From: a virus
Reading direction: 5' to 3' (one strand)
IMG/VR virus record: IMGVR_UViG_3300025133_000242
Coordinates: 1 to 41,937 of that record
Length of the DNA: 41,937 nt
Position 1 is the stretch's first letter. Each line of letters opens with the position of its first letter. The notes below the pieces were generated by a model. That model did no database searches and was not told where the DNA came from. It saw only the letters and a program-made list of their open reading frames with translations. Below are positions 1-41,937 of this stretch, in pieces. A program made the translations under genes and the position numbers.

Positions 1-83
1 GAGGGAAGGGGGGCAACACAATCTCTCTAAATTTATAATATTATTTTTTATGTACCGGTACCTTATATAAACGGGTACCTAAG

Positions 84-102
84 GATATTAGTACCTAATA
101 TC
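84..102. repeat. Perfect 8-bp inverted repeat
   Basis: GATATTAG (84-91), a 3-nt spacer TAC, and CTAATATC (95-102) form a perfect inverted repeat. The third GTACC box sits across its centre. The short spacer fits a dimeric protein-binding site better than a terminator; no T-tract follows. Confidence 0.5.
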
Positions 103-112
103 TAGGATAAGA

Positions 113-149
113 CAATAGGTTATTAGAGATAAAGAGTAATAGGCTATTG
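113..149. repeat. Long imperfect inverted repeat upstream of the first gene
   Basis: Arms CAATAG-GT-TATTA (113-125) and TAATA-GG-CTATTG (137-149) pair over 11 of 13 positions around an 11-nt loop. As RNA this would be a stable hairpin about 45 nt before the first start codon; as DNA it could be an operator. It has no T-run, so it is not a standard terminator. Confidence 0.45.
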
Positions 150-192
150 TCACATTTGTAAATAATCGCTTTTCTATGTAATCATACTATGT

Positions 193-426
193 ATGAACTC
201 ATCACCAATAAAGCTAAAACAAAAACTATCGTCGAAAGCATCTGCTGCAAAGAAAAAGAGGGATATAGAATATGCTAAATCTCCAGCAAGAAAACGTAAG
301 AAAGCAGAGAATCAACGCATCGGCCAAAGATCAGATAGCGATTTACACCATAAATCTGATGGTAGTGTTGTTAGGATGAGTACAAAAAATAATAGAAACG
401 TGTGGAAACACGGTGAAAGAACTTAA
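193..426 (+). CDS. Small lysine/arginine-rich phage protein
   Basis: A 77-aa, strongly basic protein of unknown function. Its N-terminus reads SSPIKLKQKLSS, a looser relative of the PFKMK motif seen in the next genes, and residues 15-45 are almost all K, R, A, S and E, as in a nucleic-acid-binding or disordered tail. It opens the mini-gene array that ends near 1279; the next gene begins 10 nt after its stop (ATG 437). ATG at 193 is the first in-frame start after the non-coding left end. No enzyme motif is visible. Confidence 0.6.
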   Translation: MNSSPIKLKQKLSSKASAAKKKRDIEYAKSPARKRKKAENQRIGQRSDSDLHHKSDGSVVRMSTKNNRNVWKHGERT

Positions 427-436
427 ACGAATAGAT

Positions 437-658
437 ATGCCATGGAATGAAGACGGAACTAGGAAGCGCAGTGCGTTTTATATGAAATATCAAGGAAAAA
501 AGAAGAGTGCATTTCCTTTTGGAGGTGGCGCTGTCACTAATAGTCTCCCAACACCCAATAATGATATAGCTAGACAATCGATGCGAAATGTTGAAGAGAC
601 ATCACAAATAACTAATCAATCTTGGATGGGTGGAGATTGGTGGAATAAACGAGATTAA
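437..658 (+). CDS. Small phage protein with KRSAFYMKYQG motif
   Basis: A 73-aa protein from ATG 437; a GTG at 413 would add eight residues and overlap the previous gene by 14 nt. I prefer 437 because it sits 10 nt after the upstream stop behind an A-rich leader. The N-terminus (MPWNEDGTRKRSAF) is followed by YMKYQGKKKSAFPF, a variant of the short aromatic/basic motif of its neighbours, and the C-terminus is W/G-rich (WMGGDWWNKRD). Function unknown; I recall similar small proteins in marine Bacteroidota phages but cannot verify this here. Confidence 0.55.
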   Translation: MPWNEDGTRKRSAFYMKYQGKKKSAFPFGGGAVTNSLPTPNNDIARQSMRNVEETSQITNQSWMGGDWWNKRD

Positions 659-668
659 ACAAATAATT

Positions 669-884
669 ATGACAAAAACACCGTTTAAGATGAAAGGATT
701 TTCGGGATTTAAATCACCTGTAAAACAACGTGACACTAGTTTGACTGGTGGAATAGAGGAGAATGTCATACATGGAGGTCAAGTTTCGTTTTTGAATCCT
801 CAATATACACCAGGACATCAAAGAGGGGGAAGTGATAATAAAGAGGCACCCAAAAAGAAGAAAGCGTGGGATTACGTATACTAA
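669..884 (+). CDS. PFKMK micro-protein 1
   Basis: A 71-aa basic protein. ATG 669 is chosen over an upstream GTG (630) because 669 follows an AAACAAATAATT leader of the kind used by neighbouring genes and puts the conserved motif at the extreme N-terminus: MTKTPFKMKGFSGF. The rest is Gly/Pro/Lys-rich and ends KKKKAWDYVY. The shared N-terminal motif with the genes at 925 and 1220 indicates a paralogous set or a common sorting or binding signal. Function unknown. Confidence 0.65.
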   Translation: MTKTPFKMKGFSGFKSPVKQRDTSLTGGIEENVIHGGQVSFLNPQYTPGHQRGGSDNKEAPKKKKAWDYVY

Positions 885-924
885 ATATAAACAAAAATTA
901 TAGCAAGAAACTAAAACAAATAAT

Positions 925-1179
925 ATGAGCGTACCATTTAAGATGAAAGGATGGAGTCCTTTTACAGCAACTGATAGAAATAGATCAAGATCACAATACA
1001 AAGCTCCTGGATTTTTCGCTTCTAGTAGAAAGAAAAGATCGTGGGTGATGGGTCATGAATTGAAAAGCCAACATGAAGCAGATAGAAAAGATATTGTTGA
1101 AAGTGTAAATGACATGAGTAAGAAAGAAATTCGACAGTACATTAGAGATCAGAAAAAACATAATTCTTACCGTAGATAA
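925..1179 (+). CDS. PFKMK micro-protein 2
   Basis: An 84-aa basic protein beginning MSVPFKMKGWSPF, the same motif as the genes at 669 and 1220. Residues 30-84 are charged and probably helical (RKKRSW, then a K/D/E/R-rich segment), which could bind nucleic acid or form a coiled coil. The leader AAACTAAAACAAATAAT is almost the same as those of its neighbours and has no Shine-Dalgarno box. A repeated hairpin (1183-1198) lies just after its stop. Function unknown. Confidence 0.65.
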   Translation: MSVPFKMKGWSPFTATDRNRSRSQYKAPGFFASSRKKRSWVMGHELKSQHEADRKDIVESVNDMSKKEIRQYIRDQKKHNSYRR

Positions 1180-1182
1180 AAC

Positions 1183-1198
1183 ATAGGGAAAACTCTAT
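1183..1198 (+). repeat. Intergenic hairpin, copy 1
   Basis: ATAGGG-AAAA-CTCTAT folds as a 6-bp stem with one G-U pair (G1187-U1194). A sister copy at 1287-1305 has G-C in the matching place. Both lie between a stop codon and an A-rich leader, suggesting a processed or stabilising RNA element. No T-run follows. Confidence 0.5.
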
Positions 1199-1219
1199 AC
1201 AACAAATAAAACAAAAACT

Positions 1220-1279
1220 ATGTCAGGAACACCATTTAAAATGAAGCCGTTCAATCCAAAAGACGTTAAGACAGATTAA
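1220..1279 (+). CDS. PFKMK micro-protein 3 (19 aa)
   Basis: ATG 1220 to TAA 1277-1279 encodes MSGTPFKMKPFNPKDVKTD. It is far below usual gene-length cut-offs, yet three signs support it: its N-terminus matches the PFKMK motif of the genes at 669 and 925, it has the same AAACAAATAAAACAAAAACT-type leader, and it sits between the two copies of the intergenic hairpin. It may be a real micropeptide or a decayed relative of its neighbours. If real, the motif alone would be nearly the whole protein, implying that the motif itself is functional. Confidence 0.5.
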   Translation: MSGTPFKMKPFNPKDVKTD

Positions 1280-1286
1280 AAAATAA

Positions 1287-1305
1287 TATAGGGAAAGACC
1301 CTATA
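1287..1305 (+). repeat. Intergenic hairpin, copy 2
   Basis: TATAGGG-AAAGA-CCCTATA is a perfect 7-bp inverted repeat. It matches the copy at 1183-1198 in sequence and in position relative to the flanking genes. The G-U versus G-C difference between the two copies keeps the stem intact, which points to selection on RNA pairing, though two copies are weak proof. Confidence 0.5.
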
Positions 1306-1334
1306 CCGCAAATAACCTAAAAAACCAAAAAACA

Positions 1335-1628
1335 ATGACTTATTTGTATTACAAGAGTACGTCAAGTACGTACGCCCAAAAACCGAATGAAAAAACTATT
1401 GAGCAGTGGACACACCTCGCAGAGAAAAAAAACTGGAGGATAACCCAATTACCCAATGGATTTTACCAAACGGAGTGCCAAAACCCTGATAATGAAAAGG
1501 ATTGGCACGATGTAACCAGACGAGAAACCATAGAAGGTGCTGAAGCAGCAATTAACGGAAGCATCGACCATTTCTCGAAAAAGTTAGAGGCTATCAAAGG
1601 CCCGAAAGTAGTGAAAACATTTGAATAA
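1335..1628 (+). CDS. Conserved-looking small phage protein
   Basis: A 97-aa soluble protein with no recognised domain. It looks well folded: tryptophans at about residues 26 and 34, a central WRITQLPNGFYQTEC strand-turn-strand segment, then WHDVTRRETIEGAEAAI as a likely helix, ending KGPKVVKTFE. It is the last gene before a clear terminator (1638-1664), so it closes the first transcription unit of small genes. The ATG is preceded by an A-rich leader. Function unknown. Confidence 0.7.
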   Translation: MTYLYYKSTSSTYAQKPNEKTIEQWTHLAEKKNWRITQLPNGFYQTECQNPDNEKDWHDVTRRETIEGAEAAINGSIDHFSKKLEAIKGPKVVKTFE

Positions 1629-1637
1629 ACAAAAGAA

Positions 1638-1664
1638 GGGGAGAGCAACCTCTCCTCTCTTTTT
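1638..1664 (+). terminator. Rho-independent terminator
   Basis: GGGGAGAG (1638-1645), loop CAAC, CTCTCCTC (1650-1657) give an 8-bp stem with one G-U pair, followed by TCTTTTT. It begins 9 nt after the stop of the 97-aa gene and separates the mini-gene array from the next gene. There are only 16 nt before the GTG start at 1681, too few for an obvious promoter, so some read-through is likely. Confidence 0.8.
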
Positions 1665-1680
1665 AAAAAAATAACTCATA

Positions 1681-3297
1681 GTGGCGAAAAAGCATTTGAT
1701 AAAAGATAAAAAAGGAAATGTGGTGAAAGTGCTACCTTGGCCGTGGGATGAGGATGATAGCGACCGCCCAATAGATGACAGTGATGACCCAAGTGGCGGC
1801 GGAGGGTTTAGTGGTGGTGGTGGAGCGCCTCCACCGACTTTAGTTCCTGGGGAAGCAATTTGGTTATTTATGCCTGCTGTCGATTTAATCACGGGGGCGA
1901 TTAATCTAAACCCAAATAATCCTATAGGACCAGTCAGCATGTTTGGGGTAGAAAATAATAATTGGTGTTTTCCAAATGGAAGTTGCGCTTTAAATCTTGA
2001 GCCTAACCTGCGTTGTTGTGGTTGTCAGTTTCCAAATTTTAATAATTATCCGCCGTGTGGTTCTCCAACTACAGTTTCTGGATGTCCTGGTACTTTCAAT
2101 GGTGGTGGTGGATCTTTTTCTGGACTTAATTATTGCAGTTGGAATCAAATTGGTTGGCCGTTTAGCACTGTAACTATTAAAGCTAGAATATACACTGAAA
2201 CCGTAGGTCAACTTGCTCACTGTTTAAATGTGGGTTCGTTAGATGTAAGGTGGAATACACAATCATCTCATTATGGAGCTAACCATGTTCAACCAACTAT
2301 ATCGGGTGGACACGGAACGTTTTCTAACCTTCAAACTCCTACATGGACACAACCGGCTAACCCTGGAGGTGGTCCATATAGTGGAGACGCTGTAGATTTT
2401 GAAATAACACACACGGGCATGCATGATAGTGGTTTCCCACATACACCAGCCCCAAACTGTGGATATTGTAACGAGCCAGATCCAGCAGGTAATCAGAGTA
2501 TTATAATTGAAGGCATATTTACCACTGGGCAGCAAATGGTGGAAATATTGGAAGTAATATACAGTACACCAGGGGGTAATCATACTTTTAATCCATACCA
2601 AAACGCTTGGACCCACCCACCGGTTACTACTAATTTTCCTCCAATACAGCCTAATAATATGTATAGGGCTGGTATTAACTTTTTTTACAATAGTCTTACT
2701 AACACCGTACTTTATAACAGCCCTTGCACTTCTCCACTAACCCCTATTTTTAACAGTTGGCCGTATGGGTTTAGAACTGATTGGGAGCACGATCCAAATG
2801 ATCCTGATAAAACGTTGTCAACAGCAAATACCCTTACATACCCGTTTATAAGTGGAGTACTTAATACAACTACGTGTGTTCACGATGGGATGCAACCTAT
2901 TGCTTTAGGAGCACCCGCTACTGTACAAGATTTAGATAACGAAGCAACTTGTAATCTTTCAGGGGCTTGGCCGACGAATCCAAATTGGTACCCCCATATG
3001 CAAGCAAAACAGGATGCAAATATTATCCATCCAAATCAATCTACTTTTTGTGAGTGGGCTAGAGATTGGATAAATGGTGGGAGCGTACCGAATAGTTTTG
3101 ATCAAAGAGCGGTAGCGTGGGGATATACAACGCAAGATTTAGAGAATTTAGCGACTGATTGTGGGTGTTGTGATACTTTAGGAGTTGCTACTGTCCCCAA
3201 TCACGATCCAGCAGGTAATTTGTTACCTATTGCTGGAGATAGCCCAAGTGGTTTGGCACCTCATTTAGGTGTACTTGCAGATTGGATACACCCATAA
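1681..3297 (+). CDS. Gly/Asn/Cys-rich virion-type protein
   Basis: A 538-aa protein starting at GTG 1681 (MAKKHLIKDKKGN). A short charged N-terminus leads into an acidic run (DEDDSDRPIDDSDD) and two glycine-rich linkers around residues 38-48 and 140-146. The remainder is rich in Asn, Pro, Gly, Thr and aromatic residues with many paired cysteines (NLRCCGCQF; DCGCCDTLG near the C-terminus), similar in composition to the giant tail protein at 22351. No signal peptide or membrane segment is visible. A surface or appendage protein of the virion is the best guess; the fold is not recognised. Confidence 0.55.
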   Translation: MAKKHLIKDKKGNVVKVLPWPWDEDDSDRPIDDSDDPSGGGGFSGGGGAPPPTLVPGEAIWLFMPAVDLITGAINLNPNNPIGPVSMFGVENNNWCFPNGSCALNLEPNLRCCGCQFPNFNNYPPCGSPTTVSGCPGTFNGGGGSFSGLNYCSWNQIGWPFSTVTIKARIYTETVGQLAHCLNVGSLDVRWNTQSSHYGANHVQPTISGGHGTFSNLQTPTWTQPANPGGGPYSGDAVDFEITHTGMHDSGFPHTPAPNCGYCNEPDPAGNQSIIIEGIFTTGQQMVEILEVIYSTPGGNHTFNPYQNAWTHPPVTTNFPPIQPNNMYRAGINFFYNSLTNTVLYNSPCTSPLTPIFNSWPYGFRTDWEHDPNDPDKTLSTANTLTYPFISGVLNTTTCVHDGMQPIALGAPATVQDLDNEATCNLSGAWPTNPNWYPHMQAKQDANIIHPNQSTFCEWARDWINGGSVPNSFDQRAVAWGYTTQDLENLATDCGCCDTLGVATVPNHDPAGNLLPIAGDSPSGLAPHLGVLADWIHP

Positions 3298-3305
3298 AAT
3301 ATAAC

Positions 3306-3330
3306 AAATTAAATTAAATTAAATTAAATT
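3306..3330 (+). repeat. (AAATT)x5 leader repeat before groEL
   Basis: Five tandem copies of AAATT, followed by AAAAAC and the groEL ATG. Flavobacterial ribosome-binding regions are A-rich and lack Shine-Dalgarno boxes; similar TAAATT runs precede the genes at 9685 and 33266, and a shorter form precedes the capsid gene. A tract like this could both enhance translation and vary in length by slippage. Confidence 0.6.
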
Positions 3331-3336
3331 AAAAAC

Positions 3337-4902
3337 ATGGAATACAACTTACCTAGTGAGATTGTCAAGGATTTAAACTTTGGTAATAACGCTAAACAAA
3401 GAATAATATATGGAGTAGACAAATTAACACAAGCTGTTAAATCTACTTTAGGTGCATCAGGTAAATGTGTAATTTACGAAGATGCCCGAGGGAAACCGGT
3501 CATAACAAAAGACGGTGTAACAGTAGCAGAGTCTGTTGTCTTATTTGATCCGGTTGAAAACATAGGGGCTACGCTTATTAAAGAAGCGGCTCGAAACACG
3601 GTACGGGAGGCCGGGGATGGTACTACTACTGCCACTGTTATAGCTGAAGCGCTGATAAAAGAAGTTGACAAACAAGGAGAGGGAACGTCTATCAGGGAAA
3701 TTAAAGAAGGTATTAACTCTGGACTTGAAAAAGTTAATGAATATCTTGAAAAAGTCTCTGTTAATATTGAGGGTGATATGCTAGAGTCTGTTAGTTCTAT
3801 TAGTTCTAACAATGATATTGCTCTTGGTAAAATTATTGCAGAGGCTTACAAGGAAGTAGGGAAGGATGGGGTTGTTTTAATGGAAGAATCAGAGACAGAA
3901 AAGACCTATGTTGAACTAGTTGACGGTGTTCAGATGGATGTTGGACTTACATCTCCGCACTTTACTACAGATACAGAAAAACAACGCGCGATATTGGAAG
4001 ACCCACTAGTCTTAATTATTGCATCGGAGATTCCTAATGTAAGAAAAATACAAAAGATCTTAGAATTTGTTATAAAGAACAAAAAACCGCTTTTAATAGT
4101 TGCTCCGGTTGACCAACAAGTAAAAGCGGCACTTTTAATGAACAAGGTCAAGGGTAATATCAAGGTAAATGTAATTGACCTTCCGGGTTTTGGCCCAACA
4201 AAGCTAGATACTATAGAAGATTTAGCACTTTTGACCGGGGCTAAGGTGATAAATGAGGAACTTGGTGATGATTTAGACCTAGTTGACGTAGATTGCTTAG
4301 GAAAAGTGGAAAAAAGTGTTACAGATGACAAAAATACTGTAATTACTACTTATGACGTTGCTGATAGTCTTGATGAGAGAATAAAAGAAGTTAAAAAAGC
4401 TATCAAAAAAGAGAAGAATGGATTTTTAAAGAAGAAACAAGAGGATAGATTAGCAATGTTGACAGGTTCTGTTGGAATTGTAAAAGTTGGTGCTAATTCT
4501 AAAGTTGAACTCAAAGAAAAAAAAGATAGAGCAGAGGATGCTATCTACGCTACAAAAGCGGCTTTGAAAGAAGGTATCGTCCCAGGTGGTGGAGTTGCCC
4601 TGCTCAATGCTTCAGATAATATATCCGTTAAAACAGTGGGTGAAAAGATACTAATGGAAGCTATTAAAGCTCCTTACAATGTTATCTTAGAAAATGCTGG
4701 TATAGAGAATGTAGACTTACCAAGAGAAGATGGATATGGTATCGATGTTATAAGTGGTAACGGTGTAGATATGATAGAGCGTGGAATTATAGATCCACTA
4801 CTCGTTACTAAGTCTGCTTTAAAAAATGCTGTAAGTGTAGTATCAACGATTATATCAGCTGATTGTGTAATTTCAAATATGAGGACGAATGAAAGCAATT
4901 AA
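3337..4902 (+). CDS. groEL: Phage chaperonin GroEL (Hsp60)
   Basis: A 521-aa group I chaperonin, an ATP-driven folding chamber in the cytoplasm. The equatorial ATP-site residues are present: TKDG with D59 (E. coli D52), AGDGTTTAT with D94 (D87) and D401 (D398), plus PGGGVALL. The apical part aligns throughout (SPHF, KPLLIVAP, LPGFG), though the substrate/GroES-contact tyrosines Y199 and Y203 are replaced by L and H. It ends right after the equatorial domain and lacks the GGM tail, so it is about 25 residues shorter than E. coli GroEL. Hand alignment places N448, V459 and D460 at the ring-ring contact positions R452, S463 and V464. Its 3' end overlaps groES by 14 nt. It is flanked by phage genes on the same strand, so it is a true phage gene. 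Confidence 0.95.
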   Translation: MEYNLPSEIVKDLNFGNNAKQRIIYGVDKLTQAVKSTLGASGKCVIYEDARGKPVITKDGVTVAESVVLFDPVENIGATLIKEAARNTVREAGDGTTTATVIAEALIKEVDKQGEGTSIREIKEGINSGLEKVNEYLEKVSVNIEGDMLESVSSISSNNDIALGKIIAEAYKEVGKDGVVLMEESETEKTYVELVDGVQMDVGLTSPHFTTDTEKQRAILEDPLVLIIASEIPNVRKIQKILEFVIKNKKPLLIVAPVDQQVKAALLMNKVKGNIKVNVIDLPGFGPTKLDTIEDLALLTGAKVINEELGDDLDLVDVDCLGKVEKSVTDDKNTVITTYDVADSLDERIKEVKKAIKKEKNGFLKKKQEDRLAMLTGSVGIVKVGANSKVELKEKKDRAEDAIYATKAALKEGIVPGGGVALLNASDNISVKTVGEKILMEAIKAPYNVILENAGIENVDLPREDGYGIDVISGNGVDMIERGIIDPLLVTKSALKNAVSVVSTIISADCVISNMRTNESN

Positions 4903-5146
4903 TCACTATATAATTATAGAAAAAATAAAAGAGGGACCTAAAAAAGTTGGTGGTTTAATTATGACAGACGAAACCGATGTTGACAATAGGTACTTAAAAG
5001 CAAATATAATTTCTACAGGAAACCTCGTAGAAGGATTAAAAGATGGAGATATAATATATTACGATAAACATGCGGGACACGCAATATCGTGGAAAGACAC
5101 ATTATACCATGTAATCCGTTCACAAGACGTTGTTTTAGTAGAATAA
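4889..5146 (+). CDS. groES: Phage co-chaperonin GroES
   Basis: An 85-aa Cpn10 that should cap the GroEL chamber. The mobile loop has the expected VGGLIMTDE segment (residues 20-28), with LIM in place of the IVL tripeptide that binds GroEL. The core continues as KANIISTGN, DGDIIYYDK and a C-terminal DVVLVE strand. E. coli GroES has 97 residues; the missing length lies between ISTGN and DGD, where the roof hairpin of the dome is encoded. T4 gp31 also lacks that roof. The ATG overlaps the end of groEL, so the two are translationally coupled, in the reverse of the usual bacterial groES-groEL order. Confidence 0.9.
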   Translation: MKAINHYIIIEKIKEGPKKVGGLIMTDETDVDNRYLKANIISTGNLVEGLKDGDIIYYDKHAGHAISWKDTLYHVIRSQDVVLVE

Positions 5147-5222
5147 ATTAAACCTAAACCACAAACCAAAACCCTTAAACTCAAAACAACAAACAAATTA
5201 TTAATTTAAAAAACAAAAAGAA

Positions 5223-5588
5223 ATGATTTTTAAAATCACAACAATCACAACATCTGCTGACACAGCTATTGAAACCACGCTAGATATGCGTAATTTTTAT
5301 GCGCTTTTAAATGCTGCAAGCACTCTTACTTGTACTTATACTTCAGGTAATGTTGTTGCGGGAAAAACAGTAGTGTTTACTTGCACTGGTGCAACTGGTG
5401 CAGAAACACAATTAAATGTAAACCGTTTACAAGCTTGGTTTGGTAACTTGATGGCTAAAAGTATGTTAAATGGTTCAATGGTAACAGGAATTTATATCAT
5501 GAACCTAGCATCTATAGTTGCTGACGCTGGTTTAACGTATACTGGAGCAACGACTTCACCGTTAACTACAACTGTTGTTAATAGCTAA
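5223..5588 (+). CDS. Small Thr/Ala-rich protein, possibly structural
   Basis: A 121-aa protein of unknown function. It is rich in Thr, Ala, Gly and Val and predicted mostly beta (TLTCTYTSGNVVAGKTVVFT), with one amphipathic helix around QAWFGNLMAKSMLNG. The composition fits a small virion or decoration protein. It follows groES after a 76-nt A/C-rich, G-poor gap that contains no ORF and no clear promoter. The next gene begins 6 nt after its stop. Confidence 0.55.
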   Translation: MIFKITTITTSADTAIETTLDMRNFYALLNAASTLTCTYTSGNVVAGKTVVFTCTGATGAETQLNVNRLQAWFGNLMAKSMLNGSMVTGIYIMNLASIVADAGLTYTGATTSPLTTTVVNS

Positions 5589-5594
5589 TAACAA

Positions 5595-6035
5595 TTGAGA
5601 CTAACCGCGCAGGATCTGCGTGAATTAAATATCCTTAAGTATTACAGGCTCACTAGAAAGTGGGTCTGTAAGACTTACGGGATTAAAGATGCAGACTTAG
5701 AACTTTTAATTTATTTAGATTGTAAAGGAAGATTTACACGAAAAGATTTCATGGATGGCGTTTATACTTATTCATGGGATAAAGCAAGATGGGAGAGACT
5801 AAGAAAAGGTGGTTGGATAGATACTTGGAGACATCGCAATAGAACTACTATAATGTACTCTGTATTTAAAACATCTTGGAAATGCTCTCAAATGATAAGT
5901 AGGATATATAGAATCCTATTAGGTGAGGAAGACTTACCCACTTCAGAAAGAAGTGTATTCTATAAGAATAAATCATATTCAGATAAAGTTTATAATAAAG
6001 CTATAGATGATATGATTAAAGATAAAGACAGGTAA
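5595..6035 (+). CDS. Winged-helix-like DNA-binding protein
   Basis: A 146-aa basic protein beginning at TTG 5595 (MRLTAQDLRELNILKYYRL), with no good in-frame ATG nearby. The pattern LELLIYLDCKGRFTRKDF followed by ARWERLRKGGWIDTW and a basic turn (RHRNRTTIMYSV) matches a MarR-type winged helix: helix, recognition helix, then a beta wing. MarR-type proteins bind operator DNA as dimers, so it could regulate phage or host genes. Its stop shares bases with the ATG of the next gene (TAATG), and it stands before the HExxH and holin genes. The call rests on a motif read by eye. Confidence 0.55.
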   Translation: MRLTAQDLRELNILKYYRLTRKWVCKTYGIKDADLELLIYLDCKGRFTRKDFMDGVYTYSWDKARWERLRKGGWIDTWRHRNRTTIMYSVFKTSWKCSQMISRIYRILLGEEDLPTSERSVFYKNKSYSDKVYNKAIDDMIKDKDR

Positions 6036-6454
6036 TGGGGTTTAAACTAGGAACAGAAAGAGGTTTAGAAGCTACTGGCGGTGAAATCAGGAATAAAATG
6101 CGATTTCATCAAGAAGCTGGTGGAGACGCGTCTGTACCTGGAACACCTGTTATTAGAACAAATTTAGAAGAAGGAGTTTTAGGGGAGGCTAATATGGATG
6201 GAAGTATCTACGTTAACGATATGATAATACCTGGTAGTTCTGAAGAAAGGAAAGTGGTTAATCACGAAATGCGACACGCTACTGATATAAAAATAGGTAA
6301 GTTAGAATATGGAGATTACCATGTTAAGTGGAATGGAGAAACGTTTGAAAGAAGAAATATAATGGGTATGGATATGATAAAAGTAGATGGAGAATGGAAA
6401 GAAGCTGGTGATGGTGATTTTCCATGGGAAAATGAAGCAAATAATGGAAATTAA
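6035..6454 (+). CDS. HExxH-type putative metallopeptidase-like protein
   Basis: A 139-aa protein with VVNHEMRHATD at residues 74-84, a short HExxH zinc-site motif (H77, E78, H81) on a predicted helix, preceded by GSIYVNDMI, the kind of edge strand found before the active helix in zincins. The protein is small for a full peptidase and a third ligand is not certain. Its ATG overlaps the previous stop and the holin gene follows 5 nt later, so a role at lysis (cleaving peptidoglycan cross-links or a regulator) or in virion maturation is possible. There is no signal peptide. Confidence 0.5.
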   Translation: MGFKLGTERGLEATGGEIRNKMRFHQEAGGDASVPGTPVIRTNLEEGVLGEANMDGSIYVNDMIIPGSSEERKVVNHEMRHATDIKIGKLEYGDYHVKWNGETFERRNIMGMDMIKVDGEWKEAGDGDFPWENEANNGN

Positions 6455-6459
6455 TTTAA

Positions 6460-6852
6460 ATGAGTATATTAAGTAAAATATTTTCAAGTGGAGCAACAGA
6501 ACTTATAAAAGGAGTAGGTGGAGTAATAGATAACTTACACACATCGAAAGAAGAAAAGTTAGCCGCTGAATTAAAAGTAAAAGAATTAATTTCTAACTAC
6601 GAAGTAGAAATGGAGAAACAAATAACTGATCGTTGGAAAGCAGATATGCAATCTGACTCTTGGTTAGCGAAAAACATAAGACCACTAACTTTAGGATTTT
6701 TAGTTATGTCTACAGTGTTAATGATATTTATTGACGCTGGAGTTATATCTTTTAACGTTGAGGCAAAATGGACAGACTTATTACAATTAGTATTAATAAC
6801 CGTGATCGGTGCCTATTTTGGTGGTAGATCACTAGAAAAAGTAAAAAAATAA
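6460..6852 (+). CDS. Holin of the 3TM type
   Basis: A 130-aa membrane protein with an N-terminal amphipathic/glycine segment (about 1-25), a charged helical middle containing WKADMQSDSWLAKNIRP, and two hydrophobic segments at about 76-92 and 106-121, ending in a basic tail (RSLEKVKK). This layout, including the S/D-W-L-x-x-x-x-R-P entry to the first membrane helix, matches the GTA/3TM holin family (DUF3154). Such proteins open the inner membrane at the end of infection. No classical lysozyme or amidase is seen beside it; the HExxH protein upstream is the only candidate partner in the window. Confidence 0.8.
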   Translation: MSILSKIFSSGATELIKGVGGVIDNLHTSKEEKLAAELKVKELISNYEVEMEKQITDRWKADMQSDSWLAKNIRPLTLGFLVMSTVLMIFIDAGVISFNVEAKWTDLLQLVLITVIGAYFGGRSLEKVKK

Positions 6853-6856
6853 AAAT

Positions 6857-7507
6857 ATGAATTCAACACAAACAAGTTATGGCTTTGGACAATTTGGTAG
6901 TGCATTTATCGATGACCACGAAACCATTTTTCTACCACCACACGAGTTGGTTGTTGTAGGAATACAAATAGTAACCGAAGCCGCATTCGCAGATTTAATA
7001 GCTGAAACGAAATCAACACCACTTATTGGTGACGCTGCTGGTGGTGGCACGAGTTCAACGCATGTTAATAGAGGAAAAGAATACTTCGGTACTCAATATG
7101 CTGCGCATGATGCTGGCGATTGCGTGATCGCTGGCGCTTCTTCAACAGGTGGGACAACAGTAACACACACCGCGAATACAGCGGGTCTTCATGGTAAATC
7201 AGCAATTAAAGTTGGTATGCAAGTTTCTAGTATAAATGCTACTCCACTATATCCTAGAGATGGCTTATTAGGTAGACCTGTTATCATTAAAGAAATACTT
7301 ACTTCAACTACATTTAGAGTTTCAGAAAATGCAGTTGGTACAACATTAACTAGTCAAAGTTTGGTTGGGTCACAAATGCACAGTTCTGGATTTGGAGGGC
7401 AATTAGTTGATACTGGCAATGGGTTCCCAGCGGGAATGACAATATTTGGTAGATGGGTGAGGGTTAAATTGGACCGTGGATCTGTTATCCTTTATCTTGG
7501 CGCGTAA
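6857..7507 (+). CDS. Putative virion/appendage protein
   Basis: A 216-aa protein with no recognised enzyme motif: a beta-rich, Gly/Thr/Ser-rich sequence with VGMQVSSINATPLYPRDG in the middle and a conserved-looking end, FGRWVRVKLDRGSVILYLGA. It begins 4 nt after the holin stop, and its own stop shares a base with the next ATG. Its place at the head of a run of fibre-like genes suggests a base or adaptor for surface appendages. A similar GMxVxxIN turn occurs in the proteins at 20995 and 31300, hinting at a shared small beta module. Confidence 0.5.
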   Translation: MNSTQTSYGFGQFGSAFIDDHETIFLPPHELVVVGIQIVTEAAFADLIAETKSTPLIGDAAGGGTSSTHVNRGKEYFGTQYAAHDAGDCVIAGASSTGGTTVTHTANTAGLHGKSAIKVGMQVSSINATPLYPRDGLLGRPVIIKEILTSTTFRVSENAVGTTLTSQSLVGSQMHSSGFGGQLVDTGNGFPAGMTIFGRWVRVKLDRGSVILYLGA

Positions 7508-7752
7508 TGTTAGGATTAGGACTTGGTACAGCAAAATTATCAGCATCTGCAGCAGTTGTTGTAGAGGATTACTTTTGGGAATTAGATAGTGCAGGTGTTT
7601 TAAAGCCACTAGCAACAGGTGTTACTGATTTTAATGAGGTTTGGGATTTAGATGGCACTGATTACACACCAGTTGGTAGTGGATGGATAAGTACAGATGA
7701 AGGATATTGGGAATTAGATACTAATGATGACATGCAACCGTTAGACGTTTAA
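7507..7752 (+). CDS. Small protein with W-x-L-D repeats
   Basis: An 81-aa acidic protein with three spaced copies of a tryptophan motif: FWELDSAG, VWDLDGTD and YWELDTND, each followed by a short proline-containing segment. Such spacing suggests three small beta hairpins stacked together. It is translationally coupled to the gene before it (TAATG) and is followed by an AT-only leader of repeated AAAATAT before the fibre-like gene. Probably a small virion component; function unknown. Confidence 0.55.
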   Translation: MLGLGLGTAKLSASAAVVVEDYFWELDSAGVLKPLATGVTDFNEVWDLDGTDYTPVGSGWISTDEGYWELDTNDDMQPLDV

Positions 7753-7787
7753 TAAATAAAAAATATAAAATATAAAAATATAAAAAT

Positions 7788-8603
7788 ATGGCAACACCAA
7801 ATATAGTACCTAGAGCTGATAGTGAAGGCGGTTTAGGAACAGCTTCTAAAGGATGGGGAGATTCATACTTTACAGGTAATGTACAAATTTTATCTGGAGG
7901 CGCATCAACGTTATCTAAAATAGTAATGGGAACTAACGCTAGCAAGGCAACTATAGGTATAGCTGGAGGAACTGATACTTTTTTTACAGGGACGGCAGCT
8001 GGCGATATAGTTGTACGTGCTGATGATAATAATAACAAAGTACATATTGGCGCAGGTACTTCCGGTGAAGCAGGATTAACAGTTACTGAACATGGTGGAA
8101 CTATCCCAAGAGTAGGTGTTGGTAGACCTACTGCTTTAACTGCTTTTGATGTAATATATGACTATGACACTACGGTATTTGAAAATCAATTAATAGATAA
8201 TCAAGGTGGTGGAGAGATATTAAAATATGGTTCTGAGCAAGCAGGTGCTATAGGTACATTACATTTTTTACATACAGATGGTTCTTGGGATGCAACAGAT
8301 GCTGATGCAGTTGTAACCGGGGGATCTCAGTTGTTAGGTATTCCTATAAGTACTGATCCAGGAAGTCATGGTATGTTATTAAAAGGATACTATAAAATAG
8401 CCTCAAGTAATGTAGAGGGTACAGCCGCAATTGGAGCTCCAGTATATGTTTCTGAAGCAGCAGGAAAATTTGATTTTACCGCTCCTTCTGGCTCAGGTGA
8501 TTTTGTAAGAATTGTAGGTTATTGTATTGACACTAATGATGACAGTGGTGTTGATATTTTATTATACTTTAACCCAGATAAAACATTTGTAGAAATAACA
8601 TAA
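7788..8603 (+). CDS. Tail-fibre-like protein
   Basis: A 271-aa protein whose N-terminus (NIVPRADSEGGLGTASKGWG) has the ordered-repeat signature of phage fibre shafts, in which an image or coordinate is followed by GLGTxxKxWG. Residues 25-110 are Gly/Thr/Ala-rich beta repeats; the C-terminal half (YYKIASSNVEG to DILLYFNPDKTF) looks like a compact beta domain. It starts with MATPN and lies between the W-x-L-D protein and the LamG-like protein, in a cassette of likely receptor-binding proteins. No catalytic motif is seen. Confidence 0.65.
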   Translation: MATPNIVPRADSEGGLGTASKGWGDSYFTGNVQILSGGASTLSKIVMGTNASKATIGIAGGTDTFFTGTAAGDIVVRADDNNNKVHIGAGTSGEAGLTVTEHGGTIPRVGVGRPTALTAFDVIYDYDTTVFENQLIDNQGGGEILKYGSEQAGAIGTLHFLHTDGSWDATDADAVVTGGSQLLGIPISTDPGSHGMLLKGYYKIASSNVEGTAAIGAPVYVSEAAGKFDFTAPSGSGDFVRIVGYCIDTNDDSGVDILLYFNPDKTFVEIT

Positions 8604-8604
8604 T

Positions 8605-9414
8605 ATGAGTATAAACAAAATAAATGGAGTTGTATCTGATACTTTATCTAAAGTAAATGGAACTAACGACGCATTACTAAGTAATATGTTGGTTCCTAGT
8701 AATCTTGCTATCGCTCCTATGTTTAATAGTCACTCTATAGATCTTGATGGTTCTGCTGATTACATTGATTTAAATACTGTTGTGGGGGATATAGATACAG
8801 ATGCTGGCGCTGTAACTTTATGGTTTAAAATAGATACTGATGCTACTTGTCAACTATGGAAAACTAATCAAGGTTCAAGCGCTGCTCAAAATCAAATACA
8901 GATATATTATAATTCGGCTAATGGTAAAATAGTATTTCAACAAAAATATAATGGCGTATCAGTCACTTGGAACTCAACTGCAATTACCTCTGGTGATGGT
9001 AATTGGCATTTTATTGCTATGAGTTGGTCAGATCTTGATTTTATTGCTTATTTAGATACAGAAGCAAGTGGTGTACAAACTTTAGATCAAAGCGGAACAA
9101 CACCAACACCTTTTAACCCTGGTGCGTGTACGGCTGGTAGAAATTCAGCTGCATCAAATTTATATCTTGATGGACATCTAAATGAGATTGGTATGTGGGA
9201 TGCGGAATTAAGTGCTACTGCTCTAGTCGCTATTTATAATAGTGGTAAAGGTATTAACTTAACAAGGGATGTGGGTAACTATACTAACGCTAGCGATTTA
9301 ATCGGGTATTGGAAAATGGAGGAAAATACAGGAAATACCGTTGTAGATAGCTCTGGTGGTGGTGAAACAGGCGCTTTAAACGCGACAGATTTATGGTCAA
9401 CAGATACAATATAA
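8605..9414 (+). CDS. LamG/concanavalin-like surface protein
   Basis: A 269-aa protein whose residues 44-245 read as a Laminin_G_3 jelly roll: HSIDLDGSADYIDL, then AVTLWFKI, then GDGNWHFIAMSW, then LYLDGHLNEIGMWD and finally LIGYWKMEE. In this family the fold binds sugars or glycoproteins, often with calcium. In a phage it would sit on the virion surface and touch host polysaccharide. The N-terminal 40 residues may anchor it. Its ATG starts just after the stop of the fibre-like gene, so the two are probably co-expressed. Confidence 0.75.
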   Translation: MSINKINGVVSDTLSKVNGTNDALLSNMLVPSNLAIAPMFNSHSIDLDGSADYIDLNTVVGDIDTDAGAVTLWFKIDTDATCQLWKTNQGSSAAQNQIQIYYNSANGKIVFQQKYNGVSVTWNSTAITSGDGNWHFIAMSWSDLDFIAYLDTEASGVQTLDQSGTTPTPFNPGACTAGRNSAASNLYLDGHLNEIGMWDAELSATALVAIYNSGKGINLTRDVGNYTNASDLIGYWKMEENTGNTVVDSSGGGETGALNATDLWSTDTI

Positions 9415-9415
9415 C

Positions 9416-9652
9416 ATGGATAGAAAATATATAATAGTAAACACAAGCGAACTAAGTAGTTTAGATTTTAACGAACTACCTATTACTAGTGAAGAATATG
9501 TTAGAAAAAGTGTAGATGGATCGAAGGCAATTGTTTTCTATAGAGGAACAACTCCTAACGAACTATTAGGAAAAACAGAATATACTAATAGCGAATTACA
9601 AGCTGTTGTAAATGATATTAATGGTGAATGGTATATAGCACCAGATCTTTAA
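9416..9652 (+). CDS. Small hypothetical protein
   Basis: A 78-aa protein of alpha/beta character (KYIIVNTSELSSLDFNELPI, then KAIVFYRGTTP, and ending NGEWYIAPDL). No family recognised. It begins 1 nt after the LamG-like gene and ends the appendage cassette; its position suggests a small virion protein or a chaperone for the fibre proteins. The 32-nt gap after it is A/T-only with TAAATT repeats. Confidence 0.55.
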   Translation: MDRKYIIVNTSELSSLDFNELPITSEEYVRKSVDGSKAIVFYRGTTPNELLGKTEYTNSELQAVVNDINGEWYIAPDL

Positions 9653-9684
9653 ACAAATAAATAATTAACTAAAATTAAATTAAA

Positions 9685-9999
9685 ATGGCAAAAACAAAAA
9701 CACCAAAGAAAGAAAAATTAGTAAATTTAAAACCAGAAAAAATTACTGATGAGCAATTGCAAAAATTGCAAGAAACTGTAAGTAGTATTAATCGTTTTCA
9801 ATTAGAAATTGGAGTTGGAGAAAGTAGAAAACATAATTTACTCCATCAAATCGCAGGTGTCCAAGATAAATTAACATTGATGCAAGGTGAATTCGAAAAA
9901 GATTATGGAACTATTGACATTAATATACATGATGGTAGTATAAATTATCCAGAAGAATCAACAATAAAAGAAAATGGGGAAGTTGATAAGAAAGATTAG
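9685..9999 (+). CDS. Small coiled-coil phage protein
   Basis: A 104-aa protein: a basic N-terminal tail (MAKTKTPKKEKL), then a long helix from about residue 18 to 75 with heptad-like hydrophobics (LQKLQETVSSINRFQLEIG, HNLLHQIAGVQDKLTLMQGE), then a strand DINIHDGSINYPEE. Proteins with this helix plus 'D/G-x-I-x-Y' ending are common in marine phages and have no known role. The next gene starts inside its last 26 nt, in another frame. Confidence 0.6.
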   Translation: MAKTKTPKKEKLVNLKPEKITDEQLQKLQETVSSINRFQLEIGVGESRKHNLLHQIAGVQDKLTLMQGEFEKDYGTIDINIHDGSINYPEESTIKENGEVDKKD

Positions 10000-10195
10000 T
10001 GTGGGTAAAGATTATAAAAACGATGCCATGCATTATGCTGTTGGTCAGGAGGTGTATGGTGGACATAAAATTTGCGATATAATAGAAGAAGAAAATAAGT
10101 TTTCTGTTTATATCAAAAAAAATAAAGACGTATTACCGTGGAAAGACTTTAACAAAAATATGGCGGTATCTGTAGAGTATAATCTAGAATACTAA
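9974..10195 (+). CDS. Small hypothetical protein
   Basis: A 73-aa protein, MGKLIRKISVGKDYKNDAMH at its start, with a beta-rich centre (YGGHKICDII, FSVYIKKN) and an end KNMAVSVEYNLEY. It looks like a small complete beta barrel. It overlaps the coiled-coil gene by 26 nt and stops 2 nt before the next ATG, so it belongs to a coupled cluster leading to the terminase genes. Function unknown. Confidence 0.6.
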   Translation: MGKLIRKISVGKDYKNDAMHYAVGQEVYGGHKICDIIEEENKFSVYIKKNKDVLPWKDFNKNMAVSVEYNLEY

Positions 10196-10197
10196 TT

Positions 10198-10911
10198 ATG
10201 GCATATACACAAAAAAATAATCCTTTTAAACAAAAGACATCAACAGTTACCACGTCAGATGTTAGTAAAAGCGATATGGATTTAGCTAAAAGACTAAATA
10301 AATTAAGGTTTGAAATGGGACATATCTACCCGATAACTGAACATGATCGTAGTAAGTACATAGGACAAACAGCTCAGACTGAAGAAGAAAGAAGAGAATT
10401 ATATAATATAGATCCTTCAGGTAAAGGAGACGTAAGACGTACTCCTGTTTTTGGGCCAACTGAAAGCGGCGAATGGGGTCGAATTGGAACTAAGAAAAGA
10501 GAAGTGTCTGATGAAGAAAAATATGCACAAGATGTACGGTTTATTGAAACCGCTAGAAAAGCTGGTGGAGATACTTTTGACAAACTAACATCATTACCTA
10601 ATAAAGATTTAGTGGGTTTTCAAAATGAAGTAATTAGAGTCGCAAAACCTTTAATTGGGAAAAAACTTGGAGAAGATTCCGTGAGTACACTAAATGAAAT
10701 TAGAAAAATAGATTTGTCAGGTTTTAAACCATATTTAGAAAAAGCAGATATAGATAAGAGTGACATAAAAAATATAATTACTGCTCAAATAAACAATATG
10801 CCAGATAAAAACAAAGACAGTGTACCAGATGTGTTTGAAGGTATTAAAGGAAAAGTTTTGCGCTCTGGAGTTAACACTTTAATAGAGCATAAATTAAAAG
10901 ATTTAGAATAA
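10198..10911 (+). CDS. Hypothetical phage protein upstream of packaging genes
   Basis: A 237-aa charged protein. Its first residues, MAYTQKNNPFKQKTS, resemble the PFK-type starts of the micro-proteins at 669-1279. Residues 35-110 are rich in turns and charge; residues 110-235 are probably helical (NKDLVGFQNEVIRVAKPLIG, DSVPDVFEGIKGKVLRS). No enzyme motif found. Its stop shares a base with the next ATG (TAATG). An internal virion or assembly role is possible; not recognised. Confidence 0.5.
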   Translation: MAYTQKNNPFKQKTSTVTTSDVSKSDMDLAKRLNKLRFEMGHIYPITEHDRSKYIGQTAQTEEERRELYNIDPSGKGDVRRTPVFGPTESGEWGRIGTKKREVSDEEKYAQDVRFIETARKAGGDTFDKLTSLPNKDLVGFQNEVIRVAKPLIGKKLGEDSVSTLNEIRKIDLSGFKPYLEKADIDKSDIKNIITAQINNMPDKNKDSVPDVFEGIKGKVLRSGVNTLIEHKLKDLE

Positions 10912-11501
10912 TGAAAAGTGTTTACAACTTTGTTGTAACGCCAATAGGGGAAAGATATAACAATACTAAAAAAGTTGAAGGTGGAGATCTTATATTAAAT
11001 ACTGAGATTTACAATCATCAATATGTAAATAGAGTTGCAAAAGTTATATCTACACCTATAATTGGTGATACAGATATAGAGCCCGGAGATGAAGTTATTA
11101 TACACTTTAATGTATTTCGTAGATGGCACAATGTAAAAGGTATAGAAAAGAATAGTAGAAGTTATTTTGATGATAACACTTATTTTATAACCCAAGACCA
11201 AATATTTCTATATAAGAGAAATAACGAGTGGAAAGCTCCAAAAGGATTTTGTTTTATAAAACCTTTAAGAGCTAAAGATCAATTTAATGTTGATGCGGAA
11301 AGGCCCCTAATGGGTGTTGTTAAATATTCAGATGGTACTATTGAAGAAGGTGATCTTATAGGTTACAAACCAAAAACAGAATGTGAGTTTATAATAGATG
11401 GAGAACGGTTGTATAGAGTTTTATCAAATTTAATTACTATCAAATATGAATATCAAGGAGACGAAGAAGAATATAATCCAAGCTGGGCAAAAAGCAGTTG
11501 A
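10911..11501 (+). CDS. Putative tandem double-GroES-like protein
   Basis: A 196-aa protein that reads as two Cpn10 folds in a row. Domain 1 (about 1-102): NFVVTPIGE as the first strand, a loop with VEGGDLILN (22-30) like the mobile loop GGIVL of GroES, then NRVAKVIST, DIEPGDEVIIHF as the GroES 'VKVGDIVIF' strand, and DQIFLYK as the final strand. Domain 2 (about 111-180): GFCFIKPL, then GVVKYSDGTIEEGDLIGYK and a last strand LITIKYE; its mobile loop is shortened and not typical. Chloroplast Cpn20 is a known tandem Cpn10. A co-chaperonin or a structural protein that reuses the fold are both possible. Its 3' end overlaps the TerS-like gene by 56 nt. Confidence 0.6.
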   Translation: MKSVYNFVVTPIGERYNNTKKVEGGDLILNTEIYNHQYVNRVAKVISTPIIGDTDIEPGDEVIIHFNVFRRWHNVKGIEKNSRSYFDDNTYFITQDQIFLYKRNNEWKAPKGFCFIKPLRAKDQFNVDAERPLMGVVKYSDGTIEEGDLIGYKPKTECEFIIDGERLYRVLSNLITIKYEYQGDEEEYNPSWAKSS

Positions 11502-11721
11502 AGAACTGATTAAAGTCGCTAAAGAACCAATTGTAGATTCAGACGATGATATATCAGCAGATAGATTAAAGAATGCTGCAGCTACTAAAAAACTAGCTAT
11601 ATTTGACGCATTTGAAATACTTAACAGAATTCAAGAGGAAGAGAACTTACTTGAGGGAAAAGCACCTGAAGAGAGCAAGGAAAAAGTCTTTAAAGGATTC
11701 GCAGAAGGTAGATCTAAATAA
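11446..11721 (+). CDS. Probable small terminase subunit (TerS-like)
   Basis: A 91-aa, almost fully helical acidic/basic protein. ADRLKNAAATKKLAIFDAFE (residues 37-56) followed by ILNRIQEEENLLE is a helix pair like the oligomerisation core of small terminases, and the gene lies directly before the large terminase, sharing a base with its ATG. Small terminases bind the packaging start site on phage DNA and hand it to the motor. The start lies 56 nt inside the previous gene; later in-frame starts would remove the first helix, so I keep 11446. There is no HTH obvious by eye, so the call leans on position. Confidence 0.55.
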   Translation: MNIKETKKNIIQAGQKAVEELIKVAKEPIVDSDDDISADRLKNAAATKKLAIFDAFEILNRIQEEENLLEGKAPEESKEKVFKGFAEGRSK

Positions 11722-13937
11722 TGTACGAGCAAAGTTTAGTTAATATAATCGAACCTATAAAAAAGACTACTATTAGTAGACTTAATAAAGGTAAAAAATG
11801 GAAATATGGATACAACAAAGAGCATGATGTTATTATCATATCTAAGACCGGACAAATTGGTGAAATCTATGAAATCCAAAATCTTAGGATAGCATTACCC
11901 AAAATACCTAAAAAAGTATTTAAACACAAGAAAGATAAATGGGTTAAAGCAGAGTATCCTAAAGGATTAAAGAATATTAAAAGTATCTTTGATTGGAGAA
12001 ATTATCCGGATGAGAACAAAGATCAGTGGTTTGATTATATAGATGAAGAGTTTAAAAGAAGAGATGAAGGGTTTTGGTTTGTAAACAAAGGTAAACCAAC
12101 GTATATAGTAGGAACTCATTATATGTATTTACAGTGGAGCAAAATTGATGTTGGTGCTCCAGATTTTAGAGAAGCAAATAGATTGTTTTATATATTTTGG
12201 GAAGCGTGTAAAGCAGATAAAAGATGTTATGGTATATGCTATCTAAAGAATAGACGTTCAGGATTTTCTTTTATGTCATCTGCAGAAACAGTTAACTTAG
12301 CCACTCTTGCAACTGATAGTAGATATGGTATTTTGTCTAAAACAGGTGCGGATTCTAAAAAAATGTTTACTGATAAAGTTGTACCGATTAGCGTAAACTA
12401 TCCATTCTTTTTTAAACCTATCCAAGATGGTATGGATCGACCTAAAACAGAACTCGCTTATAGAGTACCAGCTAGTAAATTTACAAGAAAAAAGATAACA
12501 ACTAACGAAAAGCTAGAGAATATACAAGGATTAGATACAACTATTGATTGGAAAAATACTGGAGATAACAGTTATGACGGTGAAAAATTAAATCTATTAG
12601 TGCACGATGAAAGTGGTAAGTGGGAGAGGCCAGATAACATATTAAACAACTGGAGAGTTACAAAAACATGTTTACGATTGGGTAGTAGGATTATTGGTAA
12701 ATGTATGATGGGCTCTACTTCAAACGCATTAGATAAGGGTGGAGAAAATTTTAAAAAACTATATAGCGCATCAGACGTCACAAAAAGAAATAGAAATGGC
12801 CAAACGAAGTCTGGTTTATATTCTTTGTTTGTCCCAATGGAATGGAACTACGAAGGATTTATTGATGAGTATGGACTTCCAGTTTTTGATACACCAAACC
12901 ACGATGTGTTCGGTCCAGATGGCGAACTAATAGATGTAGGAATTATAGAGCATTGGCAAAATGAAGCCGATGGTTTAAAAGGTGATCACGACGCATTAAA
13001 TGAATTTTATCGCCAATTTCCAAAAACAACGGAACACGCATTTAGAGATGAAGCAAAAGGAAGTATATTTAATCTAGTTAAGATATACGAACAAATAGAT
13101 TATAACGAAGAAATGTCTAGAACTCTTGGGGTTACTAAAGGTAATTTTCAATGGGTGAACGGGATAAAGGATACACAAGTTATATTTTATCCAGATCCTC
13201 AAGGTAGATTTAAGGTAAGTTGGACGCCAAAAACAGAATTGCAAAATAGAGTAATACTTAAGAACGGTATAAAATACCCTGGTAATGAACACATGGGAGC
13301 GTTTGGGTGTGATAGTTATGATATATCAGGAACAGTAGATGGTCAAGGATCAAAAGGAGCGTTACACGGTCTTACTAGATTTAGTATGGAGGACGCTCCT
13401 GCGAATAGTTTCTTTTTGGAATATCTATCAAGACCACCTACGGCAGAAATATTCTTTGAAGACGTTTTAATGGCATTAGTATTTTATGGCATGCCAATAC
13501 TAGCAGAGAACAATAAACCTAGATTACTTTATTATCTTAGAAGAAGAGGATATAGAGGATTTAGTATGAACAGACCAGATAAGATATGGAATAAATTATC
13601 TGTAGCAGAGAAAGAAGTCGGAGGAATTCCTAACTCTAGTGAAGACATAAAACAAGCACATGCCGCAGCGGTTGAGATGTACATCCAAGATCATGTTGGT
13701 ATGAAACAAGATGGAACATTTGGAGATTTATATTTTAATGAACTATTGAATGACTGGACTAGGTTTGATATAAATAAACGTACAAAGTTTGACGCGACAA
13801 TAAGTTCAGGTTTAGCAATTATGGCAAACAATAGACATTTATATACTCCAAACGCAAAAATAGAGAAACCAAAACTAAATGTACATATTTCTAAATATAA
13901 AAACACTGGTAATATGTCAAAAATAATTAAAAATTAA
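11721..13937 (+). CDS. terL: Large terminase subunit (TerL)
   Basis: A 738-aa DNA-packaging motor. The ATPase half has an unusual Walker A, KNRRSGFS (K176-S183), instead of GxxxxGKS; deviant loops of this type are seen in TerL of crAss-like and other marine phages. Walker B with the catalytic acid is LLVHDESG (D296, E297). The nuclease half shows FGCDSYDISG (D531) and TKFDATISSG (D691), matching acidic metal-binding positions of the RNase H-like fold. It pumps DNA through the portal, whose gene follows 2 nt downstream, and cuts the concatemer. It is preceded by the TerS-like gene with stop and start overlapping. Confidence 0.88.
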   Translation: MYEQSLVNIIEPIKKTTISRLNKGKKWKYGYNKEHDVIIISKTGQIGEIYEIQNLRIALPKIPKKVFKHKKDKWVKAEYPKGLKNIKSIFDWRNYPDENKDQWFDYIDEEFKRRDEGFWFVNKGKPTYIVGTHYMYLQWSKIDVGAPDFREANRLFYIFWEACKADKRCYGICYLKNRRSGFSFMSSAETVNLATLATDSRYGILSKTGADSKKMFTDKVVPISVNYPFFFKPIQDGMDRPKTELAYRVPASKFTRKKITTNEKLENIQGLDTTIDWKNTGDNSYDGEKLNLLVHDESGKWERPDNILNNWRVTKTCLRLGSRIIGKCMMGSTSNALDKGGENFKKLYSASDVTKRNRNGQTKSGLYSLFVPMEWNYEGFIDEYGLPVFDTPNHDVFGPDGELIDVGIIEHWQNEADGLKGDHDALNEFYRQFPKTTEHAFRDEAKGSIFNLVKIYEQIDYNEEMSRTLGVTKGNFQWVNGIKDTQVIFYPDPQGRFKVSWTPKTELQNRVILKNGIKYPGNEHMGAFGCDSYDISGTVDGQGSKGALHGLTRFSMEDAPANSFFLEYLSRPPTAEIFFEDVLMALVFYGMPILAENNKPRLLYYLRRRGYRGFSMNRPDKIWNKLSVAEKEVGGIPNSSEDIKQAHAAAVEMYIQDHVGMKQDGTFGDLYFNELLNDWTRFDINKRTKFDATISSGLAIMANNRHLYTPNAKIEKPKLNVHISKYKNTGNMSKIIKN

Positions 13938-13939
13938 AT

Positions 13940-16348
13940 ATGGCTAAGTCAGTTATAAAAAGTTATTTTCCTAGTCAAGTGGTAAGTGACGCTGAAAAAT
14001 TAAGTTACGACTATGGTTTAAAAGTTGCTAAAGCAATAGAGACTGAATGGTTCCATAATAATAGGCAAGGTAATAGACATAAAACAAGTAAAAATAATTT
14101 TCATAGTTTAAGATTGTACGCTAGAGGTGAACAGTCAATACAAAAGTATAAGGATGAGTTATCGATAAACGGTGATTTGTCCTATTTAAATTTAGATTGG
14201 AAACCAGTTCCAATTATTCCAAAATTTGTAGATATAGTAGTAAATGGTATAGCTGAAAGAACTTATGATATAAAAGCGTATTCTCAAGATCCGTATGGCG
14301 TAAGTCAAAGGACCAAGTATATGGAAGATATATTGTCAGACATGAGACTCAAAGATTTTGATGCTTATATAAAAGATAATCTTCAAATGGATCTCAAACA
14401 AAGTGATCAAGAGACTCTTCCAAATTCAGAAGAAGAATTACAAATCCACATGCAAATTAGTTACAAGCAATCTATTGAGTTAGCTGAAGAGCAGGCTATC
14501 AACGTTTTGTTAGAAGGTAATAATTATGAGCTTACAAAAAAGAGATTTTACTATGATTTAACTACAATAGGTATTGGAGCAGTTAAAACTTCGTTTAACA
14601 CATCTGAAGGGGTTACTGTAGATTATGTAGATCCAGCAAACTTAGTTTATTCCCATACAGATTCACCATATTTCGATGATATATACTACGTTGGTGAGGT
14701 TAAAAATATTCCTGTAAACGAATTAGTAAAACAATTTCCTCACTTAGAACATGGGGATATAGAAGAGATAATGTCAACGTCTAATCAATCTAGTTATAAT
14801 ACTTCTTATAGAGATGATGACAATAATAAGATTCAAGTTTTATATTTTAATTATAAAACTTATATGAATGAGGTTTATAAAATAAAAGAAGTTGGAACCG
14901 GTGCAGATAAAATAATACCTAAAGACGATACGTTTAATCCACCAGAAGATATGGAAGGTGGTTACAGTAAATTATTGAGGAGCATAGAATGTCTTTATGA
15001 TGGCGCTTTAATTCTTGGTACAAATAAATTACTTAAATGGGAGATGGCTAGAAATATGTTACGCCCTAAAAGTGATTTTACTAAAGTTAAAATGAATTAC
15101 GCTATCGTGGCTCCTAGAATGTATAATGGAAAAATAGAATCATTAGTAGGAAGAATTACAGGGTTTGCTGATATGATTCAATTAACGCATTTAAAGCTAC
15201 AACAGGTGATGGCTAGAATGGTTCCAGATGGAGTTTATCTTGACGCAGATGGATTAGCTGAAATTGATTTAGGTAATGGAACAAACTACAACCCACAAGA
15301 AGCTTTAAATATGTTCTTCCAAACTGGTAGCGTTATTGGTAGATCGTTTACTCAAGATGGTGACATGAACCCAGGTAAAGTTCCAATTCAAGAAATTACA
15401 AGTGGGAGTGGTGGTAATAAAATACAAGCTTTAATTACAAATTACAATTACTACCTTCAAATGATACGTGATGTCACTGGGTTAAATGAAGCTAGAGATG
15501 GTAGTATGCCAGATAAAAGCGCTTTAGTGGGTGTTCAAAAATTAGCTGCGGCTAATTCAAATACTGCCACAAGACATATATTACAATCTGGATTATTTTT
15601 AACAACTGAAATTGCAGAATGCTTGTCGCTTAGAATATCTGATATTATAGAATATTCACCTACAAGAGACGCGTTTATTCAAGCTGTTGGAGTTCATAAT
15701 GTAGCTACGTTAGAAGAGATAAGTAGTTTAAATCTTTATGATTTTGGCATATTTATAGAATTACAACCAGATGAAGAGGAGAAGGTAATGTTAGAGAATA
15801 ATATTCAAATGGCATTACAACAACAAAGTATAGAGTTAGAAGATGCTATTGATCTTAGAGAAATTAAAAATATTAAATTAGCTAATCAACTTTTAAAAAT
15901 AAGAAGAAACAGAAAAGAATTAAAAGATCAAGCAATTCAACAGCAGAATATGCAAATGCAATCCGAAGCTAATCAACAAGCTACTATAACAGCCGCGCAA
16001 GCTGAAATGCAAAAACAAGAACAAAGTGCGCAAATTGAAATAAACTTAGAACAAAGTAAAGCAGAGTTAAAAGCTAATCAATTAATGTTAGAAGCTAATC
16101 TCAAAAAAGAGTTAATGGAACAAGAGTTTATGTATAATATGCAATTAAGGCAAGCAGAAATGGAAACTGTTAAAACTAGAGATCAAGAAAAAGAAGACCG
16201 TAAAGATCAAAGAACAAAGATACAAGCTACACAACAGTCAGAAATGATTGACCAAAGAAAAAACGAAAAACCACCTAAAAACTTCGAGTCAACAGGTAAT
16301 GATATACTTGGTGGTGATTTCGACCTAGGAGCATTTGAACCTAGATAA
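13940..16348 (+). CDS. Portal protein
   Basis: An 802-aa protein of the size and layout of portals in crAss-like/P22-like podoviruses. Identifying segments are the wing/clip region LTTIGIGAVKTSF with VDYVDPANLVYS (about residues 205-235), the stretch GRITGFADMIQLTHLKLQQV near 400-420 that forms the stem helices, and MIRDVTGLNEARDGSMPDKS near 510-530. The last ~190 residues are a long Q/E/K-rich helix (QQNMQMQSEANQQ and similar), a barrel or crown region extending into the capsid. Twelve copies would form the DNA channel at one capsid vertex. It sits directly after TerL and before the scaffold-like gene. Confidence 0.85.
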   Translation: MAKSVIKSYFPSQVVSDAEKLSYDYGLKVAKAIETEWFHNNRQGNRHKTSKNNFHSLRLYARGEQSIQKYKDELSINGDLSYLNLDWKPVPIIPKFVDIVVNGIAERTYDIKAYSQDPYGVSQRTKYMEDILSDMRLKDFDAYIKDNLQMDLKQSDQETLPNSEEELQIHMQISYKQSIELAEEQAINVLLEGNNYELTKKRFYYDLTTIGIGAVKTSFNTSEGVTVDYVDPANLVYSHTDSPYFDDIYYVGEVKNIPVNELVKQFPHLEHGDIEEIMSTSNQSSYNTSYRDDDNNKIQVLYFNYKTYMNEVYKIKEVGTGADKIIPKDDTFNPPEDMEGGYSKLLRSIECLYDGALILGTNKLLKWEMARNMLRPKSDFTKVKMNYAIVAPRMYNGKIESLVGRITGFADMIQLTHLKLQQVMARMVPDGVYLDADGLAEIDLGNGTNYNPQEALNMFFQTGSVIGRSFTQDGDMNPGKVPIQEITSGSGGNKIQALITNYNYYLQMIRDVTGLNEARDGSMPDKSALVGVQKLAAANSNTATRHILQSGLFLTTEIAECLSLRISDIIEYSPTRDAFIQAVGVHNVATLEEISSLNLYDFGIFIELQPDEEEKVMLENNIQMALQQQSIELEDAIDLREIKNIKLANQLLKIRRNRKELKDQAIQQQNMQMQSEANQQATITAAQAEMQKQEQSAQIEINLEQSKAELKANQLMLEANLKKELMEQEFMYNMQLRQAEMETVKTRDQEKEDRKDQRTKIQATQQSEMIDQRKNEKPPKNFESTGNDILGGDFDLGAFEPR

Positions 16349-16374
16349 TTTTATTAATTTTATAATATTTTATT

Positions 16375-17580
16375 ATGGCAGAAAAAAAAGAAGAACAGGT
16401 AGTAGAACAGACTACTGAAGAACCAAAAGTAGATAATACAGTCGAAAAAATCAAGGTTAAGAAAAAACCATCAATGAAAAAACTTAGTCAAGATGATAAA
16501 CCTATCAAAGTTGATTTAAGTAAACCACCACCAAAAACAAAGGAAGATGTACAACCAGTTAATAACACAGAAACCGAAGAGGTTCAAGAAAAGGTTGTTG
16601 AAGAAACAACTGATAAAAAAGAGGTTGTTAAACAAGATACAGGAGAAACTGTTGAAACACCTGTTTTAGAAGAAATTACAAACGAAGAAGTTGATGAGGT
16701 TCAGGAGCAAGTTGATGAAGTTGTAGCAGAAGCAGAAGCAACTGGAAAACCTATCCCAGAAAATATCCAAAAACTAATGGACTTTATGGATGAAACTGGT
16801 GGTGATATAAATGATTATGTTAAACTTAATAAAGATTACAGTAATCTAAATGATGAAGCTTTATTAAAAGAGTATTACACGAATACAAAACCTCATTTAA
16901 ACAACGAAGAAATTAACTTCCTTATGGAAGACACATTCTCTTACGACGAAGATGTAGACGACGAGAGAGATATACGAAGAAAAAAATTAGCGTTAAAAGA
17001 GCAAGTTGCCGACGCTAAAACTCAATTGGAAGAGAACAAATCCAAATACTATGAAGATATCAAAGCTGGTTCAAAGCTCACGAGTGAGCAACAGAAAGCA
17101 GTTGATTTCTTTAATAGGTACAACAAGGAAACAGAGGAAAATCAGAAAACAGCAAACGCCGCTAAATCTACATTCTTACAAAAAACAGATAATGTTTTTA
17201 ACGACAAGTTCAAAGGTTTTGAATATAACGTCGGAGATAAGAAATTTAGGTTTAATGTCAAAGATACGAATGGAGTCAAAGAAACCCAAAGTGACATCAA
17301 TAATTTTGTCAAAAAGTTTTTGAATAAAAATAATGTGATGGAAGACGCTAAAGGTTATCATAAATCTCTTTATACGGCTATGAATGCAGATGCTGTAGCT
17401 AATCATTTTTACGAACAAGGTAAAGCAGATGCTATGAAAGATAGTGTTGCTAAATCCAAGAATGTAGATATGAACCCTAGACAATCACATGGTGAGATAG
17501 AAGCTGGTGGTATGAAGTTTAGGGTGTTAGGTGATGATTCTTCTGATTTTAAGTTTAAAATTAAAAACAAAAGTAAATAA
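16375..17580 (+). CDS. Putative scaffolding/head assembly protein
   Basis: A 401-aa protein placed between portal and capsid genes, the usual place for a scaffold. Residues 1-130 are low-complexity and highly charged, with repeated V/E/K/P and EEV-type motifs; residues 140-330 are helical (LKEQVADAKTQLEENKSKYYED); the end is basic and beta-like (GGMKFRVLGDD, then FKFKIKNKSK). The acidic body plus basic C-terminus is typical of scaffolds that bind the capsid protein through the last residues. No protease triad is visible. The identification rests on position and composition. Confidence 0.65.
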   Translation: MAEKKEEQVVEQTTEEPKVDNTVEKIKVKKKPSMKKLSQDDKPIKVDLSKPPPKTKEDVQPVNNTETEEVQEKVVEETTDKKEVVKQDTGETVETPVLEEITNEEVDEVQEQVDEVVAEAEATGKPIPENIQKLMDFMDETGGDINDYVKLNKDYSNLNDEALLKEYYTNTKPHLNNEEINFLMEDTFSYDEDVDDERDIRRKKLALKEQVADAKTQLEENKSKYYEDIKAGSKLTSEQQKAVDFFNRYNKETEENQKTANAAKSTFLQKTDNVFNDKFKGFEYNVGDKKFRFNVKDTNGVKETQSDINNFVKKFLNKNNVMEDAKGYHKSLYTAMNADAVANHFYEQGKADAMKDSVAKSKNVDMNPRQSHGEIEAGGMKFRVLGDDSSDFKFKIKNKSK

Positions 17581-17600
17581 TAATTTAAAATTAAAACAAA

Positions 17601-19121
17601 ATGGCAATTACCGCAGGTGCTAATTTGAACAGCGTGCCGGCTCCTTATCAGTCGACACTAGCCTCAAATTACATCGATTTTACGTCCACAGCCGCTGCAA
17701 GCGCAAACTGGGGACAACAATACCTGCCTGAATTGATGGAAAAAGAAGCTGAAGTTTTTGGAAACAGAACTATCAGTGGATTTTTATCTCAAGTCGGTGC
17801 AGAAGAACCAATGACCTCTGATCAGGTTGTTTGGTCAGAACAGGGTAGATTACATCTATCTTATATAGCAGCTGTCACTAGCGCTACAACAATGGCAACA
17901 GCCGTTGGTGGTAGTACTAATGGTGGTACAATAACTATTACATCTGATATTGATGGTAACACATCAACCAATCAATACACTACACAGGATCATGGTATTA
18001 GAACTAATGATATGATTTTGTTAGCTGATGCAAACACGACTATTAGATGTCTTGTTACAGATGTTGCAGCTTCAGGTATTTTAGACGTTACACCTTACGA
18101 CGCAACAAGTGCAACTACAACTTTAGCCGCTGCTGGTTTCGCAGCTGGGGTTTGTAGAGTATTAGTTTATGGCTCTGAATACAAAAAAGGTGATGATTAT
18201 AATGGGGCTGGAAACGCACATGCAGATGGTGCTAACGAACCAATCTTTACATCTTTTAGTAACAAACCAATTATCATAAAAGACTATTATCATATCTCTG
18301 GATCTGATACTGCTCAAATTGGTTGGATTGAAACTACCGGAGAAGATGGTCAAAATGGTTATCTTTGGTATTTAAAAGCTGAAGGTGAAACTAGAATGCG
18401 ATTCACTGATTACTTAGAAATGGCAATGATTGAATCTGTTGAAGGTGATCCAGCACAATCTAGAGTTGATTCATTCCTTAATGGAGCTACAAATACTTTC
18501 GGTACAATGGGATTATTTGAAGCAGTTGAAACTAGAGGTAATGCATCATCTGGTATTATTGGAATTCCACCTTTGGATTTAGCAGAATTTGATTTAATTC
18601 TAGCTGAATTTGATAATCAAGGAGCTATTGAAGAAAACATGATGTTCTTAAACAGAAGCACTGCTTTAGCAGTTGATGATATGTTAGCTTCAATGAATTC
18701 TTATGGTGGTGGTGGTACTTCTTACGGAGTATTCGACAACTCAGAAAACATGGCACTTAATTTAGGTTTCTCAGGATTCCGTAGAGGTTCTTATGATTTC
18801 TACAAATCTGATTGGAAATATCTAAATGATGGAGCTACAAGAGGTGCTATTAACGCTATAGATACTGTTAATGCAGTAAGAGGAGTGTTTGTTCCGGCTG
18901 GAGTTAGTTCAGTTTATGATCAATCACTAGGAAAGAATCTTAAACGTCCTTTCTTACATGTTCGTTATAGAGCTTCACAAACAGACGACAGGAAATTCAA
19001 AACATGGGTTACTGGTGCTGTTGGAGCAGCTACATCAGCATTAGATGCGATGCAAGTACATTATCTATCTGAAAGATGTTTAATTACTCAAGGTGCAAAT
19101 AACTTTATGTTATTAAACTAA
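17601..19121 (+). CDS. Major capsid protein
   Basis: A 506-aa HK97-fold-type capsid protein, judged from position, size and pattern. N-terminal arm (1-50, ending EKEAEVFGNRTISGFL), then WSEQGRLHLSYI at about 78-89. Residues 90-190 form a Thr/Gly/Ala-rich beta insertion (DMILLADANTTIRCLVTDV), absent from minimal HK97 proteins and likely an accessory surface domain. The core resumes with GSEYKKGDDYN and includes long spine-helix candidates (LAEFDLILAEFDN) and a C-terminal YLSERCLITQGANNFMLLN. A strong terminator begins 12 nt after the stop, so this gene probably ends the most abundant transcript. The phage GroEL could serve its folding (inference). Confidence 0.85.
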   Translation: MAITAGANLNSVPAPYQSTLASNYIDFTSTAAASANWGQQYLPELMEKEAEVFGNRTISGFLSQVGAEEPMTSDQVVWSEQGRLHLSYIAAVTSATTMATAVGGSTNGGTITITSDIDGNTSTNQYTTQDHGIRTNDMILLADANTTIRCLVTDVAASGILDVTPYDATSATTTLAAAGFAAGVCRVLVYGSEYKKGDDYNGAGNAHADGANEPIFTSFSNKPIIIKDYYHISGSDTAQIGWIETTGEDGQNGYLWYLKAEGETRMRFTDYLEMAMIESVEGDPAQSRVDSFLNGATNTFGTMGLFEAVETRGNASSGIIGIPPLDLAEFDLILAEFDNQGAIEENMMFLNRSTALAVDDMLASMNSYGGGGTSYGVFDNSENMALNLGFSGFRRGSYDFYKSDWKYLNDGATRGAINAIDTVNAVRGVFVPAGVSSVYDQSLGKNLKRPFLHVRYRASQTDDRKFKTWVTGAVGAATSALDAMQVHYLSERCLITQGANNFMLLN

Positions 19122-19133
19122 GCATTTATATTT

Positions 19134-19173
19134 AAAAGAGGGTGGAGCTTAGTCTCCACTCCCTTTTATTTTT
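19134..19173 (+). terminator. Strong Rho-independent terminator after capsid gene
   Basis: AAAAGAGGGTGGAG (19134-19147) pairs with CTCCACTCCCTTTT (19154-19167) around the loop CTTAGT: 14 positions with one G-U pair and one A-C mismatch, followed by ATTTTT. It lies in the short gap between the capsid gene and the 275-aa gene, whose start is at 19198. It probably sets a high capsid-to-downstream expression ratio by partial termination. Confidence 0.88.
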
Positions 19174-19197
19174 ATTAATTTTATTATATATTATATT

Positions 19198-20025
19198 ATG
19201 GAAAAGAAAACAAAAAAAGTTGAGGTGGAAGAACCTCAAGTTCAAGAAAAAGTAGCGGTTAAAACTGCTCCGGTTGTAGAACAACCAAAACTAAAAAAAG
19301 ATACTTGGGAAATAAAAGATAGGGTTTATTATTTAAAAAGTGGTAAAAAACCTTTATCTAAAACTATTAGATCTTCTCATATTCATTATTTCGATGAAGA
19401 AAAAGGGTATGAAAGAGAGCTAAAACATACTGAAAATCAAAGAACACCATTTGTTGATGAAATGCAAGGTGAACAAAGATTAGCTCATATTATATTTAGA
19501 TCAGGGGCATTACACGTGCCTAGAGAGAAACAAGTTTTACAAAAACTACTATCTCTATATCACCCACATAGAGATAAAATATATTATGAGTGGAAACCAG
19601 AAGTGGTAGCCGAACAACAGATCGATGTGTTGGAGTTAGAAACAGACGCTTTATTAGCTGCTAGAAATATGGATGTTGATTTGGCAGAAGCTATATTAAG
19701 AGCAGAGTTTGGTTCTAGCGTGACAGAGATGAGTTCTAAAGAGCTTAAGCGTGATTTACTTATATTTGCTAAGAAGAACCCTAAATTGTTCTTAGATTTA
19801 GCAAATGACGAGAACGTTGTACTTAGAAATTTTGGTATCAAAGCAACTGAAATGGGGATATTAAAATTATCCACTGATCAAAGACACTTCATGTGGGGAT
19901 CTAATGATAGGAAACTTATGGTAGTTCCTTATGATGAACATCCGTACTCAGCTTTAGCGCATTGGTTTAAAACTGATGAAGGTATGGAAATATATTCTAA
20001 TATAGAGAAAAGATTAAATAATTAA
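19198..20025 (+). CDS. Conserved-looking head-region protein, function unknown
   Basis: A 275-aa protein. Residues 1-35 are a low-complexity K/E/V/P tail (KKVEVEEPQVQEKVAVKTAP), the rest is folded: DTWEIKDRVYYLKSGKKPLS, then a region beginning QGEQRLAHIIFRSGALHVPREK, then helices ending LANDENVVLRNFGIKAT and a C-terminal part with HPYSALAHWFKTDEGMEIY. I do not recognise a catalytic site. The place directly after the capsid gene and before the ring proteins suggests a head completion or minor capsid role, or a protein expressed at low level behind the terminator. Confidence 0.6.
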   Translation: MEKKTKKVEVEEPQVQEKVAVKTAPVVEQPKLKKDTWEIKDRVYYLKSGKKPLSKTIRSSHIHYFDEEKGYERELKHTENQRTPFVDEMQGEQRLAHIIFRSGALHVPREKQVLQKLLSLYHPHRDKIYYEWKPEVVAEQQIDVLELETDALLAARNMDVDLAEAILRAEFGSSVTEMSSKELKRDLLIFAKKNPKLFLDLANDENVVLRNFGIKATEMGILKLSTDQRHFMWGSNDRKLMVVPYDEHPYSALAHWFKTDEGMEIYSNIEKRLNN

Positions 20026-20032
20026 TCTAACC

Positions 20033-20071
20033 GTAGTGAGCGATCGCCCTACGGGGCGATTGCACAACTAC
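20033..20071 (+). repeat. GC-rich hairpin with UACG tetraloop
   Basis: GCGATCGCCC (20040-20049) and GGGCGATTGC (20054-20063) form a 10-bp stem with one G-U pair, closed by a C(UACG)G loop, the extra-stable UNCG class. GTAGT (20033-20037) and ACTAC (20067-20071) extend it below a small internal loop. No T-run follows, so this is more likely an mRNA-stabilising or processing element, or a weak terminator. Its left arm starts with the palindrome GCGATCGC, which stands out in this AT-rich window. Confidence 0.7.
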
Positions 20072-20085
20072 ATAAAATAAATTAT

Positions 20086-20244
20086 ATGAAATCTAAAGGA
20101 TTAGGCGATACAATTGAAAAAATAACAAAAGCAACTGGAATAAAAAAAGTAGTTGAAACTATTAACAAAACGACTAAAAAGGGTTGTGGTTGTAATAAAA
20201 GAAAAGAAACTTTGAATAGATTATTCCCTTATAATAATAAATAA
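20086..20244 (+). CDS. Small Cys-Gly-Cys protein (GLGDTIEK family)
   Basis: A 52-aa basic protein from ATG 20086 to TAA 20242-20244: MKSKGLGDTIEKITKATGIK at the start, GCGCNKRKETLNRLFPY near the end. The layout (helix, helix, C-G-C, R-K, L-x-x-L-F-P-Y) matches a tiny protein family that I recall from marine phages and Bacteroidota, whose function is unknown. The two cysteines are too close to form a full zinc site alone, so a dimer or metal-sharing partner may be needed. It lies between the UACG hairpin and the first ring-type gene, whose ATG is 2 nt after its stop. Confidence 0.7.
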   Translation: MKSKGLGDTIEKITKATGIKKVVETINKTTKKGCGCNKRKETLNRLFPYNNK

Positions 20245-20246
20245 AT

Positions 20247-20990
20247 ATGCCAGTAAGTATAGACACAGTATATCAAAGAGTTTTAGCAATATCTAATAAA
20301 GAGCAAAGAGGTTATATAACTCCTATAGAGTTTAATTTATTAGCTAATCAAGCTCAATTAGAAATCTTTGAACAATACTTTTACGACTTAGATCAATTCA
20401 AGAGAAAGCAAGATATACCTGGACAAGAAACCGATTTAACTTCTTTTTCCGATTCAATTGAATTAATAAGTAAAAAATTAAGTGTATTTACTAATGTTAT
20501 AGCTCTTCTAGGAGGTTCGACAACGTACCCAACTATTCTCCCAGGACCTATACCTGTTTATAGTACAGGCAAAATTTTTGCACATGGAGTTGTATGTAAA
20601 AAAGTAACGCTTAACGAACTAGATAATTTATTAAATTCCAATTTTCATAGAGACGCACTGGTAAGAAGTCCAGTTTATATAGAGAGTAATGTAGCTGGTG
20701 AAGATATACGTGTTTGGGACGGTGTCCAAACTCTTGCTGGAAGAATGACAACAGGTGTTACTTGTGAAGTAATTACAGAACCCACTGCAGTACGATGGGG
20801 ATATGATATTATTGGGGAAAAAGCATTATACAACGCCTCAACATCCATAAACTTCACTTTACACGACTCAGAGGAAACTGAATTAGTATTTAAAGTGTTA
20901 GGATTAGCTGGTGTAGTAATGAATAAACCTGGATTAACTTCAATAGCAATGGCAAAAGAAAGTGGTAAAATACAACAAGAAAAAATATAA
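20247..20990 (+). CDS. Head-tail connector/ring-type protein 1
   Basis: A 247-aa protein. Its N-terminus (MPVSIDTVYQRVLAISNKEQ, then GYITPIEFNLLANQAQLEIFEQYF) is the helical signature of proteins that follow the capsid gene in crAss-like and related podoviruses, where they form a ring below the portal. The middle and end are mixed beta and end with an oligomerisation-like segment (LVFKVLGLAGVVMNKPGL, MAKESGKIQQEKI). It would link portal and tail. The next gene begins 4 nt downstream. Identification by pattern and position. Confidence 0.65.
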   Translation: MPVSIDTVYQRVLAISNKEQRGYITPIEFNLLANQAQLEIFEQYFYDLDQFKRKQDIPGQETDLTSFSDSIELISKKLSVFTNVIALLGGSTTYPTILPGPIPVYSTGKIFAHGVVCKKVTLNELDNLLNSNFHRDALVRSPVYIESNVAGEDIRVWDGVQTLAGRMTTGVTCEVITEPTAVRWGYDIIGEKALYNASTSINFTLHDSEETELVFKVLGLAGVVMNKPGLTSIAMAKESGKIQQEKI

Positions 20991-20994
20991 ATAA

Positions 20995-22347
20995 ATGGCA
21001 CACGGACTACTTCAAGGACAACAACAACAACAATATTATAATAGTAATAATTATGGTGGTTATCAATTTATAAGTTTAACAGATGTTATTAATAATTTTA
21101 TGGCTACCTACACAGGAGAAGATAAAATTTTAGAAAAAACAAATAGATCTGATGTTAGTTTTCACGCTCATAGGGCTTTAGCAGAATTAAGTTTTGATGT
21201 TTTTAAATCTTGTAAAGCTCAAGAAATAGAAATTCCTGCATCTTTAGCGATGGTATTGCCACAAGACTATGTTAATTATATTAAGCTAACATGGAGTGAT
21301 AGCTCTGGTGTAGAACATGTTATATATCCTGCGAGAAAAACCTCAAACCCAACTCCAATATTACAAAATAGTGACGGTGATTATGCTTTGACAGCTGAAG
21401 CAACAGCAGGTGTTACAAATCTTTTAGCATTAGACGATGAATATCCAGATGTTTTACCAGGAATGATTGTTGATGTTCCATATAACGGAACAGGAACTCA
21501 ATTTCCTTCTGGTTCACTTATAGTATGGAGAGTTTATAATCAAGGCGGAGTAACATTAATTACAATCTATGATACAACTGCTGGTGCAATTTGGGTACCT
21601 GGTCTAGTTTTCTCAACTACTCTTACGTTTACGAATACAGATGGTTCTTTAGTGTTACAAAAGGAATCTTCTCATATAGTGGAAGGGCTTAGTTGGAACA
21701 CAACGGTTCCTATAATGACAGCAACAACAGCTGCTAGTATAGCTAATATACGAGTTGGAATGGAAGTCGGTAATAGAGCTTTTGGTATAGGAACCATTGT
21801 AACTAGTATAAATGGATTAGTTATAACAGTGTCTGCGGTAGCAGCGGTAGTAAGTGGTGTAGGTGAAGATGTAACTTTTACCTCTTTTGATCTTATTTCC
21901 GATACTTGGTCTAAATATAATAGCGCTACCCCATCAAGTAACCAGGGTGATTATCAAGATGACATTTATTGGTCGGCTGGTGGGGAAAGGTACGGACTAG
22001 ATCCGCAACATGCTCAAACAAATGGATCTTTCTTTATAGATGACTGTAAGGGTATGATATATTTCAGTTCAAATTTATCTGGTAAAACTGTTATTCTAAA
22101 ATATATAAGCGATAGTTTAGGTACGCATGATGAAATGCAAGTACATAAACTAGCTGAGGAGGCAATTTATAAATGGATTGTATACGGTTGTTTGTCTGCT
22201 AGATTGAATATTCCAGAGTATGTAATGCGTAGATATAAAAAAGAAAAATTTGCTGAGACTAGAAAAGCAAAATTAAGATTATCAAATATTAAATTAGAAG
22301 AGATTACTCAGGTACTACGAGGTAAATCTAAACAAATAAAACACTAG
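20995..22347 (+). CDS. Head-tail connector/ring-type protein 2
   Basis: A 450-aa protein. After a Q/N-rich start (GQQQQQYYNSNNYGGY) comes ISLTDVINNFMATYTGEDKI and the helix HAHRALAELSFDVFKSCKAQ, then MVLPQDYVNYIKLTW, an order typical of T7 gp11/P22 gp4-like tail-ring proteins. Residues 125-310 are a beta-rich insertion with a GMxVGNRAFGIGT turn also found in other virion proteins of this window. The C-terminal part (HKLAEEAIYKWIVYGCLSAR, RRYKKEKFAETRKAKLRLS) is helical and basic. It should sit between ring protein 1 and the giant tail protein encoded 3 nt after it. Confidence 0.65.
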   Translation: MAHGLLQGQQQQQYYNSNNYGGYQFISLTDVINNFMATYTGEDKILEKTNRSDVSFHAHRALAELSFDVFKSCKAQEIEIPASLAMVLPQDYVNYIKLTWSDSSGVEHVIYPARKTSNPTPILQNSDGDYALTAEATAGVTNLLALDDEYPDVLPGMIVDVPYNGTGTQFPSGSLIVWRVYNQGGVTLITIYDTTAGAIWVPGLVFSTTLTFTNTDGSLVLQKESSHIVEGLSWNTTVPIMTATTAASIANIRVGMEVGNRAFGIGTIVTSINGLVITVSAVAAVVSGVGEDVTFTSFDLISDTWSKYNSATPSSNQGDYQDDIYWSAGGERYGLDPQHAQTNGSFFIDDCKGMIYFSSNLSGKTVILKYISDSLGTHDEMQVHKLAEEAIYKWIVYGCLSARLNIPEYVMRRYKKEKFAETRKAKLRLSNIKLEEITQVLRGKSKQIKH

Positions 22348-22350
22348 TAC

Positions 22351-25300
22351 ATGGCCGAGTTAAAGCATCAATTTACTGGGGGTCGAATGAACAAAGACCT
22401 AGATGAAAGATTAGTTCCAAATGGAGAATATAGAGATGCGCTAAATGTTAATGTTAATGTGTCAGAGGGTTCTAATGTTGGTACTGTACAAACGACATTA
22501 GGTAACATACTACATAGAGTTAAGTGTACACCATACGGTCAGCCAGCAATCCAATCTTTCACACTCCAAGCTAGATGTATAGGTAGTATTACTGATGAGA
22601 AAAATGATAAATTGTACTGGTTTATTGCTGATGAAGGGGCTGGAATTGATTCAATAGCAGAGTACGATATAAATTTAGGTACTATACGACCCGTAATAGT
22701 TGATACGTATTATAACACTGGTGGTCGAAGAGCTCTTAATTTTAGTAATAGTAATTATATAACAGGTATTAATATAATTGATGATATGCTTTTTTGGACA
22801 GATAACTATTCTGAACCAAAAAAAATAAACATTCCTAGATCTATACAGGGATCAACTGATTTTTGTACTTGTACTAAGTTTCTAACAAAAGATTATCATC
22901 GACCACTTGGCGGTGAGTTGATCGATAATGGAAATTTTTCCGCCGGTAATACTGGTTGGAGTGTACCGGGTTGGTCAACTTGTAATCTAGGCGTAGATGA
23001 TTGGGTAATTAATAACGGTGTATTACAGGGGTTACAGGGTTGTGCATCTTATGCACGTAATACTTTTACTACTCCACTTACTAACGGTAGTTATTACAAG
23101 TTAACGTACACGATTCTTACCGAAAGCTCTACTTCAGGAATTATCAGTTTATACTGGCATGACACTGCGGCTTGGCCAGGAGGAAGTCCTAATATAGAAA
23201 TACCAGGCACGGTAGGTACTCACTACGTAATTTTTCAGCAAAGCAATCCTAATCAAAGCCATTGGAGCTACTCACAACTTGGACTTAGTCTTCACATGGA
23301 TTGGACCGGTGTAATAGATCAAATATCTTTGGTTGAGGTTGATCCTCAATCCGATCCAGTAAATTCAGTCACTGGAGAACCTATACTTACCACCTTACAA
23401 GATTCTCCTTGTATCGAAGAAAAACACATCACAGTTATAAAAGAAAATCCAATATTCAGACCAGTTCTGGAGATGAGCCAAACCCCTAGTAGATCTTCCG
23501 AAGATATTAGCGGCTTAATAGGACCTATAGATGCAGCTGTAGCTGTAGTTTGGGGACAAACCATAGGTGCTACTTGGACTTCAACTAATGCGGCTTGGTG
23601 GGCTGATAACAACGGTATAATGGGGTGGCATGGAACTGGAAGTTATGCAACTTCCGCGTATCCTCCGGGGCACCTGCAGTGGTTTGTTTTTATAGGTAAC
23701 CCGAGTTGGAAAGTAGGAGATATTTTAATATTAACTAGTAGTTCTGATCCTTCTCGAGAAAAGCAAGTTAAAGTTGAAGTGGTAGCACTTGGAGGTGGAT
23801 TACCTGGCTTTCCTAACCACAGCACTTATCGACTTAAAATTCTATCTATAGAAGACGGTGTTGATGCAGCAGATTTATCATGGACAGCAACACTAGAGCC
23901 TGTTACAACCTCTCTTTTTGAATTTAAGTTTCCGAGGTTTGCCACTAGATATAAATATCAAGATGGAGAATACTCTGCCTTCTCTCCTTTTACTGAAATA
24001 GCATTTTTACCTGGTAGACCAATGGATGAAGATTTCAAATACGAACCTAAACAGGGTTTTAATTTGGGTATGACTAATAACGTTAGGTATTTAGCGATAA
24101 AAAACTTTGTTCCTGAAAAAGATGTTTTACCAGATGGAGTAATTGCTATCGATATTTTATATAAAGAATCTGACTCCCCAAATGTATACATAGTAAAAAC
24201 TATAACTCCTGGCGATGTAGAATGGAACACGCAAATAGATGGTGGTAGTACCCTTAGTGGAACAAAGGGATATACAAGAATAGACTCCGAAATGATTCAC
24301 GCTGTATTACCAGAGAATCAATTATTGCGCCCCTGGGACAATGTACCTAGAAAAGCTTTAGCTCAAGAAGTTTCAGGTAATAGAATAATATATGGTAATT
24401 ATTTACAGAACTATACAGTTCCATCTATAGAACTTGAAATTGGGTTACATTCTACATGTATAAATCCTGATTGTGGAAATGGCTTAGAGCTTGGTATTCC
24501 AGAAGAGATATATCCTGAAAATGCACATACTTATCTTCCTGCAAAATCTATAAAAACATTAAGAACGTATCAATTAGGTGTTGTATTTAGAGATAAATAT
24601 GGTAGAGAAACACCTGTAATTACTGATGACGCTAGAATTAGTTTATCAGGTAAAGCCTCTATATATGTAGAGAAAGAATGGTCGGATTGGGGAAATAGCT
24701 TAACAGCAAAATTACACACGCAACCACCATCATGGGCCACTACATATAAGTGGTTTATAAAAGAAACTTCTAGTGAATATTATAACTTAGCTTTAGATAG
24801 ATGGTATGACGCACAAGATTGGAACGTTTGGTTATCTTTCCCATCTTCAGAAAGGAACAAAGTAGATATAGAAACTTTTTTGATATTAAAAAAGGAAGAA
24901 GATTCAAATACTTTTGTTCATGATGATGGTAGATATAAAATTTTAGCTATTGAAAATGAAGCCCCTGACTACATAAAAGAAAGACATTTAATTTTAGCGA
25001 TACTTTTTGATAATCCTTCTGCAATATCAAACCCTGCAATCCCGGCAAATGGGATTATTGGTCAAGCTGGTGGTTTAGGATTTCCATTAGCCACTGGTAA
25101 TTTTATTTGGATAGATGAATATGAGTTACGAAATCAAGGTCTTGTTGACTCTGTTTCCGGTGAGTTAACTTTAGATACGTCTAAAAATTTATTTCTCAGA
25201 GTTACAGGGACTAACATATATTCAGAATGGTATTATATACAATCTATAACGGCACAAACATGGGCTGGTAACGCTCCTAGCGCATTACCATTTTGGCAAT

Positions 25301-28300
25301 TCAAGGTTGAAGGTATGTTTGATACTGACATGAATTTTACATCTACAGGTAATTCTTACGCTACGAGGATCTCCGGCTTAGCAGTGGAAATAAAAGAAAT
25401 AGTTACTGAAGATAGGCCTGAATTTGACGGTAGATTTTTCGCTAAAATACATAGAGATCTTACCTTAGAAGATTCCATAATTAAATTTGGTCAAGCGGGT
25501 ACGAATTGGTCGGTTTTACAAAGATTTAACACTACTTATATCGGGCCAAGGTGGACAAATGGATATCAAAACAACTCTCCTAATGCAGGAACAGGGAATA
25601 TTGATTCGCCGAATTGGGCTTACAACAATATTCTTAGGGACAATTATACGAATCTTCATGATTGGGCAAATAATGAATGGCACGGATGGGGTAACAATCC
25701 TGATTACGCTTACGGCCAAATGGGGGGTAATAATGCTGAAGAATATTGGGATAGATTAGGTGGTGGAGGTGGATTTTCATGGAACTATGCAAATTCAGCT
25801 TATCCGGCTACAATGTTTATAGACAATACTGAATATTCAGTCCCATCTTATGATAGGCATGGCTTCATGTGTAAGCATTATTCTAACACTTGCTGTTGTG
25901 GGGTCTGCGATTGGAGTGGTGATACTACACCATATTGCCATATGCATTATTGGCTTCGCACTGGCGGCCAATTCACAAGTGCGAATGGAGGGATTTCTGG
26001 AGATGCAATGCGTTATCGAAGAACAACAGGAGGAACATGGGGAATATCACGAAATAGTAAAAATATTTCACTAAGCCTATCTGGAACAGGGAAAGACTCT
26101 TTAAGTTATCGTTGTTCCGGATATCACGCTTCTGGTATATCGCATTCTGGGATGAGTGGTACCGATAAGGGTAATTCTAGTATTTCTCCACCTAATTTAT
26201 TATCAAGTTCAGCTGGAATAGGTGGTAATCCAGGTCTTTTTGTCCCACATCAAGCCTTTTTAACTGCTATTAGAATCCCTGGTACATTGTGGAGATGGCA
26301 AAATGATCCAGATCAAGTTGTGTATAGGACTTTACCAACTGGTAAAAGTGATGACATTGTATTCAATATGCAATTTTATCATGACAAAAGAGCCGGTAGT
26401 TGTGGTCATTTTGTTTTTTGTAATTGTGGTAACACTGGCGCTACTTCTCCTAGAGATCTAATAGCCGAACAATTATCCCCACGAGGTAGAAGACATATAT
26501 TTAAATTTCAAGCAGAAGTTGCTTTTGGACCTTCAGCCGGTCAACCGCCAGGAAACGCTGGACCAGCTGGATATTTACCAACAAATGATCCGCGCTTTAT
26601 CCAGGGACACCCAAATTACATGTGGAAAGGTACTGGTGCTCCTACTACTGGTACTTTTCCTGGTACTATTGTAACCGCTCATACAATTCTTTCTCCTGGT
26701 TTTAATCCAAATGGATATGCACCTGGTTTACGAAGCGACGGTATGAGAGATGGAGAAAGTTCCTGGAGCCCTATGCAAAACGGTTGGCAAACAGTTGGTG
26801 CGACTGGTCGATGGAAAGGCACTGAAGTGTGGGAAATAGTTAGTCCAGTCCAAGGAGGCGAAAGGGAAGGTGGGATAAAATTCCCTAGTACTAGTCCCGC
26901 TATATTTGAAACAGAACCAAAAGAAGATGTAGGACTTAATATATATCACGAGATTGGTCAAGTGTATCCAGTGGCGTATGGTTCTGAGACAAATGAATTA
27001 TTTACACCTGTAGGTTCTTTAGTAACATGCTGGAGATCTGGCACGGGCTTTGTTAATTTAGGTGGATCTGGGACAAACGTACCTGGCTCAGGAGATCCTT
27101 GGATTCCACCTATTAAAGTTAAGGCATGTAATGATAATACCGTTGACTTAGTGGATGCTGCAGGAAACTTATTCGTAAGTGATACTGCTTGGCCAAACGA
27201 ACACATTGCACAATGGGATATTTTAGTTTTTACTAGACCTGATGGTAGCACTACGGAAAGTCAAGTTAGAACAGATCCAAATGGATTATCTACATACACA
27301 TTAGACGTGTGGGCGTGGCCATATAAAGTGGTGTTACCTTGGTTTAATTGTTACTCTTTTGGAAACGGCGTAGAATCTGATAGAGTTAGAGATGACTATA
27401 ATCAAGTAACAATTGACAATGGGCCTAAGGCATCTACAACTTTAGATGATCCTTATCAAGAAGAAAGAAGAGGTAGTGGATTGATATATTCTGGCATATA
27501 TAATTCTATAAGCGGGGTAAATAATTTAAACCAATTTATAGCGGCTGAAAAAATAACTAAAGATTTAAACCCAACGTATGGCACTATACAAAAATTATTT
27601 TCTAGAAATACGAATTTAGTAACATTATGTGAAGATAAAATTCTAAAAGTATTAGCTAATAAAGATGCTATGTACAACGCGGATGGAAATATTAATGTTA
27701 CTTCTAATTTAAATGTCTTAGGTCAATCTGTTCCTTTCGTAGGTGAATATGGGATATCCAAAAATCCTGAATCATTTGCTTCAGAATCTTATAGGGCATA
27801 TTTTTCAGATAAACAAAGAGGTGTTGTTTTAAGATTATCACAAGATGGTGTAACTCCAATTTCAGAATTCGGTATGAAAGATTGGTTTGCTGATCATTTA
27901 TTATTAGCAAATAGAATAATAGGTAGTTATGATAGTAAAAAACAACTTTATAATATAACTTTAGGCAGTGAAGGTGAAAGAACCACCGGACCACAGCTTG
28001 ATCTCCAAACTCGCCTTCCACTTAGAATTGGCTTAGGATTAGGACCAAACCCATGTGATAACTTACCTTGTAATCAAAATTGTGTTCCTCCAGAATTACC
28101 ATCATTACCAACTTCATGGGGACCGTCATGGACACATCAAAACGGTACTACATATTATCCTGGTGATGAGTACGCCGCACCTGGATGGGGAGGTATAGAT
28201 ACCACTATAGGTGGTCCTACAGATGGAAAATGGGGGAGTCGAATTATTACAAGTTTAGCAACTTGGCCTAATTTTTTACTAACTAATAAATGGAATACTT

Positions 28301-31272
28301 TTTTCTCTGAATGTCCTACGAATCTCTTTCCTCCATGGGACGTTTGGAATTCAGCTCCTCCGGCAGCTAATTCGTCTGGTATTATGCTACGTTCTAATAT
28401 AAACCATCCCGCACAACCTCCCCACGATTCTGTGCACGATCACAATTCTTCTGGAATTATGTGCAAAGTAGATGGTTTATGTGTTGGTGAAGAATATACA
28501 ATAGAAGTTGAATATGCGGAGGGGTGGGGAACTGGTAATTTAGTTATAGGTTTAGAAGATGCCGCTGGAAATCCTGAAGGTATTATTACGGGTAATGATG
28601 GGGTAAATTATAACGTATTGTATGGTTTCCATTATAGCTTCCAGAGTTTTGGGCCTAATTTCGGGTCAGCTGGTGTAATTAATAGTATGCCATTTACAGC
28701 TACACAAGCAGATGATAATATATTGGCAATAGATTGGCATGGAACTGGGGATTATACCCATTCTCATCTCTTTCCTTGTCCTTCACAGGCAGTATATCCA
28801 TTAATAGGTTGTACTGGCACTTTGAATGGTTTTAATCCACCCATGCAACCATTTATGATAACTAGTGTAAAATTAAAATGTGTAAATCCACCCGCAGTTA
28901 TATGCGGATGTACTGATCCCACAGCCTCTAACTATAATCCTAATGCTACAATAGATGATGAGAGTTGTGTTCCGATACAAGGATGTTTATGTCCTGATGG
29001 AACGATAGATATTCTTTGCTGTCCTGGTTTTCCTAATAATTCTTTTTATGAATATTTTAAAACATTAAGTTTTTCTGAAAACTCTAAAGGATGGGTAAGT
29101 TTTAAATCCTTCATGCAAGAAGATGGATTAAGTTTGAATAACACATATTTTACGTGGTCCGAAGGACAGTTGTGGGAACATCATGCTAATCCTATTAGAA
29201 ATAATTATTATGGTAAGCAATTTGATTCTTCTATTAATATATTGTTTAATGAAGCCCCTGAAACTGTTAAGAGTTTTGTTAATGTAAATTATGAAGGTAG
29301 TCAATCGAGAATAACTCAAGACATAACTGCTATTGCTACTGGTGGTTTATATAATGATATCCCACATTTTGATGATGTTCCAAAGGATGGTTGGTACGTA
29401 GAGTTTATGGAAACAAATTTACAAACCGCCGGTGTTTTAGAGTTTAAAAATAAAGAAGGTAAGTGGTTTAGTTATCCAAGGGGTGAAAAAACAGAATGGC
29501 ATAATGATAACCCGGCATATTGGGGTGCTGATAGAGGTAATATAGATCCTAGAGAATTCTCTTACCAAGGTATTAGTAACAACTGCTGTAGAACAATAAA
29601 TAATGGCGGAGTTATAACACAAACAGGTACATGCTGTCAATTGCCGTGTACAGATCCTACATTTAGTATTGTGAGCGTTACTGATATTACAGTAGATACA
29701 TCTACTACTCCATGTACGTTAAACGCTGATGGGGAAATACAGATAACAGCGACATCTACAACTACTAATTGCACAACGTGGGATATAGAATTAGTTTATA
29801 CGGGAAGTGGTATTATGCCTAGTACCACAATATTGAATTGGCCAGGGAACGCAAATGGAGCTACATTGACTATTCCAAATCTTATAGCTGGACCATATAC
29901 ACTTAATATTACCTGGTGTAATGGTGGTCCTAATTGTTTCGCTTCAACCACTGTGACTATTGGGTCCCAATCAGTTGTTAGTGGCTGTACAGATCCTACC
30001 GCGTTAAATTATAATCCTAGTGCGGTTTGTGATGATGGTAGTTGTGTTTATCCAGTTCCTGGTTGTACGGATCCTAGCGCTATAAATTGTGATCCTGGTT
30101 GTAATGGTTATAATCCACTAGCAACAGTAGATGATGGTAGTTGTTGTGTAGTAGGTTGCCAAGATCCATCAGCTAATAATTACGTTGCTGGAGCTCATTG
30201 TCCATTACCATGTTATTATAACCCATCGTGGAATTGTAGTGGAAACACTGGTGCTGTTAGTAACGGAGTTGTTATAGCTCCATGGAATTGCTACGATCCA
30301 GGAAATGGTACAGGTCAATATCAACTGGAGCAAAATTGCATAAATGGATGTCAAGCAAATTCGTGTGGTATTTCGAACGCTGTATATAATAGCAACGGTA
30401 GCATTACGTTTACTTATAATGCCCCGCAATGGTTACCTGGAGATAGTCTTCATTATCGGGTGGAAGAATATGGAAATGGAGTCGTCCTTCTTGGTAATCA
30501 ATTCCTAAACCAAATAGCATTGAGTGCGGGTAGTGGTACAATCACAACAGCGGCTACGCTTGCTGGGTATGGAATGGTACAAATAAAGGTTATGCATATA
30601 CCTAATTTGACTACAAATCCTGGAGTGAGTACTGTTGAATGTTCGTTCCCTATTGACACAGGAATAAACCCTACATATACATGTAGTGGTTATAATGGTG
30701 CGACAGATTCAAATGGAACTTTTCACGCGCCTATGACATGCTATGATCCTTTAGATGGTTCAGGACTGTGGCCTGGGACTGTACAGGGACTAGCTAGCTG
30801 TAGTCAAACTGGATCTTGTCTTACTGGAGCATGTGGTGCTGCAACGGGTGGTTGTTGTCCACATGTTTGTTGCTTTGCTGGAGGGGGATCAAATGACGGT
30901 TTAAACTCTAATGGTTCTATAACTTTTTCATGGAATTTAGATAGTCACAGTTGTAACCATTGTACTCAATTTGGTGGCACCGCTACATTTGAGCTAACAG
31001 AAAACACAGTAAGCAATTTGGGTGTCTTATGGACCTTTACAACAACGCAGTGCGTTGGAACAGTAACCATCCCAGCTTTTCATAATGGTCATGATTTTGC
31101 AGCAATTTATGCGAACGGAGTAGGTAGTCCTCCATTTGTTATAAATGGCAGCTCACGAACAACATGTGTAGATTGTTGTGGTGCAAATTACATACCCCTA
31201 ATTCAGCAACCTGATGGCGGGTCGGGAATGGGAAGTACGTGTTCCTGGTCATTTGGTTTAAGTGGAAATTAA
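22351..31272 (+). CDS. Giant tail (muzzle/nozzle-like) protein with adhesin repeats
   Basis: A 2,973-aa protein. The core has blocks I recall from marine and crAss-like podovirus tail tubes: FTGGRMNKDLDERLVPNGEY at the start, LFEFKFPRFATRYKYQDGEY near 522, IYSGIYNSISGVNNLNQFI near 1712-1730, VGEYGISKNPESFASESYRA near 1797-1816, and GWVSFKSFMQEDGLSLNNTY near 2249. Accessory parts interrupt or extend it: a jelly-roll-like region with NGNFSAGNTGW (about 186-357), a Cys/Gly-rich part around 1060-1300, a region with one GCTDP repeat (about 1885-2230), and a C-terminal extension from about 2430 with a SprB-like region, three more GCTDP-type repeats and a duplicated Cys-rich module. It is likely the distal tail and receptor-contact protein. 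Its length is unusual for a podovirus tail tube. Confidence 0.7.
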   Translation: MAELKHQFTGGRMNKDLDERLVPNGEYRDALNVNVNVSEGSNVGTVQTTLGNILHRVKCTPYGQPAIQSFTLQARCIGSITDEKNDKLYWFIADEGAGIDSIAEYDINLGTIRPVIVDTYYNTGGRRALNFSNSNYITGINIIDDMLFWTDNYSEPKKINIPRSIQGSTDFCTCTKFLTKDYHRPLGGELIDNGNFSAGNTGWSVPGWSTCNLGVDDWVINNGVLQGLQGCASYARNTFTTPLTNGSYYKLTYTILTESSTSGIISLYWHDTAAWPGGSPNIEIPGTVGTHYVIFQQSNPNQSHWSYSQLGLSLHMDWTGVIDQISLVEVDPQSDPVNSVTGEPILTTLQDSPCIEEKHITVIKENPIFRPVLEMSQTPSRSSEDISGLIGPIDAAVAVVWGQTIGATWTSTNAAWWADNNGIMGWHGTGSYATSAYPPGHLQWFVFIGNPSWKVGDILILTSSSDPSREKQVKVEVVALGGGLPGFPNHSTYRLKILSIEDGVDAADLSWTATLEPVTTSLFEFKFPRFATRYKYQDGEYSAFSPFTEIAFLPGRPMDEDFKYEPKQGFNLGMTNNVRYLAIKNFVPEKDVLPDGVIAIDILYKESDSPNVYIVKTITPGDVEWNTQIDGGSTLSGTKGYTRIDSEMIHAVLPENQLLRPWDNVPRKALAQEVSGNRIIYGNYLQNYTVPSIELEIGLHSTCINPDCGNGLELGIPEEIYPENAHTYLPAKSIKTLRTYQLGVVFRDKYGRETPVITDDARISLSGKASIYVEKEWSDWGNSLTAKLHTQPPSWATTYKWFIKETSSEYYNLALDRWYDAQDWNVWLSFPSSERNKVDIETFLILKKEEDSNTFVHDDGRYKILAIENEAPDYIKERHLILAILFDNPSAISNPAIPANGIIGQAGGLGFPLATGNFIWIDEYELRNQGLVDSVSGELTLDTSKNLFLRVTGTNIYSEWYYIQSITAQTWAGNAPSALPFWQFKVEGMFDTDMNFTSTGNSYATRISGLAVEIKEIVTEDRPEFDGRFFAKIHRDLTLEDSIIKFGQAGTNWSVLQRFNTTYIGPRWTNGYQNNSPNAGTGNIDSPNWAYNNILRDNYTNLHDWANNEWHGWGNNPDYAYGQMGGNNAEEYWDRLGGGGGFSWNYANSAYPATMFIDNTEYSVPSYDRHGFMCKHYSNTCCCGVCDWSGDTTPYCHMHYWLRTGGQFTSANGGISGDAMRYRRTTGGTWGISRNSKNISLSLSGTGKDSLSYRCSGYHASGISHSGMSGTDKGNSSISPPNLLSSSAGIGGNPGLFVPHQAFLTAIRIPGTLWRWQNDPDQVVYRTLPTGKSDDIVFNMQFYHDKRAGSCGHFVFCNCGNTGATSPRDLIAEQLSPRGRRHIFKFQAEVAFGPSAGQPPGNAGPAGYLPTNDPRFIQGHPNYMWKGTGAPTTGTFPGTIVTAHTILSPGFNPNGYAPGLRSDGMRDGESSWSPMQNGWQTVGATGRWKGTEVWEIVSPVQGGEREGGIKFPSTSPAIFETEPKEDVGLNIYHEIGQVYPVAYGSETNELFTPVGSLVTCWRSGTGFVNLGGSGTNVPGSGDPWIPPIKVKACNDNTVDLVDAAGNLFVSDTAWPNEHIAQWDILVFTRPDGSTTESQVRTDPNGLSTYTLDVWAWPYKVVLPWFNCYSFGNGVESDRVRDDYNQVTIDNGPKASTTLDDPYQEERRGSGLIYSGIYNSISGVNNLNQFIAAEKITKDLNPTYGTIQKLFSRNTNLVTLCEDKILKVLANKDAMYNADGNINVTSNLNVLGQSVPFVGEYGISKNPESFASESYRAYFSDKQRGVVLRLSQDGVTPISEFGMKDWFADHLLLANRIIGSYDSKKQLYNITLGSEGERTTGPQLDLQTRLPLRIGLGLGPNPCDNLPCNQNCVPPELPSLPTSWGPSWTHQNGTTYYPGDEYAAPGWGGIDTTIGGPTDGKWGSRIITSLATWPNFLLTNKWNTFFSECPTNLFPPWDVWNSAPPAANSSGIMLRSNINHPAQPPHDSVHDHNSSGIMCKVDGLCVGEEYTIEVEYAEGWGTGNLVIGLEDAAGNPEGIITGNDGVNYNVLYGFHYSFQSFGPNFGSAGVINSMPFTATQADDNILAIDWHGTGDYTHSHLFPCPSQAVYPLIGCTGTLNGFNPPMQPFMITSVKLKCVNPPAVICGCTDPTASNYNPNATIDDESCVPIQGCLCPDGTIDILCCPGFPNNSFYEYFKTLSFSENSKGWVSFKSFMQEDGLSLNNTYFTWSEGQLWEHHANPIRNNYYGKQFDSSINILFNEAPETVKSFVNVNYEGSQSRITQDITAIATGGLYNDIPHFDDVPKDGWYVEFMETNLQTAGVLEFKNKEGKWFSYPRGEKTEWHNDNPAYWGADRGNIDPREFSYQGISNNCCRTINNGGVITQTGTCCQLPCTDPTFSIVSVTDITVDTSTTPCTLNADGEIQITATSTTTNCTTWDIELVYTGSGIMPSTTILNWPGNANGATLTIPNLIAGPYTLNITWCNGGPNCFASTTVTIGSQSVVSGCTDPTALNYNPSAVCDDGSCVYPVPGCTDPSAINCDPGCNGYNPLATVDDGSCCVVGCQDPSANNYVAGAHCPLPCYYNPSWNCSGNTGAVSNGVVIAPWNCYDPGNGTGQYQLEQNCINGCQANSCGISNAVYNSNGSITFTYNAPQWLPGDSLHYRVEEYGNGVVLLGNQFLNQIALSAGSGTITTAATLAGYGMVQIKVMHIPNLTTNPGVSTVECSFPIDTGINPTYTCSGYNGATDSNGTFHAPMTCYDPLDGSGLWPGTVQGLASCSQTGSCLTGACGAATGGCCPHVCCFAGGGSNDGLNSNGSITFSWNLDSHSCNHCTQFGGTATFELTENTVSNLGVLWTFTTTQCVGTVTIPAFHNGHDFAAIYANGVGSPPFVINGSSRTTCVDCCGANYIPLIQQPDGGSGMGSTCSWSFGLSGN
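28906..28968 (+). repeat. GCTDP Cys repeat 1 in the tail protein
   Basis: Residues 2186-2206 read GCTDPTASNYNPNAT then IDDESC. This is the short Cys-bounded repeat seen in many secreted proteins of marine flavobacteria. It stands apart from the other copies, inside a presumed insertion in the tail core. Confidence 0.8.
29983..30213 (+). repeat. Cluster of three GCTDP-type Cys repeats in the tail protein
   Basis: Three units follow each other: residues 2545-2565 (GCTDPTALNYNPSAV, DDGSC), 2571-2598 (GCTDPSAIN with a 7-residue expansion, then NPLATVDDGSC) and 2602-2621 (GCQDPSANNYVAGAH, decayed end). Each is bounded by cysteines, with D/N-rich loops fit for calcium binding. The progressive divergence suggests duplication followed by decay. 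Confidence 0.8.
30226..31160 (+). repeat. Duplicated Cys-rich module at the tail protein C-terminus
   Basis: Two units of roughly 150-170 residues. Unit A begins CSGNTGAVSNGVVIAP (C2629) with WNCYDPGNGTGQY, unit B begins CSGYNGATDSNG (C2778) with MTCYDPLDGSGLW; both are followed by a Cys-rich link and a beta domain starting NSNGSITF (first copy at 30388, second at 30904). The second unit ends near the protein's C-terminus. Confidence 0.65.
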
Positions 31273-31299
31273 TCAGTAAAATAAATAAAACAAATAGAA

Positions 31300-32799
31300 A
31301 TGGAAGAAGATTGTGGAACATGCGGAAGTGTTGTTGACGCACCAGAAGTTAAAGAGAACGAAAATCCATCCTTTGGAATGTTTATAGATGCCCCTAGTAG
31401 ACCGGAAGAAGGAAGTAAGTTTATACCGACTAGTGGTGGAAGTTTTTCTATAACAATAACTGGAGAATCAAAAAGTATTTTTACATTAGAAATAGAAGAT
31501 AAAGACGGCTGTAGTGTTTTAAAATCACCTTTAAAAGATATATCTATTCCGGCAAATGGAAAATATACCTTCACTCAAAAATTTTCACCTTATACCTCTG
31601 ATAAAGACGAATATACTTTTAAATTAGGAGGTGATATGAATCATTTTACTATTAAACAATATCCACAACCAACAATAACTCTTAAACAGTCTTCGAGTTC
31701 TAACGCCACTACAAACCCGCAAACGTTAACACTATCTGGCGATGATATCACTTCAACAGGTAATCCATTTGAGCCCGTTGATGGAGTTCCTGTTACAACT
31801 TTAAAATGGGATAACAGAGCAAAAAAATATATAAACGAGGTAACAGTTAGTCCTGGTATAGAAGATGTAAGTTGGACAGTTGCAAAAGCAGGGGATTATG
31901 CTGGTAATTTATATATTTCTAGACTCCCAAATAATAACGATATTAGTATAAATGCGTCTTATACTAATACTGTAGCAAAAAAAGTAAATAGTGCTGTTGT
32001 AGAATTATCTTCAGACACTGCGGATATTAAAGAGTTAAACTATATTTCAAATGTAAAAATAACTTCCACTATAACTAAAACGGTTAAAGAAAGTGTTGGT
32101 ATTACCTCTTGTGACACGGTAACTGATAAATTTAAATTAAATAATATAACAAATCTTTTAGTTGGAATGAGTATAGTGGGAGAAGGTGTTAGTGGATCTG
32201 TAATAACCCATATAGATTATGGAGATAATATTATAACTGTTGATGCTGAGAGAGTTGTAAAAGACGGTACTGAGTTAACGTTTTATTACAATGCTATAGT
32301 AATGGAATCTATAAAAGATCATCATAGTATAAATCTTGAATATCCACAAAAAATTCATAAAGGTGCTACTATAGTTTTTGAAAACAACATTTCAGAAATA
32401 AACGCATCACTAACAACTAGTGGAAGTGGAAGTGGTACTATAACTATAGGTGGAACATTTTTTGTAATTAATTTTGGAGATAAAGATGTAATATATTCAG
32501 TAAACGTAGATAATTTTATAACTAATACGCCTAATGCTTATGACCAAGACGTGTTTGTCACAAAAGATACGACTGTGGACATTAATATGGTTCTTCATGA
32601 TGCTGATTTAAATGCTAGTGATAAAACGGGCACTGTTATATCGGGTCCGAGTCATGGATCTGTAAGCGAGATTAGTGAAGATAGTATTGTTACATATACA
32701 CCATACATTGGATATGCCGGGAAAGACAAGTTTACGTTTACAATGGGGGATGGAGAAAATGCTAGTGCTGAAAAAACAATTTATATAACCGTAATATAA
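31300..32799 (+). CDS. Multi-domain beta surface protein with cadherin-like end
   Basis: A 499-aa acidic, beta-rich protein. It starts with MEEDCGTCGS (a CxxC) and contains several Ig-like or barrel segments (SFSITITGESKSIFTLEIED; NLLVGMSIVGEG with the GMxI turn shared by other virion proteins here). Residues 415-499 match the cadherin-like/Big_9 pattern: DVFVTKDTTVDINM, SGPSHGSVSEIS, TYTPYIGYAGKDKFTFTMGDG. Such domains build stiff extracellular rods in Bacteroidota proteins. It begins 27 nt after the giant tail gene behind an AAATAAAACAAAT leader, so it is likely a partner on the tail or a head fibre. Confidence 0.65.
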   Translation: MEEDCGTCGSVVDAPEVKENENPSFGMFIDAPSRPEEGSKFIPTSGGSFSITITGESKSIFTLEIEDKDGCSVLKSPLKDISIPANGKYTFTQKFSPYTSDKDEYTFKLGGDMNHFTIKQYPQPTITLKQSSSSNATTNPQTLTLSGDDITSTGNPFEPVDGVPVTTLKWDNRAKKYINEVTVSPGIEDVSWTVAKAGDYAGNLYISRLPNNNDISINASYTNTVAKKVNSAVVELSSDTADIKELNYISNVKITSTITKTVKESVGITSCDTVTDKFKLNNITNLLVGMSIVGEGVSGSVITHIDYGDNIITVDAERVVKDGTELTFYYNAIVMESIKDHHSINLEYPQKIHKGATIVFENNISEINASLTTSGSGSGTITIGGTFFVINFGDKDVIYSVNVDNFITNTPNAYDQDVFVTKDTTVDINMVLHDADLNASDKTGTVISGPSHGSVSEISEDSIVTYTPYIGYAGKDKFTFTMGDGENASAEKTIYITVI

Positions 32800-32805
32800 A
32801 AAAAT

Positions 32806-33216
32806 ATGCCACTTATAACACTATGTTTTAACGAACCACTAAACGTTTCAGTACAAGCAAATCCAGCCGCTACCACAGCATCGCCTCAAGGCGCGGACAT
32901 GGCGTATTGGGCTGCAACTCCAAATGTTGGCGTACATCCTACCGCACCGTTATCCAATGTTTTTTTAATTGGACCTATAGTTAGTATAACCCCATGGAAT
33001 GGATTTAACGCTTGTATAACTTGTAACATGTCAGCGGCTAACTTCGCAAATCCTGGACCACCTCCTCTTGGCGCTTTTATAATGTTCAGCAAAGATAATA
33101 AAGCAAATTTAAGTAGTATATTAGGGTATTATACAGAGCTTGAATTCAGAAATGATTCAAAAGATGAAGCAGAGTTATTTGGGGTTGGGGTTGGTTATAC
33201 GGAAAGTAGTAAATAA
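32806..33216 (+). CDS. Small virion-type protein
   Basis: A 136-aa protein with a short beta N-terminus (MPLITLCFNEPLNVSVQ), a Pro/Ala/Asn-rich centre and a conserved-looking end, FSKDNKANLSSILGYYTELE then FRNDSKDEAELFGVG. I recall this ending from small structural proteins of marine phages, next to tail genes. Cysteines near residues 7, 67 and 70. It follows the cadherin-like protein by 6 nt. Function is not known; a decoration or tail-associated protein is likely. Confidence 0.6.
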   Translation: MPLITLCFNEPLNVSVQANPAATTASPQGADMAYWAATPNVGVHPTAPLSNVFLIGPIVSITPWNGFNACITCNMSAANFANPGPPPLGAFIMFSKDNKANLSSILGYYTELEFRNDSKDEAELFGVGVGYTESSK

Positions 33217-33265
33217 TATGTAAAAAGTGTGATTATTTATAGATAAGAATTAAATTAAATTAACT

Positions 33266-33769
33266 ATGAATGAATTACAAAAAATATTTGATAGTGATCT
33301 AACACTATCTTATAGAGATAAAATAAAATCTGTTCAAGATTATCTTATTAGTATTGCGGATGGAGATAACGTAGTATACACTGGAAAAGTGGTGTATCCA
33401 GATTTTTGGGAATATAAGCATACATTTGCAGATCGAATGTATATTAGGGAGATGAGGATGAAGAAAGATTCGGTTGGACTTTCAGTAATACAAAAATATT
33501 CTTATCCATTTTTTCTACTATCTGGATGTTTAGCGGTAACTACAGAAGAAGGAGTTAAAGAATATGTTGGACCAGTATATTTCACATCTCCTCCTGGAGG
33601 AGCACAAAGATTAGTACAAGCTATAGAAGATTGCATAATAGTAACAGTACATCAAAATCCTACTAATACCGAAAACTTAGATGAATTAGAAAAATATTTA
33701 TATGCTTTTAGTTGGGAAGAATATGATGAGTTTGTTAACAAAAAAAATAAAGATGAAAAGAATAAATAA
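33266..33769 (+). CDS. Cupin-like protein
   Basis: A 167-aa protein whose residues 50-135 follow a cupin barrel: FADRMYIREMRMKKDSVG, then IQKYSYPFFLLSGCLAVTTE, GPVYFTSPPGG and DCIIVTVHQNPTN. The usual metal-binding histidines of motif 1 are replaced (KYSY where K/H-x-H-P is common), leaving H129 of motif 2, so it is probably not a typical metal enzyme. The C-terminal helix (ENLDELEKYLYAF, EEYDEF) is acidic. It lies between tail and ejected-protein genes. Cupins in this position may be structural or bind sugars. Confidence 0.6.
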   Translation: MNELQKIFDSDLTLSYRDKIKSVQDYLISIADGDNVVYTGKVVYPDFWEYKHTFADRMYIREMRMKKDSVGLSVIQKYSYPFFLLSGCLAVTTEEGVKEYVGPVYFTSPPGGAQRLVQAIEDCIIVTVHQNPTNTENLDELEKYLYAFSWEEYDEFVNKKNKDEKNK

Positions 33770-34550
33770 TATATTAATAGAATTATATAAAGATAGAAAA
33801 CAACTATTGTTTTTAAGTATTTTATTTTCATTATCTTTTTGGTTGGAAAGTTTTATACCTAATAGTACAGACGTAATATATGCTAGTGGAGGTTTAATTG
33901 CTGTTGGTGTTGGACTGCTGGTTGGTGGTGTTATGACGGCGAATTCCGCAAAAAAGAATAGAGATTTAGCATCGGGTCAAGCTAAAGATGCAAAACTTAG
34001 AGAAGAAGAAGCTGCAGCAATCCTTGAGAAAGATAAAGCAGCTTACCGTGATATGAAATTTAAAGATCCATATAAAAATATTTCAAATCCTTTTGAAGAT
34101 CTTACTGTAAATTTACAACAAGCTAATTTTGAAAAGCAAATGTTTCAACAACAACAATCTAATATAATGCAGCAATTACAAGGTGCCGCAGGTGCAAGTG
34201 GTATTGCCGCATTAGCACAATCTATGTCTAATCAAGGGCAATTACAAGCGCAAAGAGCAGCGGCATCTATAGGGCAACAAGAACGAGCGAATCAATTAGC
34301 AGCGGCTAAAGGCGAATCAGCTCAGCAAATGGCTCAAGCAGGTGGAAAACAATTACTACAACAAATGGAAATGGATAGAAGCGCAACATTATTAGGCGTA
34401 TCGGCTGGATCAGCAGGAGCAGCGGCAGCAGGATTACAACAAGCTTATGCTAATCAAATAGCCGCAGGAGCAGCAGAGACACAAGCTTGGGGCTCGTTAG
34501 CTGGATCAACGATATCCGCTGGTGGTCAGATAAAAGCGGGTTCGAAATAG
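33753..34550 (+). CDS. Putative internal virion/ejection protein with membrane segments
   Basis: A 265-aa protein from ATG 33753, which overlaps the cupin-like gene by 17 nt; an ATG at 33702 would extend it but deepen the overlap. Two hydrophobic segments lie near the N-terminus: QLLFLSILFSLSFWLESFI and ASGGLIAVGVGLLVGG. The remainder is a long Q/A/G/S-rich helix without charge clusters: LQQANFEKQMFQQQQSNIMQ, GAAGASGIAALAQSMSNQGQ, QMEMDRSATLLGVSAGSAGA. This combination is like podovirus core proteins that leave the capsid with the DNA and form a channel through the host envelope. It precedes two other large candidate ejected proteins. Confidence 0.6.
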   Translation: MKRINNILIELYKDRKQLLFLSILFSLSFWLESFIPNSTDVIYASGGLIAVGVGLLVGGVMTANSAKKNRDLASGQAKDAKLREEEAAAILEKDKAAYRDMKFKDPYKNISNPFEDLTVNLQQANFEKQMFQQQQSNIMQQLQGAAGASGIAALAQSMSNQGQLQAQRAAASIGQQERANQLAAAKGESAQQMAQAGGKQLLQQMEMDRSATLLGVSAGSAGAAAAGLQQAYANQIAAGAAETQAWGSLAGSTISAGGQIKAGSK

Positions 34551-34582
34551 TAAAACAAAATAACTATTAAACAAATATAAAT

Positions 34583-36511
34583 ATGGGAGCAGATGCAGCA
34601 TTAATAAACGCGTTAACTAGAGCAGAATATGCGAAAAACGTACCAGATTATAGCAAAATTTTTGAGATGAGTTATGGTGGGGTGGATGCTATAATGAAGG
34701 GTACATTGAGTGCTGTTCAAAGCATTTCAACGGCAGTGTCGGAAAAAAACAAAATGGAAGCAAAAAAGCAAGAAGTGATTGCAGAAGATTTAAAAGCCTG
34801 GAAAGAAGGGGTTTTAAATAATTTTGATACAACCGTAAATGGATTTTATAAGCAGATTGCAATCCGAGAAGATGGTGGTAAAGAGGCGGGAATGAATCCG
34901 GCGATGCAAAAGTACGCTTGGGACTATATGGAAGGTGTTAGAGGGGAGTTAGAAGGTTTAGTAAATCAACCTAAAACTCGAGAAACCGCAAAGGGTATTA
35001 TGGATCTTGAAAGTAAAGCTCAAAAATTTATTGATGGACTAGTTGGGATGAGAGGTGACTTACTTACATTTGCACAGCAAGCTGGATCTTCTAATAGTGA
35101 ATCTTCAGTTAATAAAGAAGCAACGTTAGCGTGGGATGGCGGTGATGGAATGGAAATGGCATCCAGATTATTTAAATTAGATGAAGAAGGTTGGAAAGGT
35201 ATAACTCCTGGTATGGATGAAAAAGGAATGTTTGCGAACATAGACCAACAAGTGGTTTTGTCGAAAGAAGAATTAATAAGTGGTAATAATCCTGAAGGAA
35301 TAAAATATTTTCCAGATATTGCGGAGAAAATGGTGAATGATGGGGATAATGTCATGATTAAAACCACCAAATTATATTCTAGTGATTTATCTAAATTAGT
35401 TCAATGGAAAGATGAAGAAGGTTCTACCGCGATAATGACAGAAGTTACAACAGGTGCTGAGATGGCTGATACTGACGATATTAAAACAAGAGTAGCACTT
35501 GGTGATTTAACTCTTGATGAAACAACTGGACAATGGAGAGATGTAAATGGTAATCCAATATTTGATTTAGAAGGAGTAAAAGATAACATAGCAAAAAATA
35601 TAAGAACAAGTGATAGTGGTGATAAGAAAGAAAACTTGTACGATATGATTTATAGAGAATTTAATGGGCAGGGTTCATCATACGCGGAATCTACAAAAAA
35701 CCACCCTGTTATTAAAACCGCTAGATATAGCGGTATAGCTGTAAGTTCTCTAGTTCAAGATTTACCAGCTGATGCAGACGGTGATGGTGATGTTGAATTA
35801 ACGTCAGACGGAAGTGGAGGTTGGGTTGATGAAAGTGGTAATGCAGTTTTAGATACAGACTGGCAAGAACTGCAAGGTAAATTATTAAAACCTAGAACTC
35901 AAGAAGAAAAAGATGCTGTAGCAGAAGATATAGCTTGGTACTTCGCTAAGCAAAGTGAAAGTAAATTTAATGAAAAAGTTAGTTTACTTAATCGAGTTAA
36001 GGTGAAAAATGATGAGGTTAGTAATAAAACTGAGTTAACATATGCTCAGTTAGAAAAAAGGGATAGAGGTACAAAAGCCGCTAAAAAGATTGATGATTTA
36101 GTAAAAAATGAAAATCGATCTATATTAGATCTCAAAGGCACTATTGGTAAAGAATTCGATATAGAACAAGAGGGTAATGAGTATGTTATATACAAAAAAT
36201 ATCAAGGAGGGCAATCAGAATCTATACGTTTTAATATAAACGATCAAAACGCTTTGAGTAATGCGTTATTTGAATATTCTGGAAGTGACGATTATTATAA
36301 AAAGGGAAAATATAATAAATATGAATACCAAGAAGGAGATACTAAAGAAAATCCAATATTAAAAGAAGATTCACAATCTAAAGGGGAAGAAGGTAAATAT
36401 TACAAGCTTGGAAAGCTAGGAATATATCAATATATAAATGGTAAATATAAAAAAGTAGGTTCGGAAGGAGAAGAAGAAAGTAGTGTTAACAGTGCGGCTG
36501 ATTTTAATTAA
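34583..36511 (+). CDS. Putative internal virion protein
   Basis: A 642-aa acidic protein. Residues 1-190 are helical (YGGVDAIMKGTLSAVQSIST; AEDLKAWKEGVLNNF), with no signal peptide. Residues 190-430 are mixed and Asp/Gly-rich, including a possible EF-hand-like loop DADGDGDVEL near residue 407. The C-terminal part is low-complexity (YKKGKYNKYEYQEGD, then EGKYYKLGKLGIYQYINGKY, an aromatic/Lys repeat). No enzyme motif. Its place between the channel-type protein and the giant multi-domain protein suggests a virion core or ejected protein. Confidence 0.55.
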   Translation: MGADAALINALTRAEYAKNVPDYSKIFEMSYGGVDAIMKGTLSAVQSISTAVSEKNKMEAKKQEVIAEDLKAWKEGVLNNFDTTVNGFYKQIAIREDGGKEAGMNPAMQKYAWDYMEGVRGELEGLVNQPKTRETAKGIMDLESKAQKFIDGLVGMRGDLLTFAQQAGSSNSESSVNKEATLAWDGGDGMEMASRLFKLDEEGWKGITPGMDEKGMFANIDQQVVLSKEELISGNNPEGIKYFPDIAEKMVNDGDNVMIKTTKLYSSDLSKLVQWKDEEGSTAIMTEVTTGAEMADTDDIKTRVALGDLTLDETTGQWRDVNGNPIFDLEGVKDNIAKNIRTSDSGDKKENLYDMIYREFNGQGSSYAESTKNHPVIKTARYSGIAVSSLVQDLPADADGDGDVELTSDGSGGWVDESGNAVLDTDWQELQGKLLKPRTQEEKDAVAEDIAWYFAKQSESKFNEKVSLLNRVKVKNDEVSNKTELTYAQLEKRDRGTKAAKKIDDLVKNENRSILDLKGTIGKEFDIEQEGNEYVIYKKYQGGQSESIRFNINDQNALSNALFEYSGSDDYYKKGKYNKYEYQEGDTKENPILKEDSQSKGEEGKYYKLGKLGIYQYINGKYKKVGSEGEEESSVNSAADFN

Positions 36512-36525
36512 TAACAAGAAATTTA

Positions 36526-39500
36526 ATGAATAACAAAGCTTTAAATCACGCGTACGATTTATTTGTAAACGATGGTTATAACGGTAGTCCTGAGGATTTT
36601 AGTAATCTCATGGCTACTGATACAACTGCTGTTGACCACGCTCATTCTTTATTCAAAAATGATGGTTATATAAATAGTATAGAGGATTTTCAAGATCTTA
36701 TTAAAGATGAATCGGCAAAACCTGAAGATGTGGCTAAGAGCGCGGTTATGGGTGCTTTTTATGAATCAAAACTGCCTTCACATATTAAGAAAGGTATGAC
36801 AATTGTTAATGTTATAAAAGCCTTACCACAAATAGCTACTGATAGTGAAGAGAGAGCCGAGCTTGGTAAATTCTTAAAAAACAGATTAGATAATGTTCCA
36901 GAAGCTTTTCAAAGCGCTTATCATTCTGCGGTAGCAGCGGCCGCTGATTTATTTACAGCCGACCTAGATGGTCTTGGTTATAATGAAAAATCACGAGAGT
37001 GGAGAGATAAGGCTGAAAAAATTATTGTTAAACAATATGAAGAGTTAGAAAAATTAGAATTTAAAGATACCGGTACGGGTATAGTAGCTGGAGCGAAAGA
37101 AGGAGATGCAGCTAGTTTAATAGCTGGAGTTTTTGGCGCTGGTGTTAGCATGGCAGAAACAGTTATACCAGCAACATTAACGTATGGATTGTCACTACCT
37201 GTTCAAATTGCAGCACCAATGTATACGGATTATAACAAGGCTAAAGCTAAGTCATTATATGGAGATGATCCTGATGCTATTGAAAAACTTGTAGAAAACG
37301 ATCAAACAGAAATAGCAGTACCACTAGCTTTAGGCGCTGTTGCTACATCGCTTGAATATATAGGGTTAAAAGGCGTGACAAAATATATACAATCTGTTCC
37401 TGGAAAAGGTACGCAATTAGCTAAATTAATGTGGGTTGGTAGTGGTGAGGGTTTTACGGAAGTTGGACAGCTAGGAACTGAAAGATTAAATGAAGGTTTA
37501 GGCGCTGGAAAATCTATAGAAGATGCGGCTAAAGATTCTTGGGATGCTATGGCTAGCGATGAAGGATTAGAAATGTGGTTAAATGGGTTTTTAGGTGCAA
37601 CGCAGATAAGCACTGCTGGTAGTGTTGTAAATAGAGCTTTGAGAAGTGATAACGCTAGCGTAAAAGAAGTGAACGATAAAATAAATAATTTAGCTGATTT
37701 AAATAATAAAAAATACAGTACAAGAAATCAAGACGTAAAAGATGCTATTAATTTAGAAGTCAAAGCAGCAGAGCAAGATCTTAAAAATTATATAAATGAA
37801 AAAAGAAAAATTAACGAAGTATTAACTGAAAATGAAAAAACGTCTTTAACAAATACTTTAAATGAAAAAGACAATATAAAAACAAAGATTGAGTCTTTAA
37901 AAAACCAGTTAGAAGATGGTAATATTAGTACTAAAGAGTTTGGTTACGCTATTAGAGGTTTAAATAATCAAGATAAAAAATTAAGCGAACAATTAAGTGG
38001 AGTACAATCCGCGGCAATAACTAGAGCTGCAGAAAAAGTTACAGAAACAGTAAAAGAACAAATAAAAGAAGCTGGATTAAAAGGTGAGGTTACAGAGATG
38101 ACTTCTGAAGAAATATCTGAAATTAAAGAAAAAGGATTTGATTCTAAAGAAGCGTCTAAACAATTTGGTTTTATTAGACAAGAAACTGATGGTAGTTTTG
38201 AAATAATATTAAACAAAGATAAACCAATGGTTGGTACAGCTGCCCACGAGTTTATGCACGCTGTGTTATTTAAAACTATTGGTGCTAATAAAGATATACA
38301 AAATAACTTAGGAGACGCTTTAGTTGAACACACACAAGAGCTAGGTGGTGATAAAAGTATATTAGGTGAAAGATTATCTAATTACGGAAAGTTTGAAAAA
38401 GACGGAACGTTTATTAGAGATGATAACTTTGGTGAGGAAACTATAACTATAATGTCTGAATCTATTATTGATGGTAGTTTAAAGTTTGAAGAAAACTTCT
38501 TTACTAAAATTGGAAATATTGTTAGAAGGTTTTCACAAAACTATTTAGGTAAAGAAATTACATTTGATACTGGAAGAGATGTTTATAACTTTGTAAAAGA
38601 TTATAGTAAAAGTATTAAAGACGGTAAAATAAGTCCGGCTATATTAAAAGTGGCTAAAGAAGGTATTAAAGGTAAATTAGTTGAAGGTAAAGTTGAAGCA
38701 AAACCTACAGTTCAAATGTCCAAAGCTGCCGCTGAAACCGTTAATAAAATATACAAAGAAAAAGGTGTAGCTGGTGCTGGTGATATAGCCGGTCCAACTG
38801 GTCCTTATAAAAAAATGGCTGATGTTATGTTTCAAAGAAATCTTGACAATGCTCCTACGACCGACATTAGACAAAATCTACTTGATAATAAAGAAGATAT
38901 AATAGCTGATATATTATACTCACCAGGAACTGAAACAGCAAAAGCTAGAACAGTACTAGGGTTAGTTCAAGATTACCCTGCGTATGTAGAAAAACAAAAA
39001 AAGGCAGGTAAAAAAGTAGCGCCCCTATCTGGATTTATAAACAATATGATAGGAGATAGAGCTAAGGCAGTATATGCGCCTTATGGCGTTGAAATGGCAG
39101 TTGTAAAATCAATAGAACAGGAAGCTATAGCTAAGGAGGTTGAAAAAATAGAAACTAAACCACAAGATGTTATATTAACTGAAAGAGTATTAGAACAATA
39201 TAAAACACCTTTATTATCTGGATTAACTTTTGTTAAAGATCAAATAAACGTATTAAGAAAAACTGTATCGAGAGTTGTAGGTACTAAGTTATCAGATATA
39301 GACGCTGCCGTATCTAAAAACAGATCTGTTAGTCCACTAATAGCTGATATGAAAGCTGAACTTTATGTTAAAAATGGACCTATACATAAAATGGTTTATG
39401 ATATTATGAGTGAGAAAACTGAAGCTTTGACTCAAGAATATTTAAAGAAAACAAATCCTAAAACTAAAAAACTATACACCGAAAAAGAAGCAAAAAACCA

Positions 39501-41937
39501 AGCGTTTAAAGACTCTGTAGAAGCGTTCTTTAAAAATCCTAAATACAAGAAAGCTGTATTAGAATCTTTAACGACAACATGGTTGGCTAAGCATTTACCA
39601 ATGGGTGTAGAAAAGAAGATTGTTGGGGTTGGTTGGTCTAAATATGATGTATGGAAAGGTAGAAAGAAAGGTACTAAGAAAGGGGATGTTGAGGCTTGGC
39701 AGTCTAGCGAAGAAGGACCATATAAAGGTATGACAGATGGCAAACAAAAGATTAGAAGAAATCCTAAAATTATGGGTGATATTACTCCAGCTATGCTAGG
39801 AAGCGCTTTTATAAAAGGAGAGACTATTACAGATGTTAAAAGAGGTGGTTTAGAAAACATATCTTTAGCGATCACACAAGAACTAGGTATAGAAACATTT
39901 AAAGCTGATATGATAAACGATGGTGCTTTAAAGAAGTTGTTTGTTAATAGACAGGATTTATTTAATAGATTGTTAAAAGATAATTTTGTTGATGAGTTTG
40001 TTAAACAGTCAGAAAGAGGTACTACTAAATTTAGTAGGTCTGGCACTCCGGAAAATGCAATAGAATATAATGGTAAAAAAGCGTCTAGTTTGTTAGATGT
40101 AACTGATACTAAAAATACAACAGCAATAATGGGTGGTCTAAAATCAATATTTGAAGATTCACCAAATGAATTAACTAAAGTCACTGAACTTTTAGAAGAG
40201 TTTGTTAGTCAAGTTGTAGGTATTAACGAACAAACTATGACTGAGGATCAAAAAAATGAATTACTAATTGAAACAGTTAAAGATAAAGAACTCTTACAAA
40301 TAGCCTTAGAAATTACTTACGGCGATATACTAGATTCTAAAACGTTAAAAGATGTTGGTAATGTAATAACTAACGTATTGAAAGATGTAAAAGTACAAAA
40401 GAAAGCTAAAGTTATAACAAAAACTAATGCCGCGATAAATGCTATTTTAAAATCAGAAGAAGTTGCGCGTGTAAAAATTGCTAAATTTACTAATAGTGAC
40501 ATAACAGCTATAGACGCTCAACAAGATGAGATTAACCAAGAAACACAAAGAAAGTACGATAATAAATTATTTCACCAATCGTACAAAGAGATGATTGATG
40601 ACCCTAAAAACCCTGGAACTAAAATAAAAAACCCAAACTACAAAGGTAAAGAACAAGCTATAGCTGATTTAATCATGCGGCAAGGACATTCTTCTACTAG
40701 CGGTAAAATTGGTGGCCGTAGAGGACAATTTTATAAAAGTACGAGAGATTATTATAATAAACACTTAAAAAGTGTTAAAATAACTCCAGTTTATAATAAA
40801 AAAGGTGGTTTAGATGTTGTGGCTACAGCTAAAAAGAATGGTTTAAAAAATATACCAGAAACTAAAGCCCCTCAAACAAGCGTTTCAGCTATTAAAGCTC
40901 ATGTCCAAGCGTTGTTAGGTGATAAGAAACCTTTACAAGAAAGAAGAGCTCATGAAAAACATGCGCGGAGAGTGTTAAATGAATATGTCGAGTTTTATGC
41001 TAATGAGTATAATGCTGGTAATATTGATAACGTTGACATGATGTTAATGATGAACAGTTTATTGTCAAACATGAATAGTGTTTTAGCTAGAGCCGCTAAA
41101 TTAAATTTAGTTCAACCAGGAGTTAAGGCAACTAATACTAGATATGAACATGGTCAACCACGGGTAGCTGTTTTAATACGTTTAGTTAACGAATGGGTTA
41201 ATAAAGACGGCGTTACGGATATAGATGCGTTTTTAGAGAATTATGATGTTAATATTATAGATAAAAAATTCGATGACGCTATAACTGACGCTGGTTATAA
41301 AGCAACTTTAGCTGAAGGTCAAACGTTTGAAGATCCCTCTTACGGTAGAATGTACAATGATAAAACTAGAAATGACAAAAGAGTTCAGGCACTCGTGAAA
41401 GTTGGTACAAAAAAAATACCTAAACCTATAGAAGCTTTTATGAAATCTAACAAGATGTTGAAAGCTAAATTAAAAGAGTTTCAAACTTTAAATAAATCTA
41501 TTAATTTCTCTCGTTCATCTAAAAATCCCACTAAAGGTATGAGTGCGTGGGATTTTGATGATACTATAGCTAGAACAAAATCTGGAGTGCGATATACTTT
41601 ACCTAATCCAGAAGGTACACCTCAACCTGGTAGAAAAGTTATATTTATGGCTGGTGGTCCTGGTTCAGGAAAATCAACAGTTATAAAAGGTTTAGATTTA
41701 AAAAATCAAGGATTTAAAGTTGTTAATCAAGATATATCGTTAGAATGGTTAATGAAAAATCATGGCTTACCTACAGACATGAGAGATTTCACTCCAGAAC
41801 AAGCTAGTACATTTGGTAAACTTGGATTTGATGCAGGGATGATAGCTAAACGTAAGCGAATGAAATTCCAAGGTAAAGGAGATGGTATTATTATAGATGG
41901 AACTGGAAATAGCTTAAAGGTTATGGAAAATGCAGTT
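36526..41937 (+). CDS. Giant polyvalent-type protein: zincin, HAD and P-loop motifs (3' end outside window)
   Basis: Open from ATG 36526 to the window edge: 1,804 residues with no stop found. Order: two N-terminal repeats (7-28, 37-58) with DLFVNDGYNGSPEDF and SLFKNDGYINSIEDF; a hydrophobic, Gly-rich part (about 183-280); a charged coiled coil (about 380-500); a zincin motif GTAAHEFMHAV (H574, E575, H578); a long unassigned middle; HAD motif I WDFDDTIAR (D1676, D1678, T1680); and 30 residues on a P-loop MAGGPGSGKST (K1716) followed by VVNQDI and DGIIIDGTGN, as in zeta-toxin/polynucleotide-kinase-like enzymes. Giant multi-enzyme proteins of this kind ('polyvalent proteins') are injected with phage DNA. 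It follows two likely ejected proteins. Delivery and all activities are inferred. Confidence 0.75.
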   Translation, partial: MNNKALNHAYDLFVNDGYNGSPEDFSNLMATDTTAVDHAHSLFKNDGYINSIEDFQDLIKDESAKPEDVAKSAVMGAFYESKLPSHIKKGMTIVNVIKALPQIATDSEERAELGKFLKNRLDNVPEAFQSAYHSAVAAAADLFTADLDGLGYNEKSREWRDKAEKIIVKQYEELEKLEFKDTGTGIVAGAKEGDAASLIAGVFGAGVSMAETVIPATLTYGLSLPVQIAAPMYTDYNKAKAKSLYGDDPDAIEKLVENDQTEIAVPLALGAVATSLEYIGLKGVTKYIQSVPGKGTQLAKLMWVGSGEGFTEVGQLGTERLNEGLGAGKSIEDAAKDSWDAMASDEGLEMWLNGFLGATQISTAGSVVNRALRSDNASVKEVNDKINNLADLNNKKYSTRNQDVKDAINLEVKAAEQDLKNYINEKRKINEVLTENEKTSLTNTLNEKDNIKTKIESLKNQLEDGNISTKEFGYAIRGLNNQDKKLSEQLSGVQSAAITRAAEKVTETVKEQIKEAGLKGEVTEMTSEEISEIKEKGFDSKEASKQFGFIRQETDGSFEIILNKDKPMVGTAAHEFMHAVLFKTIGANKDIQNNLGDALVEHTQELGGDKSILGERLSNYGKFEKDGTFIRDDNFGEETITIMSESIIDGSLKFEENFFTKIGNIVRRFSQNYLGKEITFDTGRDVYNFVKDYSKSIKDGKISPAILKVAKEGIKGKLVEGKVEAKPTVQMSKAAAETVNKIYKEKGVAGAGDIAGPTGPYKKMADVMFQRNLDNAPTTDIRQNLLDNKEDIIADILYSPGTETAKARTVLGLVQDYPAYVEKQKKAGKKVAPLSGFINNMIGDRAKAVYAPYGVEMAVVKSIEQEAIAKEVEKIETKPQDVILTERVLEQYKTPLLSGLTFVKDQINVLRKTVSRVVGTKLSDIDAAVSKNRSVSPLIADMKAELYVKNGPIHKMVYDIMSEKTEALTQEYLKKTNPKTKKLYTEKEAKNQAFKDSVEAFFKNPKYKKAVLESLTTTWLAKHLPMGVEKKIVGVGWSKYDVWKGRKKGTKKGDVEAWQSSEEGPYKGMTDGKQKIRRNPKIMGDITPAMLGSAFIKGETITDVKRGGLENISLAITQELGIETFKADMINDGALKKLFVNRQDLFNRLLKDNFVDEFVKQSERGTTKFSRSGTPENAIEYNGKKASSLLDVTDTKNTTAIMGGLKSIFEDSPNELTKVTELLEEFVSQVVGINEQTMTEDQKNELLIETVKDKELLQIALEITYGDILDSKTLKDVGNVITNVLKDVKVQKKAKVITKTNAAINAILKSEEVARVKIAKFTNSDITAIDAQQDEINQETQRKYDNKLFHQSYKEMIDDPKNPGTKIKNPNYKGKEQAIADLIMRQGHSSTSGKIGGRRGQFYKSTRDYYNKHLKSVKITPVYNKKGGLDVVATAKKNGLKNIPETKAPQTSVSAIKAHVQALLGDKKPLQERRAHEKHARRVLNEYVEFYANEYNAGNIDNVDMMLMMNSLLSNMNSVLARAAKLNLVQPGVKATNTRYEHGQPRVAVLIRLVNEWVNKDGVTDIDAFLENYDVNIIDKKFDDAITDAGYKATLAEGQTFEDPSYGRMYNDKTRNDKRVQALVKVGTKKIPKPIEAFMKSNKMLKAKLKEFQTLNKSINFSRSSKNPTKGMSAWDFDDTIARTKSGVRYTLPNPEGTPQPGRKVIFMAGGPGSGKSTVIKGLDLKNQGFKVVNQDISLEWLMKNHGLPTDMRDFTPEQASTFGKLGFDAGMIAKRKRMKFQGKGDGIIIDGTGNSLKVMENAV

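Follow-up and report, generated by a model that had tools for sequence, protein, structure and literature searches.

A linear virus sequence of 41,937 bases from IMG/VR (hereafter the window, meaning the whole stretch analysed) encodes a GroEL and a GroES of the phage's own, and this GroEL probably functions as one ring of seven subunits. This reading, drawn from sequence comparisons and a structural model, is based on the loss of three ring-ring contact elements, the relaxed constraint on the ring face, the retention of the ATP site and within-ring contacts, and the fact that the chaperonin of phage AR9 shares the erosion. A single-ring build had been proposed in a first-pass annotation of this DNA, and all of the sequence and model tests available to us support it; from them we infer the ring state.

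The groEL-groES locus, the phage and its probable host

By sequence, the product of the open reading frame at 3337-4902 (+ strand; groEL, 521 aa) is a group I chaperonin. It matched Pfam PF00118 over residues 30-514 (E = 1e-52), which corresponds to the full-length Cpn60 domain, as well as PHROG 5725 (E = 5e-132), and a BLASTP alignment of 526 columns gave 37% identity to E. coli GroEL; its AlphaFold2 fold agreed with membership in group I. A GroES-type partner is present at the gene level, as groES (4889-5146, + strand; 85 aa) begins 14 nt inside the end of groEL and encodes a co-chaperonin that matched PF00166 (E = 5e-8) and PHROG 3188. For comparison we used a family of 81 members, consisting of the window GroEL and 80 relatives at 72-89% identity. 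The ATP-site aspartates, all three of which had been described as kept, are indeed Asp59 (3511-3513), Asp94 (3616-3618) and Asp401 (4537-4539, all on the + strand), matching E. coli D52, D87 and D398, and they were invariant in 81/81 family members. The R197-E386 between-subunit switch, however, was lost throughout the family: Val202 (3940-3942, +) replaces R197, with S, C or V there in 81/81 members, and Lys389 (4501-4503, +) replaces E386, with Lys in 81/81. The D83-K327 pair was likewise lost in all 81 (K, R, S or T at the first position and a gap at the second). With regard to the canonical staggered double-ring contact residues, the window GroEL retained one of six ring-ring features and its family 0-3, compared with 5-6 for each of 76 bacterial GroELs. 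Since group I includes single-ring forms, the missing contact residues remove the claim to a double ring, not the claim to be a chaperonin.

Genes for a holin, the terminase large subunit and a portal protein lie downstream of groEL-groES. The terminase was closest to that of an uncultured podovirus from Manatee Spring (63%), followed by those of Flavobacterium and Cellulophaga phages (45% for the best of these), and a 2973-residue protein encoded at 22351-31272 carries a crAss-type muzzle C-terminal domain, a tie to the crAss-like tail design. Based on the terminase relatives and the muzzle domain, the phage probably infects a member of the Bacteroidota. The phage nearest by terminase also encodes groEL and groES (MW202828.1, 28672-30562), yet its GroEL is only 36% identical to that of the window, so that chaperonin genes may be swapped between related phages or may diverge much faster than the terminase. 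Elsewhere in the window, the open frame at 36526-41937 exceeds 1804 residues and continues past the end of the record; close to its visible end it has a protease-like motif (HEFMH) and a P-loop of kinase-like type (GGPGSGKST), and it may encode a very large virion protein. The products of 8605-9414 and 31300-32799, which contain LamG-like and bacterial Ig-like domains, are probably virion surface or adhesion proteins.

Ring-ring contact elements and constraint on the ring face

E434 of E. coli GroEL belongs to the left-site ring contact, as a partner of K105. That site otherwise consists of K105 and A108-M111 on helix D and of a bridge from K105 to D435, whereas the second, right-hand site comprises R452-E461, S463, V464 and N467 (PMC7174398, PMC7960994, PMC5575113). 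Alignments to E. coli GroEL showed that all three contact elements are altered in the window protein. At the tip of helix D in the left site (residues 110-118; 3664-3690, +), one residue is deleted and E115 stands in place of A109, as seen in alignments and the AlphaFold2 model. The loop before helix N, which holds the E434/D435 region (residues 427-435; 4615-4641, +), is seven residues shorter in the alignment. In the right site (residues 445-468; 4669-4740, +), N448 replaces R452, the segment is five residues shorter and the helix at 462-471 is missing, again in alignments and model alike. BLASTP placed 16 gap positions across the 526 columns, 13 of them within the three contact elements; because these 13 fall in approximately 10% of the chain, and because the elements were intact in 76/76 bacterial GroELs, the alterations exceed what chance would produce.

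The first-pass annotation had dealt with the right site alone, and for that site much of its description held: the coordinates and residue numbers were correct for the 521-aa frame, N448 fell at R452 in every alignment made, and the following stretch, estimated as about five residues shorter, proved to be exactly five shorter (14 versus 19 residues from G459 to the next strand, counting both end glycines). The changes in helix D and in the E434 loop had been missed. Its placement of V459/D460 opposite S463/V464, with E457 opposite E461, agreed with MAFFT but shifted with gap placement, as evidenced by a phmmer alignment to 6kfv that set N458/V459 at S463/V464, which would restore V464, and by the BLASTP alignment to E. 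coli GroEL, in which E460-V464 were deleted entirely. We therefore rejected a residue-by-residue reading of E461, S463 and V464; as the single-residue pairing depends on the gap, the right-site claim is better worded as the loss of a segment than as separate substitutions.

The bacterial base rate was taken from 76 full-length GroELs of GTDB genomes from many phyla, which were the most phage-like among those scanned, so that any bias favors phage-like forms. Position 452 was R or K in 75 of these proteins and position 461 was E or D in 76. In the phage family, R or K at 452 occurred in about one in nine members, and R/K452 together with D/E461 in 8/80. A hydrophobic residue at 464 was found in 76/76 bacterial GroELs, as opposed to 15/80 or 30/80 family members depending on the pairing. 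Segment lengths also differed: the helix D segment had 17 residues in 76/76 bacterial proteins and 14-17 in the phage family, the M-N loop had 17-22 residues in the bacteria and 12 in 81/81 family members, and the N-Q segment had 17-20 residues in all 76 bacterial proteins and 13-15 in 78/81 family members. Loss of the R452 and V464 equivalents, the frequency of which had been left to an alignment, is common in the 81-member family, and many other phage GroELs, that of AR9 included, show related erosion.

An AlphaFold2 model of the window GroEL (50-row alignment, mean pLDDT 86.5) was compared with a model of Zobellia GroEL made by the same procedure (pLDDT 89.1). Helix D spanned residues 96-111 (16 residues) in the window model and was one turn short relative to the control, in which it had 20 residues; furthermore, no helix was modeled between 454 and 466, whereas the control had one at 462-471. 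A PDB fold search matched single- and double-ring entries alike and did not separate the two. The combination of a short helix D and a loop replacing the 462-471 helix is that of gp146 of phage EL, which has also lost R197-E386 and D83-K327 (PMC7185714), and it raises the alternative that the window GroEL, like EL, forms a nucleotide-free double ring through a different, one-to-one contact and becomes single rings upon ATP binding. We consider this unlikely, as in EL the one-to-one contact is made by the N-Q region, whose length and sequence differ between members of the window family; no other stretch of the protein is as variable as residues 457-466. No conserved replacement contact was seen within the three segments of the ring face that were tested, which make up part of the bottom face, and EL acts without a GroES.

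Conservation within the family separated the ring face from the remainder of the protein. The inter-ring positions had a mean entropy of 2.35 bits and the equatorial domain one of 0.71 bits (p = 5e-5 in a permutation test), while the same positions in the bacteria were not unusual (1.24 versus 1.14, p = 0.34). The ATP pocket (0.14) and the within-ring contacts formed by the stem loop and the C-terminal strand (0.21) showed almost no variation. After smoothing, the most variable stretches were residues 457-466, 110-118, 339-345 and 429-434, three of the four being ring-ring elements; residues 339-345 (4351-4371), in the apical domain, were the only hypervariable stretch of the family outside them. 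Pairwise dN/dS was 0.70 on the ring face (672 pairs) and 0.12 in the rest of GroEL, and for 17 disjoint pairs with segments of equal length the values were 0.46 and 0.11, respectively. A surviving ring-ring contact in these elements would keep their positions conserved; since the opposite was observed, the contact has apparently been lost, and the pattern looks like loss rather than exchange for another conserved contact.

Nearly free evolution of the ring face might also be expected of a decaying or moonlighting gene whose chaperonin no longer folds proteins, an explanation that we regard as very improbable given the strong purifying selection elsewhere in GroEL (dN/dS 0.11), the invariant catalytic aspartates and the conservation of groES alongside in nearly all relatives. 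It is also improbable, to a lesser degree, that the protein is an ordinary double ring in which the contacts have drifted and stacking proceeds via other residues, as is the case for Cpn60 of mitochondria or Plasmodium. The P. falciparum protein, which lacks the E. coli contact residues, was nevertheless a double ring in the crystal, and mitochondrial Hsp60 makes footballs with few contacts; both, however, occur as single rings too. Moreover, the contact serine of mitochondrial Hsp60 is conserved among 120 orthologues, unlike the ring-face positions tested in the window family, in which the three elements have changed in length and not simply by substitution. Entries for the E. coli GroEL point mutants E461K (2eu1), E434K (2yey), K105A (4wsc) and A109C (5opw) each contain 14 chains, and these mutants, together with the P. 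falciparum double ring, mean that lost contacts alone are no proof of a single ring. Support for a single ring comes from a resurrected ancestral GroEL that carries an acidic residue at 464, among other changes at that site, and assembles as single rings (PMC12696368).

The GroES partner and a putative one-ring cycle

The position of groES was largely constant, as its start lay inside the end of groEL in 78/80 relatives as scanned, the scan having returned a different ORF in the other two. In the GroES mobile loop, position 25 was Leu in 79/79 family members, followed mostly by Ile and then by Met or Leu, and the window tripeptide reads L-I-M versus I-V-L. In the GroEL groove, Q, K and M replace the bacterial L234, L259 and V264 (alignment). 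The roof hairpin (E. coli residues 49-57) was absent from GroES in 79/79 family members, the window included, as it is from T4 gp31, and a roofless GroES predicts, from its sequence and by analogy with gp31, a cage that is open or larger.

With the single-ring reading preferred over its alternatives, the following cycle can be proposed. The rings would assemble, bind ATP and client protein and be capped by the phage's own GroES, with no stacking into a GroEL-type double ring. As there would be no second ring to signal release, the fit between GroES and GroEL would have to be tuned for self-release, such that GroES leaves unaided after ATP hydrolysis, as has been proposed for mitochondrial Hsp60-Hsp10 and shown for repaired SR1. 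That SR1 and E. coli GroES form a dead-end complex likewise suggests that a working single ring needs further tuning, for which the altered groove residues (Q, K and M, at E. coli positions 234, 259 and 264) and the L-I-M tripeptide of GroES are plausible sites. With a roofless GroES, the cage would be open at the top or have more room there, which may be of use for large phage proteins.

The debate over whether GroEL-GroES can cycle on one ring has so far relied on SR1 variants made by engineering and on mitochondrial Hsp60, a protein that still forms double rings. A natural GroEL with a ring face freed from selection but a conserved ATP site and GroES would offer a clean test of such cycling; if the reading is true, it would reveal how GroES can come off when there is no second ring, and the many relatives would record how that arose. 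A wider proposal, which we put forward tentatively and with more doubt than confidence, is that these phage GroEL-GroES pairs are a large, hitherto undescribed family in which GroEL is an obligate single ring and the matching GroES is roofless, that the second ring has been lost repeatedly in phage chaperonins, and that phages may be a rich source of machines that cycle without a trans-ring release signal.

Comparison with viral and other known chaperonins

Among 83 diverse IMG/VR GroELs, 16 kept five or six of the six ring-ring features and 41 scored 3 or less; most have thus lost part of the contact set. The GroELs of Cellulophaga phi38:1, Flavobacterium elemo, Maribacter Panino, crAss-like cr108, JM-2012 and Vibrio K476 were eroded in differing ways, and those of Bacteroides DAC22 and LR756501 were intact. 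When viral contigs were scanned, the phi38:1, Va1 and cr108 proteins yielded one to three relatives each and the elemo protein 14. In a FastTree phylogeny built without the trait columns, the window family grouped with two relatives at 56% identity, which were also trimmed, in one clade (support 100). Intact proteins (score 5-6) versus the rest, bacteria included, required at least eight changes on the tree, and scores of 3 or less versus the rest, among viruses only, required at least ten; as the long branches (AR9, EL and JM-2012) are unreliable, these do not give a safe exact number of losses. Across viral loci, erosion of the ring face went together with a neighboring groES in raw counts (Fisher p = 1.7e-4), but this link was rejected because it gave no signal in independent tree pairs.

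The phi38:1, elemo and Panino phages resemble the window phage in infecting Bacteroidota, encoding their own groEL and groES and having a partly eroded ring face, but their GroELs are approximately 36-39% identical to the window protein and have lost a different subset of contacts. T4 gp31 is likewise a GroES-type ring without roof loops (PMC6318259); it partners the host's double-ring GroEL, however, and has a longer mobile loop. E. coli GroEL SR1 and its repaired variants are altered at the same contact site, and the repaired forms need a weaker fit to GroES (PMC5575113), but SR1 is engineered, is changed at the right-hand site alone and stalls with GroES. Human mitochondrial Hsp60-Hsp10 also lacks the R452-E461 bridge, uses a co-chaperonin and is active as single rings (PMC7174398, PMC5575113), although football double rings still form through a conserved serine.

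The first-pass annotation cited phage EL as a precedent that works through single rings, which needs correction: EL GroEL forms a double ring, which comes apart with ATP (PMC7185714). Its rings contact one-to-one and its cavity is open. Closer single-ring precedents are OBP gp246 and AR9 gp228, GroEL relatives encoded by phages and built as one ring of seven subunits, of which the AR9 chaperonin was shown to be a single ring by cryo-EM (PMC9598537). AR9 resembles the window GroEL in its eroded contacts, having lost R452 and V464, and carries Glu at 452 and Asn at 464; both AR9 and EL scored 3 for ring-ring features, although they serve only as a rough positive control because alignments are weak at such distance. 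AR9 keeps R197-E386, which the window family has lost. OBP and AR9 further differ in being giant phages with very distant sequences (the AR9 relative Goe21 is approximately 25% identical).

Single-ring phage chaperonins are therefore already known, whereas a GroES-bearing family with a released ring face appears to be new: we found no account of a large family of this kind in the literature, although a study of virioplankton chaperonins (Marine et al. 2017) might mention it. The chaperonins of EL, OBP and AR9 all act without GroES; the window phage encodes one, which adjoins groEL and is conserved. The window GroEL would thus resemble OBP and AR9 in ring state without being of their lidless type, and, if this is true, phage single-ring chaperonins extend beyond those that act without GroES.
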